From Aneurinibacillus sp. Ricciae_BoGa-3 (GTDB lineage Bacteria > Bacillota > Bacilli > Aneurinibacillales > Aneurinibacillaceae): a stretch of DNA of 64,000 nucleotides. Shown here in pieces: positions 1 to 64,000 of this stretch (positions are counted from its first letter, which is position 1; every line of letters begins with the position of its first letter). Under the pieces are notes generated by a model that saw only the letters and a program-made list of their open reading frames with translations, ran no database searches and was not told the origin of the DNA. Both the position numbers and the translations under genes were made by a program. The stretch spans positions 3,040,001 to 3,104,000 of the forward strand of contig NZ_CP116887.1 of the NCBI RefSeq assembly GCF_028421645.1, written 5' to 3'.

Positions 1-497
1 GAAAAGAAACCGTACCCGATTGCCCCGATCATCCCTCCGCCCACGTCTGTCGTGGAAGGCTTGCCGGCATTGATCTGCATTTTCTCTTTTAAAAGCAAAT
101 CCCAGGAAACAGATACAACCGAACGGGCAGCGAACTTTCCATTGACTGTAAGCTGTTCAAACAAAAGGCGATGGTCCCATACAAGTATGGAGAACAACAA
201 TAGACCAAGACCAACCCACCTGGCGGACAGCAGAGCAGGCCACTTACGCTGTACCATAACATAAAGGCCAATTGCCACGCCAAAAAGCGGAATCAGAAAA
301 TCCCATGATCCTGCAGCAATGCGAAACACCCAGGAAAAGTAACGGCCGAACCACGTTGCATTTGAAAAAGTCAGCAGGACGAGCAGCGAGATCGCGATCA
401 TAACAAGCCCGTATAGCTCATAACGCAGCGTATCCCGCAAGTTTGTATTTGGTTTCCCTTTTTGTTTTCCCTTTTTAACTTTTCTAACATTTGCCAC
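1..497 (-). CDS. spoIIIE: DNA translocase SpoIIIE/FtsK family, N-terminal part (runs off the window)
   Basis: Only the first ~165 codons lie in the window. The reading frame opens at a GTG (497-495) after a GGTGGTG ribosome site and starts with a basic stretch (MANVRKVKK). Several hydrophobic segments follow, and the visible part ends in the glycine-rich GGGMIGAIGYG typical of the FtsK/SpoIIIE membrane domain. The family pumps chromosomal DNA through the division or sporulation septum with a C-terminal ATPase motor, which here lies outside the window. Its place after tepA-ylzJ matches spoIIIE in Bacillus. The paralogue SftA cannot be excluded from this part alone. Confidence 0.85.
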   Translation of the reverse strand, partial: MANVRKVKKGKQKGKPNTNLRDTLRYELYGLVMIAISLLVLLTFSNATWFGRYFSWVFRIAAGSWDFLIPLFGVAIGLYVMVQRKWPALLSARWVGLGLLLFSILVWDHRLLFEQLTVNGKFAARSVVSVSWDLLLKEKMQINAGKPSTTDVGGGMIGAIGYGFF

Positions 498-655
498 CGA
501 TAATCACCACCGGGCATCATTATAACACAGAACATACGAGCGGTCATGGAATGGATTGTGTATTCATAAGTACTCTACAAAATAAAGCATGACTCATCCT
601 CGTAATGCAAACAATAAACCTATCGGGAATTTTTAGTGAGAGGAGGTTCTTTTCA

Positions 656-781
656 ATGAACAGATTTGCTTTCAGCATCGGAGTGGAGGTTCTTATTTTC
701 GTAATTGGCACGGCGCTCTTGGTCGGATTTATGATATGGGCATGGAAAACAAGGAAAGCAAGAAGAGCAAAGGAAAGGTAA
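656..781 (+). CDS. Small single-pass membrane protein, 41 aa
   Basis: A short gene with a strong Shine-Dalgarno (GAGGAGG at about 639-645) upstream of ATG 656. It encodes 41 residues: a short polar start (MNRFAFS), one hydrophobic helix (about residues 8-29) and a very basic tail (KTRKARRAKER). The positive tail predicts an N-out/C-in topology. It lies alone between spoIIIE and a convergent hypothetical gene. I recognise no family. The ribosome site and the membrane-protein composition are the reasons to believe it. Confidence 0.55.
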   Translation: MNRFAFSIGVEVLIFVIGTALLVGFMIWAWKTRKARRAKER

Positions 782-805
782 AGCATGTGCGGAAGCCTCA
801 AGGTA

Positions 806-1231
806 TCACCGGCTCTGTTCGTATGCATCAATGATGTTCCGGAGGTGCTGGATTTTGATTCGATCGCTTCCGCTGCCCTTTACAATCCTTGCAATAGACG
901 CGGTGTATATTTCATCCCGCTCTTCTCCTGCCTGAAATTGGCTAAGATATTCATAAAAATATTTCCGGCTTCCAAATTCGGCGGCTATCTTCTTATACCG
1001 GGCTTCCATACCTGTAAACAACGACCAGCCGTCCCCGGTTTTTCGTTTAAGAACAGCGGAAATAGGATAAGACTCGTATTGACCATTGTGGTAAATCTCG
1101 ATGCTTTCGTCGCTGTCCAGTTGAATTTGTTCATCCTTAGTTTGCAGGTAAGCCGTCTCTCCTTCCACCCAGATGGTGCCAGTGGCGTATCCATAATATA
1201 GATTTGCCCTGTTGCGAAGTTCGCTAAGCAT
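806..1231 (-). CDS. Hypothetical soluble protein, 141 aa
   Basis: The frame is open from 1246, but the only good ribosome site (GAGGG at about 1239-1243) sits eight bases before the second ATG, so the start is placed at 1231 (MLSELRNRANLYYG). The protein is acidic and soluble. Its N-terminal half looks like a small beta domain (IWVEGETAYLQTKDE) and its C-terminal half is helical (YKKIAAEFGSRKYFYEYL). No signal peptide or membrane segment is seen. I do not recognise the family. An opposite-strand frame over the same bases has poorer composition. Confidence 0.6.
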   Translation of the reverse strand: MLSELRNRANLYYGYATGTIWVEGETAYLQTKDEQIQLDSDESIEIYHNGQYESYPISAVLKRKTGDGWSLFTGMEARYKKIAAEFGSRKYFYEYLSQFQAGEERDEIYTASIARIVKGSGSDRIKIQHLRNIIDAYEQSR

Positions 1232-1447
1232 CCACGCATCCCTCATTTACTGCTTTTATCAAAATCATACCGATATTATTAGGTTTTAATCAATGAATTA
1301 TTGCCGACAAATTCCTGCACCACTCAACAATCCCAGTAAAAATCTCCATTTTTGCCGAAATTCAATGGGTGCAGAGGAAGCATGATACAAGCCTATTTAG
1401 GGATTACTACATATGTAGCAAAGGATTCTTCTCAGGAGCTGATACAC

Positions 1448-1948
1448 ATGAAGAACAATTTATTCTTCTATTTATTCTCAATCGCTGCGTCAACTGTTTT
1501 AGCTTTAACGGCTTGTTCCAGCTATAGCAATCATGCAGGCAGGATCGATACACGGCAGACACAGATACAGAACGCGAACAATACGAATGTACACACAGAA
1601 GCCCGTTTTCGAGGAGGTTCCATTGCCAGGCCCGGAAGCCCGTCCGGAGCGATCGGCGGCACCTATCATTCAGGTTACCGCACACCCTCTCCCAACGTTA
1701 CAAATCCACCCGCCGGTGCGCCTTATCGGGCGCCTGCAGCAGGCGGTATAGGTGGAGGATTATGGTCTCACCTTGGAACGTTTGGCGCAGGTATGCTGCT
1801 TGGAAGTATTTTACACCCTTTTGGCGGGGGGTACGGGGGGTATGGCTATGGCGGTGGTTTTTCTCTTTTCGGCACGATCTTTTGGATTGTTATCCTGTTT
1901 CTTGGATACAAGGCCCTTCGGCGCCTGTTTTCCCGCAATCGGATATAG
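1448..1948 (+). CDS. Glycine-rich membrane-anchored lipoprotein
   Basis: The protein is 166 residues from ATG 1448, preceded by CAGGAG; the open frame extends further upstream without a better start. It has a lipoprotein signal with lipobox LTAC (Cys23), a low-complexity Ser/Asn/Pro region, then the block TYHSGYRTPSPNV and the glycine-rich LLGSILHPFGGGYGG. A C-terminal hydrophobic helix (FGTIFWIVILFLGYKAL) and a basic end (RRLFSRNR) follow. It is a clear paralogue of the gene at 20266-20721, which has the same two blocks and tail but an ordinary signal peptide. The function is unknown; it is probably a surface protein anchored at both ends. Confidence 0.7.
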   Translation: MKNNLFFYLFSIAASTVLALTACSSYSNHAGRIDTRQTQIQNANNTNVHTEARFRGGSIARPGSPSGAIGGTYHSGYRTPSPNVTNPPAGAPYRAPAAGGIGGGLWSHLGTFGAGMLLGSILHPFGGGYGGYGYGGGFSLFGTIFWIVILFLGYKALRRLFSRNRI

Positions 1949-2038
1949 CTGTCGCATAGGCTGTTAACAAAATGTTAGCGGCTTTTCTTCTATATATAGA
2001 TTTGCGGCTGGGATATGGCTAACACCTATAGACCACGG

Positions 2039-2524
2039 CTATCCTGCATGATTAACTTCTTTATTCAATAAATCCGTTGCTTGAATTTCACTAAATCCTT
2101 TGACTAACGCAACTTCGCTTACTAGTATTTTCTTGGCGATATCCAACATTCTTCTTTCGCTTGTATTCAGCACTTTTATTTTGCTTCTGCCCAACAAATC
2201 ACGAACGACTTCAGCACCATCCTGTATATCGCCGGTTTTCATTTTATCCATATTTATTCGATTTCTCTGGTTCCAAGGAAGCGCTGAATCTGAATCTTCG
2301 CGGTGAAAGATAAGCATTGCCTTATTCAGTGTTTCCATATCTACCGTAAGCCGAATGCCTAAGTCATCTTCTTTACCCATCGGAACCATGATATGCATGT
2401 CACCAATCGGCATCTTTATCACATAATAATCCTGTTTTTCCCCCAGGATTTCTTTTTCTTCTATCGCTTCGATTATCCCAGCACCATGCATTGGATATAA
2501 AATACGGTCACCAATTTGAAACAA
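2039..2524 (-). CDS. CarD-family transcriptional regulator
   Basis: The N-terminal FQIGDRILYPMHGAGIIEAI is the Tudor-like RNA-polymerase-binding module of the CarD/CdnL/TRCF family. The helical C-terminal half (RRMLDIAKKILVSEVAL) corresponds to the DNA-contacting domain. CarD proteins bind the polymerase beta subunit and stabilise open promoter complexes. The start is TTG 2524, because the GGAGGTG ribosome site lies inside the longer open frame that begins at a TTG at 2539. The resulting 161 residues fit the family. The gene stands alone and converges with the lipoprotein gene at 1448. Confidence 0.88.
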   Translation of the reverse strand: MFQIGDRILYPMHGAGIIEAIEEKEILGEKQDYYVIKMPIGDMHIMVPMGKEDDLGIRLTVDMETLNKAMLIFHREDSDSALPWNQRNRINMDKMKTGDIQDGAEVVRDLLGRSKIKVLNTSERRMLDIAKKILVSEVALVKGFSEIQATDLLNKEVNHAG

Positions 2525-2738
2525 TATATCCACCTCCAATAATCCAACCTATTCATTATATCACATGTTAATAAATTTAACAAAAATTAATATATTAACA
2601 TAACGGTTTCTATAATTCAATAATTAAATTTACCTGTTTATCAACCTTATATAAAACAAGCAATATCATATTCCCGTACCATCAGAAAAAGCCGTTCACA
2701 GAGGAACGGCTGTTATCTATACCGTTTTACAATTGTTT

Positions 2739-2972
2739 TCAATATCCGCCATCCAATTTAGGCCTAAAATAAATTTTCTGTCCTGGCGCGTATGTAGGAT
2801 TTAAATAATCCTGAGGGTTGGGGCTTATCAGACGTACGATTTTCGCTTCGTTGATACCAACAGGCTGAACCACCATGGTGAGTCCATTAATCTGTACTTC
2901 CTGGCAGTCATACGAATGGGAATCTTCATTCTGGAAGATGAGCTCCAGCGGCATGGCAGAGTAAATAATCAT
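2739..2972 (-). CDS. ylzJ: YlzJ-like protein
   Basis: A 77-residue protein opening with [13 protein letters not shown], matching the small YlzJ family that accompanies tepA and spoIIIE in Bacillus. Its ATG overlaps the tepA stop by four bases, so the two are translationally coupled. The molecular function is not known to me. The conserved tepA-ylzJ-spoIIIE order is the main support; here about 2.2 kb with CarD and two small genes intervene before spoIIIE. Confidence 0.85.
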
Positions 2973-3763
2973 TGAATCACCTGCTGAGCTTCCGGCCGCT
3001 TCTCTTCGATGCGCCTGTTCAATTCACGGATAGCATCACCTAATCCACCCACCGCATCGATGAGGCCATATTCCACGGCTTTTTCACCGGTCACATTGGT
3101 CCCCACGTCGCGGGTTAACTCCCCAACTTTAAGCATTAGCTTACGAAAGTCTGGTTCGCTTATTTTAGAGTGACTTGTAACAAATCTGACCACCCGATCT
3201 TGCATTTTTTCCAGGTACTCGAAGCTTTCTGCTACGCCAATAACCAGCCCCGTTAACCTGACGGGATGAATCGTCATGGTTGCGGTTTCTGTAATGAAAG
3301 TATAATCCGCTGAAACAGCAATCGGAACACCAATAGAATGCCCGCCGCCCAGAACGAGGGCTACGGTCGGTTTAGACACAGAGGCTATCATCTCGGCGAT
3401 GGCGAGCCCCGCTTCTACATCCCCGCCTACTGTATTTAAAATAATGAGCACACCTTCAATGGCAGAATTTTGTTCTGCCGCTACTAGCTGGGGAATAATG
3501 TGTTCGTATTTTGTGGTTTTATTCTGCGGCGGCAGCTGCAGGTGGCCCTCAATTTGCCCAATGATGGGCAGGCAGTATACATTGTTTCCCTCAGGCATGC
3601 CCGGCACATTTGGTTGGCCAAACTGCTGAATCGCTTCTGTTACCGGATTGCGCGGCATGACCGGGGCCCCCTGTGGAACCTGGCCCGGCGGTTGAGGCTG
3701 AACAGGGTTTAATGGTTTTTCCGGTGTAAATTCCGGTTCGTTTGATTGATATATATTAGCCAA
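2969..3763 (-). CDS. tepA: ClpP-like germination protease TepA
   Basis: A ClpP-fold serine protease of 264 residues. The start is TTG 3763, directly downstream of AGAGGAGG; the frame open from 3820 lacks a ribosome site. A proline-rich N-terminal region (about residues 10-55) precedes the ClpP/crotonase-like domain. GGGHSIG probably contains the nucleophilic serine and TMTIHP the histidine. In Bacillus the YmfB/TepA protein is reported to help degrade small acid-soluble spore proteins during outgrowth (established knowledge). It is coupled to ylzJ and sits next to spoIIIE as usual, but it is separated from rnj by the accessory region. Confidence 0.9.
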
Positions 3764-3830
3764 TTTCCTTCCTCCTCTAACATTGCTAACCATAGTATGA
3801 GTTAGGGGAGAAGAAACCATGCACAGCCGC

Positions 3831-4169
3831 TTAGCTTATGTATAAGGAGTAGTCCATTACTTTTTCTTTAATCTCCGGCGGAACTGGAATCTGTGGCTTT
3901 CGGGTGAAAGCAATCAGGATATCTTCTTCCCTGTTAAGCGTCCAGAAATCAAAGAGCTTCTGAATCTCGCTTATTTTTAAACCAACCGGATCAATAAAGA
4001 GGAGAAAAGCAGGGAAAGCAATAATATCCTGCCAGCAGCCCGCCTCCCATATGTAAAGCTTCTCAGGCTCGCTCATCTCCTTCACATTGGCCAAATCATT
4101 CTTGTCAAGGCCATATGTTAAAATAGAATCATAAAAAGATACAATGGTTTGCGTAATACTTTTCTTCAC
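3831..4169 (-). CDS. Hypothetical protein, 112 aa, upstream of tepA
   Basis: The start is taken at GTG 4169, eight bases after GGAAGGAG; a GTG nine bases earlier overlaps the ribosome site. The protein ([20 protein letters not shown]...) is soluble with a tryptophan-rich centre ([20 protein letters not shown]) and no clear motif. The gap to tepA is 67 bases, so they may be co-transcribed. I do not recognise the family. It marks the left edge of the accessory region. Confidence 0.55.
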
Positions 4170-4320
4170 CCTTCTCACTCCTTCCGTTGTCGGTACGACA
4201 GGGTGAATCGGTTGTACTTTGTTTATACACTACTTTTACTGAATATAAGCATCCCAACCCATAAAAAGTTTCATACCTGTTTAATTTCTTTTATAATTAG
4301 ATTGAAAAGGGGTGTTACAT

Positions 4321-4899
4321 ATGTCCATTCTTTCTGAGATCCTGGAGTTCAACAAAGGGTTTGTTGAGCAAAAAAGCTACGAAGCATTCCAGACTACGAA
4401 ATTCCCGGCTAAAAAAATCGTTATACTGGGCTGCATGGATACCCGGCTGACTGAATTGCTGCCACATGCCTTAAACATTCGCAATGGCGACGCAAAACTT
4501 ATCAAAAATGCAGGTGCCTTGGTATCCCATCCATTCGGCAGTATTATGCGCAGCATAATCGTCGCCATCTATTCATTAGGAGCTAAAGAAGTTTTTGTCG
4601 TAGGCCACCACGACTGCGGCATGACAGGCTTAAATTCTGCAGATATCCTCAATGAGGCAGGAGAAAGAGGGATTTCTGACGATAAAATTTCTACGCTTAA
4701 ACATGCCGGCATCAATCTCGATGAATGGCTGACAGGTTTTAGCTGTGTAGAGGAAAGCGTAGCGAAAAGCGTCGAACAAATAAAAAGTCATCCTCTCCTC
4801 CCTGCTGACATCCCTGTTCATGGGCTGGTTATCCACCCGGAAACCGGAAAGCTGGATCTCGTAGTAAATGGTTATCAAAAAGAACAAAACGCTTTATAG
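4321..4899 (+). CDS. Beta-class carbonic anhydrase
   Basis: It interconverts CO2 and bicarbonate using zinc. The ligand and catalytic motifs are visible: CMDTR (Cys38, Asp40, Arg42) and GHHDCG about 60 residues later. The 192-residue protein fits the small YtiB/YvdA-like group of bacterial beta anhydrases. ATG 4321 follows GGGGTG; an in-frame GTG at 4312 is less likely. It is monocistronic, closed by a perfect terminator. It supplies bicarbonate for carboxylations such as those of fatty-acid and aspartate-family synthesis (general inference). Confidence 0.9.
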   Translation: MSILSEILEFNKGFVEQKSYEAFQTTKFPAKKIVILGCMDTRLTELLPHALNIRNGDAKLIKNAGALVSHPFGSIMRSIIVAIYSLGAKEVFVVGHHDCGMTGLNSADILNEAGERGISDDKISTLKHAGINLDEWLTGFSCVEESVAKSVEQIKSHPLLPADIPVHGLVIHPETGKLDLVVNGYQKEQNAL

Positions 4900-4905
4900 T
4901 AAGCC

Positions 4906-4950
4906 AAAAAAAACGAGCCTGTTGATTCATATCAACAGGCTCGTTTTTTT
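4906..4950 (+). terminator. Rho-independent terminator after the carbonic anhydrase gene
   Basis: A perfect 14-bp stem (ACGAGCCTGTTGAT with its complement) around a TCAT loop, flanked by an A-run and a T-run. It lies seven bases after the stop codon and could work in both directions. Confidence 0.92.
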
Positions 4951-5122
4951 CATCATTTTTTATAATATCCCATTCTTTCTTCATGTACAAAGTGATACTA
5001 TAAAACTAGGATAAAACCAAAAAAGAAGGCCATTTGGCAGATTTCAGTTACATCGGAACTTTTTATATAGTAAAAATGTTTCAAGATCATTCTGCTTAGG
5101 CAAATAAGTGGGAGGAGTTTGT

Positions 5123-5416
5123 ATGTGGAGTTTTGTGGCGTTAATTGGACTGTTTTGCACATTAGTTTTAGTGGGATTTACCTTGCTGTCTCTCTTTACT
5201 ATTAGGCGGAAAGGCAGTTTGAAGAATGGTGGAATTTCACTGCTGCTATCCGCTGTGTTATTTGCTGTATTTATCTTCGGAGTGGTGAAGACGCAGCAAA
5301 ACATGCAGGTTACAGGCCATGCTGAGAGTGACCGTTTAAAAAAATCCACCCAGCATCCAGTGTCCCATCCACCCGCATCAACATCCCAGCTCGGTTCACC
5401 AGTAAAAAGTAAATAA
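5123..5416 (+). CDS. Hypothetical membrane protein, two TM helices
   Basis: The start is ATG 5123, seven bases after GGGAGGAG; the open frame begins 15 bases earlier. The 97-residue product has two hydrophobic helices (about residues 2-24 and 38-58) separated by a basic loop (TIRRKGSLKNG), then a Ser/Pro/Gln-rich tail. I recognise no family. A structured element follows at 5440-5515. Confidence 0.6.
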   Translation: MWSFVALIGLFCTLVLVGFTLLSLFTIRRKGSLKNGGISLLLSAVLFAVFIFGVVKTQQNMQVTGHAESDRLKKSTQHPVSHPPASTSQLGSPVKSK

Positions 5417-5439
5417 GCCCATACTCTGCTGCTTCGGAT

Positions 5440-5515
5440 ATAGGTTAGCAAGGCGCTGTCGTTCACACGTGATGAACGCACATCGCCCTGGCAACGAAGA
5501 CAGCAGTTAACCTAT
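5440..5515. other. Multi-stem structured element (possible RNA)
   Basis: Nested inverted repeats: ATAGGTTA (5440-5447) with TAACCTAT (5508-5515); GCTGTC (5455-5460) with GACAGC (5499-5504); and CGTTCA (5460-5465) with TGAACG (5473-5478). The arms pair perfectly and are nested in the order expected of a folded RNA. The strand is unknown, and there is no T-run for a simple terminator. It lies between convergent genes. Confidence 0.4.
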
Positions 5516-5532
5516 GTACCTGGTCATCTCAT

Positions 5533-6099
5533 TTAATACGTGACCCATTTTCCCAAGTCTAGATTAGGGGTGTGTATGACACTTGGCTCAAGGCTATGGC
5601 GAACGCCATAAGCGTGAGCCCACTTATTTATCATTTCTTGTACAGCTTTATATTTTTCAATGATTTCCGGTGAAGGGTTTAACCCGTTTGGGTCGTGAAG
5701 ATCTGCAGGAATTGTAAGCTCAGCAGCCACTGCCAGCGCGCTTAAGTTGGCTTTTACGTTATTCTCGATCTTGGCGAATGCGGTGATATACCGAATGATT
5801 ACAGCCTTATCATCGCTGGTAACGACCGCCGAGATGTATTGGTCTGCCAGCTGACACATTCTCCTCTCAAAAGTGGCGTGCGTGAGCCCCTGGCCATAAA
5901 CCTCATTTTGGATATTCTCCATATATGTACGAATGTTTTCACATGCAATTAAGTCTTTAAAAAGGAGGTTAAAGACTGTGTCGCTTAGTCCCTCATTTCC
6001 CATTGGCAGCGGTAAAGGTTGAGGAATCGATTCCTGAATCTCGGGAGAAACAGAATAGCCTGGAACCACTTGCTTCGGACTATCCTTTCTATCAGCCAA
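5533..6099 (-). CDS. Hypothetical protein, 188 aa
   Basis: It starts at TTG 6099 (MADRKDSPKQV), seven bases after GAGGGG. A proline-rich N-terminal arm (about residues 8-35) is followed by a helical domain (LIACENIRTYMENIQNEVYG, then a middle rich in Ala, Val and Ile). No signal peptide or membrane segment is present. I do not recognise a family. Neighbouring Cse60- and YjfB-type genes on the same strand hint at a sporulating-cell setting, but nothing ties the function down. Confidence 0.6.
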   Translation of the reverse strand: MADRKDSPKQVVPGYSVSPEIQESIPQPLPLPMGNEGLSDTVFNLLFKDLIACENIRTYMENIQNEVYGQGLTHATFERRMCQLADQYISAVVTSDDKAVIIRYITAFAKIENNVKANLSALAVAAELTIPADLHDPNGLNPSPEIIEKYKAVQEMINKWAHAYGVRHSLEPSVIHTPNLDLGKWVTY

Positions 6100-6280
6100 G
6101 GAACTTCCCCTCTTTCTTATCCTCTTCTAAATATAACAGTGCGAAGATCAACACACCAGATCCCTGTTGGTCTTAACTTAAGACGATTGTCCCTCTCGAC
6201 CCTTCCAATCTACCTATAGTATAACAGGTAGCGTGATAAGAGTGAACTATCCAGTACCCGGTTTGTATATGCACTCTCGG

Positions 6281-6469
6281 TTAATCTTCTGTGCGGTAGA
6301 CAAGAAGTACCATGTCAAATACATTCCCCGACTCTACGTTCTCCGGGTCACCTGTGCTGCTAAGTTTAATATCAACAAAATCTTCTTCAGGAAGGCGCTT
6401 TAAAAATTGATTGATTTCTTTTTCAAGTTTCTCAGGCTGTGTATGATTGAATATTTTGACTTGAAGCAT
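6281..6469 (-). CDS. Cse60-like small sporulation protein
   Basis: A 62-residue protein with an excellent ribosome site (AGGAGGAG) before ATG 6469. The pattern KVFN-like start, LEKEINQFLKRLPEEDFVDIK, and an aliphatic C-terminal strand with YR near the end matches the Cse60 family, a small protein made in the mother cell of sporulating Bacillus. The biochemical role is not known. It is monocistronic. Confidence 0.7.
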   Translation of the reverse strand: MLQVKIFNHTQPEKLEKEINQFLKRLPEEDFVDIKLSSTGDPENVESGNVFDMVLLVYRTED

Positions 6470-6575
6470 AAAAAGACTCCTCCTAAATATTTAAATTATC
6501 TCATTATACCACTAGATGCTCCCTCACTCTACAATTTATCTCAATATTCTAACATAAAATAAGACAGTAAGCGTT

Positions 6576-6610
6576 AAAAAAGCTTTCCGTATGTAAAACC
6601 GGAAAGCTTT
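6576..6610 (-). terminator. Terminator after the gene at 6616-6987
   Basis: An 11-bp stem (AAAGCTTTCCG with its complement) with a 10-base loop, followed on the minus strand by a T-run. It lies immediately after the stop codon. Confidence 0.85.
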
Positions 6611-6615
6611 GCTAC

Positions 6616-6987
6616 TTAGGTGATGCCACCTGTTTGTTCGATAATTTTTAATGCCTGGTGATGCTTCGATTCGTCTACCACTACAGTAAGCGAGATATCG
6701 CGCCCCGTTATGTCATCCTGTCCTCCGTCGCTTAACCCGCTTGCCCCGATATCTGCACCGAGTAAGATACCCGCATCCCTGGAACTAGGGTCGGCGTCAA
6801 GCGTTAACCTGGAAATGGACGGTATATTACCTGTGGCCGTGTTAGTAAGGTGATTGATTCCACCCTGAGGAAAGCGGGAAAACCTTCCAGTGTTCATATC
6901 AATCACGCCAAGCTTAGACAGCTGTTTTTCGGCCTTTTCTGCGTCTTCAGGGCTTTTATAATAGGCCAATATGTTTTTTTCCGCCAT
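6616..6987 (-). CDS. Hypothetical general-stress-like protein, 123 aa
   Basis: ATG 6987 follows GAAAGGAGG, so the true start is MAEKNILAYYKSPEDAEKA rather than the longer frame from 7029. The N-terminal half has the beta-alpha pattern of small sensing domains found in YflT/general-stress 17M-type proteins. The centre is Gly/Asp-rich (GASGLSDGGQDD), and a second beta-alpha unit ends in HHQALKIIEQTGG. The family assignment is only a resemblance. It is closed by its own terminator. Confidence 0.6.
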   Translation of the reverse strand: MAEKNILAYYKSPEDAEKAEKQLSKLGVIDMNTGRFSRFPQGGINHLTNTATGNIPSISRLTLDADPSSRDAGILLGADIGASGLSDGGQDDITGRDISLTVVVDESKHHQALKIIEQTGGIT

Positions 6988-7073
6988 GATCTGCCTCCTT
7001 TCTACGTTTATTGTCTTTTGTAGCGGCAATTTTATACCGACATCAAGGCGTTGCGGGAGGCTTTACAAGTGTG

Positions 7074-7096
7074 AAAAACCGGCCAAATCAGCCGGT
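7074..7096 (-). terminator. Terminator after the yjfB-like gene
   Basis: ACCGGC/GCCGGT stem with a 7-base loop and TTTTT on the minus strand, 15 bases after the stop at 7111. Confidence 0.75.
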
Positions 7097-7110
7097 CACA
7101 CGTCGATAGC

Positions 7111-7287
7111 TTAAATTCGAACATCCAAATTACGCCCAAGATAAGGCGATACGCTCTGCTCCATCATCTGAATCATGGATTCATTATTTGACTTAGAGAC
7201 ATCCATTGCTTTCTTTTCCACGGCTATGTCCACGGATGTCTGGAGTTTGTTGTTGCTCAATCCCATCGAAACGGCTGCTATATCCAT
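7111..7287 (-). CDS. yjfB: YjfB family protein (putative motility-associated)
   Basis: A short gene of 58 residues (MDIAAVSMGLSNNKLQ..., ending YLGRNLDVRI) with the characteristic start, the central AVEKKAMDVSK and the C-terminal LG-x3-LD-x-R of the YjfB family. A GAGGTGAT ribosome site precedes ATG 7287. The family is often listed as a putative motility protein and its mechanism is unknown. It is monocistronic with its own terminator. Confidence 0.82.
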   Translation of the reverse strand: MDIAAVSMGLSNNKLQTSVDIAVEKKAMDVSKSNNESMIQMMEQSVSPYLGRNLDVRI

Positions 7288-7336
7288 TCATATCACCTCT
7301 CTTCTTTTACCCCTACTGTATCTATATCGGAATAAA

Positions 7337-7687
7337 TCATATCGTTGTACCTATCCAGCAAAATAATAATCCTGCTACAGCGGTAAAGAATACATAAAAG
7401 ACAGCAGCACGTAGGTGGTGGTTCAGTATTAATTGAATCGTTTCATAACTGAACGTGGAAAAAGTGGTGTACCCGCCGCTAAAACCGATTCCGAGGAAAA
7501 GCCATAACCGTACCGGCATATGCCCTTCTATATGTAAAGAATAAAGAAATCCAAGTAAAAATGAACCCGTAATATTTATAAGGAATGTTCCCCAAGGGAA
7601 AAAACAAGAAGACTTGGAAGTAACCCATCTGCCTAGGTAATAGCGGCACAGAGTACCTATAACCCCGCCTATACCCGTCAATATCAT
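7337..7687 (-). CDS. crcB: Fluoride channel subunit FluC/CrcB (second gene of pair)
   Basis: A 116-residue, four-helix membrane protein of the Fluc family, which exports fluoride. Hallmarks are GGVIGTLCRYYLG, the NITGSFLLG loop and GYTTFSTFSYE, where the phenylalanine box lines the pore. Its ATG overlaps the stop of the upstream subunit by four bases, so the two are co-translated. Adjacent, diverged copies usually form a heterodimer with antiparallel subunits (established for the family). Confidence 0.93.
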   Translation of the reverse strand: MILTGIGGVIGTLCRYYLGRWVTSKSSCFFPWGTFLINITGSFLLGFLYSLHIEGHMPVRLWLFLGIGFSGGYTTFSTFSYETIQLILNHHLRAAVFYVFFTAVAGLLFCWIGTTI

Positions 7688-8076
7688 ACAGCACCCCGCT
7701 TACAAACTTTTGATTGCAGCCCGGCCATCAGATATCCAGCTCCAGAAAGAGCGATGCCGCCAGCAATACTAATGAAAATATAAAGAACTGCTGAGACAGG
7801 ATAACTTTGGACTAAATGGACGGACTCCAAACTGAAAGTCGAAAAAGTAGTAAAAGCCCCTGTAAATCCTGTTCCAACTCCGAGCCGGATTGCTGAGGAT
7901 ACGTCCCAAAGTAACAATATGATTGTAAAAAACCAGCCTAAAAAAAAGCTTCCCGCCAGGTTGATCACCAACGTTGCTAACGGAAAGACATGAGATAAAG
8001 GCTGAATCCACTGACCAATTTCATAGCGCAGGATCGTTCCCACGAAACCGCCAACCGCGAGCGCAATCACATTCAC
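7684..8076 (-). CDS. crcB: Fluoride channel subunit FluC/CrcB (first gene of pair)
   Basis: The start is GTG 8076, eight bases after AAAGGAGA; the frame open from 8109 lacks a ribosome site. The 130-residue protein has GGFVGTILRYEIG, INLAGSFFLGWF and GAFTTFSTFSLE, the Fluc signatures. It differs enough from its neighbour to be the other half of a hetero-dimeric channel. No fluoride riboswitch consensus was found in the leader; a plain promoter and a 5' hairpin are present instead. Confidence 0.93.
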   Translation of the reverse strand: MNVIALAVGGFVGTILRYEIGQWIQPLSHVFPLATLVINLAGSFFLGWFFTIILLLWDVSSAIRLGVGTGFTGAFTTFSTFSLESVHLVQSYPVSAVLYIFISIAGGIALSGAGYLMAGLQSKVCKRGAV

Positions 8077-8103
8077 CCGCCAACTCTCCTTTCTTCTGCC
8101 ACC

Positions 8104-8136
8104 CTGCACGAACCCATCACAAAAACATTCGTGCAG
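8104..8136 (-). promoter_or_regulatory. 5'-leader hairpin of the fluoride-channel operon
   Basis: A perfect 9-bp inverted repeat, CTGCACGAA and TTCGTGCAG, with a 15-base loop. It lies between the promoter and the ribosome site and would form the very 5' end of the transcript. It may stabilise the mRNA or bind a regulator. Confidence 0.5.
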
Positions 8137-8142
8137 TCGTAT

Positions 8143-8170
8143 TTTATACCTGTTCCTGCATACCCGTCAA
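8143..8170 (-). promoter_or_regulatory. Sigma-A-type promoter for the fluoride-channel operon
   Basis: TTGACG (8170-8165), a 16-base spacer and TATAAA (8148-8143) on the minus strand. Confidence 0.6.
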
Positions 8171-8256
8171 ATTCTGTTTTTCCCCGATCATAAGCCATAC
8201 ATACCGATTCAACTGACGGCAAGAAAACTTTAGCCCCGCAATTTCAAAAGCCGTCT

Positions 8257-8604
8257 TTACAGTGGCGATCTTGGATAATACTCTGTCTGCAGATCCCGTA
8301 ATAAAGACCAGGCCCCCTGCTCTGTCATCGGTTTATAAGCTCTGTTTTTCGCATGCTCATCTTTATATGCGGTATCCGCAATTATAATTTTTCCTGCTGG
8401 AGCAAGCCTTTGGGCTAGAAAAGAAACGGCCCGATTTTTTTGTTGATCCGTTAAATGATGAAAAGCATACGTACTTACGATCCCATCTAAATTGTATAAG
8501 GCTTCAGGAAGACGCAGAAAATGTCCGTCTTATACAATAAATTCAGGAATTTTCTGCATCGCCTCCGCTCTCATTTCCGGTGAAGGATCAAACTGCCAAC
8601 CTAC
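8257..8604 (-). pseudogene. Remnant of a class I SAM-dependent methyltransferase
   Basis: Read on the minus strand, one frame gives a fragment with FDPSPEMRAEAMQKIPEF, then an in-frame TAA (8532-8530). It continues with DGHFLRLPEALYNLDGIVSTYAFHHL and GKIIIADTAYKDEHAKNRAY, ending at TAA 8257. This is the second half of the Rossmann domain of YrrT-like methyltransferases. The glycine-rich SAM motif and the N-terminus are missing. The internal stop, missing start and lack of a ribosome site mark it as dead. Confidence 0.8.
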
Positions 8605-9127
8605 AGTTTGGTGGGTTTTTGATTGCGGTTTTTTCTCCGGAACCAACTTGAAACTTTTATGCAACTATGAATTATGCCAAAAATACAAGCAACAATTTTC
8701 AAGATGGTAAGCAGTATCGTAAGCGTGCCCATTGAATCTCACCACCTTTTGGCAAACTTCTTGGCCCTTGTTTAATAAAAGAACTCTTTCAATCGTTGAG
8801 AAATGTTGTAAGGAATTTAATGAAAAAAAGAACAACAAATGGGTCTTGGATTTATCCCAATCGTTATCGAAAAATATAGTGGAGAGTAGGTGACCAAGCA
8901 TGGCTGGTTTGAGTATAGCCATTTGAGGAGTTCTATTGGGAGGTTGATTACTTTAAATGGGTTGTATGCCCCGTTGTTGCTGAATAAAAGGCGTCTAACA
9001 TGCCCATACTTAACATAAAACAAAATTCATTGTTTAATCACTTATATTTAGCTTAATTGTCTTAGGTTCCACAAAATTTATCCGCTTTACCGTTCGGAAA
9101 TCCGAAACGATGAGCAAAAAAAGAACG
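8605..9127. other. Gene-poor stretch; no supported feature
   Basis: About 520 bases following the methyltransferase remnant. It is AT-rich with only short frames that lack ribosome sites and resemble no family I know. It may be further decayed DNA. Confidence 0.4.
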
Positions 9128-9583
9128 CTACGGAGTAGGGCCAGTCTCGACTGTTGGAGATTCGCGATACAAAATACTATCTAAGGATGGGCAGCCGAGC
9201 ATCGTCCAAATGCGCAAAAACACATCTAAGGATGGTTGATTTCGATTATTTAGTATTGCGGACAAGGTACTTTTTGAAATATTTAATTCCCTTGCAACTG
9301 CATTTTGGGATACTTTCCTTTTTTCCAATTCCTCCTTGATTCTGTTTTTTAAAGGTGCATCAGTTCCTAGCGGAAATAGCTTCATAACGTCTTTTGTAGT
9401 CTCACCGGATACATGCGGAAAATACATCATCAGATAGTAGGCAACTGCACCAGCAATGTTCTCCTCAACTGTCATGGGTTCTGGATATTTATCACGGAGC
9501 ATGTAGTTCGTGAAATTGGTTAAGAGTTCTAACTTCTCAGCTACCGTATCGGTAAGCTCAATGGTAAACGTTCGTTTTTCCAA
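9128..9583 (-). CDS. XRE-family helix-turn-helix regulator with N-terminal helical domain
   Basis: The C-terminal part (about residues 80-140) is a Cro/C1-type helix-turn-helix: KVSQNAVARELNISKSTLSAI followed by PSLDVFLRIWTMLG. The N-terminal ~75 residues are helical (EKRTFTIELTDTVAEKLELL), possibly for dimerisation or sensing. TTG 9583 has a nearby GGTGA ribosome site, whereas the ATG at 9595 has none. It is divergent from a 26-codon frame, with a perfect palindrome between them, suggesting autoregulation. Confidence 0.75.
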   Translation of the reverse strand: MEKRTFTIELTDTVAEKLELLTNFTNYMLRDKYPEPMTVEENIAGAVAYYLMMYFPHVSGETTKDVMKLFPLGTDAPLKNRIKEELEKRKVSQNAVARELNISKSTLSAILNNRNQPSLDVFLRIWTMLGCPSLDSILYRESPTVETGPTP

Positions 9584-9607
9584 ACAGATCACCATCCGTT
9601 TTTTTTA

Positions 9608-9620
9608 CTCATACTATGAG
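9608..9620. promoter_or_regulatory. Palindromic operator candidate
   Basis: CTCATA-C-TATGAG, a perfect 13-base palindrome, overlaps a second small repeat (AGGGG-AAA-CCCCT, 9619-9631). It lies between the HTH regulator and the small divergent frame and is the natural binding site candidate for the regulator. Confidence 0.45.
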
Positions 9621-9658
9621 GGGAAACCCCTAATTATACCCAAAAGGAGCAAAATTAA

Positions 9659-9739
9659 ATGTCGACAACTTATCCAAACATCACAAAAGAACAGGCCGAG
9701 CGAATTCGTGAAAACGCAGAACAGGCAAAAAAATCATAG
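9659..9739 (+). CDS. Possible 26-residue peptide
   Basis: ATG 9659 follows AAAGGAG by nine bases. The product (MSTTYPNITKEQAERIRENA...) is hydrophilic and helical, with no signal peptide. It is divergent from the HTH regulator across the operator candidate. It is too short to judge by composition. Confidence 0.4.
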   Translation: MSTTYPNITKEQAERIRENAEQAKKS

Positions 9740-9777
9740 GGACAGGAGTTGCTAGTTATGTAATGTCAAAAGGCGCA

Positions 9778-10308
9778 TTAAATCCAGCCCATGCGCTCTC
9801 TTAATGATTTAATCTGGGCAATATGATGATGCCCATGATAGGCATATAAGCTTAATGCTTCAAAAAGAGTGGTGCTTCCATTTTCGGGATGAATATAGGT
9901 TTGCTGAAAATCCTCCATTGTTAACGAATTAATCAGCAGTTCCCACCTAGCGTGGATGGCATCCACAAGGTTTAGCGAGATATCAATGGGCGCAGTTCGC
10001 GCATCCTGCAGTTCAGCCCATTTTTCCTCTTGGAATGGTTTAATCGTGGGTTGTTCCTCAGTCAAGGCAAGCCTGAAGCGGACATATCCATTGAGCTGCC
10101 CGTCTGCAATGTGGTGCACCACCTGCCTTACTGTCCATCCCTTGTGCCTGTATGGTGTGTTAAGTTGCTCTTGTGTAAGCCCCTGAACGGCCTTACGAAG
10201 CTGTGCAGGAATTTGTCCTATCACCCGGCCCCATTCCTTTATTTGCTCAGCGTTGATTTCTCCTGGTGCTGTAAATTTGCCAATTGGATATTGCGCTGCT
10301 GTATCCAT
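9778..10308 (-). CDS. yfiT: YfiT-like bacillithiol transferase / DinB-superfamily metal protein
   Basis: It starts at ATG 10308, eight bases after GGAGG; the frame opens 15 bases upstream. The 176-residue protein has the YfiT-type opening QYPIGKF and a four-helix DinB fold. The metal-binding histidines are in VRQVVHHIADG and YAYHGHHHIAQ. Members are proposed to transfer bacillithiol to toxic electrophiles (family knowledge). It is monocistronic. Confidence 0.87.
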   Translation of the reverse strand: MDTAAQYPIGKFTAPGEINAEQIKEWGRVIGQIPAQLRKAVQGLTQEQLNTPYRHKGWTVRQVVHHIADGQLNGYVRFRLALTEEQPTIKPFQEEKWAELQDARTAPIDISLNLVDAIHARWELLINSLTMEDFQQTYIHPENGSTTLFEALSLYAYHGHHHIAQIKSLRERMGWI

Positions 10309-10398
10309 CGCTTCCGCCTCCAAATAATTATGGTTTGTTTTTTCCTATTAATTCAATTCGGCACATCGGATTAAAATCCTCTTTGAAAACTTCCACGC

Positions 10399-10476
10399 CT
10401 AAGTCGCAAGCCTTTTATCTTGCGAAGCTTCTGATTCAGCCGTGATCAACTCTACTTTGTATTTGTTCCTATTCAC
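10399..10476 (-). CDS. Possible 25-residue protein
   Basis: GTG 10476 lies seven bases after a strong AGGAGGAG. The product (MNRNKYKVELITAESEASQD...) starts like a small beta strand and is hydrophilic. The ribosome site is the only solid support. A strong hairpin sits upstream at 10521-10558. Confidence 0.4.
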   Translation of the reverse strand: MNRNKYKVELITAESEASQDKRLAT

Positions 10477-10520
10477 CTTGTTTCTCCTCCTGGGGTTCAC
10501 ATTTTCAAAGAGTTGGATCA

Positions 10521-10558
10521 GAGCAAGGGGATACCCTTCTTCGGGTCTAGCCCTGCTC
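10521..10558. other. Long imperfect hairpin between yfiT and the antiporter gene
   Basis: The arms GAGCAAGGGGATACCC and GGGTCTAGCCCTGCTC pair with a few mismatches around a TTCTTC loop. On the plus strand it is followed by ATTTTTG, like a weak terminator. On the minus strand it would sit in the leader of the 25-codon frame. Confidence 0.45.
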
Positions 10559-10739
10559 CATTTTTGTTTCATCCTTCCCTTCCAGCAACCACTGGATATT
10601 TATTGATAATTATACCATGTTTTGTTACAAGCTTATCTAACGATGATTGATCACGATTTAACAAACAATAAAATAGGTAAGACTTAATATAGTGTAAATT
10701 TGGAAGTTAGCTTAATATTAAACAACACAGGTGATGTCA

Positions 10740-12206
10740 TTGGATTTTAACTCGGATAATATTATCTTTTTATTTTCGATCCTTCTAATCATCGGAGTCA
10801 TTACAACAAAGTTCTCATCACGTCTCGGGGTTCCTTCGCTTGTCCTTTTTATAGCGGTAGGGATGGCATTAAACCATTTTATTTATTTTTCAAACGCCTT
10901 CATCACCCAGCTATTTGGCATACTGGCTCTTATCATCATCTTGTTTGATGGCGGTATGAAAACGAGCTGGAAAAGTATCAAACCCGGAATAAAACCCGCT
11001 GTTTCACTCGCTACAGTAGGTGTACTATGCACAACTTTTATCGTAGGTTTTTTTGCTAAGTATACCCTGGGTATTTCCTGGATGGAAAGCTGTCTGCTTG
11101 GAGCCATCGTCGGTTCAACTGACGCAGCCGCCGTTTTTTCTGTGTTAGGCAATAAAAATATTAAGGGGCGCCTTACGTCAACCCTTGAGGCCGAATCTGG
11201 AACGAATGATCCTATGGCGGTATTTCTTACGATTTCCTTTCTTCATTTGGTACAGAACAGTGAAGCCGCGCTGCTTCCGATGATTTTAGAATTTTTCTGG
11301 GAAATGGGATTTGGCTTATGTATGGGGATGTTGATGGGATGGATTTCCGTTAAAACGATCAATAAAATAAATCTTGATTCTTCTGGACTGTATCCTGTTT
11401 TAGCGCTTTCTTTGGCCATCTTAACCTACAGTTTAACCTCCATACTTCAGGGCAGCGGGTTCTTGGCCGTGTACATAATGGCGGTATACATGGGCAGTTT
11501 TGATTTTACGTATCATTTTTCGGTAAGCCGGTTTAATCAGGGTTTCGCCTGGATGATGCAGATTTTTATGTTTATTCTTCTTGGTCTTCTCGTGTTCCCC
11601 AGTCAGCTTATCCAAATAAGCTGGACTGGTTTAACCTTATCCTTTATTCTCATATTTGTCGCCCGCCCTATTGGTGTGTTTGTAAGCACTATTTTTAGTA
11701 AGTTTTCAATCCGGGAAAAGCTGTTTGTATCGTGGGCCGGGCTGCGCGGGGCGGTTCCGATTGTTTTAGCCACCTATCCGCTGCTGGCAGGGGCTGAACA
11801 TGCACAATTTATTTTTAATACTGTATTTTTTATCGTCCTAACTTCCGCATTAATTCAAGGATCTACGATTGGTTGGCTGGGAAAAGTGCTGAAACTTTCA
11901 TATGGGGAAAAGGTAAAGCCGCCGCACCGTATCGAACTGCTCTCCATCGGTAAGACCAATTTGGGAATGCTGGAGATACAAGTACCTCCCCATTCGAAAG
12001 CAGCGAATAAAGAGATTGGGCATCTGGAATTTCCGGCTGACGTGCTGGTCACGGGGATTATCCGGGGTGAGAAGCTTCTCACCCCGAATGGTGACACAGA
12101 GGTTTACGAGGGGGACAATTTATACATCCTAACGCCAAAAGACAAACAGGAAATAGTGAAGGATTTATTCATTACCCCGTTGGAAGAGACCCTCAGAGAG
12201 GGATAA
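10740..12206 (+). CDS. Potassium (cation)/proton antiporter with C-terminal RCK_C domain
   Basis: About 488 residues. The N-terminal ~390 are a 12-13-helix cation/proton antiporter domain with the conserved GSTDAAAVFSVL and ESGTNDPMAVFL segments, whose aspartates carry ions. The last ~85 residues form a soluble RCK_C/TrkA-C module (IGHLEFPADVLVTGIIRG), a domain that often binds nucleotides such as c-di-AMP. It resembles the NhaP2/CvrA group. TTG 10740 follows AGGTGATG. It is monocistronic and probably serves potassium and pH homeostasis. Confidence 0.88.
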   Translation: MDFNSDNIIFLFSILLIIGVITTKFSSRLGVPSLVLFIAVGMALNHFIYFSNAFITQLFGILALIIILFDGGMKTSWKSIKPGIKPAVSLATVGVLCTTFIVGFFAKYTLGISWMESCLLGAIVGSTDAAAVFSVLGNKNIKGRLTSTLEAESGTNDPMAVFLTISFLHLVQNSEAALLPMILEFFWEMGFGLCMGMLMGWISVKTINKINLDSSGLYPVLALSLAILTYSLTSILQGSGFLAVYIMAVYMGSFDFTYHFSVSRFNQGFAWMMQIFMFILLGLLVFPSQLIQISWTGLTLSFILIFVARPIGVFVSTIFSKFSIREKLFVSWAGLRGAVPIVLATYPLLAGAEHAQFIFNTVFFIVLTSALIQGSTIGWLGKVLKLSYGEKVKPPHRIELLSIGKTNLGMLEIQVPPHSKAANKEIGHLEFPADVLVTGIIRGEKLLTPNGDTEVYEGDNLYILTPKDKQEIVKDLFITPLEETLREG

Positions 12207-12329
12207 TCAATTGTAAATTTATTCTAATGTAATTTAATTACGATCTTCTCTCCCCAGGAAGGATTTAATTTAGCCAGTAAACGAGTGGCTCATATGGCTG
12301 CAACTGATGAACTTATCGTGTTGCCGCAA

Positions 12330-12830
12330 TTATTTTTCTTTCGCCTGAAGTTCTTTTAAGTCCTGGGAAAGCTGGTCGACCAGTGTTCCAAGTACTTTCT
12401 TGTCCATCGGATTTGCCTGGGATGCTGTAACAGCCGGGTTCAAATGCTCTTCAATTTTTCCGTACAGGTCTGCATATTTTGGTTTGACTCCATCTTCAAA
12501 GGTCTTCCAGGATTCCTCCAGCTGGGGTCCTGTTGCTTTCACTTTGTCAGCTTCGCCTGCAGCCAGCTGTTTTTTCAACTCACCTGCGACTGCTAACAAC
12601 TTGACTGTGCCTGTTTTAATATCAACTGTTGGATTTTGTTCCTTGGCAGGAGCCTGAGTTGAATTGTTCGATTGCGCTGCAGTATTCGATGATGCTGAAC
12701 CAGATGAAGCCGTTGTGCTCGATGTTGAAGATGGATTCGGCTGGGAAGAAGCATTATTTGCCGACCCACATCCGGCCAGAAGAATGGCACTTGCTAAACC
12801 TGCAGATACTAACGTATACAATTTATTCAT
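12330..12830 (-). CDS. Iron-locus lipoprotein with a helical domain like FTR1's N-terminus
   Basis: A 166-residue lipoprotein: lipobox LAGC with Cys21, a Ser/Thr/Asn-rich linker (about 22-75), then a helical domain. That domain's WKTFEDGVKPKYADLYGKIE resembles the repeat WLQIEDSIKADSGKTYADVE in the extracytoplasmic N-terminal part of the FTR1 gene just upstream. ATG 12830 follows GGGGGAAATAACG. The gap to the permease gene is about 45 bases on the same strand, so they are likely one operon. I infer that it helps bind or hand over iron to the permease. The family name is unknown to me. Confidence 0.75.
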   Translation of the reverse strand: MNKLYTLVSAGLASAILLAGCGSANNASSQPNPSSTSSTTASSGSASSNTAAQSNNSTQAPAKEQNPTVDIKTGTVKLLAVAGELKKQLAAGEADKVKATGPQLEESWKTFEDGVKPKYADLYGKIEEHLNPAVTASQANPMDKKVLGTLVDQLSQDLKELQAKEK

Positions 12831-12875
12831 CGTTATTTCCCCCAATATTTATTCTATATAATAGAAAGATTTATA

Positions 12876-14354
12876 CTAGACAGATTTATACTGCGCGTTG
12901 TTTGGGACAGCATTTTTTTTCGTTTTTCTCCACATCACCACTAAAATAGCTGCTAGAATAAGGATCCACTGCGGAACAGTGCTCAGCCAGGAAGGATACA
13001 TGGCAAGGAAATCAAAGCTCGGCAGCTGTGAAGCGGTTGTCGAAGGCAGGAGGCCGCCCAATTGTAATCCATGAATACCCATTCCTGTAAATTTAATGCA
13101 TAAGTAAAATACAATCACGCTCGATACCATAAAGAATGGTTTAATCGGCATCTTAAGGCCGATAACAATCATCAGATAAGCTACAACGGCTAGTATAACA
13201 AGCCCGATGAGCAATCCAATTAGAAGATTCTGCAGGCTAATTTGATTGACCATTCCGATGAGAAACAACACGGTTTCCGTACCTTCTCTAAAAATCGCCA
13301 GAAAGGATAGCACACCAAGTGAAACGAGTTTTCCCGTATCTACAGCTCCCGCACTCTTCGTACGAATATATTTTTGCCAATCTTTTATGCTGGATTGACT
13401 GTGAAGCCAGTAACTCATGTAGAGAAGCATCGCTGCCGCTATGACACCTGTCCATCCGGAAATGAGGAAGTTATTATTGCCGAATGCCCCGGATGAAAAG
13501 ATGAATTTAACAATGACCGCCAGGATGACACTGACAAGTAAGCCCGCTAAAACACCTGACCAAATCCAACCTTTTCCCTTTTGATTATTTGATTTGGAAA
13601 CAAAGGCAAGCAAAGCCGTTACGACAAGTAAAGCCTCCAGCCCTTCCCGAATGGGAATCATGGCAGCATCCCATATCGTATAGCCGGACTTGCTGGAAAG
13701 TGGGGTTAGATAATTAATCATGCGATCCAGCAAGACACCTGCGCCTTGATAATCCGGCGGGTTTTGCGCCAGCATGGCATTTACTGTTACCATATCGCGT
13801 TCCGAATCGCTGTAGATGCTTGCTGACTGGGCAACGACAGTTCCCTCAACACTCAACCAGTTCTGTCTGACTTTGGATATTTGTTCCAGGGCTGCCTTCT
13901 GGTCTTTCTTCTGTACATCCTGTTTTGCTTCTATTAAAGCACCAATGAAATCCGATAGCGTTGCATCTGATTTTTTGAGCTCCCCTTTTTCAAAATGCCC
14001 CTGTATGTAAGTCTCGTTCACCGTTTTCAGCTGCTCAAGAGCCCGAGTAACATCAGCAGGTTTGTTTAGGATAAAAGCGTAGGATACTTCCCCCATCTTG
14101 CTTTCAACGTCCGCATACGTTTTTCCGGAATCTGCCTTGATAGAGTCCTCGATTTGCAGCCATGACTTATTGAAAGCTTCAAAGTTTTTTTGCGCTTCTG
14201 CTAGTTTTCCTTGCTTTGCGTTTTGCAAAGCTTGATTGATAAATTGCTCGGCCCTTGCCATATTGTCCGTTCCGGTACTCGCCTGAGCGGCCACTGTCCA
14301 TGTAAACAGTATGTAGAGAACACCTAAAACAAGCCATTTCCCCTTTTTCAACAT
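12876..14354 (-). CDS. FTR1/EfeU-type iron permease with extracytoplasmic helical domain
   Basis: The protein is 492 residues from ATG 14354 (GGGG eight bases upstream). It has a signal peptide, about 200 residues of extracytoplasmic helices made of two related repeats, then the seven-helix FTR1 domain. The two iron-channel motifs are REGLE (about residue 233) and REGTE (about residue 355). FTR1 permeases take up ferric iron produced by a partner ferroxidase. Here the multicopper oxidase is encoded divergently, and tandem Fur boxes lie in front of this gene. The operon continues with the lipoprotein at 12330. Confidence 0.93.
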   Translation of the reverse strand: MLKKGKWLVLGVLYILFTWTVAAQASTGTDNMARAEQFINQALQNAKQGKLAEAQKNFEAFNKSWLQIEDSIKADSGKTYADVESKMGEVSYAFILNKPADVTRALEQLKTVNETYIQGHFEKGELKKSDATLSDFIGALIEAKQDVQKKDQKAALEQISKVRQNWLSVEGTVVAQSASIYSDSERDMVTVNAMLAQNPPDYQGAGVLLDRMINYLTPLSSKSGYTIWDAAMIPIREGLEALLVVTALLAFVSKSNNQKGKGWIWSGVLAGLLVSVILAVIVKFIFSSGAFGNNNFLISGWTGVIAAAMLLYMSYWLHSQSSIKDWQKYIRTKSAGAVDTGKLVSLGVLSFLAIFREGTETVLFLIGMVNQISLQNLLIGLLIGLVILAVVAYLMIVIGLKMPIKPFFMVSSVIVFYLCIKFTGMGIHGLQLGGLLPSTTASQLPSFDFLAMYPSWLSTVPQWILILAAILVVMWRKTKKNAVPNNAQYKSV

Positions 14355-14400
14355 GCTCTTTTCCCCACTCCTCTCCTCGTTACTCATATGTTACTTAAAT

Positions 14401-14431
14401 TGATAATCATTGTCAATGATAAAGATTTTCA
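14401..14431 (-). promoter_or_regulatory. Tandem Fur boxes upstream of the FTR1 gene
   Basis: TGATAATCATTGTCA (14401-14415) matches the 7-1-7 Fur palindrome with one mismatch, and a weaker overlapping TGATAAAGATTTTCA (14417-14431) follows. They lie about 47 bases before the FTR1 start, where Fe-Fur would repress in iron-replete cells. Confidence 0.82.
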
Positions 14432-14485
14432 TTCACATTAATAATTTTTGTTGATGGATTTCATAGACTATTGTATTCTGATATT

Positions 14486-14504
14486 AATGATAATCATTAT
14501 CATA
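14486..14504 (+). promoter_or_regulatory. Perfect Fur box upstream of the multicopper oxidase gene
   Basis: AATGATAATCATTATCATA contains a perfect Fur 7-1-7 palindrome. It lies about 46 bases before ATG 14550, which is one reason for rejecting the longer frame that starts at 14448 and would place the box inside the coding region. Confidence 0.92.
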
Positions 14505-14549
14505 TTTTTTTTACTTTATCAGACTATGGGAATACAAGGGGAGAATGGT

Positions 14550-15890
14550 ATGAAGTTAAAAAAAATTTGCTATGGCGGGCTTGCTGCTAGTCTACTTGCT
14601 GCTTATCCGCTCAGTGCATCCGCTCACGAAATGGATAATCATACGAATGTTTCTATTATGGTAAATGGCAGTGATGCCACTAGCAATGCACATCCTTATT
14701 TCGATTCGCATCATCGATTAATGGCTTCGGTCCGGGTTGTAGCTGAATCGCTTGGTGCTACTGTAAAATGGGATGCTAAACACCATGCTGTTTTGATTAA
14801 TACGCCCTCTTTTCCAGTCAATCTACATTCGAACACTGCTTTTCCCGTGCTCGTAAATGGACAATTGGTTAAAACCAATGGGACGGCCATCCAGAAAACG
14901 AACCGGATAATCGCTCCTGCCCGATCAATCGCTGAAGCTTTAAATGCAGAGGTATCGTGGGACCAAGAAGCTCAGCTTATGGACATTACGAGCAGACAAG
15001 CAGTGGATGAATTCAATAGCGAAGAAGCAAAAGTTAAAGATGTTTTAGAAGGAACAGGCCTTACTCCCCACATTGCTGCCGATGGAACAAAAGAATTCAC
15101 GCTGGTGGCAGAACCCCACATTTGGGAGCCGGTTAAAGGTGCTGTTACACAAGCTTGGACGTATAATGGGCAAGTTCCGGGACCTGTAATCCGGGTGACA
15201 GAGGGAGATCATGTTCGGATTACACTTGTAAATAAGCTTCCGGAACCTACTATAACCCACTGGCATGGGCTTCATTTGCCAAATGCAATGGATGGAGTGC
15301 CGGATATTACCCAGAAACCGGTGCAGCCAGGACAATCATTTACATATGAGTTTACAGCGAGTCATCCAGGCACATTTATGTACCATTCGCACTTCGATGA
15401 TATGAAGCAAGTTGGAAAGGGCCTTAGGGGTGCTTTTATCATCGATCCGAAAGACCCGAAAACAGAAACCAAATATGATCATGACTACACCATGCTCTTA
15501 AGCGGCTTTCATATGCAGGATACGACGGAAGGTGAAGAAGACTACTTCACAATGAATGGCCGAAGCTATCCTTATACACAGCCTCTAGTTGTAAAAAAGG
15601 GAGAGACAGTGCGGCTGCGGCTAATCAACATTGATCCCACTGAAACGCACACTATGCATCTTCATGGTATGGATTTTCAGGTCATTGCCAAAGATGGCCA
15701 TCCATCCAGCAACCCGCAAAAGATGAATACGTTATTGATCGGTCCTGGTGAAACGTATGACATTGCGTTTACTGCGGATGCTGTAGGATCGTGGATGTTC
15801 CATTGCCATATTCTCGATCATACAATGAATGCCGGCAGCAAAATGGGACAAATGGGTGGGTTAGTTACAGTTATAAAAGTTCATGAGTAA
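14550..15890 (+). CDS. Secreted two-domain multicopper oxidase with copper-amine-oxidase-type N-terminal domain
   Basis: The protein is 446 residues from ATG 14550 (GGGGAG upstream). A signal peptide (cut near SASA-HE, residue ~26) is followed by a ~120-residue copper-amine-oxidase N-terminal-like stalk (LMASVRVVAESLGATVKWD and its repeat IAPARSIAEALNAEVSWD). The multicopper oxidase part has HWHG (residue ~237), HSH (~279), HTMHLHG (~367) and HCHILDH (~418), the trinuclear and type-1 copper ligands. At ~280 residues that part fits two cupredoxin domains. The Fur box and the divergent FTR1 gene suggest a ferroxidase that feeds the permease; laccase activity is the alternative. Confidence 0.92.
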   Translation: MKLKKICYGGLAASLLAAYPLSASAHEMDNHTNVSIMVNGSDATSNAHPYFDSHHRLMASVRVVAESLGATVKWDAKHHAVLINTPSFPVNLHSNTAFPVLVNGQLVKTNGTAIQKTNRIIAPARSIAEALNAEVSWDQEAQLMDITSRQAVDEFNSEEAKVKDVLEGTGLTPHIAADGTKEFTLVAEPHIWEPVKGAVTQAWTYNGQVPGPVIRVTEGDHVRITLVNKLPEPTITHWHGLHLPNAMDGVPDITQKPVQPGQSFTYEFTASHPGTFMYHSHFDDMKQVGKGLRGAFIIDPKDPKTETKYDHDYTMLLSGFHMQDTTEGEEDYFTMNGRSYPYTQPLVVKKGETVRLRLINIDPTETHTMHLHGMDFQVIAKDGHPSSNPQKMNTLLIGPGETYDIAFTADAVGSWMFHCHILDHTMNAGSKMGQMGGLVTVIKVHE

Positions 15891-15905
15891 ATCGCCTCAA
15901 TAATT

Positions 15906-15949
15906 AAAAGCCCCAACCTTACCAGAGATGGTTAGGTTGGGGCTTTTTT
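15906..15949 (+). terminator. Terminator between the multicopper oxidase and phosphoesterase genes
   Basis: AAAAGCCCCAACCT and its complement form a long stem followed by a T-run. It is bidirectional and lies between convergent genes. Confidence 0.92.
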
Positions 15950-15976
15950 AAGTTGCCGAGTTACTGGTTTTTTTGC

Positions 15977-18394
15977 TTAGTTCTGGTTTTTTTGCGTAGT
16001 TTCCGTTTTTTTATCTGGATACGGCACATTGCCTTTTGTGGCTTTCCAGATTATCTGATTCAGTTTCTTAGGCGAGTTTGCATCTGGTTTCGCCCAATTC
16101 ATTTGCGCTGAAGCAGCAGCATCCGGAGCCTTCTGTCCATTCTTTAAATCCAATGGATACGATTCTTGTTCTGATTCAAACGGTGTAAAATTGGGGTGAT
16201 CAGTAAAAGAGTTAAGCATCGGAACAGCAGAGGCATCGAACTGATTCATAGGTTTCAGGCCTAAAATCATCTCCATGGTTCGAACCATGGAATCTTGATC
16301 ATACATGGTGCTATCCACTGTCCCTTTCTGCGTATACGGACTAATCACCAACGCTTCCGTCCGGTGGGCATCTACGTGATCGGTTCCTGCCTGCGGATCA
16401 TCTTCAACCACAAAAATAGCGATGTCTTTCCAGTACTTCGAGTGGCTGACGGTATCCACCAATTTCCCAAGCGCCAGGTCATTTTGTGCGACCATAGCCT
16501 GAGGGGTCAGAGACGATGGGCTTGTACCGCTGGTATGGTCATTTGGCAGATAAACCATTTGAAAAGAAGGAAGGTTTTGGTTTTGGTCAAATTGCTTAAA
16601 CTCTTTCTCCCATTCGTTATACCGGGTCATATCTGAGATGGACAAATCCCATCCAGGATAGTTAGCGTCATAATAATTCCCAATACCGGGATCATCAGGT
16701 GTCCATTGATTGTTCTTTGGGCTCTCCCAATAGTTGATATATTCGCCATAGTCGCGAAACGATACGCCAGACTTGATCGCGTTGTCCCACAGGTAACCGT
16801 TCTTTGGCCGAATCGCATCCTGATCAATTCCATAAGCCTTACGGTTTGAGTAATCTGGCAGCCACGTTTTCTCAGAGTAATCATTCGAGATGCCGGCGGT
16901 GGTCCATTGATGCCCCGGGTCACTTACTTCGCCGTTACAATAGAAATTATCAAACAAGACAAACTGGTTCGCTAGTTTATGAATGTTAGGTGTAATGCTC
17001 TTCCCAAACTGCGTCAAACTTGGATCACCGTTTCCTTTGCCCATATCTCCGAACACCTGGTCATAGGTCCTGTTTTCTTTAATAACATAAATCACGTGTT
17101 TGATCGGCGAATGCTGAGAGGCGAAGCGTGGGATTGGGAAATCCTTTTTTTCTTTTAAAGAACTGAACCAGCCTCCGTCCTGCGCTTGATTCAGCTGGTT
17201 ATTGTTCTTAACCTGATCCGTGTATTGCTTTAACTGCTTGTTGTCAGGTGTGTCAATGAATGACATGGTTCCTTGCATCATGTTTCCTATGTATTGGTTT
17301 TGTGTGTTGGGGCCTGCGCCCAGCCCTTTCGCATTGAGAACCATAAGTTTATTGCCAACCGTGTAAACACCTGACGGATACCAGGCAGTGGGTATGAGCC
17401 CTTTGACTTTAGTCTTGGCATTTTTGCTATCTGCAAGATCGATTACAGCAACATCATCATTACCCGCATTCGCCGCATACAGCGTTTTTCCATCCTCGCT
17501 AACCGTGAGTGCAACAGGTTGAGTTCCAACTGCTGCACCTTTATAAGGAGCAAGCGATATCGTTTGTACGACTAGTTGCTGTTTGGGATCAATAACCGAA
17601 ATTTGATCGCTATCCGAATTCGCTACATAAATCAAACCTGTAGCCGAATTTTCTGCAATGGCGTTCGGGTGCAATCCTACGGAAATTGTTTTCGTGGCCG
17701 TTAAATCAATTGGATTTAAGACCGTTACACTGCTTTCGCCCCAGTTACTCACATATAAGGAACGCCCATCATGGCCTATTAAAACGGTATAAGGATCTTT
17801 GCCCACTGTAGCCGATGCGATAATTTGCCCGGTAGACAGATCAATTTTTGAAACAGAATTAGCTGCATTATTAGCCGTATAAAGAAATTTTCCATCCGGG
17901 GATACGGAGATTCCCATAGGGGTAAAATTCGTCTTATTCTGATCCTTCATAAGAATCGGGGATTGCTCGGTTAAGGTTCCGTTATTGAAATCAAACACCC
18001 GAATTTTATTGTTACCCCCTGCAGATGCATACAGTTTCTTGCCATCCGGGCTAAAAACTGTACCAAAATACAAACCTTCACTGCTTTGGTAAGGAATAGT
18101 CTGTATGACTTGCTGTTTGTCTACATCCACTACTTGTAAAGATTGAGTGCCTTGTCCATCATTTGAAACAACCAGGAAGCGATGATCCGGACTGAGTGCT
18201 CCCCCCATCGGAAAATCACCCAGGGACAATTGTTTACCGGCTGGTGTAAGTGTCCAACCATGCGGGGTTACCCCTGTCCCATTCGACTGCGGACCCGCTG
18301 TCATATTATATGCACCATACGCGGTTCCCGATCCAAGACTAACAGCTGCCAGTGCAGCAATCATTAGCTTTTTACTGATTCTCCGTTTCTTCAT
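15977..18394 (-). CDS. Secreted beta-propeller/phosphoesterase fusion protein
   Basis: The protein has 805 residues with a signal peptide (ends near GTAYGAYN). Residues ~50-370 form a YncE/lactonase-type beta-propeller with repeated VSPDGKFLYTANN-like blades (for example VSEDGKTLYAANAGNDDVAV). The C-terminal half is an alkaline-phosphatase-superfamily phosphoesterase: VIYVIKENRTYDQVFGDMG (metal ligands and nucleophile region), the central NGEVSDPGHQW and DDPQAGTDHVDAHR. Such fusions are found in soil Bacillales and are presumed extracellular phosphodiesterases or phospholipases; the substrate is unknown. GGAGGAG precedes ATG 18394. It is monocistronic. Confidence 0.88.
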   Translation of the reverse strand: MKKRRISKKLMIAALAAVSLGSGTAYGAYNMTAGPQSNGTGVTPHGWTLTPAGKQLSLGDFPMGGALSPDHRFLVVSNDGQGTQSLQVVDVDKQQVIQTIPYQSSEGLYFGTVFSPDGKKLYASAGGNNKIRVFDFNNGTLTEQSPILMKDQNKTNFTPMGISVSPDGKFLYTANNAANSVSKIDLSTGQIIASATVGKDPYTVLIGHDGRSLYVSNWGESSVTVLNPIDLTATKTISVGLHPNAIAENSATGLIYVANSDSDQISVIDPKQQLVVQTISLAPYKGAAVGTQPVALTVSEDGKTLYAANAGNDDVAVIDLADSKNAKTKVKGLIPTAWYPSGVYTVGNKLMVLNAKGLGAGPNTQNQYIGNMMQGTMSFIDTPDNKQLKQYTDQVKNNNQLNQAQDGGWFSSLKEKKDFPIPRFASQHSPIKHVIYVIKENRTYDQVFGDMGKGNGDPSLTQFGKSITPNIHKLANQFVLFDNFYCNGEVSDPGHQWTTAGISNDYSEKTWLPDYSNRKAYGIDQDAIRPKNGYLWDNAIKSGVSFRDYGEYINYWESPKNNQWTPDDPGIGNYYDANYPGWDLSISDMTRYNEWEKEFKQFDQNQNLPSFQMVYLPNDHTSGTSPSSLTPQAMVAQNDLALGKLVDTVSHSKYWKDIAIFVVEDDPQAGTDHVDAHRTEALVISPYTQKGTVDSTMYDQDSMVRTMEMILGLKPMNQFDASAVPMLNSFTDHPNFTPFESEQESYPLDLKNGQKAPDAAASAQMNWAKPDANSPKKLNQIIWKATKGNVPYPDKKTETTQKNQN

Positions 18395-18917
18395 TCAGTT
18401 TCTCCTCCAAGAGTTTAAACTTGCGAGTCTAAAATAGATTGCTATAATCGATTTTCTCTTCTCTTTTATCCTAGCAAGCTTATGTAAATCTCTTGTATAT
18501 AAAACATAAATATACTTCAGTTTCCTAAAATAGATGCTTACTAACTATCGTTAACAGGAAAAAATAGCTTACTTTAATGTGGCTAGAAAATGATCGTTAT
18601 ACCTTCCTGACTACAAAAAAAGCAACTCAAACATAAATCAACCTAAATCCTATCTATTTTATATGTTTATCAGAATTTGGGTTTTAGATGGATGTGTGAG
18701 TTAACTACTACAGCTTTTTTTGGCTTATTTAACAAAAATTTCACAATTACATAGGACCGATCTAGTATTTGATTTATCCCCATGCCCGGGTTACTATATA
18801 AAAGTATAGTGAAAGTCATCCTGAAGCTGCATCTTGAACGTAGTTTCTTTCGGAATAACCAAGCAGCGTAATTTAATTATGTACAATACTTTATAATGAA
18901 AAGGAAGAAACTTCAAA
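18395..18917. other. AT-rich intergenic region
   Basis: Promoter space between two divergent genes. A TATAAT-like box lies about 25 bases before ATG 18918. I see no open frame with a ribosome site, no strong hairpin and no Fur box here. Confidence 0.4.
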
Positions 18918-19154
18918 ATGACCAGTACAGAACATGCACTTTATCTATTAAAAGAAGAGTCAGATAAGATCGAACAATTAATTCAGGTTCAAAAAGACCA
19001 TTTAAATTTACCCGAATGTCCTGTCTATATGGACGTTGTAGATACCCAAATCTATGGTTTGTCCCGTATCATTGATTTCATTGTTCGATTAGATCTTATT
19101 TCAGCGGAACAGGGAAAAGAAATTTTGAGTGATTTAGAAAGAAGGCTTCTATAA
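18918..19154 (+). CDS. YlaN-like protein (DUF1507), 78 aa
   Basis: The chain ALYLLKEESDKIEQLIQVQ, then LPECPVYMDVVDTQIYGLSR, IIDFIVRLDLI and LERRLL follows the YlaN family almost position by position. YlaN is usually ~90 residues; this copy lacks the last dozen. YlaN has been linked to iron homeostasis and relief of Fur repression in Firmicutes (published work, recalled). This gene lies about 3 kb from the Fur-box-flanked oxidase and permease genes. It is isolated rather than in the usual ylaN neighbourhood, so it is probably a second copy. The ribosome site (AAGGAAG) is rather distant. Confidence 0.82.
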   Translation: MTSTEHALYLLKEESDKIEQLIQVQKDHLNLPECPVYMDVVDTQIYGLSRIIDFIVRLDLISAEQGKEILSDLERRLL

Positions 19155-19207
19155 CCCGAACAGTTAAATTGGCCATATATGCCGGCAGCAATCAGAATGA
19201 GGCACAG

Positions 19208-19234
19208 AAAAAAGGGCGGCTATGACAAGCGGCC
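19208..19234 (-). terminator. Terminator after the bestrophin gene
   Basis: GGGC-GGCT/AGC-GGCCC stem with one mismatch, followed on the minus strand by six T. It lies 16 bases after the stop. Confidence 0.7.
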
Positions 19235-19249
19235 CTTCTGCACAATTAT

Positions 19250-20179
19250 TTATATCGCTTTAATGGTCTCTTCTACCTCTGATGCCAGCCTGTTTGCCTG
19301 TTCAAGTACATACAGAAGGTTTCGTTCAATGCCATTGCATATATCATCAAGCGGCAGATCGTTAGGGTCCTCGCCAAACGGATCTTCAATTTCAACCCCT
19401 ATCTCTTCTATGCCCAAGAAAGCAAAGCTTACAAAAAGAGTGGCAAAAACGGATGCCCAGCCCATACCCTCAATTAGCCCAAGCGGCAGGGTCGTACAAA
19501 AAACGCCCAGCAAGCCTTTTAAATGAACCACATAAGCAAAGGGAATGGGTGTTTTGCGAATTCTTTCGCACCCTCCTAGCGAAATTAGCATGCTGTCCAG
19601 CTTTTCTTCCATTGAAACAACCTGAAAATCCGTTATATATCCATGCTGAACACAATCATAGAGAACACCCTTTAAAATCAGCATTAAAGTTAATGAGGGG
19701 TTCTCCGACAGGATTAATTCCTCTTTCTCTTTTTCCGTCAAATAATAAAGAAGTTCATCTAATTCCGGGATATTGCGCTCATCCCGTAAAGCCTGTTTGG
19801 CTAGCTTGGGAAATGCAATCAGTAGATGAATAAACTTGATTTTCATTTCAAGATGGTTGTTGCCATTGTCGTGAAAACTCGAGAGAAAGGTTGTAGCCAG
19901 GCTTCTCGTTGCGCTTGTCAACCCACCAAACAATTTTCTTCCTTCCCAGTACCTGTCATATGCGGTATTCGTCCGGAAAACAAGCAGAAGACCCAGAGCT
20001 CCCCCAACAATTACCCATGGTGTCGGACTCACCGTAATTTTAATATACTTTGTACTCAAACCAACAACCAGACAGGCCAGCAGTGTACACAGGGCCACCT
20101 GGGGAGCGACGCTTCTCGTAATCGACCCGCGAAGCGCGAAAAGCAGCTTGAATCCCTGTCTATTATCATATTGAATCAT
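19250..20179 (-). CDS. Bestrophin-family (UPF0187) anion channel
   Basis: It starts at ATG 20179 after GGGGTG. The 309 residues include the bestrophin signature segments GLLLVFRTNTAYDRYWEGRK near the N-terminus, IPFAYVVHLKGLL and the acidic EEIGVEIEDPFGEDPNDLPL near the C-terminus. Four membrane helices are expected. Bestrophins are pentameric chloride or general anion channels; prokaryotic members may conduct cations. It is monocistronic with its own terminator. Confidence 0.9.
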   Translation of the reverse strand: MIQYDNRQGFKLLFALRGSITRSVAPQVALCTLLACLVVGLSTKYIKITVSPTPWVIVGGALGLLLVFRTNTAYDRYWEGRKLFGGLTSATRSLATTFLSSFHDNGNNHLEMKIKFIHLLIAFPKLAKQALRDERNIPELDELLYYLTEKEKEELILSENPSLTLMLILKGVLYDCVQHGYITDFQVVSMEEKLDSMLISLGGCERIRKTPIPFAYVVHLKGLLGVFCTTLPLGLIEGMGWASVFATLFVSFAFLGIEEIGVEIEDPFGEDPNDLPLDDICNGIERNLLYVLEQANRLASEVEETIKAI

Positions 20180-20265
20180 GCAAGCACCCCTTTTAAACCT
20201 AGTCAAACAAAATGACCCCCTTGCCAGGCTGGAAGGAGATCATTTTTGTACCATAATATAATATT

Positions 20266-20721
20266 TTAGTAACGGCGTCTAGCAAACAATCCTTTAACTA
20301 CCTTGTAAACAATCCAGATGATCAGGATGTCGAGCAAAATGCCAAAAATCGAAAACCCGCCACCCATTCCAGGTCCGTAGCCGTATCCGCCACCAAATGG
20401 ATGCAGCATGCTGCCCAGGAGAGTTCCCGCGCCAAATGCGGCGGCGTGAGATAAAAATCCGCCTCTTGAACGGTTTGCACCTGTGTTAGGATTCGTATAC
20501 GAGCTGCCGCTTCTTACGTTGGGAGATGGTGAGCGGTAGCCGGAATGATACGTACTTCCGGAAGTCGTACCTTTTGTTACAGAAGGGCTTCCATGATAGC
20601 TTCTGCTATATGAACTGCTGCTTCCAGTCGAATGTCCTCCGCTGAATCCTTTCGCGTATACAGAAGCTGGCGCCAAAAGCATCAGCCCTGCCACTAAAAG
20701 GGATAGGATTCTTCTTACCAT
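20266..20721 (-). CDS. Secreted glycine-rich membrane-anchored protein, paralogue of 1448-1948
   Basis: The start is ATG 20721, seven bases after GGAGGAA; the longer frame has no ribosome site. The 151 residues have a signal peptide (ends near VYAKG), a Ser-rich region and TYHSGYRSPSPNV. LLGSMLHPFGGGYGYG, a hydrophobic helix (FSIFGILLDILIIWIVYKVV) and RRR at the C-terminus follow. Both blocks and the tail match the lipoprotein at 1448. The function is unknown. Confidence 0.72.
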   Translation of the reverse strand: MVRRILSLLVAGLMLLAPASVYAKGFSGGHSTGSSSSYSRSYHGSPSVTKGTTSGSTYHSGYRSPSPNVRSGSSYTNPNTGANRSRGGFLSHAAAFGAGTLLGSMLHPFGGGYGYGPGMGGGFSIFGILLDILIIWIVYKVVKGLFARRRY

Positions 20722-20975
20722 AATAAATTCCTCCAGTGAAAGAATTATCTTCTTTATTGTATACATCAAACTTAAAAAATTGATGAGAGATTTTACTGCT
20801 ACATTCCCCTAATATTTAATTTACCACAATAATTTGATGCCGCAACTACGTGATTGCCAATTTTAAAATGGAATATTTTTTTACAGATTAATGAATCCAT
20901 ATTTTACTATTCAAATTTAATCCCATTATGAGGTTTTACTCATGAAAAATTCATGTTGTTCAATTAAACTTCATG

Positions 20976-21006
20976 TATGTAAGGGAACTTTTTCCTTACT
21001 TACATA
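20976..21006 (+). promoter_or_regulatory. Leader hairpin before the gene at 21029
   Basis: TATGTAAG (20976-20983) and CTTACATA (20999-21006) are perfect complements, with an inner GGAA/TTCC. It lies nine bases before the CGGAGGG ribosome site. The rest of the 300-base gap upstream is AT-rich with no other feature seen. Confidence 0.5.
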
Positions 21007-21028
21007 AAATTTTCGGAGGGAAGTAAAA

Positions 21029-21865
21029 TTGAAAAAGAAAGCTATGGCTCTAGCAGCAGCTGCAACCTTAACCGTTGTTTCATCTGTTTCAGTGTTTGCA
21101 GCCACCCCTATTCACCCGGCAAAGTCCGTTACAGCAAAAGAAACAAAAGCGCAGCTACAAGCAGACATTAAGCAGCTCATTCAAAAGATTACGGATCTGC
21201 GCAAACAAAACCACACCTTAGATGTCCAGCTCGCCTCAATTCCCTGGAAGAAAGATTCCTACCTTGCATCGAAGCGAAATCTTATCGCTAAAGAAGGAAG
21301 CGTTGTACGAGCTGAGATTAAAAGAATCGGATCTCTTCTGAATGCGGCCAAAAGAGGAAACAACAAAAAACTCATCGTACAAATTGAGGGCCAGTTAAAA
21401 CAAGAAAATAACAAGCTGATCGCACTAGGCAAGCAGTACAAACAAGTTACATCTTTCTATAATACCGACAATGCAAAAGTAGTAAAAGACTTAAAAACGA
21501 TAGCCGCATTAGAAAGTCAGGAAAACAAAAATTTGGCGTTATTCCGCCGCGCAGCAGCCATTAAGGATTTCTCAGTTGCCAAAACAACCCTTCGAGAAGC
21601 TATTGCAACCCTGCAGCAGATTGTCAACACCAAACAAAATCTATTAAAAATCAAACAAAGTATCGTCCCAGTTAAATCTGTCCCTGCACCGGCTCCGCTT
21701 CCGGCTACCGGTACGACGCCGCCAGCACCGGTTACTACTAGTGACACGATTTCGGTTGCTCCAACTCCTGCCCCTTCGACCACTCCAGCTGTGGACTCAA
21801 CTCAACAGCCACCTACTACAGGCGACACTATTTCCGTTGCTCCAGCTTCGGCTTCCCAAAGTTAA
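21029..21865 (+). CDS. Secreted coiled-coil protein with Pro/Thr-rich tail
   Basis: It starts at TTG 21029 after CGGAGGG. A signal peptide (ends near VFAATP) precedes a long alpha-helical, lysine- and glutamine-rich region (about residues 35-205) with heptad character. A Pro/Ala/Thr tail contains two copies of DTISVAP, spaced about 32 residues apart. No enzymatic motif is visible. It could be a cell-surface or peptidoglycan-associated spacer. A terminator follows directly. Confidence 0.7.
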   Translation: MKKKAMALAAAATLTVVSSVSVFAATPIHPAKSVTAKETKAQLQADIKQLIQKITDLRKQNHTLDVQLASIPWKKDSYLASKRNLIAKEGSVVRAEIKRIGSLLNAAKRGNNKKLIVQIEGQLKQENNKLIALGKQYKQVTSFYNTDNAKVVKDLKTIAALESQENKNLALFRRAAAIKDFSVAKTTLREAIATLQQIVNTKQNLLKIKQSIVPVKSVPAPAPLPATGTTPPAPVTTSDTISVAPTPAPSTTPAVDSTQQPPTTGDTISVAPASASQS

Positions 21866-21882
21866 TGGAGTAAAGCCAGGAT

Positions 21883-21915
21883 GGCCCCCTAAAACAGGGG
21901 GCTATTTTCTTTTAT
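21883..21915 (+). terminator. Terminator after the coiled-coil protein gene
   Basis: GCCCCC/GGGGGC stem with a TAAAACA loop and a T-rich tail. Confidence 0.82.
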
Positions 21916-22084
21916 TCCAAAAAGAATTTGGAAGCATTTTTTGCCGAAAAAGACGCCGAATTTGCCAACCATTTAAACCGTATGGTAAATTTTGTACAGG
22001 GTGATTCAAACCCTGGTTTTGACCAGGTTTTCGGGGTCCAGCAAGTTTTAGCTGCCCCTAAATTAAATAAGAAAGAGGTCGGTT

Positions 22085-22636
22085 ATGATTACAAGATGCG
22101 CATGGGCAGCAAATGATCCGTTATTAATGCAGTATCATGACGAGGAATGGGGCAGGCCGGTATTCGACGATAATAAGCTGTTTGAAATGCTGCTTTTGGA
22201 AGGTGCGCAAGCTGGACTAAGCTGGCTTACGGTCCTTAAGAAAAGAGAAAATTATCGAACCGCTTTCGATGGATTTGATGCGCACAAAATCGCGTCGTAT
22301 GATTCTGCGAAAATAGCGCAGCTCCTACTTAATGAAGGAATTATCCGTAACCGGTTAAAAATCAACTCAGCTGTCACGAACGCCCAGGCATTTCTTAGCC
22401 TCCAGGAACAATACGGAGATTTTCAGCGCTACATATGGAGTTTTGTGAACGGAGAGCCCATCATTAACCATTGGCCAACGAAAGAAGACGTTCCTGTTAC
22501 CACAAAAGAATCGGATCGGATGAGTAAAGAATTGAAGAAAAGAGGCTTTCGATTTGTGGGCAGTACAATCTGCTATTCCTTTATGCAGGCGACAGGCATG
22601 GTGAATGATCATACGATAGGGTGTGCTAACCGATAG
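22085..22636 (+). CDS. tag: DNA-3-methyladenine glycosylase I
   Basis: It excises 3-methyladenine from alkylated DNA. The opening RCAWAANDPLLMQYHDEEWG and the closing GMVNDHTIGC carry the zinc-snap cysteines and histidines of Tag. The central EGAQAGLSWLTVLKKR is the family signature. The 183-residue length is normal. GAGGTCGG precedes ATG 22085. It is monocistronic. Confidence 0.95.
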   Translation: MITRCAWAANDPLLMQYHDEEWGRPVFDDNKLFEMLLLEGAQAGLSWLTVLKKRENYRTAFDGFDAHKIASYDSAKIAQLLLNEGIIRNRLKINSAVTNAQAFLSLQEQYGDFQRYIWSFVNGEPIINHWPTKEDVPVTTKESDRMSKELKKRGFRFVGSTICYSFMQATGMVNDHTIGCANR

Positions 22637-22747
22637 GCTGTAGTGATTTTATTTAACATAATAAGGTTAAAAAAGTTGAATAACACGTGTGAAGTGCATA
22701 AGAAAGGGGAATGAGAATAGTATAACTAAAAAGGGAGGAAAAACGGT

Positions 22748-23125
22748 ATGGAGCATATCAAACTACTTGTGGCGAAATTCGTTTGGTTTATGATCAACAT
22801 TTACGGATTTACCGGACTTGTCTATAATCAGCCGCTTAGCACCAGCCTAGCAGTCAGCGCGATTTTAGCTATTATTACGTATGCTATAGCAGATTTAGCA
22901 ATCCTACCTAAGTTCGGTAATTCAGCTGCCATGCTCGCAGATTTTCTGTTGCTATTCCTGGGTATCTGGTTATTGGAATATGCGTTCGGCACCAACGTTC
23001 ATTTCTTCGTTTATACAATTGTTGCGGTTGCAGCAACGGCGGGAGAATGGTTTATTCATATCTATACATTGAAAAATGTCTTTAACAGAGATATAAGCAT
23101 CGAGCAGGTACTGGACAAATACTAA
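22748..23125 (+). CDS. YndM-like membrane protein (DUF2512)
   Basis: A 125-residue protein with four hydrophobic helices and the DUF2512 pattern (AIITYAIADLAILPKFGN, then ADFLLLFLGIWLLEY and FNRDI). GGGAGG precedes ATG 22748. The function is unknown. Members occur in spore formers. It is closed by a strong terminator. Confidence 0.8.
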   Translation: MEHIKLLVAKFVWFMINIYGFTGLVYNQPLSTSLAVSAILAIITYAIADLAILPKFGNSAAMLADFLLLFLGIWLLEYAFGTNVHFFVYTIVAVAATAGEWFIHIYTLKNVFNRDISIEQVLDKY

Positions 23126-23133
23126 ACAGCAGG

Positions 23134-23158
23134 AGCGGGTGTTCACCCGCTTTTTTTT
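23134..23158 (+). terminator. Terminator after the DUF2512 gene
   Basis: AGCGGGTG/ACCCGCT stem followed by eight T. Confidence 0.88.
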
Positions 23159-23267
23159 GGCCTAATTTCTTTGCCTTCTATACATCTTCTATCATCCTGG
23201 TAAGAATAACTACGAATAATAAGCAGTTGATTTTCAATCAATAAGCAGCGTCCTGACCAAAAGTGTA

Positions 23268-23297
23268 AAAGCCTCCTTGCTATGAAACAAGGAGGCC
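23268..23297 (-). terminator. Terminator after the BASS transporter gene
   Basis: GCCTCCTTG and its complement with an 8-base loop; a short T-run follows on the minus strand. Confidence 0.78.
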
Positions 23298-23304
23298 CTA
23301 TACC

Positions 23305-24267
23305 TTATCCGGCGATATTGTCGTCAGTTTTCTGTTCTTTTCGATCTTTCATCCGGCTGAAAATCGAAGCGAGAATGGAACCTGATATGTTGTGCCAAAC
23401 ACTAAAAATGGCACTGGGCACCGCAGCAAGCGGCGAGAAGTGCGCAGTCGCAATCGCAACACCCAAACCGGAATTCTGCATGCCGACCTCAAGTGCCACG
23501 GCTTTTTGTTTGGCTAAATCCATTCCGAATATACGCGAGAAGATGAAACCAAGTAAGAAGCCAAGAACATTATGTAAAACAACAACGGCAAAGATCATCA
23601 GCCCAGTAGTTGCTAACTTCGCTGCACTGCCGGCGACGACGCCGGATACAATCAAAACTATCGCCGCTACCGACACTAGCGGCAGCGCTTTTACACTTGC
23701 CTCTACCTGCTTACCAAACAATTTCTTAATAAGAAAGCCAAGTACCAATGGAACGATGATAACTTGAATAATTGAAACAAATAAGGACCAAAAGCCGATA
23801 TTTATCCATTTACTTGCGAGAAGTAAAATAAGCAGCGGCGTAACAATTGGTGCGAGAATGGTAGACACAGAAGCAATCGCAACGGCCAGCGGCACATCCC
23901 CTTTCGCAAGAAACACCATCACATTTGAAGCTGTGCCGCTCGGACAGCACCCGACAAGGATAACGCCTACCGCAACTTCCGGGGGCAAATGCAGCCCGGT
24001 GGCTAATAGGAAGGCCAGAAGCGGCATAACAACAAAGTGGCCAATTACACCCAGTGCCACGTCTTTTGGGCGCCGGAACACTTCTTTAAAATCTCCTGTT
24101 GAAAGCGTAAGCCCCATACCAAACATAACGATTCCTAATAAAGGCACCACATACGAGCCTATCCATTTAAAATGGGACGGTGCTAAAAAAGCAATGACGG
24201 AAAACAGCAACACCCACAGGGTAAATGTTTTTCCGGCAAAATTGCTGATTCTCTCGATGACCCCCAC
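23305..24267 (-). CDS. Bile acid:sodium symporter (BASS) family transporter
   Basis: The 320 residues include about ten helices. The start is GTG 24267, after GAGGAGGG; an in-frame start nine bases earlier overlaps that site. GVILVGCCPSGTASNVMVFLAKGD and EVGMQNSGLGVAIA are the two crossover motifs that bind sodium in ASBT-like transporters. It resembles B. subtilis YocS. Bacterial substrates include pantoate and other organic anions, so the name does not fix the substrate. It is monocistronic. Confidence 0.9.
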   Translation of the reverse strand: MGVIERISNFAGKTFTLWVLLFSVIAFLAPSHFKWIGSYVVPLLGIVMFGMGLTLSTGDFKEVFRRPKDVALGVIGHFVVMPLLAFLLATGLHLPPEVAVGVILVGCCPSGTASNVMVFLAKGDVPLAVAIASVSTILAPIVTPLLILLLASKWINIGFWSLFVSIIQVIIVPLVLGFLIKKLFGKQVEASVKALPLVSVAAIVLIVSGVVAGSAAKLATTGLMIFAVVVLHNVLGFLLGFIFSRIFGMDLAKQKAVALEVGMQNSGLGVAIATAHFSPLAAVPSAIFSVWHNISGSILASIFSRMKDRKEQKTDDNIAG

Positions 24268-24357
24268 AAAAATCACCCTCCTCTACTTTGGTTACTTTTA
24301 TACTTTTATACTATTTTAATATTTTAAATATCCATACCAAATTTAGCAATATAAAAA

Positions 24358-24383
24358 TAGAAAAATCACCCAAAGCGGGTGAC
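24358..24383 (-). terminator. Terminator after the gene at 24408
   Basis: TCACCC/GGGTGA stem with a 5-base loop and TTTTT on the minus strand. Confidence 0.8.
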
Positions 24384-24407
24384 CTTAACTCAACCGGTAT
24401 GAGTCAG

Positions 24408-25196
24408 TTACTCACCATTCCCTTGCGGCCCATTCGTACTTTTCACTGATGTATCTGATAGAGGCTGATTTGCTGTTTGGGTTGACTGCTGCTGTTCTGC
24501 CGGCTGGCTTGCACCATCTAGCTGCTGTGTTGAAGCGGACTGCTGTACTTGTTGGGCTTCTTGAAGAGATGCGTGATCCACTCCTTGCTGAACCTGCGCA
24601 GCCTGCGTCTGATCAACCGTTTCCGTTTGTTTAAAAGTTGATTCTGGACTTGCTGGCTTTGTTGTTTGCGGGGCCTTTATATGATGGGGAGAAGGCTGCT
24701 GATTGAGTTGAGCTTGTTTACCACTTTGGTTTTGCGCGATGACTGCCGGTATAGTTTTCGCATTTGTATATGGAATAGACTGTTTATTGTTAACACTTCT
24801 TGCTGCAGGAACAGCAAATGGCACACCTGCCTCGTTTGGAGTTGAAACATTCCCCGGCATAACGGGTTTATTTTCACTTTTTGCTGGGCTCACGAGCACT
24901 GCTGCATCCACTTCAAGGGGCATCAACAGAACTTGCCGTTCCCTAGCCGCTAAGGGGGATTGTGCTTCAGATGAACTGTTTACGGTTGGAAACGGGATTG
25001 CTACGGCGGAAGAATCTCCAGTTGGTTTAGGGTGCGTAACCACATAGCCAAGTGTTCCTACGGATATTGCAAGTGCCAGGCAGCCTGTTCCCATAAACCC
25101 AAAGGAAGCAATACGGCGTGACTTACGGAACTTAAGGGCTAATAAAAATGACACGATTATAACGAATGAAAAGGTTACGCCAAACACATATTCCAT
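24408..25196 (-). CDS. Membrane-anchored Gln/Ser/Pro-rich protein
   Basis: ATG 25196 follows CGAGGAGG; the frame open to 25376 has no start signal there. The 262 residues include two N-terminal hydrophobic helices (about 1-20 and 30-52) joined by a basic loop (KFRKSRR). A long low-complexity extracytoplasmic tail rich in Gln, Ser, Ala and Pro follows. I do not recognise the family. A promoter-terminator unit at 25357-25464 lies upstream and may act as a leader attenuator. Confidence 0.62.
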   Translation of the reverse strand: MEYVFGVTFSFVIIVSFLLALKFRKSRRIASFGFMGTGCLALAISVGTLGYVVTHPKPTGDSSAVAIPFPTVNSSSEAQSPLAARERQVLLMPLEVDAAVLVSPAKSENKPVMPGNVSTPNEAGVPFAVPAARSVNNKQSIPYTNAKTIPAVIAQNQSGKQAQLNQQPSPHHIKAPQTTKPASPESTFKQTETVDQTQAAQVQQGVDHASLQEAQQVQQSASTQQLDGASQPAEQQQSTQTANQPLSDTSVKSTNGPQGNGE

Positions 25197-25356
25197 ACGG
25201 TTTCCTCCTCGTGTTTTCCCTTCCTCTTCCCAATTTATATGGCATTTAAACCGGCTTACTTGTCGGTTCAATCCTAAAGAAAAATAAAGGATATTTGCTT
25301 CATTGCTGAATAAGGTAAAACAAGGACCGCGGTCAAGATTACATTCTTGCATACTC

Positions 25357-25428
25357 AAAAAAAAGGACGCAGACATCCGTCTGCGCCGAAACTCTCAATA
25401 TAAGAATAAAAGGGGTTAAATCTTGCTT
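25357..25428 (-). ncRNA. Candidate small RNA (~72 nt)
   Basis: Downstream of a sigma-A-like promoter there is no open frame. There is a perfect hairpin (GTTAAA/TTTAAC), then a strong terminator (GGCGCAGAC, ATCC-type loop and near-perfect complement, 25365-25387) with eight T. It may be an independent sRNA or a terminated leader of the gene at 24408-25196. Confidence 0.5.
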
Positions 25429-25434
25429 TAACTA

Positions 25435-25464
25435 TACATACTGTATGTGTCAGAAAGATGTCAA
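25435..25464 (-). promoter_or_regulatory. Promoter of the candidate small RNA
   Basis: Perfect -35 TTGACA (25464-25459), an 18-base spacer and TATGTA (25440-25435). Confidence 0.5.
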
Positions 25465-25660
25465 AAAAATGCCCGGTTTGTCTCACGGCTATTCACCTTT
25501 GTCCCTCACAACCTATTATTCTACAAAAGTATATCTTTTGATCTATTTTTGTCACTATTTGTCGCTCTTTTATACTAGAACCTTTATCCTAAATCATTTA
25601 TTATAAACAGTATCCTTTATCGAAAAATCACTTCTTTTTGAAAGACAAGGGGGATTATTC

Positions 25661-26458
25661 TTGAAACCTTTTCTTAAATGGGCTGGGGGTAAATACAGAT
25701 TAGTACCTTCTATTAAAAATCTGTTGCCCGCTGGCAAAAGATTAATCGAGCCTTTTGTCGGTTCCGGGGCCCTCTTTTTAAACACGCAATACGAGGAGTA
25801 TTTGCTTTGTGATGCCAATAAGGATTTAATTACCCTTTATCAGACCCTCCAGCAAGAAGGGCATTCCTTTATTGATTACTGCCGTTCCTTCTTTACAGAT
25901 GAGAATAATGTGCCGGAGCGCTTTTATGAACTGAGAAACTTATTCAACATGACGAAGGATCTCCGTTTAAAATCTGCGATATTCCTCTACTTAAATCGAC
26001 ATGGATACAACGGCTTGTGCAGATATAACAACAAGGGACTCTTTAACGCCCCTTTTGGCCGTTACAAAAAGCCATATTTTCCACTAAGAGAATTGCGCCA
26101 TTTCTATGAAAAATCATGGTCTGCCCGTTTTTATATTGCTGATTTTCAGGATTCGATGCGTCAAGCCATCCCAGGCGATGTTATCTACTGCGACCCCCCG
26201 TACGTTCCTCTGTCTTCAACGGCAAATTTCACGTCATATCAAAGCCGGGGATTTAACCAGCAGCAGCAAATGTTACTGGCTACACTTGCTAAAGAATTAG
26301 CACAGCGAGGCATTCCTGTCCTTATCTCCAATCACGAAACCGAATTTACTGTCAAAGCTTACACACCTGCTCAACTAGCTTACCTTGAAGTTCAACGCAA
26401 TATTAGCTGCAACAGCAAAAATCGGACAAAAGCAAAAGAAATCCTTGCTCTGTTCTAA
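25661..26458 (+). CDS. Orphan DNA adenine methyltransferase (Dam/D12 class)
   Basis: It starts at TTG 25661 after AAGGGGG. The 265 residues have FLKWAGGKYRL (SAM loop), IEPFVGSGALFL and DPPYVPL (catalytic motif IV), plus NRHGYNGLCRYN, all Dam/DpnM hallmarks. It would methylate adenine, by homology in GATC. No restriction endonuclease or other restriction-modification gene is adjacent, so it is an orphan methylase with possible regulatory or repair functions. Confidence 0.9.
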   Translation: MKPFLKWAGGKYRLVPSIKNLLPAGKRLIEPFVGSGALFLNTQYEEYLLCDANKDLITLYQTLQQEGHSFIDYCRSFFTDENNVPERFYELRNLFNMTKDLRLKSAIFLYLNRHGYNGLCRYNNKGLFNAPFGRYKKPYFPLRELRHFYEKSWSARFYIADFQDSMRQAIPGDVIYCDPPYVPLSSTANFTSYQSRGFNQQQQMLLATLAKELAQRGIPVLISNHETEFTVKAYTPAQLAYLEVQRNISCNSKNRTKAKEILALF

Positions 26459-26676
26459 GAATGTAATAAACTCCTACTTTAGTATCAATTTTTGGAAATT
26501 TTTCTTTTAAAAGCGCTCTTTCCAGTATGGGTATGTTATATTAAAGGAGAACAAAAACAAAAAAGGAACATTTTGGTTATCCTTCCGTAATAAATATGTG
26601 TCAATAGTTTAAAAAAACGCATGTTTATTTATCGACGGTTAATGGACTTGTTCCTGCCTAAGGGGGCGGAAACACC

Positions 26677-26910
26677 ATGCCGCAGATATTTGGAAGCCGT
26701 AAATGCCCGAGTTGTAAGCAAAAATACGATTGGATAGGCAGATTGGACAACTCCTTAGATGAACAAATGCAAAATCAGCTGTTGATAAATTCCAACCTGC
26801 AGCGCGCCCGGTTTTCGCAACGGACCTGCGGGGGCTTCATATCACATGTCAGATGTACGTACTGCAACTATCCAGATGATTTTGAATTTGGCAAAAAGCT
26901 GCTCCTGTGA
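26677..26910 (+). CDS. Small zinc-ribbon-like protein, 77 aa
   Basis: ATG 26677 follows GGGGGCGG. Cysteine pairs KCPSCKQKY and RCTYCNYPDD near the two ends, with a lone Cys between, suggest a zinc ribbon. There is no membrane segment. The terminator overlaps the stop codon. Family unknown. Confidence 0.65.
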   Translation: MPQIFGSRKCPSCKQKYDWIGRLDNSLDEQMQNQLLINSNLQRARFSQRTCGGFISHVRCTYCNYPDDFEFGKKLLL

Positions 26911-26919
26911 GCAGCTTTT
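26893..26919 (+). terminator. Terminator overlapping the stop of the zinc-ribbon gene
   Basis: AAAAGCTGCTC/GAGCAGCTTTT with a 4-base loop; the TGA stop is 26908-26910, starting in the loop. Confidence 0.85.
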
Positions 26920-26989
26920 ATTATTTACATTAAACATTCGTTCTTTATAATTAGATTGTTATTTGAAAACTTAAGAAGGGGTGATCACG

Positions 26990-28213
26990 ATGGGCGGCTC
27001 CCAAGTTTCTTCTACTGCCCTTACGCCATCGAGGCGATTGTGGATGGCGTTTGTACTGGGTGCGTTAAGTGCGTTTGGGCCATTATCCATTGATATGTAC
27101 CTGCCTTCCCTCCCTATACTTGCAAGTGGCCTTCATACAAGCACTTCACTTGCACAATTAAGTCTGACTGCTTGTCTTTTAGGCTTGGCGCTTGGACAAT
27201 TAGTTGTTGGACCGCTGAGCGACGCGCGGGGCCGGCGGAAGCCATTGCTTGCCGCTCTAATTGTTTATGCTATTTCGTCCATCCTCTGTGCCTTTAGTTC
27301 ATCGATATGGATGCTGATTATTCTGCGCTTCCTGCAGGGTTTGGCAGGATCCGCTGGCATCGTGCTATCCCGCGCCATTGTGCGGGATTTATATTCAGGT
27401 TCAGAGCTTACGAGGTTCTTCTCACTGTTGATGCTGATCAATGGTGCGGCACCAATACTGGCACCCATTATTGGCGGACAGCTGCTGCGGGTTATATCGT
27501 GGCACGGTGTTTTTATCGTTCTTTGTGCGGTTGGCCTTCTCATGCTGGTGAGTGTTTTCTTTGGCCTGCCAGAAACGCTGCGCAGTGAAAACCGCTCACA
27601 GGGAGGCTTGAGGGATACGCTATTCACGTTTCGCAAACTGGCCAGCGATCGCTCTTTCATGGGTTATGCCTGGTCACAGGGGCTGGTTACTGCCGCGATG
27701 TTTGCGTATATAGCGGGATCACCATTCGTTTTGCAGACCATCTTCGGCGTTTCCCCCCAAACGTTCAGCTTGATCTTTGCGACCAATGGGCTTGGCATTA
27801 TTATTTCAAGCCAGATTGGGGGGCTGCTGGCGGGAAGGGTACCTGAAAGGAAGTTGCTCGCCAGTGGTCTTGGGGTAGCTTCGGTGTGTGGTATCCTGCT
27901 GTTGATTTGCATCTATTCAGAATCTGGCATTGTACCTCTGTTGATTTTTCTGTTCGGCATCGTCTCCTGCATTGGTATTGTTGGAACAACAAGTTTCTCC
28001 TTAGCGATGCAGAGCCAAAGCCGCTCTGCGGGAAGCGCGTCAGCTTTACTTGGATTGCTGCCGCTTATTTTAGGCTCCCTTGCAGCGCCTCTTGTAGGAA
28101 TAGGCGGCAGCCATACTGCCCTTCCGATGGGCATTATCATTGCCGTCTGCGACGTGGGATCCGTCCTGTGCTTCGCTTTATTAGTTATTCAAAAAAGGCC
28201 ATACCTTAAATAA
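26990..28213 (+). CDS. Bcr/CflA-family MFS drug-efflux transporter
   Basis: The start is ATG 26990 after AAGGGGTG. The 407 residues include twelve helices. FGPLSIDMYLPSLP in helix 1 and LVVGPLSDARGRRKPLL between helices 2 and 3 are the Bcr/CflA and MFS motif A signatures. The family exports bicyclomycin, chloramphenicol and related small molecules by proton antiport; substrates here are unknown. It is monocistronic with a shared terminator downstream. Confidence 0.92.
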   Translation: MGGSQVSSTALTPSRRLWMAFVLGALSAFGPLSIDMYLPSLPILASGLHTSTSLAQLSLTACLLGLALGQLVVGPLSDARGRRKPLLAALIVYAISSILCAFSSSIWMLIILRFLQGLAGSAGIVLSRAIVRDLYSGSELTRFFSLLMLINGAAPILAPIIGGQLLRVISWHGVFIVLCAVGLLMLVSVFFGLPETLRSENRSQGGLRDTLFTFRKLASDRSFMGYAWSQGLVTAAMFAYIAGSPFVLQTIFGVSPQTFSLIFATNGLGIIISSQIGGLLAGRVPERKLLASGLGVASVCGILLLICIYSESGIVPLLIFLFGIVSCIGIVGTTSFSLAMQSQSRSAGSASALLGLLPLILGSLAAPLVGIGGSHTALPMGIIIAVCDVGSVLCFALLVIQKRPYLK

Positions 28214-28229
28214 CGGTAAGAAGGATCGT

Positions 28230-28263
28230 AAAAAAGGCAGCTTATTGCAACCAGCTGCCTTTT
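28230..28263. terminator. Bidirectional terminator between the MFS and Dps genes
   Basis: AAAAGGCAGCT and its complement with a 10-base loop; an A-run and a T-run flank it between convergent genes. Confidence 0.88.
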
Positions 28264-28273
28264 CCTATAGTTT

Positions 28274-28708
28274 TTAGCCAAGAAATGATGTGAGCATCCA
28301 TACATGTTTCTCAAGCGAAGAGTGGATGGCTAACAGCATATCTGCCGTTGTTTCATCATTGCTTTGGCTCGCCAGCTGCATCCCCTCTTTGACTTCCCCA
28401 ATGATTTTCTCAAAATCTTTAACAAGGGTTTGCACCATTTGCTGCGCATCTTCCTGGCCGTTCGCTTCCTCTATAGATGCCAATTCAAGACAGCCTTTCA
28501 TCGTCGCAACAGGCGACCCTTTAAGAGCAAGCAGACGTTCTGCCAGCTCGTCAATATGTAGGGACGCTTCATTATAGAATTCCTCAAATTTTGTATGGAG
28601 CGTGAAAAACTGGTCGCCTTTTACATACCAATGGTAGTTGTGTATTTTTACATACAGTACCGTCCAATTGGCGATCTGCTTATTTAGTGAGTCAGATATT
28701 TCTGCCAT
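28274..28708 (-). CDS. Dps-family miniferritin
   Basis: A 144-residue four-helix bundle. [22 protein letters not shown] and [13 protein letters not shown] carry the inter-subunit ferroxidase ligands (His, Asp, Glu). Dps dodecamers oxidise iron with peroxide and can protect DNA. AGGGAGG precedes ATG 28708. I saw no clear PerR box. It adds to the iron-related content of the accessory region. Confidence 0.94.
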
Positions 28709-28838
28709 TTGTGTTATCCTCCCTAGCTTTTATCGTGTAATTCATACTTATTAATCTTACCCTGTTTATGTCAGTTGAAAACGGTGAAACTGTTATATTA
28801 CACAGAGCTTTAAGCTTTTTCACTGCATCCATTCGCAT

Positions 28839-29618
28839 TTATGGCTGCTTTGCACTCATCTGAGTCAGGCTTTTAAACTCATACCCCTTTTTGCGGGCGT
28901 CATCAATGATTTTCCCAAGGGCTTCTGCATTATCCTTCGAAACCGAATGAAGCAGGATCACCGCTCCCGGGTGAAGCTGTGACATAAAGCTTTCGTATGC
29001 ATATTGCCAGCCTCTCTGCGCTTTCGTATCCCAGTCTTTGTAAGCGAGAGACCAGAATACATTCGTATACCCCAGCTGCTTGCTTACATTAAGCATACGC
29101 TCGCTAAATATTCCCCTGGGCGGCCGCAGGAAACGAACTTCCTTCTGTCCTGTTACTTTGAAAATTCCTTGCTTAACCTTGTCAAGTTCCTCTTTAATTT
29201 TTTCACTAGACACCTGGCTCATATCCGGGTGGCTCCAGGAATGGTTGCCAATGATATGGCCTTCCTTTACCATGCGTTTCAACAGTTCCGGTTGATCTTC
29301 AATGTAGTGGCCGGTAACAAAAAAGGTGGCCGGAACTTTTTTCTCCTTTAGCACATTAAGAATTCCTTCTGTATAGCCATTCTCATATCCGTTATCAAAA
29401 GTCAAATACAGTTCCTTTTTCGCTGTGTTGCCTAAAAATATGGCTCCATGTTTCGCTAAAATGTCTTTAAAGCCCTCTTCATCAATGGATGGGAGCTGCC
29501 CGCTTTTACTCTTCTTAAAGCCAAAGTGAAAAGCTTGATTCGGATAGGCTCCTGCTGAATAAAGGGGTACTAACGCAACGATCAATATAAAAGCAATAAG
29601 ATAAGGCAAACGCTTCAT
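28839..29618 (-). CDS. pdaA: Delta-lactam-biosynthetic de-N-acetylase PdaA
   Basis: It removes the N-acetyl group of muramic acid so that the muramic-delta-lactam of spore cortex can form. HFGFKKSKSGQLPSIDEEGF near the start is PdaA-specific. The NodB domain has LYLTFDNGYENGY (catalytic Asp), GNHSWSHPDM (zinc His pair) and FLRPPRG. The signal anchor is at residues ~4-25. ATG 29618 is preferred, though an in-frame GTG lies 12 bases upstream. A ~260-nt structured element lies upstream on the same strand. Confidence 0.93.
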   Translation of the reverse strand: MKRLPYLIAFILIVALVPLYSAGAYPNQAFHFGFKKSKSGQLPSIDEEGFKDILAKHGAIFLGNTAKKELYLTFDNGYENGYTEGILNVLKEKKVPATFFVTGHYIEDQPELLKRMVKEGHIIGNHSWSHPDMSQVSSEKIKEELDKVKQGIFKVTGQKEVRFLRPPRGIFSERMLNVSKQLGYTNVFWSLAYKDWDTKAQRGWQYAYESFMSQLHPGAVILLHSVSKDNAEALGKIIDDARKKGYEFKSLTQMSAKQP

Positions 29619-29712
29619 ACCTCGATTCACTCCCGCAACAAATTTTTTCGCTACTACTAACAGAAATATTTTTTCTATAAAAGGATGAAGTTATGTGCCG
29701 GATAATAAGAAT

Positions 29713-29973
29713 AAACACCGCGGACATGCCGCTCTGTCCTTTCCCGCAGAAGTTTTTTCGGCCGCTTTCTGTCACGACAGGCGGACCGGCAAAACATCCG
29801 GGTATCTCAATGATGGAGACAGGTTGCCAGTCTTTTTCGCCCTCTGTTCCAGACGCTCCACAGGGGGAAAGAAAGGAGCCGGCATTGCCCCGCGATGTTT
29901 TTCTTTAGCGTTTTGGGGACCATACGGTCCCCATTTAAGATGTAACAATTAACTTAACACTTTAAAGTAACAT
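29713..29973 (-). ncRNA. Structured RNA element, copy A (upstream of pdaA)
   Basis: A ~260-base element homologous to the one at 46153-46417. Read on the minus strand: a conserved 5' block (29973-29953), a hairpin GGGGACC/GGUCCCC (29932-29915), a long closing helix starting AAACAUCGCGG and ending CCGCGGUGUUU (29713-29723), an inner helix GACUGGCAA with UUGCCGGUC, and conserved unpaired purine-rich blocks. It ends about 95 bases before pdaA. Differences from copy B keep pairing on this strand (G-U replacing A-U or G-C, and one C-G to G-C exchange). The family is not recognised. Confidence 0.65.
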
Positions 29974-29991
29974 ATAATTTCTTTATCGATG

Positions 29992-30018
29992 AAAAATCCC
30001 CACTTGTAAAGTGGGGAT
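29992..30018 (-). terminator. Terminator after the aldo-keto reductase gene
   Basis: ATCCCCACTT and its perfect complement with a 3-base loop, then a T-run on the minus strand. Confidence 0.85.
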
Positions 30019-30053
30019 CGTAAAGCCTGACCGCAAATATGCTCTTACAAAGG

Positions 30054-31040
<987 letters not shown>

Positions 31041-31327
31041 GTTCTACCTGCCTCTCTATGATTTGGAAGTTGTAACAAGAAATGCTTAGGCCGTGCCCCT
31101 CCAGTATACCGATTCAGCCGATCGCCGTAAACATATGTACTCTCTTTCCTAATTAAGAAGGTTTTTCGATGGAGCCCTGCCAGCGTCCGCGCATGGAACT
31201 CATTGAAAACGACTAGGATCCGCTGCAACTTGCACCATACACTACCCTATAAGAAAAGATGGATAATGATATATTTGAAAGAAAAGTGAACTTTTACGTT
31301 TTAATGCACTTATATGTGTACTTTGTG

Positions 31328-31356
31328 TTACCATCTTTATTTCTTTTAGGTATACT
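31328..31356 (+). promoter_or_regulatory. Sigma-A-type promoter for the small gene at 31408
   Basis: TTACCA (31328-31333), 17-base spacer, TATACT (31351-31356). The rest of the gap from 31041 holds no other feature I can support. Confidence 0.55.
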
Positions 31357-31407
31357 TAATTGTTGTACAAGCGAAAGGATCGAAATAGCATTTTACGGAG
31401 AAATGTG

Positions 31408-31515
31408 GTGAGTAGAATGAGTGGATGGATGATGGCTCTAATTGTGCATATATGCTTTGTTGTTTTTGGCAGTGCCATTTGGGTTTTTTATAAAAAAAAT
31501 AAAGATGAATTTTAA
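31408..31515 (+). CDS. Small membrane protein, 35 aa
   Basis: GTG 31408 lies seven bases after GGAG; an ATG three codons later is an alternative. One hydrophobic helix (MALIVHICFVVFGSAIWVFY) is followed by a charged tail (KKNKDEF). A good promoter lies 50 bases upstream. Type I toxin or housekeeping small membrane protein are both possible; no antisense RNA was identified. Confidence 0.5.
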   Translation: MSRMSGWMMALIVHICFVVFGSAIWVFYKKNKDEF

Positions 31516-31516
31516 G

Positions 31517-31921
31517 CTATTTTGCTTTTTCTTTTTTACCGCCTGCCTTACTTAACGAGAAACGTGAAGAAGTGGATTTTCCTTGGCTTTTTTGCATGTA
31601 GAGAAATCCTTTGGTTATCCAGATTGATAAGAGCATGATTACCATGTATGCCACGAAAATGTGAAGAAAGTTTACTCTGTTCAATTGGAAGAAGCCAATG
31701 GATGCAAGCAATGGTTTGAAGATAAAGGCCAGCACAACACTGAGGCCTGTCAAATACAGGTAGGTGTTTTTTTCATGGTTTACGGTCCATTGATAAGCAA
31801 GCATATAGGTTACCGGGATCAACGATGCCTCCAACGAGTAGTTAACGGGTGCTAACGGGATAAGTTGATAGGGATAGCCCCAGAGTGCGCTGCCTAAACG
31901 CTTTTTTCCTTTATGTCGCCC
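31517..31921 (-). pseudogene. Headless CBO0543-family membrane protein gene
   Basis: The frame reads LWGYPYQLIPLAPVNYSLEA and continues with two or three hydrophobic helices, as in the C-terminal two-thirds of CBO0543-family proteins. The first ~60 residues are missing. A stop (31924-31922) closes the frame upstream and the only start is an internal TTG at 31834 without a ribosome site. Its upstream end overlaps the next gene's 3' end, so it looks like a deletion remnant. Confidence 0.55.
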
Positions 31922-32337
31922 TTAGCAAGTCTCGAGAACAATAGGCCAATTAACATGGGAATGATCATAATTAAACCAATTGTAAGGGCGGGAAACGGCA
32001 AAAATTCGGCATAAAGTGTAGCGAATTCTCCCAAAAATCCCGCAATTACAAAAATAATGGCAGACAGCTTGCTGCCTTGTGATGAGGCGCGATACGCGGC
32101 ATCCCAAACTACATATACATAAAAACCTGGATAAAAGGGGGCATAAGTATAATCAATTGCTTCCCAGGATTTTTTATGAAATCCGATTAAATCTAAGTAT
32201 ATTGCCTGATTGATATGGCCAGATACGTTATCCCAATGCTCGATAAACATAAAGGTAACCCCTTTAATAAATTGTTTGTTAAACATCTGGCCTGTACCTG
32301 GCATTAATATAGAAAACAAAGCCGCAATAATATTCAC
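31894..32337 (-). CDS. Hypothetical polytopic membrane protein, 147 aa
   Basis: It starts at GTG 32337, eight bases after GGGG; the frame opens three codons earlier. It begins MNIIAALFSILMPGTGQMFN, like TM2-type small membrane proteins (hydrophobic helix, then PG-x-GQ). A loop with HWDN and aromatic residues and two further hydrophobic helices follow. The function is unknown. Confidence 0.6.
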   Translation of the reverse strand: MNIIAALFSILMPGTGQMFNKQFIKGVTFMFIEHWDNVSGHINQAIYLDLIGFHKKSWEAIDYTYAPFYPGFYVYVVWDAAYRASSQGSKLSAIIFVIAGFLGEFATLYAEFLPFPALTIGLIMIIPMLIGLLFSRLAKGDIKEKSV

Positions 32338-32496
32338 TAGACACACCCCATCGTCACATTTTCCTTTTTGTTAGATTTTTCTGTCGTTGTTTTACCTCTA
32401 CGCTCTTCTACTGGGTGGATTGATTTATTCCATATAACATTTATCTGCTTATTTTTCCATATTTATACATTGTTTCTCGTTTTACTATACGGGATC

Positions 32497-32536
32497 AAAA
32501 CGAGCCGATGGTTCCCTTTACAGAAAACACCGGCTC
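32497..32536 (-). terminator. Terminator after the chemoreceptor gene
   Basis: GAGCCG/CGGCTC stem extended by weaker pairs, with TTTT on the minus strand, 22 bases after the stop. Confidence 0.7.
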
Positions 32537-32557
32537 TATCCTTAAACTTGTAAAAAG

Positions 32558-34321
32558 CTACACTTTAAAATTTCCAATCACCGTTTGCAATTCATCTGCC
32601 ATTTTAGATAACGTGGTAGATGAAGCTGAAATCTCTTCCATTGAAGCTAGCTGTTCCTGCGTAGCCGCACTTACGTTTTGACTTCCTGCAGAAGCCTCTA
32701 CAGCAACCTCCCTCATGTGCTCAATCGCGTTCACCACATGATTTGTACTTATGGTAATTTGCTGGGCAGCAGCCGATACACCTTGAATCTCGCCAGACAC
32801 GTTATCAATCGTTTCTTTAATTACATGAAAAGATTCTCCGGCTGCCCTGGCAACACTGAGTCCTTCACTTACGGCATGGGTGGCAAGCTCAGTTGACTGA
32901 ACAGCTTGTCCTGTTTCCTCTTGAATAAGATGAATCAACGAAACAATTTGTTTGGCCGCATCTTGCGATTGCTCGGCTAGCTTGCGAACTTCATCCGCAA
33001 CAACAGAAAACCCTTTCCCCTGTTCACCTGCTCGTGCCGCTTCAATGGCCGCATTTAAAGCCAGTAGATTGGTTTGGCTTGCTATGCTTGTAATGACTTC
33101 AGTTATTTTCCCTATTTCAACCGAACGCTCCCCGAGCCCCTTAACAACTTCCGTCAATTGATCCACCGTATCACTTATGGCATGCATTTGCTCCATCGTC
33201 GTCTTTATTGCCTGGTTTCCTTCGGCTGTTTGCTCTGATGCCTTTTCGGCATTCGCCGAGACATGCTGGGTGTTCTTTGCTATGAGCTCAATACTAGCCG
33301 ACATTTCAGAGATTGAATTTGAGCTGTACTCCATTCCCTCAACCTGTTTATCTGCGCCTGCAGCAAGTTCCTGAATAACCGAAGTAATATGCTCGCTCGC
33401 TTTGCTTGTTTCCCCTGCACTTGCATGTAATTCTTCAGCAGCTGCCGCTACCTGGTCGGAGCTTATGCCTACTTGTACAATTAATTCTTTTAAGCTGTTT
33501 TTCATTGTATTAAAATCGTTGGCAAGTTCCCCCACCTCATCGCGGCTTCTTACATCGATATCCGCGAAAGCCAGATTGCCACCTGACATTTGCTTTGCAC
33601 CTTCAGCAATCGCGGTGATGGGCTTGGAGATACGTGCGGCAAATAAGTACACAAGAAAGGCACCGATTAGTAAAGACAGACCGAGCGTGATCAGAAAAAC
33701 ATAGAGGACAGAATTTGCGCCGCTATTGAAATCCGACATGTAGGAACCCGCACATACCACCCAGTTCCAATTCGGATCAAGTTCTGCATAGACGATTTTT
33801 GGAGCGGTTTTTGACGGATCGTCAGGAAGTTTCCATTCGTATGTTACATATCCGCCACCGTTAGCCGCTGCATTTAAGGAATCGGTAACAAATTGTTTTC
33901 CATCTGGTGACACAGTATCTATCATGCTCTTTCCTTCAAGGCTAGGATGCGCGAGTTCCACCCCTTTCTGGTCATAAACGAACATATAACCATATTTACC
34001 GAGATCAAATCGTTCGTTAATCGGCCGTTTACCATTTGCATCTTTTTTCCCTAACATGACTTCTTTAATCTGTTCCTGAGCGTCAGCTAATGAAGTGTTT
34101 CCCGCTTGTACCTGTTTGTTTAATGTGTCTATCATAGCCATCACATAACGCACATCATTCTTTAATTGGATCTTTCCTGACTCATCAAGATAGGTTTTAG
34201 CCTCCTGATAACCAATGATACCGATTACAAGACTTGGAATAGCCAATAAAAGCAAACAAAACATGATCATTTTGGTACGCAGTGATCTCATGGTAAACCC
34301 AACTCTTTTCCCCTTCATCAT
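32558..34321 (-). CDS. Methyl-accepting chemotaxis protein with a single Cache sensor
   Basis: About 587 residues. The N-terminal membrane helix (residues ~12-34) is followed by an extracytoplasmic Cache domain ([19 protein letters not shown], and [20 protein letters not shown] typical of sCache). A second helix (~205-230), HAMP ([20 protein letters not shown]) and a long signalling coiled coil follow. The hairpin tip [20 protein letters not shown] is present. Ligands of this Cache type are often small organic acids. The start is at ATG 34321 (or the adjacent ATG 34318) after AGGGGGAG. Confidence 0.94.
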
Positions 34322-34451
34322 TTCTCCCCCTAATTCTACTTTTATCAATAAATCATTGATTAATACTATGTATATAGTTTTATATCGTCATTTTTTTTAT
34401 AATATTTAGATATAAGTTGCCAGCCTTTAGCCGGTTACTACAAACAATAAC

Positions 34452-34597
34452 GGAAAGTACTTACGCTGGACGTTAGCCCATTACTTTCCTGTATATATAA
34501 GCCTAAGAATCTGATACATTTGGTATAACGGTTCTGCTTTCAAGCAGGCTGGATTTTGGTTGAGGGTTGGCGATTGTCTTATCGCTAACCTTTTTTT
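34452..34597 (+). ncRNA. Candidate structured small RNA
   Basis: There is no open frame between the chemoreceptor and panD genes on the plus strand, yet a strong terminator lies there: GGTTGGCGAT (34565-34574) with ATCGCTAACC (34581-34590) and seven T. Upstream lie a hairpin CTGCTT/AAGCAG, a promoter-like TTAGCC (34473-34478)-17-TATAAG (34496-34501), and a perfect GGAAAGTA/TACTTTCC stem (34452-34459, 34482-34489). The product could be ~90 nt from the promoter, or longer if the upstream stem belongs to it. Confidence 0.5.
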
Positions 34598-34727
34598 ATT
34601 CCGTCTAATTATTCATTATACATCATGAAATAGGCCTTTTTCACCACTTTATCCTATTTCCGATTAGTTTGCTTGTGGAAAAAAGAACAAAAAAAAACAT
34701 CGATTGATCGATGGTTCTGTTGGCACA

Positions 34728-35117
34728 TTAATTATGGATAACTGTATCTTTCATTGAGTATTGTTCTACGGAGGTAATCTGATTTTTTTCATCAACAAAA
34801 ACAACTTTATGACGCAAAGTTTGCACCTCTGCTTCGTTAAACAACCCCTGGCTTAAAATAATAACCAGATCACCAGGCTGGAAAAGGTGTGCAGGCGGGC
34901 CATTCAGACAAATTTTACCCGAATTCGGTTTAGCGGGAATGGCGTACGTTTTCCACCTGGTTGCGTTTCGCAGGCTTGTCACCTGCACCATTTCAAAAGG
35001 GAGTATGTCGGCCTTTTCCATAAGCGTCCGATCAATTGTAATGCTGCCTACGTAATTTAAATCTGCTTCTGTGACAGTCGCTCTGTGAATTTTTCCTTTA
35101 CACATTAATCGTTGCAT
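34728..35117 (-). CDS. panD: Aspartate 1-decarboxylase
   Basis: It makes beta-alanine for pantothenate and coenzyme A. The 129-residue proenzyme has MQRLMCKGKIHRATVTEADLN-like opening residues and YVGSITID, where self-cleavage between Gly and Ser makes the pyruvoyl cofactor. The conserved IPAKPNSGKICLNGPPAHLF follows. The gene is separate from panB/panC, unlike in B. subtilis. The ribosome site (GGGGGAAG) is rather far from ATG 35117. Confidence 0.94.
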   Translation of the reverse strand: MQRLMCKGKIHRATVTEADLNYVGSITIDRTLMEKADILPFEMVQVTSLRNATRWKTYAIPAKPNSGKICLNGPPAHLFQPGDLVIILSQGLFNEAEVQTLRHKVVFVDEKNQITSVEQYSMKDTVIHN

Positions 35118-35191
35118 AACGGTATCGCTTCCCCCAATTTCAGATGCATTATAAAGTACTTAATACCGTATTCTATTCCCGGGTGAGGTGT

Positions 35192-35334
35192 CAGTGAACT
35201 ACTCTCCATTAAAATGGAGAGCTTCTGCTGGGCAGACCGTATGGCCTGATTACAGATAACCAGCAGAACTTTTCATGCTTCAACGATGCGTGCCTTACCG
35301 CCAAAAAGCGGCGTGGTCTCTTGTTCTCTATAGA
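35192..35334 (-). mobile_element. Right end and omega-RNA (reRNA) region of an IS200/IS605-type element
   Basis: Directly after the tnpB fragment on the minus strand there is a ~140-base non-coding stretch. It carries paired segments and ends in the hairpin CTCTCCAT/ATGGAGAG (35202-35221) followed by AGTTCAC (35194-35200). This is the layout of the TnpB guide-RNA region and transposon right end. Confidence 0.65.
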
Positions 35335-35790
35335 ACTCCCACGGTGCCGCAGCTCCAAGGTCTTATGTTCGACCACTTGTGCTGGAAGTCTTTTCGCTGG
35401 TTCGCCATTTTGGCATGCAGCCTTGCGATTTTCTTTTTCTGCCGCTCGTACTGGTTTGATCCTTTTCTCATACGGGACAGCCGTTTCTGTTGGGTGCGCA
35501 GATTCCTTTGAGCGGTGATCAAATACCGAGGGTTAGGAATCTCGGTTCCATCTGTAAGCGGACAGACGCATAAAACCGACCGGCTTTTCTGCGAACCGTA
35601 GCGGCTTTGATCACGGCTCCCTTTTTAAAAATGCGACGCAGGTGATGGATAGACCCCTTGCATGCGACTACACCGAGCTTGGGCAACTGAAGCGAAGAAA
35701 AATCACCATGGAAGCGAATATTCCCATTGACCGCATTGGAGGTATAGCTTTGCTCCTTCTTGCGTCTGAAAAAAAGAGGGGTGATTCATC
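35335..35790 (-). pseudogene. tnpB: TnpB (IS200/IS605 OrfB) remnant
   Basis: Two frame-shifted pieces read YTSNAVNGNIRFHGD...QLPKLG plus VIKAATVRRKAGRFYASVRL, then DGTEIPNPRYL plus KRLSRMRKGSNQYERQKKKI and ARLHAKMANQRKDFQHK. These are consecutive parts of TnpB. The segment between them with the first RuvC aspartate is deleted, and both the N-terminus and the C-terminal RuvC and zinc-finger parts are missing. It cannot encode an active nuclease. It sits at the right border of the accessory region, next to rnj. Confidence 0.85.
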
Positions 35791-35828
35791 TCCCCATTGA
35801 AATGCGGATGATTCCCACTCATTTACCT

Positions 35829-35872
35829 AAAAAGAGCCGAAAACCCTTCGAGATCTCAAGGATTTTCGGCTC
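35829..35872 (-). terminator. Terminator after rnj
   Basis: GAGCCGAAAA and its complement with a partly paired 19-base centre; TTTTT follows on the minus strand. Confidence 0.85.
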
Positions 35873-35890
35873 GTGTATTCAGCTTTTGAC

Positions 35891-37555
35891 TTAGACTTCC
35901 ATGATAATGGGAAGAATCATTGGGCGGCGGCGTGTCTGTTCATACAGGAACCGGCCGAGTGCGTCGCGTACATTGGTTTTGAGAGAAGACCATTCATTCA
36001 CATTTTCCTCAACGCATTTATTAAGTGTCTGGGTAACGATGCGGTTGGCTTCTTCCAGAAGCGCCTCGGATTCACGTACATACACAAATCCGCGGGATAT
36101 GATATCCGGTCCGGAAAGAATGGAGCCATTTTGTTTGCTCAATGTAACTACAACTACGAGAATGCCATCCTGGGAAAGCAGCTTGCGGTCACGCAGCACA
36201 ATGTTTCCGACATCGCCAACACCGAGTCCGTCGATGAGGACAATACCGGCGTGGACTTTCGGGCCGTAACGGGCTTTACCACTCATGATTTCAACCGTAT
36301 CTCCGTTGTCAAGTAAGAAGATATTTTCGGGTTGAACCCCGCATTGTTCAGCGAGTATAGCATGCTGGCGAAGCATTCTAAATTCCCCGTGGATAGGAAT
36401 GAAATACTTCGGTTTCATTAAGTTCAGCATCAATTTTAATTCTTCTGCACTTCCGTGTCCTGATACGTGGATGTTGCTGCCATAAAAAACTTCGGCGCCA
36501 ATTCGGTACAGCTGATCTACCGTGCGCGCCACATACTTTTCATTTCCTGGAATAGCGGTCGCAGCGATAAGCACGGTGTCCCCAGGCAATATGTCTACTT
36601 TACGGTGCGCGGAACGAGCCATTCGCGTAAGAGCAGACATCGGTTCTCCCTGGCTTCCCGTTGAAAGAATAACCACGCGTTCGGCTGGAAGTTTATTGAT
36701 TTCTTCCGGTTCAATTAACATGCCCTCCGGAACGTTTAGATAGCCCAGTTCCATGCTCACGTTAACCACATTTACCATTGACCGTCCAACAACGGTTACT
36801 TTGCGGTTATAGAGTGCGGCAGCGTCTATAACCTGCTGAATGCGATGGATGTTGGAGGCGAATGTCGCAACGATAATGCGGCCTTTAGCCTTGTGGAACC
36901 GTTCTTCAATCGCTTCGCCGACCTGGCGTTCAGATCCGGTATAACCCGGGCGCTCTGCATTTGTGCTATCTGAAAGAAGGGCGAGTACCCCATTTTCCCC
37001 GATTTTAGCCATTTTGGCAAAATCAGCTACCTGGTTATTTACCGGCGTCTGGTCAAATTTAAAGTCTCCGGTGTGTACCACAGTCCCTTCTGGAGTCTCG
37101 ATGGATACACCTACCGTATCCGGAATGCTATGGTTGGTTTTAAAGAAGCTCGCTGTAAAGCAGCCTAATTGTACTTCCGACTTGTTATCGATAAGGTTGA
37201 GCTTCGAATCGCCTAGTATACCGGCTTCTTTCAGCTTCCCTTCAATAAGGCCTAGCGTGAGTTTAGTGGCGTAGACAGGGACATTCAGCCTGCGCAGTAC
37301 GTAAGAGAGACCACCGATGTGATCTTCATGTCCGTGTGTAATAAGAATACCACGGACTTTCTCTCTGTTCTCTTCTAAGTACGTAATATCCGGAATAACA
37401 ATATCAATACCGAGCATTTCCTCTTCCGGAAACTTTAACCCTGCATCGACTACCACGATGTCATCCGCATATTGAATTACGTACATGTTTTTGCCAATTT
37501 CGCCCACGCCGCCCAGAGCGAAAATTGACAAAGCTTTCTGGTTGAGTTTAGACAA
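35891..37555 (-). CDS. Ribonuclease J
   Basis: A 554-residue metallo-beta-lactamase/beta-CASP nuclease that degrades mRNA from the 5' end and endonucleolytically. It has the complete zinc motif ILITHGHEDHIGG, VVHTGDFKFD, the beta-CASP segment and GSQGEPMSALTRMA, and HVSGHGSAEELKL. The position next to dapA is that of B. subtilis rnjB (J2), but the catalytic motif is fully J1-like. The start is TTG 37555 after GGAGG. It is monocistronic with its own terminator. Confidence 0.93.
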   Translation of the reverse strand: MSKLNQKALSIFALGGVGEIGKNMYVIQYADDIVVVDAGLKFPEEEMLGIDIVIPDITYLEENREKVRGILITHGHEDHIGGLSYVLRRLNVPVYATKLTLGLIEGKLKEAGILGDSKLNLIDNKSEVQLGCFTASFFKTNHSIPDTVGVSIETPEGTVVHTGDFKFDQTPVNNQVADFAKMAKIGENGVLALLSDSTNAERPGYTGSERQVGEAIEERFHKAKGRIIVATFASNIHRIQQVIDAAALYNRKVTVVGRSMVNVVNVSMELGYLNVPEGMLIEPEEINKLPAERVVILSTGSQGEPMSALTRMARSAHRKVDILPGDTVLIAATAIPGNEKYVARTVDQLYRIGAEVFYGSNIHVSGHGSAEELKLMLNLMKPKYFIPIHGEFRMLRQHAILAEQCGVQPENIFLLDNGDTVEIMSGKARYGPKVHAGIVLIDGLGVGDVGNIVLRDRKLLSQDGILVVVVTLSKQNGSILSGPDIISRGFVYVRESEALLEEANRIVTQTLNKCVEENVNEWSSLKTNVRDALGRFLYEQTRRRPMILPIIMEV

Positions 37556-37771
37556 ATTTATACCTCCTGTTTATTCAGTTGTAGTTACAATACATCAAAC
37601 AAAACTATATTAAACCGCTCCAGTCACTTGTTAGTATTATACATGATAATTTCATGGAAAAACAAGTGCATCCTTCATACTGTTTCCTATTTTTCGGCGC
37701 ATTATGTACCCATCTGTATAAAACACTAGCCATTTATTCGTTAAATAGCTGCCTGTTACAACAAGCAATCC

Positions 37772-37806
37772 AAAAAAAAGAGCAGTGATCATCTCACTAC
37801 TCTTTT
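37772..37806 (-). terminator. Terminator after dapA
   Basis: GAGCAGTGA with TCACTACTC (one mismatch) and eight T on the minus strand. The remaining ~210 bases up to rnj are AT-rich with no other feature seen. Confidence 0.8.
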
Positions 37807-37851
37807 ACCCATTATAACTAGGGATAAGTCTCTTCACTCTGAAATTTTTTA

Positions 37852-38718
37852 TTAAAAAAGCGCCTCTACGTATGCTTGCTCCGCTTCAGTGAGCTTGACT
37901 AACGGAAGGCGAACGCCGCCTGTGTCAATGCCCTTAAGTGCAAGGGCTGCTTTCACCGGTGTCGGATTGGCTGCAATAAACAGCCCCTCGAATACAGGCA
38001 GAAGCTGGCGGTGCAGTGCACTTGCCTTCACCACTTCCCCGCTTACAAACGCTTCAATCATGGCTGTCATTTCACGGCCGATCACATGGCTGGCCACACT
38101 CACCACACCTGCTCCACCGATGGACATACACGGCAACGTCATTTTATCATCACCTGAATAGAGCACAAAGTCATCCGGTGTTCGGTCGATGATAAAAGAC
38201 ATCTGGCTTAAGTCACTGCTCGCTTCCTTGATCGCGACAATGTTCTTCACGTCTTGGGCCAGCCGCACAACCGTGTCGGCTGTCATGTTGATAACCGAGC
38301 GTCCAGGAATATTATACAGCATAACCGGGAGATCCGTGGTCTCCGCAATCGTTTTAAAATGCTGGTAAAGGCCTTCCTGTGAAGGTTTGTTGTAGTAAGG
38401 CACGACCAGCATGATACCGTCCACGCCTGTCTTCACCGCCTTGCTCGTGAGTTCAATGGAGGCCTGCGTATTATTGCTGCCTGTTCCGGCAATGACAGGA
38501 ATCCGCCCCTTTACGATGTTTACAACATGACTAAACAGGTCAAGTTTCTCCTGTGATGTAAGGGTTGGAGATTCCCCAGTCGTGCCCCCGACAACAAGGG
38601 CGGTAGTGCCAGTTGAAATTAAATGCTCCACAAGCGCCTCTGTTTTTGCGCTATCCACTTTTAATTCATCATCCAATGGTGTAACCATCGCTGTTAATAA
38701 TCTTCCGAATCTAGCCAC
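37852..38718 (-). CDS. dapA: 4-hydroxy-tetrahydrodipicolinate synthase
   Basis: It condenses pyruvate with aspartate semialdehyde, the branch point to diaminopimelate, lysine and dipicolinate. The 288 residues form a TIM barrel with GGTTGESPTL (substrate threonines), MLYNIPGR (catalytic Tyr) and IVAIKEASSDL (Schiff-base Lys). GTG 38718 follows GAGGAGG; the frame opens 15 bases upstream inside the dapG end. It is the last gene of the dpa-asd-dapG-dapA cluster. Confidence 0.96.
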   Translation of the reverse strand: MARFGRLLTAMVTPLDDELKVDSAKTEALVEHLISTGTTALVVGGTTGESPTLTSQEKLDLFSHVVNIVKGRIPVIAGTGSNNTQASIELTSKAVKTGVDGIMLVVPYYNKPSQEGLYQHFKTIAETTDLPVMLYNIPGRSVINMTADTVVRLAQDVKNIVAIKEASSDLSQMSFIIDRTPDDFVLYSGDDKMTLPCMSIGGAGVVSVASHVIGREMTAMIEAFVSGEVVKASALHRQLLPVFEGLFIAANPTPVKAALALKGIDTGGVRLPLVKLTEAEQAYVEALF

Positions 38719-38729
38719 GTTTATCCTCC

Positions 38730-39956
38730 TCAATATTGAACCTTATCCAGATCAAACGTTCTATGGAGGGCCCGCACGGCCCGCACCATATCCTCTTCTT
38801 TAACCAGCACCCATATTGTAGTATGCGAGTCGGCTGACTGAAGGATCTGAATGTCATCTTTCGTTAAAGCCTCTACTATGCGCGCCATTACGCCGGGTAC
38901 ACCCTGCATACCCGCCCCAATGGTGGAAACCTTGGCACAGCGCCGAGTAAGAATTGGCTTATAGCCCATGTCCTGCAGAATCGCCACAGCTTTATCCGCC
39001 AGCTCATCATGCACGGTGTAGACCACGCCAAGAAGGTTTACGTTTATAAAATCCACACTGATCCCGTTGGCTGCCATCGCTTTAAACACCTGCATCTGCA
39101 GGTCATACTGCCCCTCTTTTGCCAGTACCTTAATTTGCGTCAGGTTAGACACATGGGCAATCGCAGTAATAAGCCTATCATGCACTTCTCCGGCAACACG
39201 GCCAGCTTCCGTTACGCTTGTTACGAGCGTTCCTTCATCATCTGAGAAGGTGGAGCGCACGCGTATCGGAATGTTGGTTTGCATGGCAATTTCTACAGCG
39301 CGCGGATGAAGCACCTTCGCGCCCTGGTATGCCATGTTACAGATTTCAGAGTACGTAATGGCGGATAGCGGACGCGCCTCTTCCACTATACGCGGATCCG
39401 CGGTCATGATTCCGTTGACATCGGTGAAGATATCCACCATTTCCGCTTTTAAAGCAACGCCCAGGGCTGTGGCAGATGTATCGCTTCCCCCCCGGCCAAG
39501 CGTTGTCGTATCCCATTCTGTCGTCCGTCCCTGGAAACCTGTGACGATAACAATCTTCCCCCGCTCCAGCTCCCGTATAATTCGCTTAGGATTAATGGTA
39601 GCGATCTGGGCATTCATGTGATCATCGTTTGTTAAGATGCCTGCCTGGCCCCCGGTTAGCACAGCCGTTTTCATTCCGCGGGCATTGAGCATGCTGGACA
39701 GGGTTGCGGCAGAAATAATTTCGCCACAGGAGAGCAGCATATCTGTCTCCCTTGCTGCAAGCGCATTGCCATTCTCTTTTATTAAATCAAGCAGCGTATC
39801 GGTGGCATAAGGGTCGCCTTTGCGGCCCATTGCGGATACAACGACACAGACGCTATAACCTTGCTCAATTGCACGTACAATATGATAGATGGCTTGTTCT
39901 CGCTTTTCTATGTTAGTTAAAGACGAACCACCAAATTTTTGCACTAATATTTTCAT
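38730..39956 (-). CDS. dapG: Aspartokinase I
   Basis: It phosphorylates aspartate. The 408 residues have the kinase start ILVQKFGGSSLTN, GRGGSDTSATALGVALKAEM (substrate and ATP site) and two C-terminal ACT domains that mediate feedback. Gene order asd-dapG-dapA identifies the diaminopimelate-sensitive DapG type. Only nine bases separate it from asd, and the ribosome site is therefore within the asd end. Confidence 0.95.
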   Translation of the reverse strand: MKILVQKFGGSSLTNIEKREQAIYHIVRAIEQGYSVCVVVSAMGRKGDPYATDTLLDLIKENGNALAARETDMLLSCGEIISAATLSSMLNARGMKTAVLTGGQAGILTNDDHMNAQIATINPKRIIRELERGKIVIVTGFQGRTTEWDTTTLGRGGSDTSATALGVALKAEMVDIFTDVNGIMTADPRIVEEARPLSAITYSEICNMAYQGAKVLHPRAVEIAMQTNIPIRVRSTFSDDEGTLVTSVTEAGRVAGEVHDRLITAIAHVSNLTQIKVLAKEGQYDLQMQVFKAMAANGISVDFINVNLLGVVYTVHDELADKAVAILQDMGYKPILTRRCAKVSTIGAGMQGVPGVMARIVEALTKDDIQILQSADSHTTIWVLVKEEDMVRAVRALHRTFDLDKVQY

Positions 39957-39965
39957 TTTTGCTTC

Positions 39966-41018
39966 TCATTTCTCCTCAATTAGACCGCTCTTCACTAGCT
40001 CCTCAGCAATTTGTACGGCATTCCATGCAGCACCTTTAAGCAGGTTATCAGAAACAATCCACAAATGCAGGCCTCGCGGGTGATCTAGGTCACGGCGCAG
40101 ACGGCCCACAAATACTTCAATTTTATCCGCCGCATCCAGAGCGAGCGGGTATTCCTGCTCCTGCGGATTGTCGACCACGACAACTCCCGGCGCCTGTTCC
40201 AGCAAAGAACGCACTTCATCTATCTCAAAATCATTTTGGAATTCAACATAAACCGCCTCAGAGTGGCCTTTGACAACCGGTATGCGGACACAGGTTGCGG
40301 AGACAGCGATGTTCTCATCCCCAAAAATCTTCTTTGTTTCCCGGGTCATCTTCATTTCTTCATTCGTGAACCCGTTCTCAAGGAAAACATCGATTTGGGG
40401 AATCGCATTGAAAGCGATCTGGTGGTGTTTAGGAAGCGAGCCAACTGGCATTATTTCTTTTTTTACTTCTTCTCCATTGATTACAGCACGAGTCTGATCT
40501 TCCAGTTCTTGAATCGCTTTGGCGCCCGCACCTGAAACAGCCTGGTAGGTGGAGACAATAATCCGCTCCATACCATATTTTTCACGCAGGGGCTGCAGGG
40601 CTGCAACCATTTGAATCGTAGAACAGTTCGGATTGGCGATAATGCCTTTATGCTGCTTCATGGCTTCCGGGTTTACTTCTGGCACAACCAGCGGAACTTC
40701 CGGATCCATCCGGAAAGCACTTGTATTGTCAATGCATACGGCACCGCGCTTTGCAGCTTCAGGCGCTAGTTTTTTACTAACGCTTCCGCCCGCACTAAAG
40801 AGAGCTATCTGTACCCCTTCAAAAGCGTCGGGCGTCGCTTCTTCCACTGTCAATTCTTCACCGCGGAAGGTAACTTTCTGGCCAGCAGATCGGGCGGATG
40901 CCAGAACTTTCAACGATTTAAGTGGGAATTGCCTATCTTCCAGCATCTTAAGCATTTGTTCCCCTACTGCTCCTGTGGCTCCAACTACTGCTACATGGTA
41001 ACCTGTATTTTTCTCCAT
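39966..41018 (-). CDS. asd: Aspartate-semialdehyde dehydrogenase
   Basis: It reduces aspartyl phosphate to the semialdehyde with NADPH. VAVVGATGAVGEQML is the nucleotide loop and GIIANPNCSTIQM contains the catalytic cysteine. About 350 residues, normal. ATG 41018 is preferred over the GTG nine bases earlier, which overlaps AAGGAG. It lies 78 bases after dpaB in one sporulation- and growth-expressed cluster. Confidence 0.96.
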   Translation of the reverse strand: MEKNTGYHVAVVGATGAVGEQMLKMLEDRQFPLKSLKVLASARSAGQKVTFRGEELTVEEATPDAFEGVQIALFSAGGSVSKKLAPEAAKRGAVCIDNTSAFRMDPEVPLVVPEVNPEAMKQHKGIIANPNCSTIQMVAALQPLREKYGMERIIVSTYQAVSGAGAKAIQELEDQTRAVINGEEVKKEIMPVGSLPKHHQIAFNAIPQIDVFLENGFTNEEMKMTRETKKIFGDENIAVSATCVRIPVVKGHSEAVYVEFQNDFEIDEVRSLLEQAPGVVVVDNPQEQEYPLALDAADKIEVFVGRLRRDLDHPRGLHLWIVSDNLLKGAAWNAVQIAEELVKSGLIEEK

Positions 41019-41096
41019 TTTTCCCACACTCCTTCAACAATGGCGCAGAAATTGACCTGCGTTGAATCTATGTTTTATTTTATTATACAGAACTGT

Positions 41097-41696
41097 CTAC
41101 TGCATGTATCGAAATTTTTCTACCAGCATAGGCTGAAGCTGTTTGCCTTCCAGCGCTGCTTCACATGTGTCCTGAATCAATTCCATGCGGGCAACTAGAG
41201 AGTTCGGTTTTTTCTCAGGTGCATCCTGCCCATATGGGACAAGGAAAATATTCTTGGCTGCTGCCACTTTTGCGATATTGGCCGCGTTAAGCCCCAGCCC
41301 ATCATTCGTGGAGATGGCGAGCACAACGGGGCGAAGATTTCGCATCGTAGCTTTCGCCGCCATCAGAACCGGGCTGTCCGTCATCGCATTCGCAAGCTTG
41401 CTAAGCGACGTTCCAGTGCAAGGCGCAATGACCATAACATCCAGTTTTTTAGAAGGTCCGAGTGGTTCTGCCTCCGGTATTGATGAAATAATAGCGTTGC
41501 CCGTTATGTCTAACAGCTGCTGCTGCCAATCCTCGGACTTTCCGAAGCGTGTATCTGTGGATGCCACCGTATGGCTTATAATCGGAATGACATTTGCTCC
41601 GGCATCAACCAGCCTTTTAATTTCGGGCATAACCTCCGCAAAGGTGCAATGCGACCCCGTCAATCCAATCCCAATAGTTTTGCCTATTAAGTTCAC
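41097..41696 (-). CDS. dpaB: Dipicolinate synthase subunit B
   Basis: A 199-residue flavoprotein-like subunit (IGIGLTGSHCTFAEVMPEIK; VMVIAPCTGTSLSKLANAMT; FLVPYGQDAPEKKPNSLVA) that, with subunit A, oxidises dihydrodipicolinate to the spore-core compound dipicolinic acid. Its ATG overlaps the dpaA stop by four bases, so it depends on dpaA translation and could suffer from the dpaA frameshift. In Bacillus the pair is expressed in the mother cell under sigma-K. Confidence 0.95.
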   Translation of the reverse strand: MNLIGKTIGIGLTGSHCTFAEVMPEIKRLVDAGANVIPIISHTVASTDTRFGKSEDWQQQLLDITGNAIISSIPEAEPLGPSKKLDVMVIAPCTGTSLSKLANAMTDSPVLMAAKATMRNLRPVVLAISTNDGLGLNAANIAKVAAAKNIFLVPYGQDAPEKKPNSLVARMELIQDTCEAALEGKQLQPMLVEKFRYMQ

Positions 41697-42591
41697 TTCG
41701 GTTTCCTCCTGCTTTCCGTTTGTTCGAAAACGAGACGAGACAGTGTGTTGGCCATAATCTGTCCCGCCGTTTTCGGCGCAACGATTCCGGGTAAGCTAGG
41801 AGCAAGTATTGCTTTAATTCCTCTTTTTTCCGCGTAACGGAAATCTGTTCCTCCGGGTTTAGAAGCCAGATCAATAATAAGGGCTTTATGTTTCATATTA
41901 GCTAGTATGTTTGCGGTCAGAACGGGAGCAGGTATTGTATTAAAGATAATATCCGCATCCACAATTATGCGGCCCAACTCCTGAATCGGAAATGGATTAA
42001 CGCCCATCTCATAGATCCTGGCCAGATCCGCGGACGCACGGGCACCAGCACTAACTTTAGCGCCCAATGAGGACAAAGCCCTGACCATTGACATGCCAAC
42101 CCGGCCAAGGCCGAGAACCACGCAATTTGAATTATGAATCGTAATTTCGGTGTTCTGGATCGCCATCATCAGCGCGCCTTCCACCGTTGGAATTGAATTG
42201 TAGATGGCGACATCATCTCGGTTCATCAGCTCTTCGAGTCCTAATTGATGATTAGCCGCCATATTTTTCAGGAAACTGCGTGCAATTCCAGTGTATATAC
42301 AGCAGTGGGGGGTAAAGCCGCCAGATGTTCCGCCGCCAGCTTAATCGGTTTGGAACAAAAAATACTTTCTACATAACCCTGGTCGTCAGAGCCGACAACA
42401 GGCAAAATCAACGCATCTACATCGCGCAGAACTTCAGAAGAGAGCAGACGTTTAATAGCTCCTGTAAAATTACTCTCTAAATTGTCAAACCCAATGAGCG
42501 TTATGCTGGCGTCAAGCTCAATAAATTTTTTTATGACTTCGAGCTGGCGGGCATCCCCACCGATGAAGGCAGCATGAATTCCCGTTAGCAT
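41693..42591 (-). pseudogene. dpaA: Dipicolinate synthase subunit A, frameshifted as sequenced
   Basis: The first 107 codons (42591-42268) match the DpaA N-terminus but end in an early TGA. The continuation, MAANHQLGLEELMNRDDVA and the Rossmann segment VVLGLGRVGMSMVRAL, lies in another frame (to 41693). Deleting two bases in the GTATATACAC run near 42291-42300 restores one frame through TGIARSFLKNMAANHQ. No other lesion is visible, so this is either a very recent mutation or a sequencing error. GAAAGGGG precedes ATG 42591. Confidence 0.88.
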
Positions 42592-42760
42592 TTAATAACC
42601 CCTTTCAAACCATTTTACTGCAAATCTGTGGTCAATTAAAGTGTTAAAAAGGTTGTTGTTTTACTTGTTTCCCGGAATTCGTTGCGTTACTACCTCCATC
42701 GTATTCGCTGCATATACCTATGGTGACAGTTGCCTGATGCGGACTGACTGTTTGATCCGT

Positions 42761-43015
42761 TTATTTCAGGACCTTGGTTTTTTGCGTAGTTTCAATGATA
42801 ATCATCTCACTGCCGATTTTTCGGATGGACTCCCATGGGACAATTACCTCTTCCTTTTTTCTTCCCAGCCCAAGCAGGCTGCCCGTAGGCAGAACAATTG
42901 CTTGAATCTCCCCCGAATCAGAATCTATCACCATATCCGTCTGACCAACATTCCCAATTCGCTCGCCATTGTTTAAGTCGATAATTTCTTTTCCACCAAA
43001 TTCACTAAACCGCAT
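42761..43015 (-). CDS. ymxH: YlmC/YmxH-family PRC-barrel-like sporulation protein
   Basis: An 84-residue PRC-barrel-like protein (EIIDLNNGERIGNV, GEIQAIVLPTG, VIVPWESIRKIGSEMIII). The family is conserved in spore formers and ymxH sits between mlpA and dpaA in Bacillus, as here. ATG 43015 follows GGAGGGGA; the frame opens two codons earlier. The function is unknown. Confidence 0.88.
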   Translation of the reverse strand: MRFSEFGGKEIIDLNNGERIGNVGQTDMVIDSDSGEIQAIVLPTGSLLGLGRKKEEVIVPWESIRKIGSEMIIIETTQKTKVLK

Positions 43016-43065
43016 GAACAATCCCCTCCTTTATTCTATAAACTAGCTTTATTCCCTGTAAAATA

Positions 43066-43093
43066 AAAAAAGACCGCCGCCCGGACGGGCCAC
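43066..43093 (-). terminator. Terminator after the Spo0E-like gene
   Basis: A GC-rich hairpin (GCCC/GGGC core) followed by seven T on the minus strand, three bases after the stop. Confidence 0.7.
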
Positions 43094-43095
43094 GA

Positions 43096-43266
43096 TCATT
43101 TCTTATCGAAATTCATGAATTCAAGAATGATTGAATCAAGCGTTGTGCTTAACGAAAGTATTTCGGGCTCATCTAACGAAAAGGTATTGTTGTTTACGAG
43201 AAGATGAAGCCGTTGCCGCATGTGCTCCATCCTATCCTCAACTTCCGCACGTTCATTGCCTTTCAT
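43096..43266 (-). CDS. Spo0E-like aspartyl-phosphate phosphatase
   Basis: A 56-residue gene (MKGNERAEVEDRMEHMRQRL...) with a GGAGGGGTGG ribosome site. Two helices are predicted, and EILSLSTTLDSIILEF matches the Spo0E signature (S-x-x-LD-x-x-I). Such proteins dephosphorylate Spo0A-phosphate and delay sporulation. It lies between dut and ymxH, which is unusual, and has its own terminator. Confidence 0.8.
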   Translation of the reverse strand: MKGNERAEVEDRMEHMRQRLHLLVNNNTFSLDEPEILSLSTTLDSIILEFMNFDKK

Positions 43267-43277
43267 GTCCACCCCTC

Positions 43278-43727
43278 CTAAAACCCGGTATGGCCGAACC
43301 CCCCGCTGCCGCGTTCCGTGTGATCAAGTGAAGGCACTTGCTTAAGTGAAATTTGTGGCACAGTCTGGAAAACTAACTGTGCAATTCTGTCCCCGCGTCT
43401 TACTTCGAACGATTCAGTGCCATGGTTGATTAAAATGACACCAACTTCCCCCCTATAATCTGCGTCAATGGTACCGGGCGAATTCAGGGTGGTAATCCCT
43501 TTTTTGAAGGCGAGGCCACTTCTAGGCCGAACCTGGGCTTCGAGATTTGGAGGCATTGCCAGAGCGAAACCCGCCGGAATCAGCGCCCTCTCCCCAGGTT
43601 GAAGAATAAGCGGATCCGTGAGGGCGGCGCACAAATCAAAACCGCTTGCAAGTTCTGTCATCTTAACTGGCAATCCTATGTCTTCGTTTCCAGGTAAAAT
43701 CCGGATTAATACGTTAATATCAGACAA
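43278..43727 (-). CDS. dut: dUTP diphosphatase
   Basis: It hydrolyses dUTP to dUMP and keeps uracil out of DNA. The trimeric dUTPase motifs are in order: [43 protein letters not shown] and the C-terminal [10 protein letters not shown]. The 149-residue length is normal. It overlaps the end of mlpA by eight bases. Confidence 0.96.
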
Positions 43728-44976
43728 GTATATCGCTCCTCATATAGGTCGGAATGCTTTCAAGCGGACTGACTAGAGCCATGGCCATAGGCTTGCGGAA
43801 AATATAATCCGCAACCTGGCGAACCGTATGCAGCGATACTGCCTCAACTTGCTTGATCACTTCATCCAATTCCAGATGCCGTCCAAGCAGAAGCTCATTT
43901 TTACCGAGCCTGTTCATCCGGCTGCTCGTGCTTTCCAGACTCAGCATCAGGCTGCCTTTAAGCTGCTCTTTTCCCTTTTTTAATTCATCTTCCGAAATCC
44001 CTTTGTCACGCAGGGCCGCCACCGTGTTTAGCATCACTTCATACACTTCTTCCAGCTGCTTAGTGGCTGTTCCTGTATACAAGGTAAACGTGCCAGTGTC
44101 TTTATAAGCGGAATGGTAGGAGAACACAGAGTAAGCAAGTCCTCTTTCTTCCCTTACTTCTTGAAATAAACGTGAACTCATGCTTCCGCCCAGGATATTG
44201 TTCATGAGAATTAAAGAATAAATATCGGGGTGACCAACTTCGTATCCTGGAAAGGACAGGCACAAATGGGCCTGCTCAGTTTCCTTCGTTTTGCTAAGCG
44301 TTCCAGGAACAAAAATAGGGCTTTGCTTGTCCTCTGTTGCTGAACCTCCACGCGAATAACTGCCGAAATAACGTTTAATCTGATCAAGCAGCCCATTGGG
44401 GATGTTCCCGGCTACTGTTACAACCGTATTCTCGGGAGTATACCTGGAATCTATGTAACGTTCAAGATCAGATCTCTTCAGGTTGTTTAAAACTTCTTCT
44501 GTACCCAAAATGCTGTATCCAAGCGGATGGTTAGGATATGAAGCTGATGAAATCAAGTCATGAACCAGATCATCCGGCGTGTCATCGTACATCTTAATCT
44601 CTTCAATGACCACATTTTTTTCTTTGGCCATTTCCTGCTCATCGAAAGTGGAATGAAAATACATATCCGCAAGTATGTCGAGAGCAACCGGGGTATGTTC
44701 ATCCAGCACACGCGCATAGTAGCACGTATATTCTTTAGATGTAAACGCGTTTACATGGCCGCCAATTTGGTCAAAAGCTTCCGCTATTTCCTTGGCAGAA
44801 CGTGTCTCGGTACCCTTAAAAAGCATATGTTCAATAAAATGGGATATGCCGTTTATTGCGGGGCTTTCAAACGTCGATCCGGTTCCAACCCAGATGCCCA
44901 GAGCGACAGAACGAACAGTTGGGATTTTTTCAATGATAACACGCACCCCATTAGCAAGGGTGTATTTTTCAATCAC
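43720..44976 (-). CDS. mlpA: M16-family zinc protease MlpA/YmxG
   Basis: The start is GTG 44976 after GGAGGAGG; the open frame reaches 45111 without a ribosome site. The 418 residues have the inverted zinc motif [10 protein letters not shown] (HxxEH) and the third ligand Glu in the downstream helix. The C-terminal M16 half contains [20 protein letters not shown]. In Bacillus mlpA lies between ylxY and ymxH, as here. Confidence 0.93.
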
Positions 44977-45138
44977 GTAAACTTCCTCCTCCAATATTCC
45001 GCATAAAATAAAATCATATGAAAAAACTTGGTTAACGTCAAGCCGAAGGCAAAGGCTGTATACCTTGGTTACCCTTATGTGGATAGGAAAGTTTACTTTC
45101 CTGTCTACCAAATAATAATTATAGCAAATAGAAGCGGC

Positions 45139-46083
45139 TCACTCAACAGTGACCCGCTTAGAAGAGAGCGTTTCGCTCACAATTCCAATCGATAGCTTCT
45201 TGGCTCTTATGTATTCAATTAATCTGGGTAGCGTATCTGCTGTGGATTCCGTCGGGTGCATTAAAATCAACACCCCGTTGCCAATCTTTGGTGCAACCGT
45301 GCGGAACCACTGTTCAGATGATGGTTTTCGCCAGTCTACGGTATCCGCAGTCCAGAGAATGGTTTTCATCTGATAGCGTGCAGCTGCTTCTACCACCCGA
45401 TCATCAAAATCACCTGACGGTGGAGCAAACAGCGTTGGGGTTATACCGGTGGCTTCCTGGATCACCGCGTTCGTTCGGGTGATCTCGTCTTCGATTCGTG
45501 CGTTGGAGATCTTGCTCATATTGGGATGCGAGTAGGCGTGACTGCCAATTTCGTGGCCTGCCTGCACAATTTTGTTCGCTTCCTCCGGATACTTCTTGGT
45601 CCAACTGCCATCAAGAAAAAATGTGGCTTTTACATTCGCCTGCGCAAGCGTCCTTAAAATTTTGGGCAGGTACTCATTTCCCCAGGCAACGTTAATCATG
45701 AAGGAGACCATTGGTTTTTCAGGATTACCGCGATAAACAGGCGCTATATCCAGTTGTTCAAGCTGTATAGAGGGGGGCGTCTCCTTGTACACGATTTTTT
45801 TCTGATCCCATTTGCCTGCCTGTCGCATATTAGCAAGTGTTGCAGCCTCATCAACCGTCAAACCATTGTAGCCGGGAATCGCCTTCCATATCGGATCCAT
45901 GCGTGCATTTATTGGAGCTATACTGGAACGTTTGGCATTTTCCAATAGCTGTTGCCATTGCCCTACATTCCCTGCGCTGACCGGTGCCAGCCTCCGTGAA
46001 TTTATAAATTGTGATACCGGTTCAGATACAGTTACGAAATAAAGAATGATGCAAACTGCCAGCATGATCCCCAACCGTTTCAT
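45139..46083 (-). CDS. ylxY: YlxY, polysaccharide-deacetylase-fold protein with degenerate active site
   Basis: A 314-residue protein with an N-terminal signal anchor (IMLAVCIILYFVTV) and a NodB domain. The zinc pair is present (GSHAYSHPNMS). The first motif, normally TFDDG, is MINVAWGNEY, so the catalytic aspartate is missing; the family is known for this. ATG 46083 follows GAGGTG; the frame opens 18 bases upstream. A structured RNA element like that before pdaA lies directly upstream. Confidence 0.9.
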   Translation of the reverse strand: MKRLGIMLAVCIILYFVTVSEPVSQFINSRRLAPVSAGNVGQWQQLLENAKRSSIAPINARMDPIWKAIPGYNGLTVDEAATLANMRQAGKWDQKKIVYKETPPSIQLEQLDIAPVYRGNPEKPMVSFMINVAWGNEYLPKILRTLAQANVKATFFLDGSWTKKYPEEANKIVQAGHEIGSHAYSHPNMSKISNARIEDEITRTNAVIQEATGITPTLFAPPSGDFDDRVVEAAARYQMKTILWTADTVDWRKPSSEQWFRTVAPKIGNGVLILMHPTESTADTLPRLIEYIRAKKLSIGIVSETLSSKRVTVE

Positions 46084-46152
46084 CTTTGATCCACACCTCA
46101 CATCCTGATCCTGTTTGTATCAGCTTATGCAGGCCTGTCTCCATCTATGTAG

Positions 46153-46417
46153 AAAAACATCGCGGGCCATGCCGCTCTCTCCTTTCCCCTCATAGAAGTT
46201 TTTACGGCCGCTTTGTGGAACGACGGTCGGACCGGCAAAATTTTTGGGTAACCCAATGATGGAGACAGTTGCCGGTCTTTTTCGCCCTCTGTTCCACACG
46301 CTCCACAGGGGGAAAGAAAGGTGCGGACATGTGCCTCGCGATGTTTTTCTCGGATGTTTGGGACCAGAGGTCCCTTTAAAAAAATCACTCAGGACACCTT
46401 AACACTGTGAAGCACAT
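46153..46417 (-). ncRNA. Structured RNA element, copy B (upstream of ylxY)
   Basis: The partner of 29713-29973. Minus-strand order: 5' block (46417-46398), hairpin GGGACC/GGUCCC (46374-46360), closing helix AAACAUCGCG with CGCGAUGUUU, GUGGAAC with GUUCCAC, GACCGGCAA with UUGCCGGUC, and apical UUGGGUUACCCAA. The closing helix is followed by UUUUU (46157-46153), so it could also end transcription. It finishes about 70 bases before ylxY. The internal CUGUCUCCAUC is the exact complement of GAUGGAGACAG (46145-46135) just downstream. Confidence 0.65.
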
Positions 46418-46479
46418 AAACCTTCGATATTACAAAAGACAAAGGAAACTATCGGTCCCCTTTTTCTTACTTAGATAAC

Positions 46480-46514
46480 AAAAAATAGCGACTGACTTTC
46501 GTCAACAATCGCTA
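46480..46514 (-). terminator. Terminator after pnp
   Basis: TAGCGA/TCGCTA stem with partly paired centre and six T on the minus strand. Confidence 0.75.
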
Positions 46515-46525
46515 TCTGTTGGTTT

Positions 46526-48634
46526 TTATTCGCTTTTCGCTTCTTCTTGCTTTTTTTGTTCTTTAAGAATGACTTTGTGGGACAGATTAACCCGCCCTTG
46601 ATTGTCGATTTCTGTAACGCGTACCATCAGCTGGTCACCGATATTGACTACATCTTCTACTTTGCCAACGCGTTCTTCAGCAAGTTGGGAGATGTGGACC
46701 AGGCCATCTTTACCAGGGAACAGTTCAACGAAAGCACCGAATTTCTCAATGCGCTTCACAGTGCCCAGGTATGTTTGTCCAACTTCAACCTCACGAATAA
46801 GATCTTCGATGATTTTTTTGGCTTTTTGGTTCATTTCGCTGCTGACTGAAGCAATATAAACGCGCCCATCCTGTTCAATATCGATTTTAACCCCGGTTTC
46901 TTCAATGATTTTATTGATAATGCGGCCGCTTGGCCCAATCACATCACGAATTTTGTCAGGATTAATGCGCATGGTAAGGATTTTTGGTGCAAATTCCGAT
47001 AGATCTTTGTTTGGTTCAGCAATCGCTTCCGCCATTTTATCGAGAATAAACAGGCGTCCCGCGCGTGCTTGGGTCAACGCTTCTTCGAGAATTTGACGGT
47101 TAATCCCTTCAATCTTAATATCCATTTGTAGAGCCGTAATACCTTCTCTCGTTCCTGCTACTTTAAAGTCCATATCGCCGAGGTGATCTTCCATCCCCTG
47201 AATATCGGTTAGAATGGTGTAGTGATCGCCCTCTTTAACAAGTCCCATGGCGATACCCGCAACCGGTGCTTTAATTGGTACACCAGCCTGCATAAGCGCC
47301 ATAGTACTGCCACAAATACTTGCCTGTGAACTCGAACCGTTTGACTCAAGCACTTCAGATACAAGGCGAATTGTGTAAGGGAAGACATCTTCACCCGGAA
47401 TCACCGGCTCAAGTGCGCGCTCACCAAGTGCCCCGTGGCCGATTTCGCGGCGTCCAGGTGCGCGAAGCGGGCGTGCTTCCCCTACGCTATACGGCGGAAA
47501 GTTGTAGTGATGCATAAAGCGCTTCGATTCTTCAAGGCCAAGCCCGTCGAGAATCTGTACGTCGCCGAGTGCACCTAGTGTACAAATGCTAAGTACCTGA
47601 GTTTGTCCACGCGTAAAAAGGCCGGAGCCATGCGTGCGAGGCAATAGGCCAACTTCACAGCTGATGGGGCGGATTTCATCGAGGCCACGCCCATCTGGAC
47701 GGACTTTATCAACTGTGATAAGGCGGCGAACTTCGTCTTTGACGATCATATGAAGCACTTCATCAATTGCACTTGCCTGTTCTGGATAGATCTCCGCAAA
47801 ATGAGTGAGTGTTTCTTCATTGATCTCATCAATGGCATCATAGCGAGCCTGCTTCTCTTCAATGCGGACGGCTTCAACCAGACGATTGAATGCATAATCC
47901 CGCACGGCCCGGTCAATTTCCTCTTCGACTTTATGCAGGTCAACTTCCATTTTCTCTTTGCCCACTTCCTGGGCAATTTTTTCAATTTCTTTTACAACTT
48001 TGCGGATTTCATCGTGCCCGGCCATCAGCGCTTCGAGCATGGCTTCTTCCGTTGCTTCTTTCGCACCGGCTTCAACCATGTTGATGGCATCGTATGTACC
48101 TGCAACAATTAAATGGATATCGCTTTTTTCCATTTGTTCGACTGTGGGATTTACCACGATTTTGCCATCCACCCGTCCAACAATGCAGCCTGCAATTGGA
48201 CCGTTAAACGGGATATCGGAAATGCTGAGTGCAGCAGACGTACCGATCATAGCCGCAATTTCCGTAGAGCAATCCTGATCCACAGACATAACGGTGTTTA
48301 CAACCTGGACTTCATTGCGGAATCCTTCTGGAAATAGCGGGCGGATAGGACGGTCAATCAGTCGGCTTGCCAGAATTGCCTTTTCACTTGGCCTGCCTTC
48401 GCGTTTAATAAAACCACCCGGAATTTTGCCTACAGCATATAATTTTTCTTCATAATTAACTGTAAGCGGAAAAAAATCCAGGGGAGACGGTTTTTTTGAT
48501 GCGGTTACGGCACTTAGCACAGCCGATTCGCCATATCGAACCATAACGGCAGCGTTCGCCTGTTTAGCCAATTTGCCGTATTCAATCGACATTTTACGCC
48601 CGGCAAATTCAAATTCAAATACTTTGACATCCAT
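46526..48634 (-). CDS. pnp: Polyribonucleotide nucleotidyltransferase (PNPase)
   Basis: A 702-residue phosphorolytic 3'-5' exoribonuclease of the degradosome. It has two RNase PH domains (first near [18 protein letters not shown]; second with [16 protein letters not shown] and the catalytic [19 protein letters not shown]), the KH domain ([17 protein letters not shown]) and a C-terminal S1 domain ([16 protein letters not shown]). GAGGAGG precedes ATG 48634. It follows rpsO as in Bacillus. Confidence 0.97.
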
Positions 48635-48748
48635 TAAATGTGGTGCCTCCTCTCGTAGCTTAACAAAAGTTATTTCGTCATTCTTCTAGTATTTCCTGCA
48701 TAGAGCAGAAATAAAAGAGAATTTATGGGCATTCCGAAAAAAAGCATG

Positions 48749-48774
48749 AAAAAAGCGGGGAATCCCCGCTTTTT
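48749..48774 (-). terminator. Terminator after rpsO
   Basis: GCGGGG/CCCCGC stem with A- and T-runs, directly after the rpsO stop. Confidence 0.88.
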
Positions 48775-48775
48775 C

Positions 48776-49045
48776 TTATCGGCGTAAGCCTAATTTGTTA
48801 ATTAATTCACGGTAACGAGCTACGTCTTTATCTTTCAGATAAGCAAGCAGGTTACGACGCTGACCAACCATTTTCAAAAGCCCGCGACGGGAATGGTGGT
48901 CTTTCTTGTGAGTGCGTAAGTGGTCGTTTAAGTAGTTGATTTTCTCCGTAAGGATAGCAATCTGTACTTCTGGAGACCCCGTATCGGATTCGTGCGTGCG
49001 ATACTCTCCGATGATCTGATTCTTGCGTTCTTGTGTTAAAGCCAT
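48776..49045 (-). CDS. rpsO: 30S ribosomal protein S15
   Basis: The 89 residues are the normal S15 length. [34 protein letters not shown] and [19 protein letters not shown] are canonical and bind 16S rRNA with S6/S18. ATG 49045 follows GGAGGTG; the longer frame to 49108 is not translated. Confidence 0.97.
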
Positions 49046-49185
49046 CCTGTTCACCTCCTCATATAATCGCCAGCACCCGAGAAAGCCGTTGGTGAATCGG
49101 CGTTCCAAGATGTGGTTGCTTGAAACTTACAAAATTAGTATAGCATATACATAGCCGCGAGTAAAGCCGCATATGTATTTGTATG

Positions 49186-50130
49186 TTACGTGCGTGAATG
49201 CCCAGCAAACTCAGCGGAAGCGATCTCCACATCCTGCTTAATGCGGGCGATTAGCCCTTCCACACTGGCAAACTTCTGCTCCTCGCGAATAAAGAAGAGG
49301 AAATCTACGCAAACTTGCTTGCCATAGAGATCGCCGTTAAAATCGAGGATATGGACTTCAAGTGTTTTCTGTTTATGCTCATTTTCAAACGTTGGTTTAA
49401 TTCCTACATTCATTACGCCGTAATACTGGACGCCTTCTATCCATACCCGCACACCGTATACGCCATTTTTGGGGATAATATAAGGTCCGCCGGGTTGAAT
49501 ATTGGCAGTAGGAAATCCGATGGTTCTGCCTCGCTTCTCCCCATGCACAACGGCACCGCTCACCATATACGGGCGCCCCAGAAACTGTGTGGCTTCTTTT
49601 ATTTTACCGCTGTATAAGTATTCCCGTATAAGCGTACTGCTCACCTTTTCCCCATAGCGGTTAATAGGTGAAATAACGTCTACCTGGTATCTTTCCTGCG
49701 CATGTGCCTGGAGTGTATAAGCGGTGCCCAGACCTCTGTGCCCGAACGTGTAATCAAAACCTACGATAATGTGTTTGGGTTCAAGACGCACGAGAAATTC
49801 ATCAATGAAGTCCTCCGGATAGACCGAGGCGAATGAAATATCGAAATCAACGACGTACGTTATGTCTACCCCCATGGATTGAAACTGTTTGAGTTTTTCA
49901 TCCAGCGGTGTGAGGTACTGTGTATAGCCGCTCTGACCCAGAACCTCACGCGGATGCGGATCAAACGTCATAACGGCGGCCCGCAGACCAAGCGAGCGGG
50001 CAATGTCTATTGCCTTTTGAATCACGCGCCTGTGGCCAATATGCACACCGTCAAAATACCCCATAGCGAGCGCGCAACACGTCCCCTGGAAATCATTATT
50101 CAGAGGATAATATAAGCGCTGAATTTCCAT
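49186..50130 (-). CDS. ribF: Bifunctional riboflavin kinase/FAD synthetase
   Basis: The 314 residues comprise an N-terminal nucleotidyltransferase domain (MGYFDGVHIGHRRVI) making FAD and a C-terminal kinase domain (GRTIGFPTANIQPGG) making FMN. GGGGGAAGG precedes ATG 50130. It lies between truB and rpsO as in Bacillus. Confidence 0.95.
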   Translation of the reverse strand: MEIQRLYYPLNNDFQGTCCALAMGYFDGVHIGHRRVIQKAIDIARSLGLRAAVMTFDPHPREVLGQSGYTQYLTPLDEKLKQFQSMGVDITYVVDFDISFASVYPEDFIDEFLVRLEPKHIIVGFDYTFGHRGLGTAYTLQAHAQERYQVDVISPINRYGEKVSSTLIREYLYSGKIKEATQFLGRPYMVSGAVVHGEKRGRTIGFPTANIQPGGPYIIPKNGVYGVRVWIEGVQYYGVMNVGIKPTFENEHKQKTLEVHILDFNGDLYGKQVCVDFLFFIREEQKFASVEGLIARIKQDVEIASAEFAGHSRT

Positions 50131-50158
50131 GTTCCTTCCCCCTTTAAAGCAAACTTGG

Positions 50159-51079
50159 CTAAAACACCTTAACGGGTTTTGATTCTACTCCCATGTCTCT
50201 ATCTGTTTCGATAACCTCATGTAAAGCCAGAAATGTTCCATCTGGTGCATAGATGCGTATTTTATCTCCTATGTTCCAGTGTCCAGGCCGTAGATGCCGT
50301 TGGCTCAGCCCGTTGCGGATTGCCTGGACGCGGCCAGCGGGCACCTCGACATGCGGATATTGCAGGAGCGCTTGATCAAGTGGAAATAGCAGTTTGTCTA
50401 ACGCGTGATCCGCACAAGCGCGCTCAACTTCATCAAAAAAGTAACATTGATCCAACGTAAAAGGCCCGCTTTTTATTCGTTGCAGGTACGACATATGCGC
50501 AGGAACACCTAATGCCTTACCTATGTCCACGCAAAGCGTACGTATGTACGTTCCTTTTGAACAGTCTACCGTAAAACGAACCGTCGGCCTTAACTGGTCC
50601 AGGTTCATTTCTTCAATTTGCATGGAATAAATAATAGCAGATCGGGGCTTGCGCTCTACCACTTTTCCCTCTCTTGCCAGCTCATGCAGTCTTTTGCCAT
50701 TGACTCGTACAGCAGAATACATAGGCGGCACCTGCAAAATTTCACCGGTGAACTGTTTAAACACATCCCGCACCTGCTGTTCATTCAGCTTACCATGAAT
50801 GGCTGCCTTTTCAACTGGCGTACCTGATGCATCTTCAGTATCCGTGGACACTCCAAATGTTACTTGAGCCCGGTAGCGTTTGGGTTCGTCATGTAAATAA
50901 TCCGCCACCTTGGTCGCCTGCCCGATACAGATCGGCAGCACACCTGTCACATCCGGGTCAAGCGTTCCCGTATGGCCCACTTTCTTTGTCTGCGCCAGGC
51001 GGCGTATTTTCATGACACAATCATGTGAAGTCATTCCAGCAGGTTTAAACAGCGGCAGTATACCGGACCACTCAGTCAT
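50159..51079 (-). CDS. truB: tRNA pseudouridine-55 synthase
   Basis: It makes pseudouridine 55 in the T-loop of tRNAs. PLFKPAGMTSHDCV, KVGHTGTLDPDVTGVLP (catalytic Asp) and SKGTYIRTLCVDIG are TruB motifs. The start is ATG 51079 after GGAGGAA, which overlaps the nrnA end by eight bases. 306 residues, normal. Confidence 0.95.
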   Translation of the reverse strand: MTEWSGILPLFKPAGMTSHDCVMKIRRLAQTKKVGHTGTLDPDVTGVLPICIGQATKVADYLHDEPKRYRAQVTFGVSTDTEDASGTPVEKAAIHGKLNEQQVRDVFKQFTGEILQVPPMYSAVRVNGKRLHELAREGKVVERKPRSAIIYSMQIEEMNLDQLRPTVRFTVDCSKGTYIRTLCVDIGKALGVPAHMSYLQRIKSGPFTLDQCYFFDEVERACADHALDKLLFPLDQALLQYPHVEVPAGRVQAIRNGLSQRHLRPGHWNIGDKIRIYAPDGTFLALHEVIETDRDMGVESKPVKVF

Positions 51080-52073
51080 AGCTTGATTCCTCCGCTGCCT
51101 GGAAAGCCTCTCGAAGCTTATCACTTATGATTTGGCGAGCCTCCTCAATGCCACCTTTTATGGTACATCCTGAGGCCCGCACATGTCCCCCGCCGTCAAG
51201 AGATTTAGCGATGGCCGCTACGTCGATAATGGAGCGGGAACGCATGCTGACTTTTACCTCACCGGCGTTCTTTTCTTTATAAAGAACCCCAACTTCAACA
51301 CCTTCCACATTGCGCCCGTAATTCACGAGCCCCTCTGTGTCTTCATCATTCGCGCCCGCTTCTTCCATATCGCAACGGGTTACCGCCATTGAAACCACAC
51401 GATTATTTTCCGAGAATTCCATGGTTTGAAGCACTTTTCGCAACAGCTTCAAATGGCCCGCTGTTATCGTCTCCAATAGCCGTTCCGCAAGTATCCCGGG
51501 CTGAACACCATAGGAGAGAAGCGCAGATGCGGCTTGCATTAAATGGGGAGTCGTATTGGAATAGCGAAATCCGCCGGTATCGGTTAACAGTCCTGCGTAT
51601 AAGCAGGTAGCCATTTCAGGTGAAACCGTCAGTTGCATAAAACAGACCAAATCGTAAAGGATCTCACATGTGGCTGCTGCATCCGTCCTAATTAAATTGG
51701 AAGTGCCAAAATGATCATTGGTCGGATGATGATCGATATTGAGCAGCTCGCAGCCCTCGGCAAACCAATGTTCAACCCGGCCAACGCGTGATTTATCGCC
51801 GCAGTCACACGTAATAACCGCATCATACTTCTGAGGCAGGGCCTCAGAGGCATTAAGAATTTCCGAAGCCCCTGGGAGGAACATAAATTTTTCAGGTGTC
51901 ATTCCCTCATTCACAAGGACTGCCTGTTTGCTAAGCTGGCGGAGAAGCCAGCCCATAGCAAGCAGGGAACCAGTCGCATCCCCATCGGGGTTCACATGGT
52001 TCACCACCAGAAAACGATCATGATCTTGAATAAAGCGGGCAGCTTCCCGTAGAGAAGAAGCGAATTGACTCAT
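51072..52073 (-). CDS. nrnA: Bifunctional oligoribonuclease/PAP phosphatase NrnA
   Basis: A DHH/DHHA1 phosphoesterase of 333 residues. VVNHVNPDGDATGSLLAM, ITCDCGDKSRV and NIDHHPTNDHFG hold the manganese ligands, and GGGHVRASGCTI is the DHHA1 substrate loop. It degrades nanoRNA and 3',5'-pAp. Its ATG overlaps the rbfA stop (TGATG). In B. subtilis nrnA lies elsewhere, whereas here it is in the infB-truB operon. Confidence 0.94.
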   Translation of the reverse strand: MSQFASSLREAARFIQDHDRFLVVNHVNPDGDATGSLLAMGWLLRQLSKQAVLVNEGMTPEKFMFLPGASEILNASEALPQKYDAVITCDCGDKSRVGRVEHWFAEGCELLNIDHHPTNDHFGTSNLIRTDAAATCEILYDLVCFMQLTVSPEMATCLYAGLLTDTGGFRYSNTTPHLMQAASALLSYGVQPGILAERLLETITAGHLKLLRKVLQTMEFSENNRVVSMAVTRCDMEEAGANDEDTEGLVNYGRNVEGVEVGVLYKEKNAGEVKVSMRSRSIIDVAAIAKSLDGGGHVRASGCTIKGGIEEARQIISDKLREAFQAAEESSYD

Positions 52074-52426
52074 CAATCTTCTCCTTCTTTTTTGATCTGG
52101 GTTAGCAATGTTTCGATCCGATGGCCATACTCCACTGATTCATCAACTTTAAAAATAAGCTCCGGAGTATGGCGCAGCCGTACCCGGCGGCCAATTTCGG
52201 TTCGCATGAATCCCTTCGCCTTCTCCAGGGCCTTTAAAGAATCAGCCTGCTTTTCTTCGTCGCCGAATATGCTAATAAACACCTTAGCCTGTGATAGGTC
52301 TCCTGACACTTCAACACCCGTGACCGTAACAAAGCCGACACGCGGGTCCTTTATTTCACGCTGGATAATCTGGCTGAGTTCTTTTTTTATTTGTTCCCCA
52401 ACCCGGTTGGTACGTACATTTCCCAT
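52073..52426 (-). CDS. rbfA: Ribosome-binding factor A
   Basis: A 117-residue KH-like factor for 30S maturation: [42 protein letters not shown] and [16 protein letters not shown] 52426 follows GAGGTG; the frame opens three codons earlier. No ylxP gene lies between it and infB, where Bacillus subtilis has one; the gap is ~95 bases. Confidence 0.95.
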
Positions 52427-52522
52427 TGCTTTCACCTCGATTGTTAGACATGGCTGGCCAGCAGGGCGCAGGCAATAATGTATTGGAAAGACCGGGTGTA
52501 ATCCCGGCCATTAATCCTTTTA

Positions 52523-54955
52523 TTATTGCGCGACTTCCTCCATGATAAAGGCTTCGAGGATATCGCCCTCTTTAATATCGTTATATTTCTCTATTGTAAT
52601 ACCACATTCGTAGCCCTGTGCCACTTCCTTAGTGTCATCCTTGAAACGTTTCAAGGCATCGACTTTGCCTTCGAAAATAACGATGCCATCGCGGATGACG
52701 CGGATGCCGGCATCCCGCTGAATTTTCCCGTCTGTTACATAGCAGCCTGCGATGGTGCCGACTTTAGAAACTTTAAAAGTCTGCCTTACTTCAGCTTGCC
52801 CGATTACTTTTTCTTCATAAACCGGCTCAAGCATGCCTTTCATCGCTGATTCAATTTCTTCGATTACTTTATAAATGATGCGGTGCAGACGGATATCCAC
52901 TTTTTCCGTTTCCGCCGTAGCGCGGGCGTTTGGATCCGGGCGGACGTTAAACCCAACCACAATCGCGTTGGATGCGGACGCCAGAATAACATCTGATTCC
53001 GTAATTGCGCCTACACCTGTGTGTATGATTTTTACCCGTACGCCTTCCACATCGATTTTTTCAAGGGAGCCGCGCAGCGCTTCAACCGAACCCTGTACGT
53101 CCGCCTTAATGACCACGTTAATGTCTTTGATTTCGCCTTCTTTGATCTGATTAAACAGATCATCGAGCGATACGCGTGCCGAGGCGCGCAATTCACTTTC
53201 ACGTCGCTTGCTGGAGCGGGATTCCCCAATCTGTCTGGCCGTCTTCTCATCATCGAATACCATAAATTGATCCCCGGCCTGCGGTACATCATTCAAGCCG
53301 GTTATTTCAATTGGGGTGGATGGGCCTGCTTCTTTAACCCGGCGCCCTTTATCATTAACCATGGCACGAATGCGGCCAAACGCAGTACCGACAACGATCG
53401 GATCCCCGATTTTCAGGGTCCCGGTCTGCACTAGAATGGTGGCTACCGGCCCGCGTCCACGGTCAAGCTCGGCTTCAATAACAGTACCTCTCGCCCGCTT
53501 GTTTGGATTTGCTTTGAGCTCCTGCACTTCTGCTACTAACAGGATCATTTCAAGAATATCATCCAGACCTTCACGTTTTAATGCGGACACATGAACGAAA
53601 ATGGTGTCACCGCCCCAATCCTCTGGAACGAGGCCATATTCGGTTAATTCCTGTTTTACGCGATCCGCATTTGCGGCTGGCTTATCCATTTTATTAACCG
53701 CGACAATAATCGGGACATTGGCAGCTTTAGCATGGTTGATCGCTTCCACCGTTTGCGGCATCACACCATCATCCGCCGCTACGACGATAATGGCGATATC
53801 CGTTACCTGCGCGCCGCGTGCGCGCATCGTAGTGAAAGCAGCGTGGCCCGGCGTATCAAGGAAGGTAATCTTCTTACCCTGCTGGACAACCTGATAAGCG
53901 CCAATGTGCTGTGTAATGCCGCCCGCCTCTGTTGACGTAACGTTCGTTTCGCGGATAGCATCCAGCAATGTGGTTTTACCATGGTCAACGTGCCCCATGA
54001 TCGTAACCACTGGCGGACGTTCCGTCATATCTACCGGATCGTCTACTTCTTCGATATTTTCAAAATCGTTATAATCAAGCTCAATTTTTTCTTCTACATC
54101 AATACCGAATTCTGCAGCGATAAGGTGTATGGTATCGAGGTCCACTTCCTGGTTAATGGTGGCCATTACACCCAAACCGAACAATTTCTTAATAATTTCG
54201 GATGGTGCTTTCTTCATTTTCTTTCCAAGCTCAGCAACGGTCATCGGCCCGGAAACCGTAATTTTATCGACCTTAACTTCAGGCTTTGGCTGTGCAGGCT
54301 GTGGCGCCTTTTTCCTTGGCTGTGACTTACTGAAGGTATCTATCCCTTTATCTTCAAATTTCTTGCCGCCCTGGTTTGGCTTGCCTTTGCCGCGCGTATC
54401 TTTTCTTGTATTATCACGCGAAGGTTTACCGGCAGGTGCGCCCGCTGTTGCAGCAGGTTTCGGACGACCTGGATTGCCGTTTCGGTTAGAGCCTCCACGG
54501 TTCGTTGACCCCGCCGAAGAAGGGCCCGCTGTATCGCTGCGCCTTCCGCCACCATGCTGTGGGCCCGCTCCGCGTCCGCCCTGCCCGGAAGAAGATTGCT
54601 GAGGACGGGATGGACGGCTGCGGTTTTGACCTCCCTGTCCTTGCCCTCCTTGACGTTGTTCCTGGCCTGCGTTAGTGTGGCCCTGTCCATGGGTGTTGGA
54701 ACGTGCATTATTGTTTTGGCTTCTTTGTTCTTGTTTTTTATCGTCCATATTACCACTCTTTTCCGTATTCCGCTGCTGCCCGTTGGCACGTTCTTTTATC
54801 TGGCTGAGGTGCGACTCAATTCTGTTCATGGTCGCCTCTTCCAGCATGCTCATATGATTGTTAACCGATATATCCAACTTACCGAGGAGATTGGTCATTT
54901 CTTTACTGCTTAATCCTACCTTTTTAGCAAATTCATAGACTCGCATTTTACTCAT
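52523..54955 (-). CDS. infB: Translation initiation factor IF-2
   Basis: The 810 residues include an N-terminal IF2_N helix module ([19 protein letters not shown]) and a long Gly/Gln/Arg/Asn-rich linker (about 60-225). The GTPase core has G1 [13 protein letters not shown]3 DTPGHAAF and G4 NKMDKP, and the domains that bind fMet-tRNA follow. GGAGGTGGATGG precedes ATG 54955. The linker is low-complexity, which creates long spurious frames on the other strand. Confidence 0.97.
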
Positions 54956-54974
54956 CCATCCACCTCCGTTAGTT

Positions 54975-55271
54975 TTAGCCGATCAGCTCCCTTATCTTTT
55001 TTGCGAAGCCGCTATCTGTAATGCCTACGACCACCCGCGTTCCTTTACCGAGAGCCGAACCCAGAACTTCCCTGCTGCCATGCTGGATACAGGGAACTTT
55101 ATAATAAGCACACTTATCAGTGACTTTTTTACGTGTATTCTCAGAGGCATCATTTGAGAGGATAACAAGCTTCACCTGGCCCTGACGGATAGCTTTGACG
55201 ACGATGTCTTCGCCCGTAACAATTTTGCGGGCACGCATTGCAAGCCCTAGCATTTGCTCTGATGGATTCAT
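54975..55271 (-). CDS. rplGA: L7Ae-family RNA-binding protein (YlxQ)
   Basis: A 98-residue L7Ae/L30e-fold protein ([50 protein letters not shown]) that binds kink-turn RNA. It overlaps rnpM by four bases and lies 20 bases before infB. Confidence 0.94.
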
Positions 55272-55543
55272 TGTGCCACAATCCTCTTAAATTCTTCCTC
55301 TAGCAAATTATACATTTCATCGGTAACATCCATTTTTAGTGCACGGTTCAACAGCTTTTTTTTCTTTGCCGTTTCAAAAGCTTCCATTGTGCGAGAAATA
55401 TACGCGCCTCTGCCTGAAGCCTTGCCTGTTGGATCAAGCTTTACTTCTCCTTCAGGTGTCCGGACAACCCGGATGAGTTCGCGTTTGTTCAGCATTTCCT
55501 GCGTTACAACACATTTTCGCAAGGGAGTTTTTTTCGCTTTCAC
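55268..55543 (-). CDS. rnpM: RNase P modulator RnpM (YlxR)
   Basis: The 91 residues include the YlxR signature LRKCVVTQEMLNKRELIRVV and GRGAYISRTMEAF. It starts at GTG 55543 after GGAGTAGGG. Recent work links YlxR to RNase P; earlier it was a DUF448 nucleic-acid-binding protein. It lies between nusA and rplGA as usual. Confidence 0.94.
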   Translation of the reverse strand: MKAKKTPLRKCVVTQEMLNKRELIRVVRTPEGEVKLDPTGKASGRGAYISRTMEAFETAKKKKLLNRALKMDVTDEMYNLLEEEFKRIVAQ

Positions 55544-55549
55544 GAATCC

Positions 55550-56722
55550 CTACTCCTTTTCTTCAAACATTTCGTCAGCGTCACTTGTTTGCTCGGCGAG
55601 TACTTCGACCGGATCGGCTGCTTTAGCTGCAACTGCCTGGGCCCCGCTTTGGACGATGGATACAGGTTCTGTAAAGGAGAACCCTTCCTGTTCGGCCTGT
55701 GTTTCACTTTTGATATCAATTTTCCAGCCAGTCAGCTTCGCGGCAAGACGGGCGTTTTGCCCTTTTTTTCCGATTGCCAGCGACAGCTGATAGTCTGGAA
55801 CAATCACGCGTGTTACTTTCTCTCCTTCATACACGGTCACATGGACAACCTTTGAAGGGCTGAGCGCGTTGGCGATATATTCCGCTGTATCTTCAGACCA
55901 TTTTACAATATCGATTTTTTCACCTTTCAGTTCCTGCACAATGGTCTGCACACGCATTCCCTTAGGCCCGACGCAGGCACCAACCGGATCAACATTCGAA
56001 TCGGCAGAATAAACAGCGATTTTAGAACGATCTCCGGCTTCGCGGGCAACAGAACGAATTTCCACAACGCCATCAAAAATTTCAGGAACCTCAAGCTCAA
56101 ATAACCGTTTAAGCAGGCCGGGATGGGTACGGGAAACAAATATCTGCGGTCCTTTGGTCGTTTTTTCCACTTTGGTGATATAAGCCTTTACGCGGTCTCC
56201 CTGTTTGAAATTCTCAGACGGCATTTTTTCATTAATGGGCATCAAGGCTTCGATTTTCCCAAGATCAATGTAGTAAAAGCGGCTGTCCTGGCGCTGGACA
56301 ATGCCTGTGACAATATCCTGTTCCCGGTCTATGAATTCACTGTAAATAATGCCGCGCTCTGCCTCGCGAATGCGCTGGGTTACGACCTGCTTAGCGGTCT
56401 GCGCTGCAATCCGTCCAAAATCACGGGGGGTAACCTCAATGTCCATAATATCGTCTACCCGATAATTGGGGTCGATCTCATGGGCCTCATCCACAGAAAT
56501 TTCGGTGCGCGGGTCGGTAACGTCCTCCACGATTGTCTTTCTGGCAAAAACGCGTACATTCCCCTGTTCGCGGTTGACGTCCACGCGCACATTCTGGGCG
56601 GAATTAAAATTTCTTTTGTAACCCGAGACAAGAGCTGCCTCTATGGCATCTATCAGGATGTCCTTGCTGATCCCTTTCTCTTTCTCCAGTGCCTGCAATG
56701 CCTCGATAAACTCTGCATTCAT
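55550..56722 (-). CDS. nusA: Transcription termination/antitermination factor NusA
   Basis: The 390 residues include the NusA N-terminal polymerase-binding domain, an S1 domain (REQDIVTGIVQRQDSRFYYI) and KH domains (GACVGPKGMRVQTIVQELKG and AIGKKGQNARLAAKLTGW). An acidic tail (SDADEMFEEKE) ends it. It is the second gene of the rimP-nusA-rnpM-rplGA-infB operon. Confidence 0.97.
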   Translation of the reverse strand: MNAEFIEALQALEKEKGISKDILIDAIEAALVSGYKRNFNSAQNVRVDVNREQGNVRVFARKTIVEDVTDPRTEISVDEAHEIDPNYRVDDIMDIEVTPRDFGRIAAQTAKQVVTQRIREAERGIIYSEFIDREQDIVTGIVQRQDSRFYYIDLGKIEALMPINEKMPSENFKQGDRVKAYITKVEKTTKGPQIFVSRTHPGLLKRLFELEVPEIFDGVVEIRSVAREAGDRSKIAVYSADSNVDPVGACVGPKGMRVQTIVQELKGEKIDIVKWSEDTAEYIANALSPSKVVHVTVYEGEKVTRVIVPDYQLSLAIGKKGQNARLAAKLTGWKIDIKSETQAEQEGFSFTEPVSIVQSGAQAVAAKAADPVEVLAEQTSDADEMFEEKE

Positions 56723-56748
56723 AATAACTGATGGTCCTCCTTTCGTTC

Positions 56749-57207
56749 CTAAAAGACAACGGCCAAGCGGGCGGTTGATACATTGCTCCTTGGTACTGTA
56801 ACAGTTTTCCTGGATTCTTTAATCTGAAGCTGCTGACCGTCATAACTGATAAGTTCACCTTCAAAAACATTCTCGCCGTCTATTGGTTCAAATGTGGTAA
56901 TATGCACATGTTTACCCTGTGCTCGTTCAAAATCTGCTTCTTTTTTAAGAGGGCGCTCCGCACCTGGCGAAGACACTTCCAAAAAATAAGCGCCCGGAAT
57001 CGGATCCGTCTCATCGAGCTTCTTGCTCAGCCTCTCGCTAACACGCCCGCAGTCTTCGATGTCTACCCCATTTTCCTTGTCAATGTATACGCGAAGGAAC
57101 CAGTTGTTGCCTTCCTTATTGTATTCCACTTCGACAAGCTCAAGATGTTCCTCTTCAAGAATAGGTGTAACCAGCTGTTCGGTAAGGGCGATTACGTCAT
57201 TGCTCAA
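56749..57207 (-). CDS. rimP: Ribosome maturation factor RimP
   Basis: It assists late 30S assembly. [40 protein letters not shown] and [17 protein letters not shown] are RimP hallmarks. Two TTG codons compete; 57207 has better spacing (nine bases) from GGGGG than 57213. It is the first gene of its operon, after a strong terminator. Confidence 0.95.
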
Positions 57208-57288
57208 CTGCAAAAACCCCCTAAATGGCTTGTAGTATCAATTCGGATTTCGCGAGGTAAAATATTTTTCCTCAGGAAAAATGTGTGT

Positions 57289-57320
57289 AAAACGAAAGAG
57301 TGGGTTTCCCCACTCTTTCG
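57289..57320 (-). terminator. Terminator after polC
   Basis: CGAAAGAGTGGG and its perfect complement with a GAAA loop, TTTT on the minus strand. It separates polC from the rimP operon. Confidence 0.9.
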
Positions 57321-57404
57321 GTCAATTGCTTCCGCTTATCCTTAGTATTACCAAAAAATATTATAACATAGCCTGTTCTGGTAGGCAATCAATGGTTTAT
57401 ATTC

Positions 57405-60400
57405 TCAAAATAAGGAAAGCTGGTTGGTCTCTGGCAGGCTATTCAAGCTGCCCTGTTGCTGCAGCAGTTCAACCACAGAGCGTGAGACGCGCGCCCGCTG
57501 CTGAAGATCTTCGATGGAAAGGAACTCTCCACTTTCTCGTGCTTTCACGATGTTCTCCGCCGCGCTTGTGCCGACGCCGGCCAGCGCATTGAACGGCGGA
57601 ATTAAACTGTTGCCGTCGATGATAAACCGGGAAGCCTCGGATCGGTACAGGTCAATGTTTTTAAAGGAAAAGCCGCGTTCGCACATCTCCAGGCAAAGCT
57701 CCAATACCGTCAAGAGCGTTTTTTCCTTTGGCAGTGCATCGTTGCCTTTCTCTACAATCTCTTTGATCCGCGCCCGGATGGCCGCCGATCCTCTAACAAC
57801 CAGCGCGACGTCAAAATCGTCTGCCCGCACGGTAAAATAGGTCGCGTAGAAGTGGATTGGATAATACACCTTAAAATAAGCAATCCGCAAGGCCATCAAT
57901 ACATACGCAGTAGCGTGGGCTTTCGGAAACATATATTTAATCTGCTTGCAGGACCAGATGTACCAGTCAGGCACATCATTGGCCTTCATTTCTTCCTCCA
58001 TCTCTTCCGTGAGGCCTTTGCCCTTCCGTACCGACTCCATAATCTTAAACGCAAAGGAAGGCTCAAGCCCTTTATGCAGCAGGTAGACCATGATGTCATC
58101 TCGGCACCCGATTACATCTTTTAATTCGCACGTACCATTGCGTATGAGTTCCTGCGCGTTATTGAGCCATACGTCCGTACCGTGTGATAGTCCGGATATT
58201 TGCAGAAGTTCCGCGAAAGTCGACGGATGCGTATCTTCAAGCATCTGGCGGACGAATTTGGTTCCAAACTCCGGTACGCCGAGCGTTCCTGTTTTGCTAT
58301 CAATTTGTTCAGGCGTCACGCCCAATGCATCTGTTCCGTTGAAGATGGCCAACACCTTCGGATCGCCAACGTTGATTTTTTTGGGGTCAAGCCCGGTTAA
58401 ATCCTGCAGCATTCGAATAACGGTCGGATCGTCATGGCCAAGAATATCCAGTTTAAGCAAATTGTCGTGGATGGAATGAAAATCATAATGAGTGGTTTTC
58501 CATTCCGCATCTTTATCGTCCGCCGGGAACTGGATCGGGCAAAAATCATAAATATCCATATAATCGGGAACAACAATAATGCCCCCTGGGTGCTGGCCTG
58601 TCGTTCGTTTAACACCTGTACAGCCAGTGGCCAGCCGGTTCATTTCTGCTCCACGCCATGTAAAGCCTTTTTCTTCCCCGAATTTGCGGACGAATCCATA
58701 TGCTGTCTTGTCAGCAACCGTACCGATTGTCCCTGCGCGGTACACATAATCCTCGCCAAACAAAACCTTGGTATAGTTATGGGCAGTTGGCTGGTACTCA
58801 CCTGAGAAATTAAGGTCGATATCAGGTACCTTATCCCCTTTGAAGCCGAGGAACGTTTCGAAAGGAATGTCATGGCCGTCACCTGTCATTGGAATGCCGC
58901 ATGTCGGACAATCCTTCGGTGGCAAATCAAACCCTGAGCCATATTCCCCTTTCGTAAACCATTCGCTTTGTTTGCACTCTGGACAGCGGTAATGCGGAGG
59001 AAGCGGGTTTACCTCGGTAATTTCTGTCATCGTGGCGACAAAGGAAGAGCCGACCGAGCCTCGGGACCCGACCAGATAGCCATCATCTATCGATTTCTTA
59101 ACCAGCTTATGGGCGATGAGATAAATTACCGAAAATCCGTGCGTAATGATGCTGTTTAATTCTTTCTCAAGCCGCTTTTCGACGATCTCCGGCAGCGGCT
59201 CGCCATACAATTCACGCGCTTTGTTGTAACTCATGGAGCGAATTTCTTCTTCGGCCCCTTCAATCTTCGGCGTATACAAATCCTTCGGCACAATCTGTAA
59301 CTCTTCAAACCGGTCCGCCAGCATATTCGGATTGGTTATGACCACTTCTTTCGCTTTTTCTTCCCCAAGGTAAGAAAACTCTTCAAGCATTTCGTTCGTC
59401 GTGCGGAAATGGGCATCAGGTTTCCGCTGGTCTTTAAGCGGGCTGAACCCCGTAATGCCCTGGATTAGAATATCCCGATATATTTTTTCGTGCGGATCGA
59501 TATAGTGCACATTGCCAGTCGCAATGACAGGAAGGTTCAATTTTTCACCGAGCTGGACAATTTTTCGATTGGCCTCGATCAGCGCAGCCTCGCCTGCCAC
59601 AAGCTGTTTATCGACCAGATGGCGGTTAATTTCAATCGGCTGAATTTCCAGTACGTCATAGAAGCGGGCCACCTCTTCCGCTTCCTCCAGCGTTTTGTTT
59701 AGAACGGTCTCAAAAAGTTCCCCCTTCTCACAGCCGGAGCTGATGATCAGCCCTTCGCGGTACTGAACAATTTTTGATTTAGGAATGCGTGGTGTTTTAT
59801 ATAAAAACTCCGTATGGGACAGGGAAATGATTTTATATAAATTTTTCTTCCCTACCTCATTCAAAGCGTAGATATTGCAGTGAAAAGGCCGGCTGTTGTG
59901 AAGATCCAGCCCCACATGGTTATTCATATCCCCCAGATTTGTAATCCCTTGCTCGATGATTTCTTTGAGCATGTTAAAAAAAACGTAGCCGGTTGCTTCC
60001 GAGTCATCTACAGCCCGGTGGTGGTTTTCCAGGCTTACATTAAATTTGCCCGCCAGTGTATTTAACCGATGGTTGCGCATGCCCGGATACAGGAAACGTG
60101 CCATCTCCAGCGTATCCAGGAACGGATTTTCAACCTTCGGAAGTCCAACTTGCTTGCAACTGGTCTGCAGGAAGCCCATATCAAACCGGGCGTTGTGGGC
60201 CACGAGCACCGCATCGCCTGTAAAGGCAAGGAAGTCCCGAATAACCTGATCAAGTTCGGGCGCGTTCTGTACCATGTCATCCGTAATGTTTGTCAGTTGT
60301 TGAATGTTCAGCGGAATCGGCACATGCGGATTAACAAACGATTCGAAACGCCCGATGATTTCGCCTTCCTTCATTTTCACACCGGCAAGCTCAATGATCG

Positions 60401-61706
60401 TGTTGTTTACCACTGATAGACCGGTTGTCTCCACGTCAAAAACAACGTACGTATCGCTGGCGAGGTCGCGGTCCTGTGGCTGGTACACCATAAACGTCGA
60501 ATCCTGGACAACGTTTGCTTCGATGCCATATAGCACCTTTATCCCGTGCTTCCTGGCAGCATTAAAGGCCTCCGGGAAAGCCTGGGCTACGGCGTGGTCG
60601 GTAATGGCCACCGCCTTGTGGCCAAATGCCGCTGCCTGTTTCACGATGCGCTCCGCAGAGGCAATGCCGTCCATGGCGCTCATATTGGTATGACAGTGAA
60701 ACTCGACCCTTTTCTCTTGTGCCGTATCCTGGCGGGAAGCAGCTGGTTTAATCTCACGGATGTCTTTAGCCGTCATAACAAGTTCGCGGGCATACTGGTC
60801 GTCCTGCACCATGCCGCGGACTTTCACCCAGAGCCCGTTTTTAATCGCGGATAACATCGGGACATCTTCTTTATCATGCGCGAATATTTTAACCTGAAGC
60901 GAATCCGTATAATCCGTAACGTAGAAGGTGCACAACGATCTGCCGCTGCGAAGTTCCCGTACCTCTGCGCCAAATACAAGGCCCTGGATGCAGATGCGCC
61001 CTTCCTCTTCCTGTATATCACGGATGGGTACAGGCTCATCTTTAATTTCATACCCGATTTGAACAACCTGTGGGACCTCTCCGCTGTCATCTTTTGAACT
61101 GAGATCTTCTTTTTTCTTCTCAACGAGTGCTTCCATTGCGCGGGCCCGGTCCTCTTCCTCACGCTGTTCGACAAATTGCTGATAGGAAGATTCATCCTGC
61201 GCCTGGTAATACGATACTTTTATTTTTTCACCGCACAGCTGTTCAACTGTGCGCATGACATATTCATCTACGCGGCGGCGTTTTACCATCTCCATTGCAA
61301 CATCATCCGGCACGCCCACTTTAAGATGCTTCTCTACAATCTCATAGGAAGCATTCCGCAAATAAACCGCTGTAGAGTTTATATGGGGGGCCACCTTTTC
61401 TACTATGTAACTCCAATAGTCAGAAAAAAATCCGCTTAAATCAACAGGAGCTTCATACCTTACCGTACAATCAACCTCTGCGATCTCCTGAAATGCCTGA
61501 ACCAATTTGGCATAAAATGCCTGATATACATTTGCGGGTACCGTCTGGGGAAGGCGGAAATGGAAATGCCATTTCTTCTCCTGCCGGTACACGTCTAATT
61601 GTTCAATGCTGCCTCCGTAAAAATACTGGTCAACAAATTCGGGTGGAATCGCTAACTGTTTAAGGAGCAGGGCAAACCGCTCCTGCTTCCCTGATTCGTT
61701 CGCCAT
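57405..61706 (-). CDS. polC: DNA polymerase III alpha subunit PolC (Gram-positive type)
   Basis: A replicative polymerase of 1433 residues with, in order, an N-terminal domain, an OB fold, a PHP domain interrupted by the proofreading exonuclease (VVFDVETTGLSVVNNTIIEL, with HHRAVDDSEATG), the palm with DIDLNFSGEYQ, fingers, a zinc motif (CPECKQ...CPTC) and the C-terminal helix-hairpin-helix. ATG 61706 follows AAAGGTG; the frame opens 87 bases earlier. The length is typical. Confidence 0.97.
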   Translation of the reverse strand: MANESGKQERFALLLKQLAIPPEFVDQYFYGGSIEQLDVYRQEKKWHFHFRLPQTVPANVYQAFYAKLVQAFQEIAEVDCTVRYEAPVDLSGFFSDYWSYIVEKVAPHINSTAVYLRNASYEIVEKHLKVGVPDDVAMEMVKRRRVDEYVMRTVEQLCGEKIKVSYYQAQDESSYQQFVEQREEEDRARAMEALVEKKKEDLSSKDDSGEVPQVVQIGYEIKDEPVPIRDIQEEEGRICIQGLVFGAEVRELRSGRSLCTFYVTDYTDSLQVKIFAHDKEDVPMLSAIKNGLWVKVRGMVQDDQYARELVMTAKDIREIKPAASRQDTAQEKRVEFHCHTNMSAMDGIASAERIVKQAAAFGHKAVAITDHAVAQAFPEAFNAARKHGIKVLYGIEANVVQDSTFMVYQPQDRDLASDTYVVFDVETTGLSVVNNTIIELAGVKMKEGEIIGRFESFVNPHVPIPLNIQQLTNITDDMVQNAPELDQVIRDFLAFTGDAVLVAHNARFDMGFLQTSCKQVGLPKVENPFLDTLEMARFLYPGMRNHRLNTLAGKFNVSLENHHRAVDDSEATGYVFFNMLKEIIEQGITNLGDMNNHVGLDLHNSRPFHCNIYALNEVGKKNLYKIISLSHTEFLYKTPRIPKSKIVQYREGLIISSGCEKGELFETVLNKTLEEAEEVARFYDVLEIQPIEINRHLVDKQLVAGEAALIEANRKIVQLGEKLNLPVIATGNVHYIDPHEKIYRDILIQGITGFSPLKDQRKPDAHFRTTNEMLEEFSYLGEEKAKEVVITNPNMLADRFEELQIVPKDLYTPKIEGAEEEIRSMSYNKARELYGEPLPEIVEKRLEKELNSIITHGFSVIYLIAHKLVKKSIDDGYLVGSRGSVGSSFVATMTEITEVNPLPPHYRCPECKQSEWFTKGEYGSGFDLPPKDCPTCGIPMTGDGHDIPFETFLGFKGDKVPDIDLNFSGEYQPTAHNYTKVLFGEDYVYRAGTIGTVADKTAYGFVRKFGEEKGFTWRGAEMNRLATGCTGVKRTTGQHPGGIIVVPDYMDIYDFCPIQFPADDKDAEWKTTHYDFHSIHDNLLKLDILGHDDPTVIRMLQDLTGLDPKKINVGDPKVLAIFNGTDALGVTPEQIDSKTGTLGVPEFGTKFVRQMLEDTHPSTFAELLQISGLSHGTDVWLNNAQELIRNGTCELKDVIGCRDDIMVYLLHKGLEPSFAFKIMESVRKGKGLTEEMEEEMKANDVPDWYIWSCKQIKYMFPKAHATAYVLMALRIAYFKVYYPIHFYATYFTVRADDFDVALVVRGSAAIRARIKEIVEKGNDALPKEKTLLTVLELCLEMCERGFSFKNIDLYRSEASRFIIDGNSLIPPFNALAGVGTSAAENIVKARESGEFLSIEDLQQRARVSRSVVELLQQQGSLNSLPETNQLSLF

Positions 61707-61811
61707 ATGCTGCACCTTTCCCCCTTTTTCCTCTCCTACGGCCAAGACAGGCCAAAAATAAGCAGGTACTCCCAAACGTTTAAGGAGTACCATTCTCTAT
61801 TGTACTTTATT

Positions 61812-63518
61812 TTACTGTAAGGATTGTTTGATTTCAGCCACAAAATCTGGAAGGCTGTCGATGTGCATTTCCTGGGTTTCCCTTGTTTTACGGATTTTGC
61901 ATTCCACAAGACCTTCAGCGGCTTTGCCGCCCACCGTTATCCGAATCGGAAGGCCGATTAAATCGGCATCTTTAAATTTAACACCTGCCCGCTCTGGACG
62001 GTCATCAAGAAGAACCTCATAGCCTGCTTTTTGCAACGTTTGATAGATAGTGTCTGCTAGGTTTCTCTGTTCTTCATTTTTCACATTGACGGGAACAACA
62101 TGGATTTGGTAAGGCGCCAGACCCCAGGGCCAGACGATGCCATCTTCGTCGTTGTTCTGCTCCACGCAGGCTGCAACTGTACGGGAAATGCCTATGCCAT
62201 AGCAGCCCATTACCATCAGCTGTTCTTTCCCGTTCTCATCGAGGAACTTGGCGCCCATTTTTTCGCTGTAGCGTGTCCCAAGCTTAAATACATGGCCTAC
62301 TTCAATACCGCGGGCGAAGGCAATGTGGCCGCCGCAGCGAGGGCATTCATCCCCCTCAACAATATTGCGCAAATCAGCATATTGGCTTACTTGAAAGTCT
62401 TTTCCAGGCGTTGCATTCTTGTAGTGGAAATCTTGTTCATTCGCGCCGCATACCACGTTAACTAAATCCCGGACTGCAGTATCAGCGACTACTTCAATGC
62501 CATCTGGCAGGCCCACAGGCCCAATAAAACCAAGTGGTAGGCGAATTTCAGCAATTTCTTTATCGGTAGCCAGCTCTAGAACATTTGCATCGATCAGATT
62601 TTTCACCTTGATATCATTGACCTCATGGTCACCTCGGACAAGCGCCATAACAAATCGGTCATCCGCTTTAAAGACGATAGCTTTAATGAATTCCCGGGCT
62701 TCCGCATTGAAGTGGTTCATGAGCTGCGCAATCGTTTTAACGTCTGGTGTAGCCACCTTTTCCATTTCAGCTTGATCTTTTTGACCGCCGTCAGGCTTGT
62801 ACACGACCTCGGCCTTTTCCAGATTAGCTGCATAGTTACAAGAAGTACAGTAAGCAATGGTGTCTTCGCCAATTTCAGAGAGGGCCATAAATTCATGGGT
62901 TCCCTTGCCACCAATGGCGCCGGCATCCGCCTCTACCGCACGGAACTTCAGTCCTGCCCGGGTAAATATGCTGGTGTATGCATCATACATTCCCTGGTAG
63001 CTTTGATCCAGTCCTGGGCGGTCTGTATCAAAGGAGTAGGCATCCTTCATAATAAATTCCCGCGAGCGAATAACACCGAAACGCGGGCGAACTTCATCGC
63101 GGTATTTAGTCTGTATTTGGTAAAGATTGATAGGAAGTTTCTTGTAAGTATTCAGATTATCGCGCACAAGGCTCGTTACCACTTCTTCATGGGTGGGTCC
63201 GAGAACGAAATCCCGGTTATGCCTGTCCTTTAACCGCATCAGTTCAGGCCCATACGCTTCCCAACGGCCTGTTTCCTGCCATAATTCAGCAGGCTGAATA
63301 GCCGGCATCACGATCTCCTGCGCTCCCGCCCTGTCCATTTCTTCTCGCACGATCTGCTGTACTTTACGGAGCACGCGATACCCCAGAGGCAAGTATGTAT
63401 ACACGCCGGATGCAAGCTGACGCATCATTCCGGCACGCACCATGAATTTATGGCTGGCAATCTCCGCCTCTGCAGGAGTTTCCCGTAGAGTTGGAAGAAA
63501 TAATTTTGACTGTTTCAA
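61812..63518 (-). CDS. proS: Prolyl-tRNA synthetase
   Basis: A 568-residue class II enzyme of the bacterial (ProS type 1) form. The N-terminal [19 protein letters not shown] holds motif 1, and [18 protein letters not shown] is motif 2. An editing/insertion domain follows (about 230-400), then [17 protein letters not shown] (motif 3) and the anticodon domain. It starts at TTG 63518 after GGAGG, 24 bases after rseP. Confidence 0.97.
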
Positions 63519-63542
63519 AAACCTTCTACCTCCTTAACGACA

Positions 63543-64000
63543 TTAGAAAAACTTCTGGATATCATTCCAGGTGACAACCAGGATAAGCAGCATCAAAAAC
63601 GCAAATCCAAGGAAGTGAACCATCCCTTCTTTATTTGGATCGACCGGCCGGCCCCGTACCGCTTCAATTAAGAGGAACAGCAGGCGTCCCCCATCCAGCG
63701 CCGGCAGCGGCAGCAGGTTGATAATCCCTAAATTAACACTTAGAGCGGCTGTCCACTGTAAAAGGATGGCCATCCCGTTCTCGGCGGCTTTCGCCGTATA
63801 ATTAAAAATGCCCACAGGACCCGACAAATCCTTCACAGGAACGGCTCCCGTGAACAGTTTTAACAAACTCGTGTAAATCAGTTTTGAAAAATCATACGTT
63901 GTTTTGGCTCCATAGCTTGCAGCCCCTGTTAAAGAGCGGGATAAGGGCTGGTACACACCAATTTTCCCCGTTTTGCTCTGCGGATCCGATGCTGGTACCA
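63543..64000 (-). CDS. rseP: Site-2 protease RseP (RasP), C-terminal part (runs off the window)
   Basis: The frame is open to the window end. The visible ~150 residues contain the end of the PDZ region (KIGVYQPLSRS), the helix before the third membrane segment, NLLPLPALDGGRLL (the LDG zinc-ligand motif) and the last membrane helix. The family cleaves anti-sigma factors and signal peptides in the membrane. The HExxH motif lies outside. Confidence 0.92.
   Translation of the reverse strand, partial: VPASDPQSKTGKIGVYQPLSRSLTGAASYGAKTTYDFSKLIYTSLLKLFTGAVPVKDLSGPVGIFNYTAKAAENGMAILLQWTAALSVNLGIINLLPLPALDGGRLLFLLIEAVRGRPVDPNKEGMVHFLGFAFLMLLILVVTWNDIQKFF

Follow-up and report, generated by a model that had tools for sequence, protein, structure and literature searches.

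Results

Two copies of a structured repeat behind terminators

The window analysed here, a stretch of 64,000 nucleotides from Aneurinibacillus sp. Ricciae_BoGa-3, carries on its minus strand two copies of a structured repeat, one (copy A) between an aldo/keto reductase-like gene and pdaA, and the other (copy B) between pnp and ylxY. A first-pass annotation had described the segments 29713-29973 and 46153-46417 as homologous and as able to fold on the minus strand, and both observations hold: 231 of the 269 aligned columns are identical (86%), over ~283 bases, and the minus-strand folds are far more stable than those of shuffled sequences (z = -5.1 for copy A and -5.9 for copy B, with no shuffle equal to either). 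The real units nevertheless exceed the segments first delimited. From an alignment of 30 copies with their flanks, and from the upstream flanks of all copies, we placed copy A at about 29989-29707 and copy B at about 46432-46151. Each lies downstream of the terminator hairpin of the upstream gene (29996-30018 and 46486-46515, respectively), and the features of the two loci are as follows.

29661..29699, minus strand: segment GGCACATAACTTC..ATATTTCTG (also given as GGCACATAACTTC..TATTTCTG), similar in most pdaA orthologues
29707..29989, minus strand: copy A, whole unit (5' module plus rod), with the 3' end ..GTGTTTATTCTT and the 5' end CGATAAAGAAATTATATG
29707..29905, minus strand: copy A rod, a long imperfect hairpin AAGAAAAACATCGCGG..CCGCGGTGTTTATTCTT in the minimum-energy fold, whose P1-P3 helices are kept across genera
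29738..29868, minus strand: match of covariance model R1 within copy A (119.6 bits)
29790..29822, minus strand: copy A core loop CTGTCTCCATCATTGAGATACCCGGATGTTTTG, nearly invariant (columns invariant or nearly so in 26 family sequences)
29906..29989, minus strand: copy A 5' module, present upstream of the rod in most copies
29992..30018, minus strand: intrinsic terminator of the aldo/keto reductase-like gene (hairpin 29996-30018 with its T-run), which copy A follows directly
46151..46432, minus strand: copy B (5' module plus rod), covariance model match at 46181-46313 (135.1 bits)
46151..46351, minus strand: copy B rod, from the fold of copy B
46352..46432, minus strand: copy B 5' module, a conserved module with hairpin GGGACC-TCT-GGTCCC at 46360-46374
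46433..46470, minus strand: remnant of an earlier 5' module with hairpin AAAGGGGACCGATAGTTTCCTTTG, lying between copy B and the terminator of pnp
46480..46515, minus strand: intrinsic pnp terminator, made of hairpin 46486-46515 and a T-run, retained at the empty site of the nearest genome

The hairpin of the copy A 5' module (GGGGACC-GTAT-GGTCCCC, 29915-29932) has as its counterpart in the nearest genome, which belongs to the same genus and is called G001 below, a perfect 19-bp hairpin. The terminator in front of copy A (entry 3069705) has a folding energy of -14.3 kcal/mol, and its T-run starts 6 nt ahead of the element. The order of modules seen at the remnant beside copy B recurs in other copies.

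Copy number and range of the family

Copies A and B belong to a large family. On the 4.98-Mb contig that contains the window we chained at least 93 copies, a lower bound because copies were gathered by search. Short forms have a rod of ~200 nt within a unit of ~260-290 nt, and long forms, which carry extra hairpin arms added at two places, reach 340-450 nt in all. With a covariance model built on the central 132 positions, 5-90 copies per genome were found in 11 of 11 genomes of the bacterial family, while the four genomes searched from the sister family had none; Aneurinibacillus tyrosinisolvens is a named carrier. A survey of 400 Bacilli yielded matches in 13 genomes outside the family, from several families, the commonest group among them (f23) being putatively Brevibacillus-like. 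Phage, plasmid and viral collections held no copies of the element, and viral contigs scanned with PNPase and YlxY gave no matches. In two low-copy genomes (G005 and G008), cores occur in inverted pairs ~260-300 nt apart (L158, L159).

The element had been called unrecognised at first sight, and comparison with Rfam agrees: there was no match at gathering score over the window, and a loose search of copy A was also negative. No description of the repeat was found in a literature search that covered few of the subscription journals. We describe it as a structured mobile repeat of Aneurinibacillus relatives that targets terminators and had not been filed before; its core has relatives in other Bacilli.

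A fold maintained by paired changes

Covariation in further copies, which had been proposed as a check on the fold, proved very strong. Across genera (72 distinct sequences), 34 of 36 pairs have changed on both sides, and the covariation score is 0.538, against 0.176 +/- 0.007 in shuffled alignments and at most 0.128 when the helices are slid; this set was aligned to the model and is hence biased towards it, and a first set, aligned by sequence alone, agrees. The helices have been rebuilt by paired changes around a conserved loop, and the fold is therefore real. Three features stay constant: one side bears a bulge of 4-5 A-rich bases, a side hairpin follows AGCGGCCGT or AGCGGACAGT, and the tip is a loop of ~30 nt, YTGTCTCC..TACCCAGATGTTTTG.

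Which strand, and which nucleic acid, is under selection is a more delicate matter. The plus strand folds nearly as well as the minus strand (z = -4.6 for copy A and -5.5 for copy B), so folding energy cannot pick between them. At well-paired positions across genera, G-U cells outnumber A-C cells by 49 to 17, an excess that is clear against a 1:1 expectation (p = 1e-4) and borderline once the mutation bias of unpaired sites is taken as the reference (p = 0.056). Young copies show 62 G-U and 25 A-C cells, but unpaired sites share the mutational direction, and mutation bias accounts for much of the excess in both counts. As a general sign of RNA selection, the G-U excess is only suggestive. In the closing helix, three G-U positions are conserved, favouring minus-strand RNA, and selection on the RNA is likely. 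A promoter candidate in the 5' module (TTGCTT-18-TATACT, in G001) scores no better than shuffled sequence.

Insertion at a fixed place behind intrinsic terminators

What the sites of insertion have in common is an intrinsic terminator. In the genome studied, a strict intrinsic terminator lies just upstream of 52 of 84 copies, compared with 60 of 979 random windows; the upstream gene is co-oriented with the element in 82 of 93 copies. A convergent gene presents its 3' end to the element in 34 of 93 copies, and in ~25 of these 34 pairs the 3' end of the element falls within a few bases of the opposing stop codon. G001 shows the same rule in a younger population. Twenty-five copies there share 93-100% identity in pairwise comparison (median 98%), and practically every one comes after a hairpin and T-run, a pattern repeated by the 22 full copies in the 1.19 Mb surveyed, mostly whole large contigs. 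Of 28 starts, 22 pass the strict test, and in 16 of these 22 the T-run begins 5 nt ahead of the element; within 14 nt the controls give 19 of 799 random positions (2.4%) and 31 of 799 positions downstream of ORFs (3.9%). Insertion just after an intrinsic terminator, a trait of group IIC introns, is found in both genomes. One copy even stands in tandem directly behind the T-run of another (L270).

Target site duplications are absent (mean match 2.06, versus 1.83 for shuffled flanks, over 18 copies), and the point of insertion has no fixed tetranucleotide. Since some copies in more distant families lack a terminator just upstream (L201, L203), the choice of target is shown for Aneurinibacillus relatives only. 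The first-pass annotation had foreseen that random positions and orientations would point to a MITE; the positions do largely point to a mobile repeat, but, lying just 3' of terminators, they are not random. In two cases the spacer behind the same gene contains a different, divergent copy in the other genome: at G001:C2:86830-87310 and C2:118950-119420, spacers orthologous to element sites of the genome studied contain a divergent copy with the same core, and these seem to have inserted independently at one and the same landmark.

A second hairpin repeat, GTGCAACTAAGGC..GCCAAGTTTTCTTTA, also occurs after terminators (L061, L064 and L277 in G001) and is found nested inside rods, including those of long-form elements of the genome studied (e.g. 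L125 and L227); element copies are in turn inserted directly behind its T-rich end. A distant relative of the element (L202) has the same terminator hairpin (GAGGCAGGTGAGCAATCACCTGCCT) on both sides, resembling a large target duplication.

The neighbouring genes

The element had been proposed to act as a leader RNA or sRNA controlling a spore-cortex deacetylase, with recurrence before NodB-family genes named as supporting evidence. Both copies of the window do precede Polysacc_deac_1 genes of the same strand by ~50-90 nt, and their fold is strong. Seen across the family, the proposal fails. The genes downstream of the other copies are unrelated to these and are in the opposite orientation in 34 of 93 cases; none of the seven orthologous pdaA loci in the family genomes has the element upstream, although the segment adjacent to pdaA is similar there; G003 and G007 carry a copy on the far side of pdaA, 3' of the gene and on the other strand; and in the pnp-ylxY spacer of G001, an empty site, the pnp terminator is present without the element. 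With at least 93 copies so distributed, a role as cis-regulatory leader or as sRNA for pdaA and further NodB-family genes is scarcely credible, and for the family as a whole it is refuted. Because the loci contradict a leader role, we take the position of 2 of ~46 co-directional copies before NodB genes to be a coincidence. The segment 29661-29699, between the element and pdaA and outside the element, is the probable pdaA promoter region, and since it resembles the segment upstream of the orthologues, transcription of pdaA probably starts downstream of copy A. The place of copy A before pdaA is incidental, and it does not regulate this gene.

Discussion

The repeat described here forms a multicopy family with a covarying fold, a fixed spacing from terminators, an empty orthologous site and no target duplication, and we consider it highly probable that it is a small non-autonomous mobile element that targets terminators, with the folded single strand as its functional form. 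The 5' hairpin module and the rod with its conserved core loop would together constitute the mobile unit, which would insert co-directionally, a few bases past the hairpin and T-run of an intrinsic terminator. We infer that an enzyme acting in trans recognises the folded single strand, be it RNA or ssDNA, and the hairpin of the target terminator may be read by its shape, in the way that group IIC intron particles read theirs. The base of the rod carries A- and T-runs, with which the rod could itself end transcription in both directions; the cost of insertion to the host would be low because the target lies outside genes and because of this possible two-way termination. No coding capacity was found in the element, rod and module being devoid of a reverse transcriptase ORF. 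An autonomous version was not found either: copies with unpaired 5' or 3' ends are only truncated or internally deleted, and among the unpaired ends examined no copy has a long coding insert.

As to the enzyme, a reverse transcriptase in trans and a recombinase or transposase that processes ssDNA hairpins are equal candidates, each of them possible rather than probable. In the first case, a group IIC-type reverse transcriptase would use the transcribed, folded RNA as the template for new copies at terminators. Published work places the insertions of group IIC introns immediately behind rho-independent terminators (PMC8919778) and shows that their RNPs recognise a DNA stem-loop by its shape (PMC10190682). 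The genome studied contains ~8 near-identical group II intron copies, whose 5' junction, where read, is a hairpin with a T-run ending in A. The element shares with these group IIC-like introns its target class and, at one site, its position, an intron sitting directly between the terminator and element copy 1447712. The six genomes richest in copies all encode reverse transcriptases, a few 5'-truncated copies begin right at T-runs (L222-L224), and the slight G-U excess would suit an RNA intermediate. However, young copies are equally often truncated at the 3' end, G001 having six 3'-truncated and five 5'-truncated copies, and since 3' truncation is as common as 5', target-primed reverse transcription is not favoured; the excess of 5' truncation that would indicate it was anecdotal in the genome studied and absent from the wider survey of G001. 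No sequence link to the introns emerged, and group II ribozyme domains are absent, copy A giving no group II match at E up to 5 while intron controls do match. Furthermore, G005 and G008 carry copies, albeit few and divergent, without a reverse transcriptase, and the introns of G001 could not be demonstrated to be intact. That the element is a bacterial SINE, a structured ~260-nt noncoding RNA that spreads through chromosomes because the reverse transcriptase of resident group IIC introns copies it into intrinsic-terminator sites, is rather doubtful; if true, a parasite and a host element would share a single class of 'safe' target.

In the second case, either an HUH (Y1) transposase or a tyrosine recombinase would move the folded DNA strand, with IS200/IS605 derivatives and integron cassettes as the models. 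Hairpins near both ends, ends that are not inverted repeats, oriented insertion and the lack of target duplication all fit such a mechanism, as do the stability of the fold as DNA (z = -11.9) and the behaviour of helix P3, whose variation is almost wholly among Watson-Crick pairs. It is harder to reconcile with the single Y1 transposase gene of the genome studied, located on contig C2, and with the lack of a fixed tetranucleotide at the insertion point.

Whichever of the two acts, a non-autonomous element recognised as a folded single strand accounts for the insertions better than a classical MITE, with terminal inverted repeats, a cut-and-paste transposase in trans and insertions that survive mainly downstream of genes. 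We consider the latter improbable. The high copy number, the palindromic rod with its AGAAAAACATCG/CGATGTTTTTCT arms and the many internal-deletion derivatives that keep both ends are all reminiscent of MITEs, but the inverted repeats frame the rod only, and the 5' module belongs to the unit, which runs from (C)CGTTAAAG to TTTTTCTCA; the sequences at its very ends, CCGTTAAAG and TTTTTCTCA, do not form an inverted repeat. Insertion leaves the target unduplicated, and selection on random insertions would hardly produce the 5-nt spacing in 16 of 22 copies. A REP/RAYT palindrome was rejected, the only Y1_Tnp of the genome studied (contig C2) being unlinked to the copies.

Among known systems, the closest in behaviour are the group IIC introns, which likewise insert co-directionally right after intrinsic terminators and whose target is a DNA stem-loop plus a short pairing (PMC8919778, PMC10190682); the element differs from them in its unrelated ~260-nt fold and in having neither ribozyme domains nor a reverse transcriptase. 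The bcr1-bcr18 repeats of the Bacillus cereus group resemble it in being short, intergenic, multicopy, structured, mobile-like and confined to a lineage within the Bacilli (PMC6542083, PMC2267715), but their mobility is tied to a TTTAT motif (PMC6542083) and not to terminators, and it is by these descriptions that we set the element apart from them. SPRITE, BOX and RUP of Streptococcus pneumoniae are also small structured repeats, and SPRITE is enriched near the 3' ends of genes and is itself terminator-like; the portion of its description available to us has no insertion at a fixed distance 3' of host terminators, and the structure given there is unrelated to that of the element (PMC3049150). 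MRSC-65-2 and other mobile or repeat candidates consist, in the accessible part of their report, of a single long covarying stem present in dozens of copies per genome, MRSC-65-2 having UYCCGG repeats and, in that part, no terminator rule (PMC11109978), whereas in the element several helices form a bulged rod that carries a conserved 30-nt core loop. With MITEs and the palindromic elements derived from IS200/IS605 it shares being non-autonomous, hairpin-rich and multicopy, and it departs from them in that its ends are not inverted repeats, no target duplication is made and no matching transposase was found.

Intergenic positions are tolerated by most families of bacterial repeats, but the one described here seems to select its site by structure: it picks the hairpin and T-run of a terminator, with a precision of about one base. 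To our knowledge, a landing place behind a terminator, which is harmless, has so far been known mainly for group IIC introns, and the targeting of terminators now becomes the strategy of a second, unrelated kind of element. The family offers a tractable case for studying the recognition of hairpins, in DNA or in RNA, and G001 already supplies data for it in the form of dozens of natural, nearly identical insertions. Our results also advise caution on two counts: a covarying fold upstream of a gene does not by itself make a leader RNA, and counts that resemble RNA selection can partly be mutation bias.

The group II introns of the genome studied have a peculiarity of their own. In the intron at L253:1696-6643 (C1:1442695-1447642) and in ~7 further copies (L254-L260), which are >99% identical, the reverse transcriptase gene is split by a cassette of ~2.9 kb that encodes tyrosine recombinases (Phage_integrase domains). 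Since the split is at the same point in each of the ~8 copies, the interrupted intron seems to have multiplied as such. The reverse transcriptase halves are split likewise in a further genome (G009).
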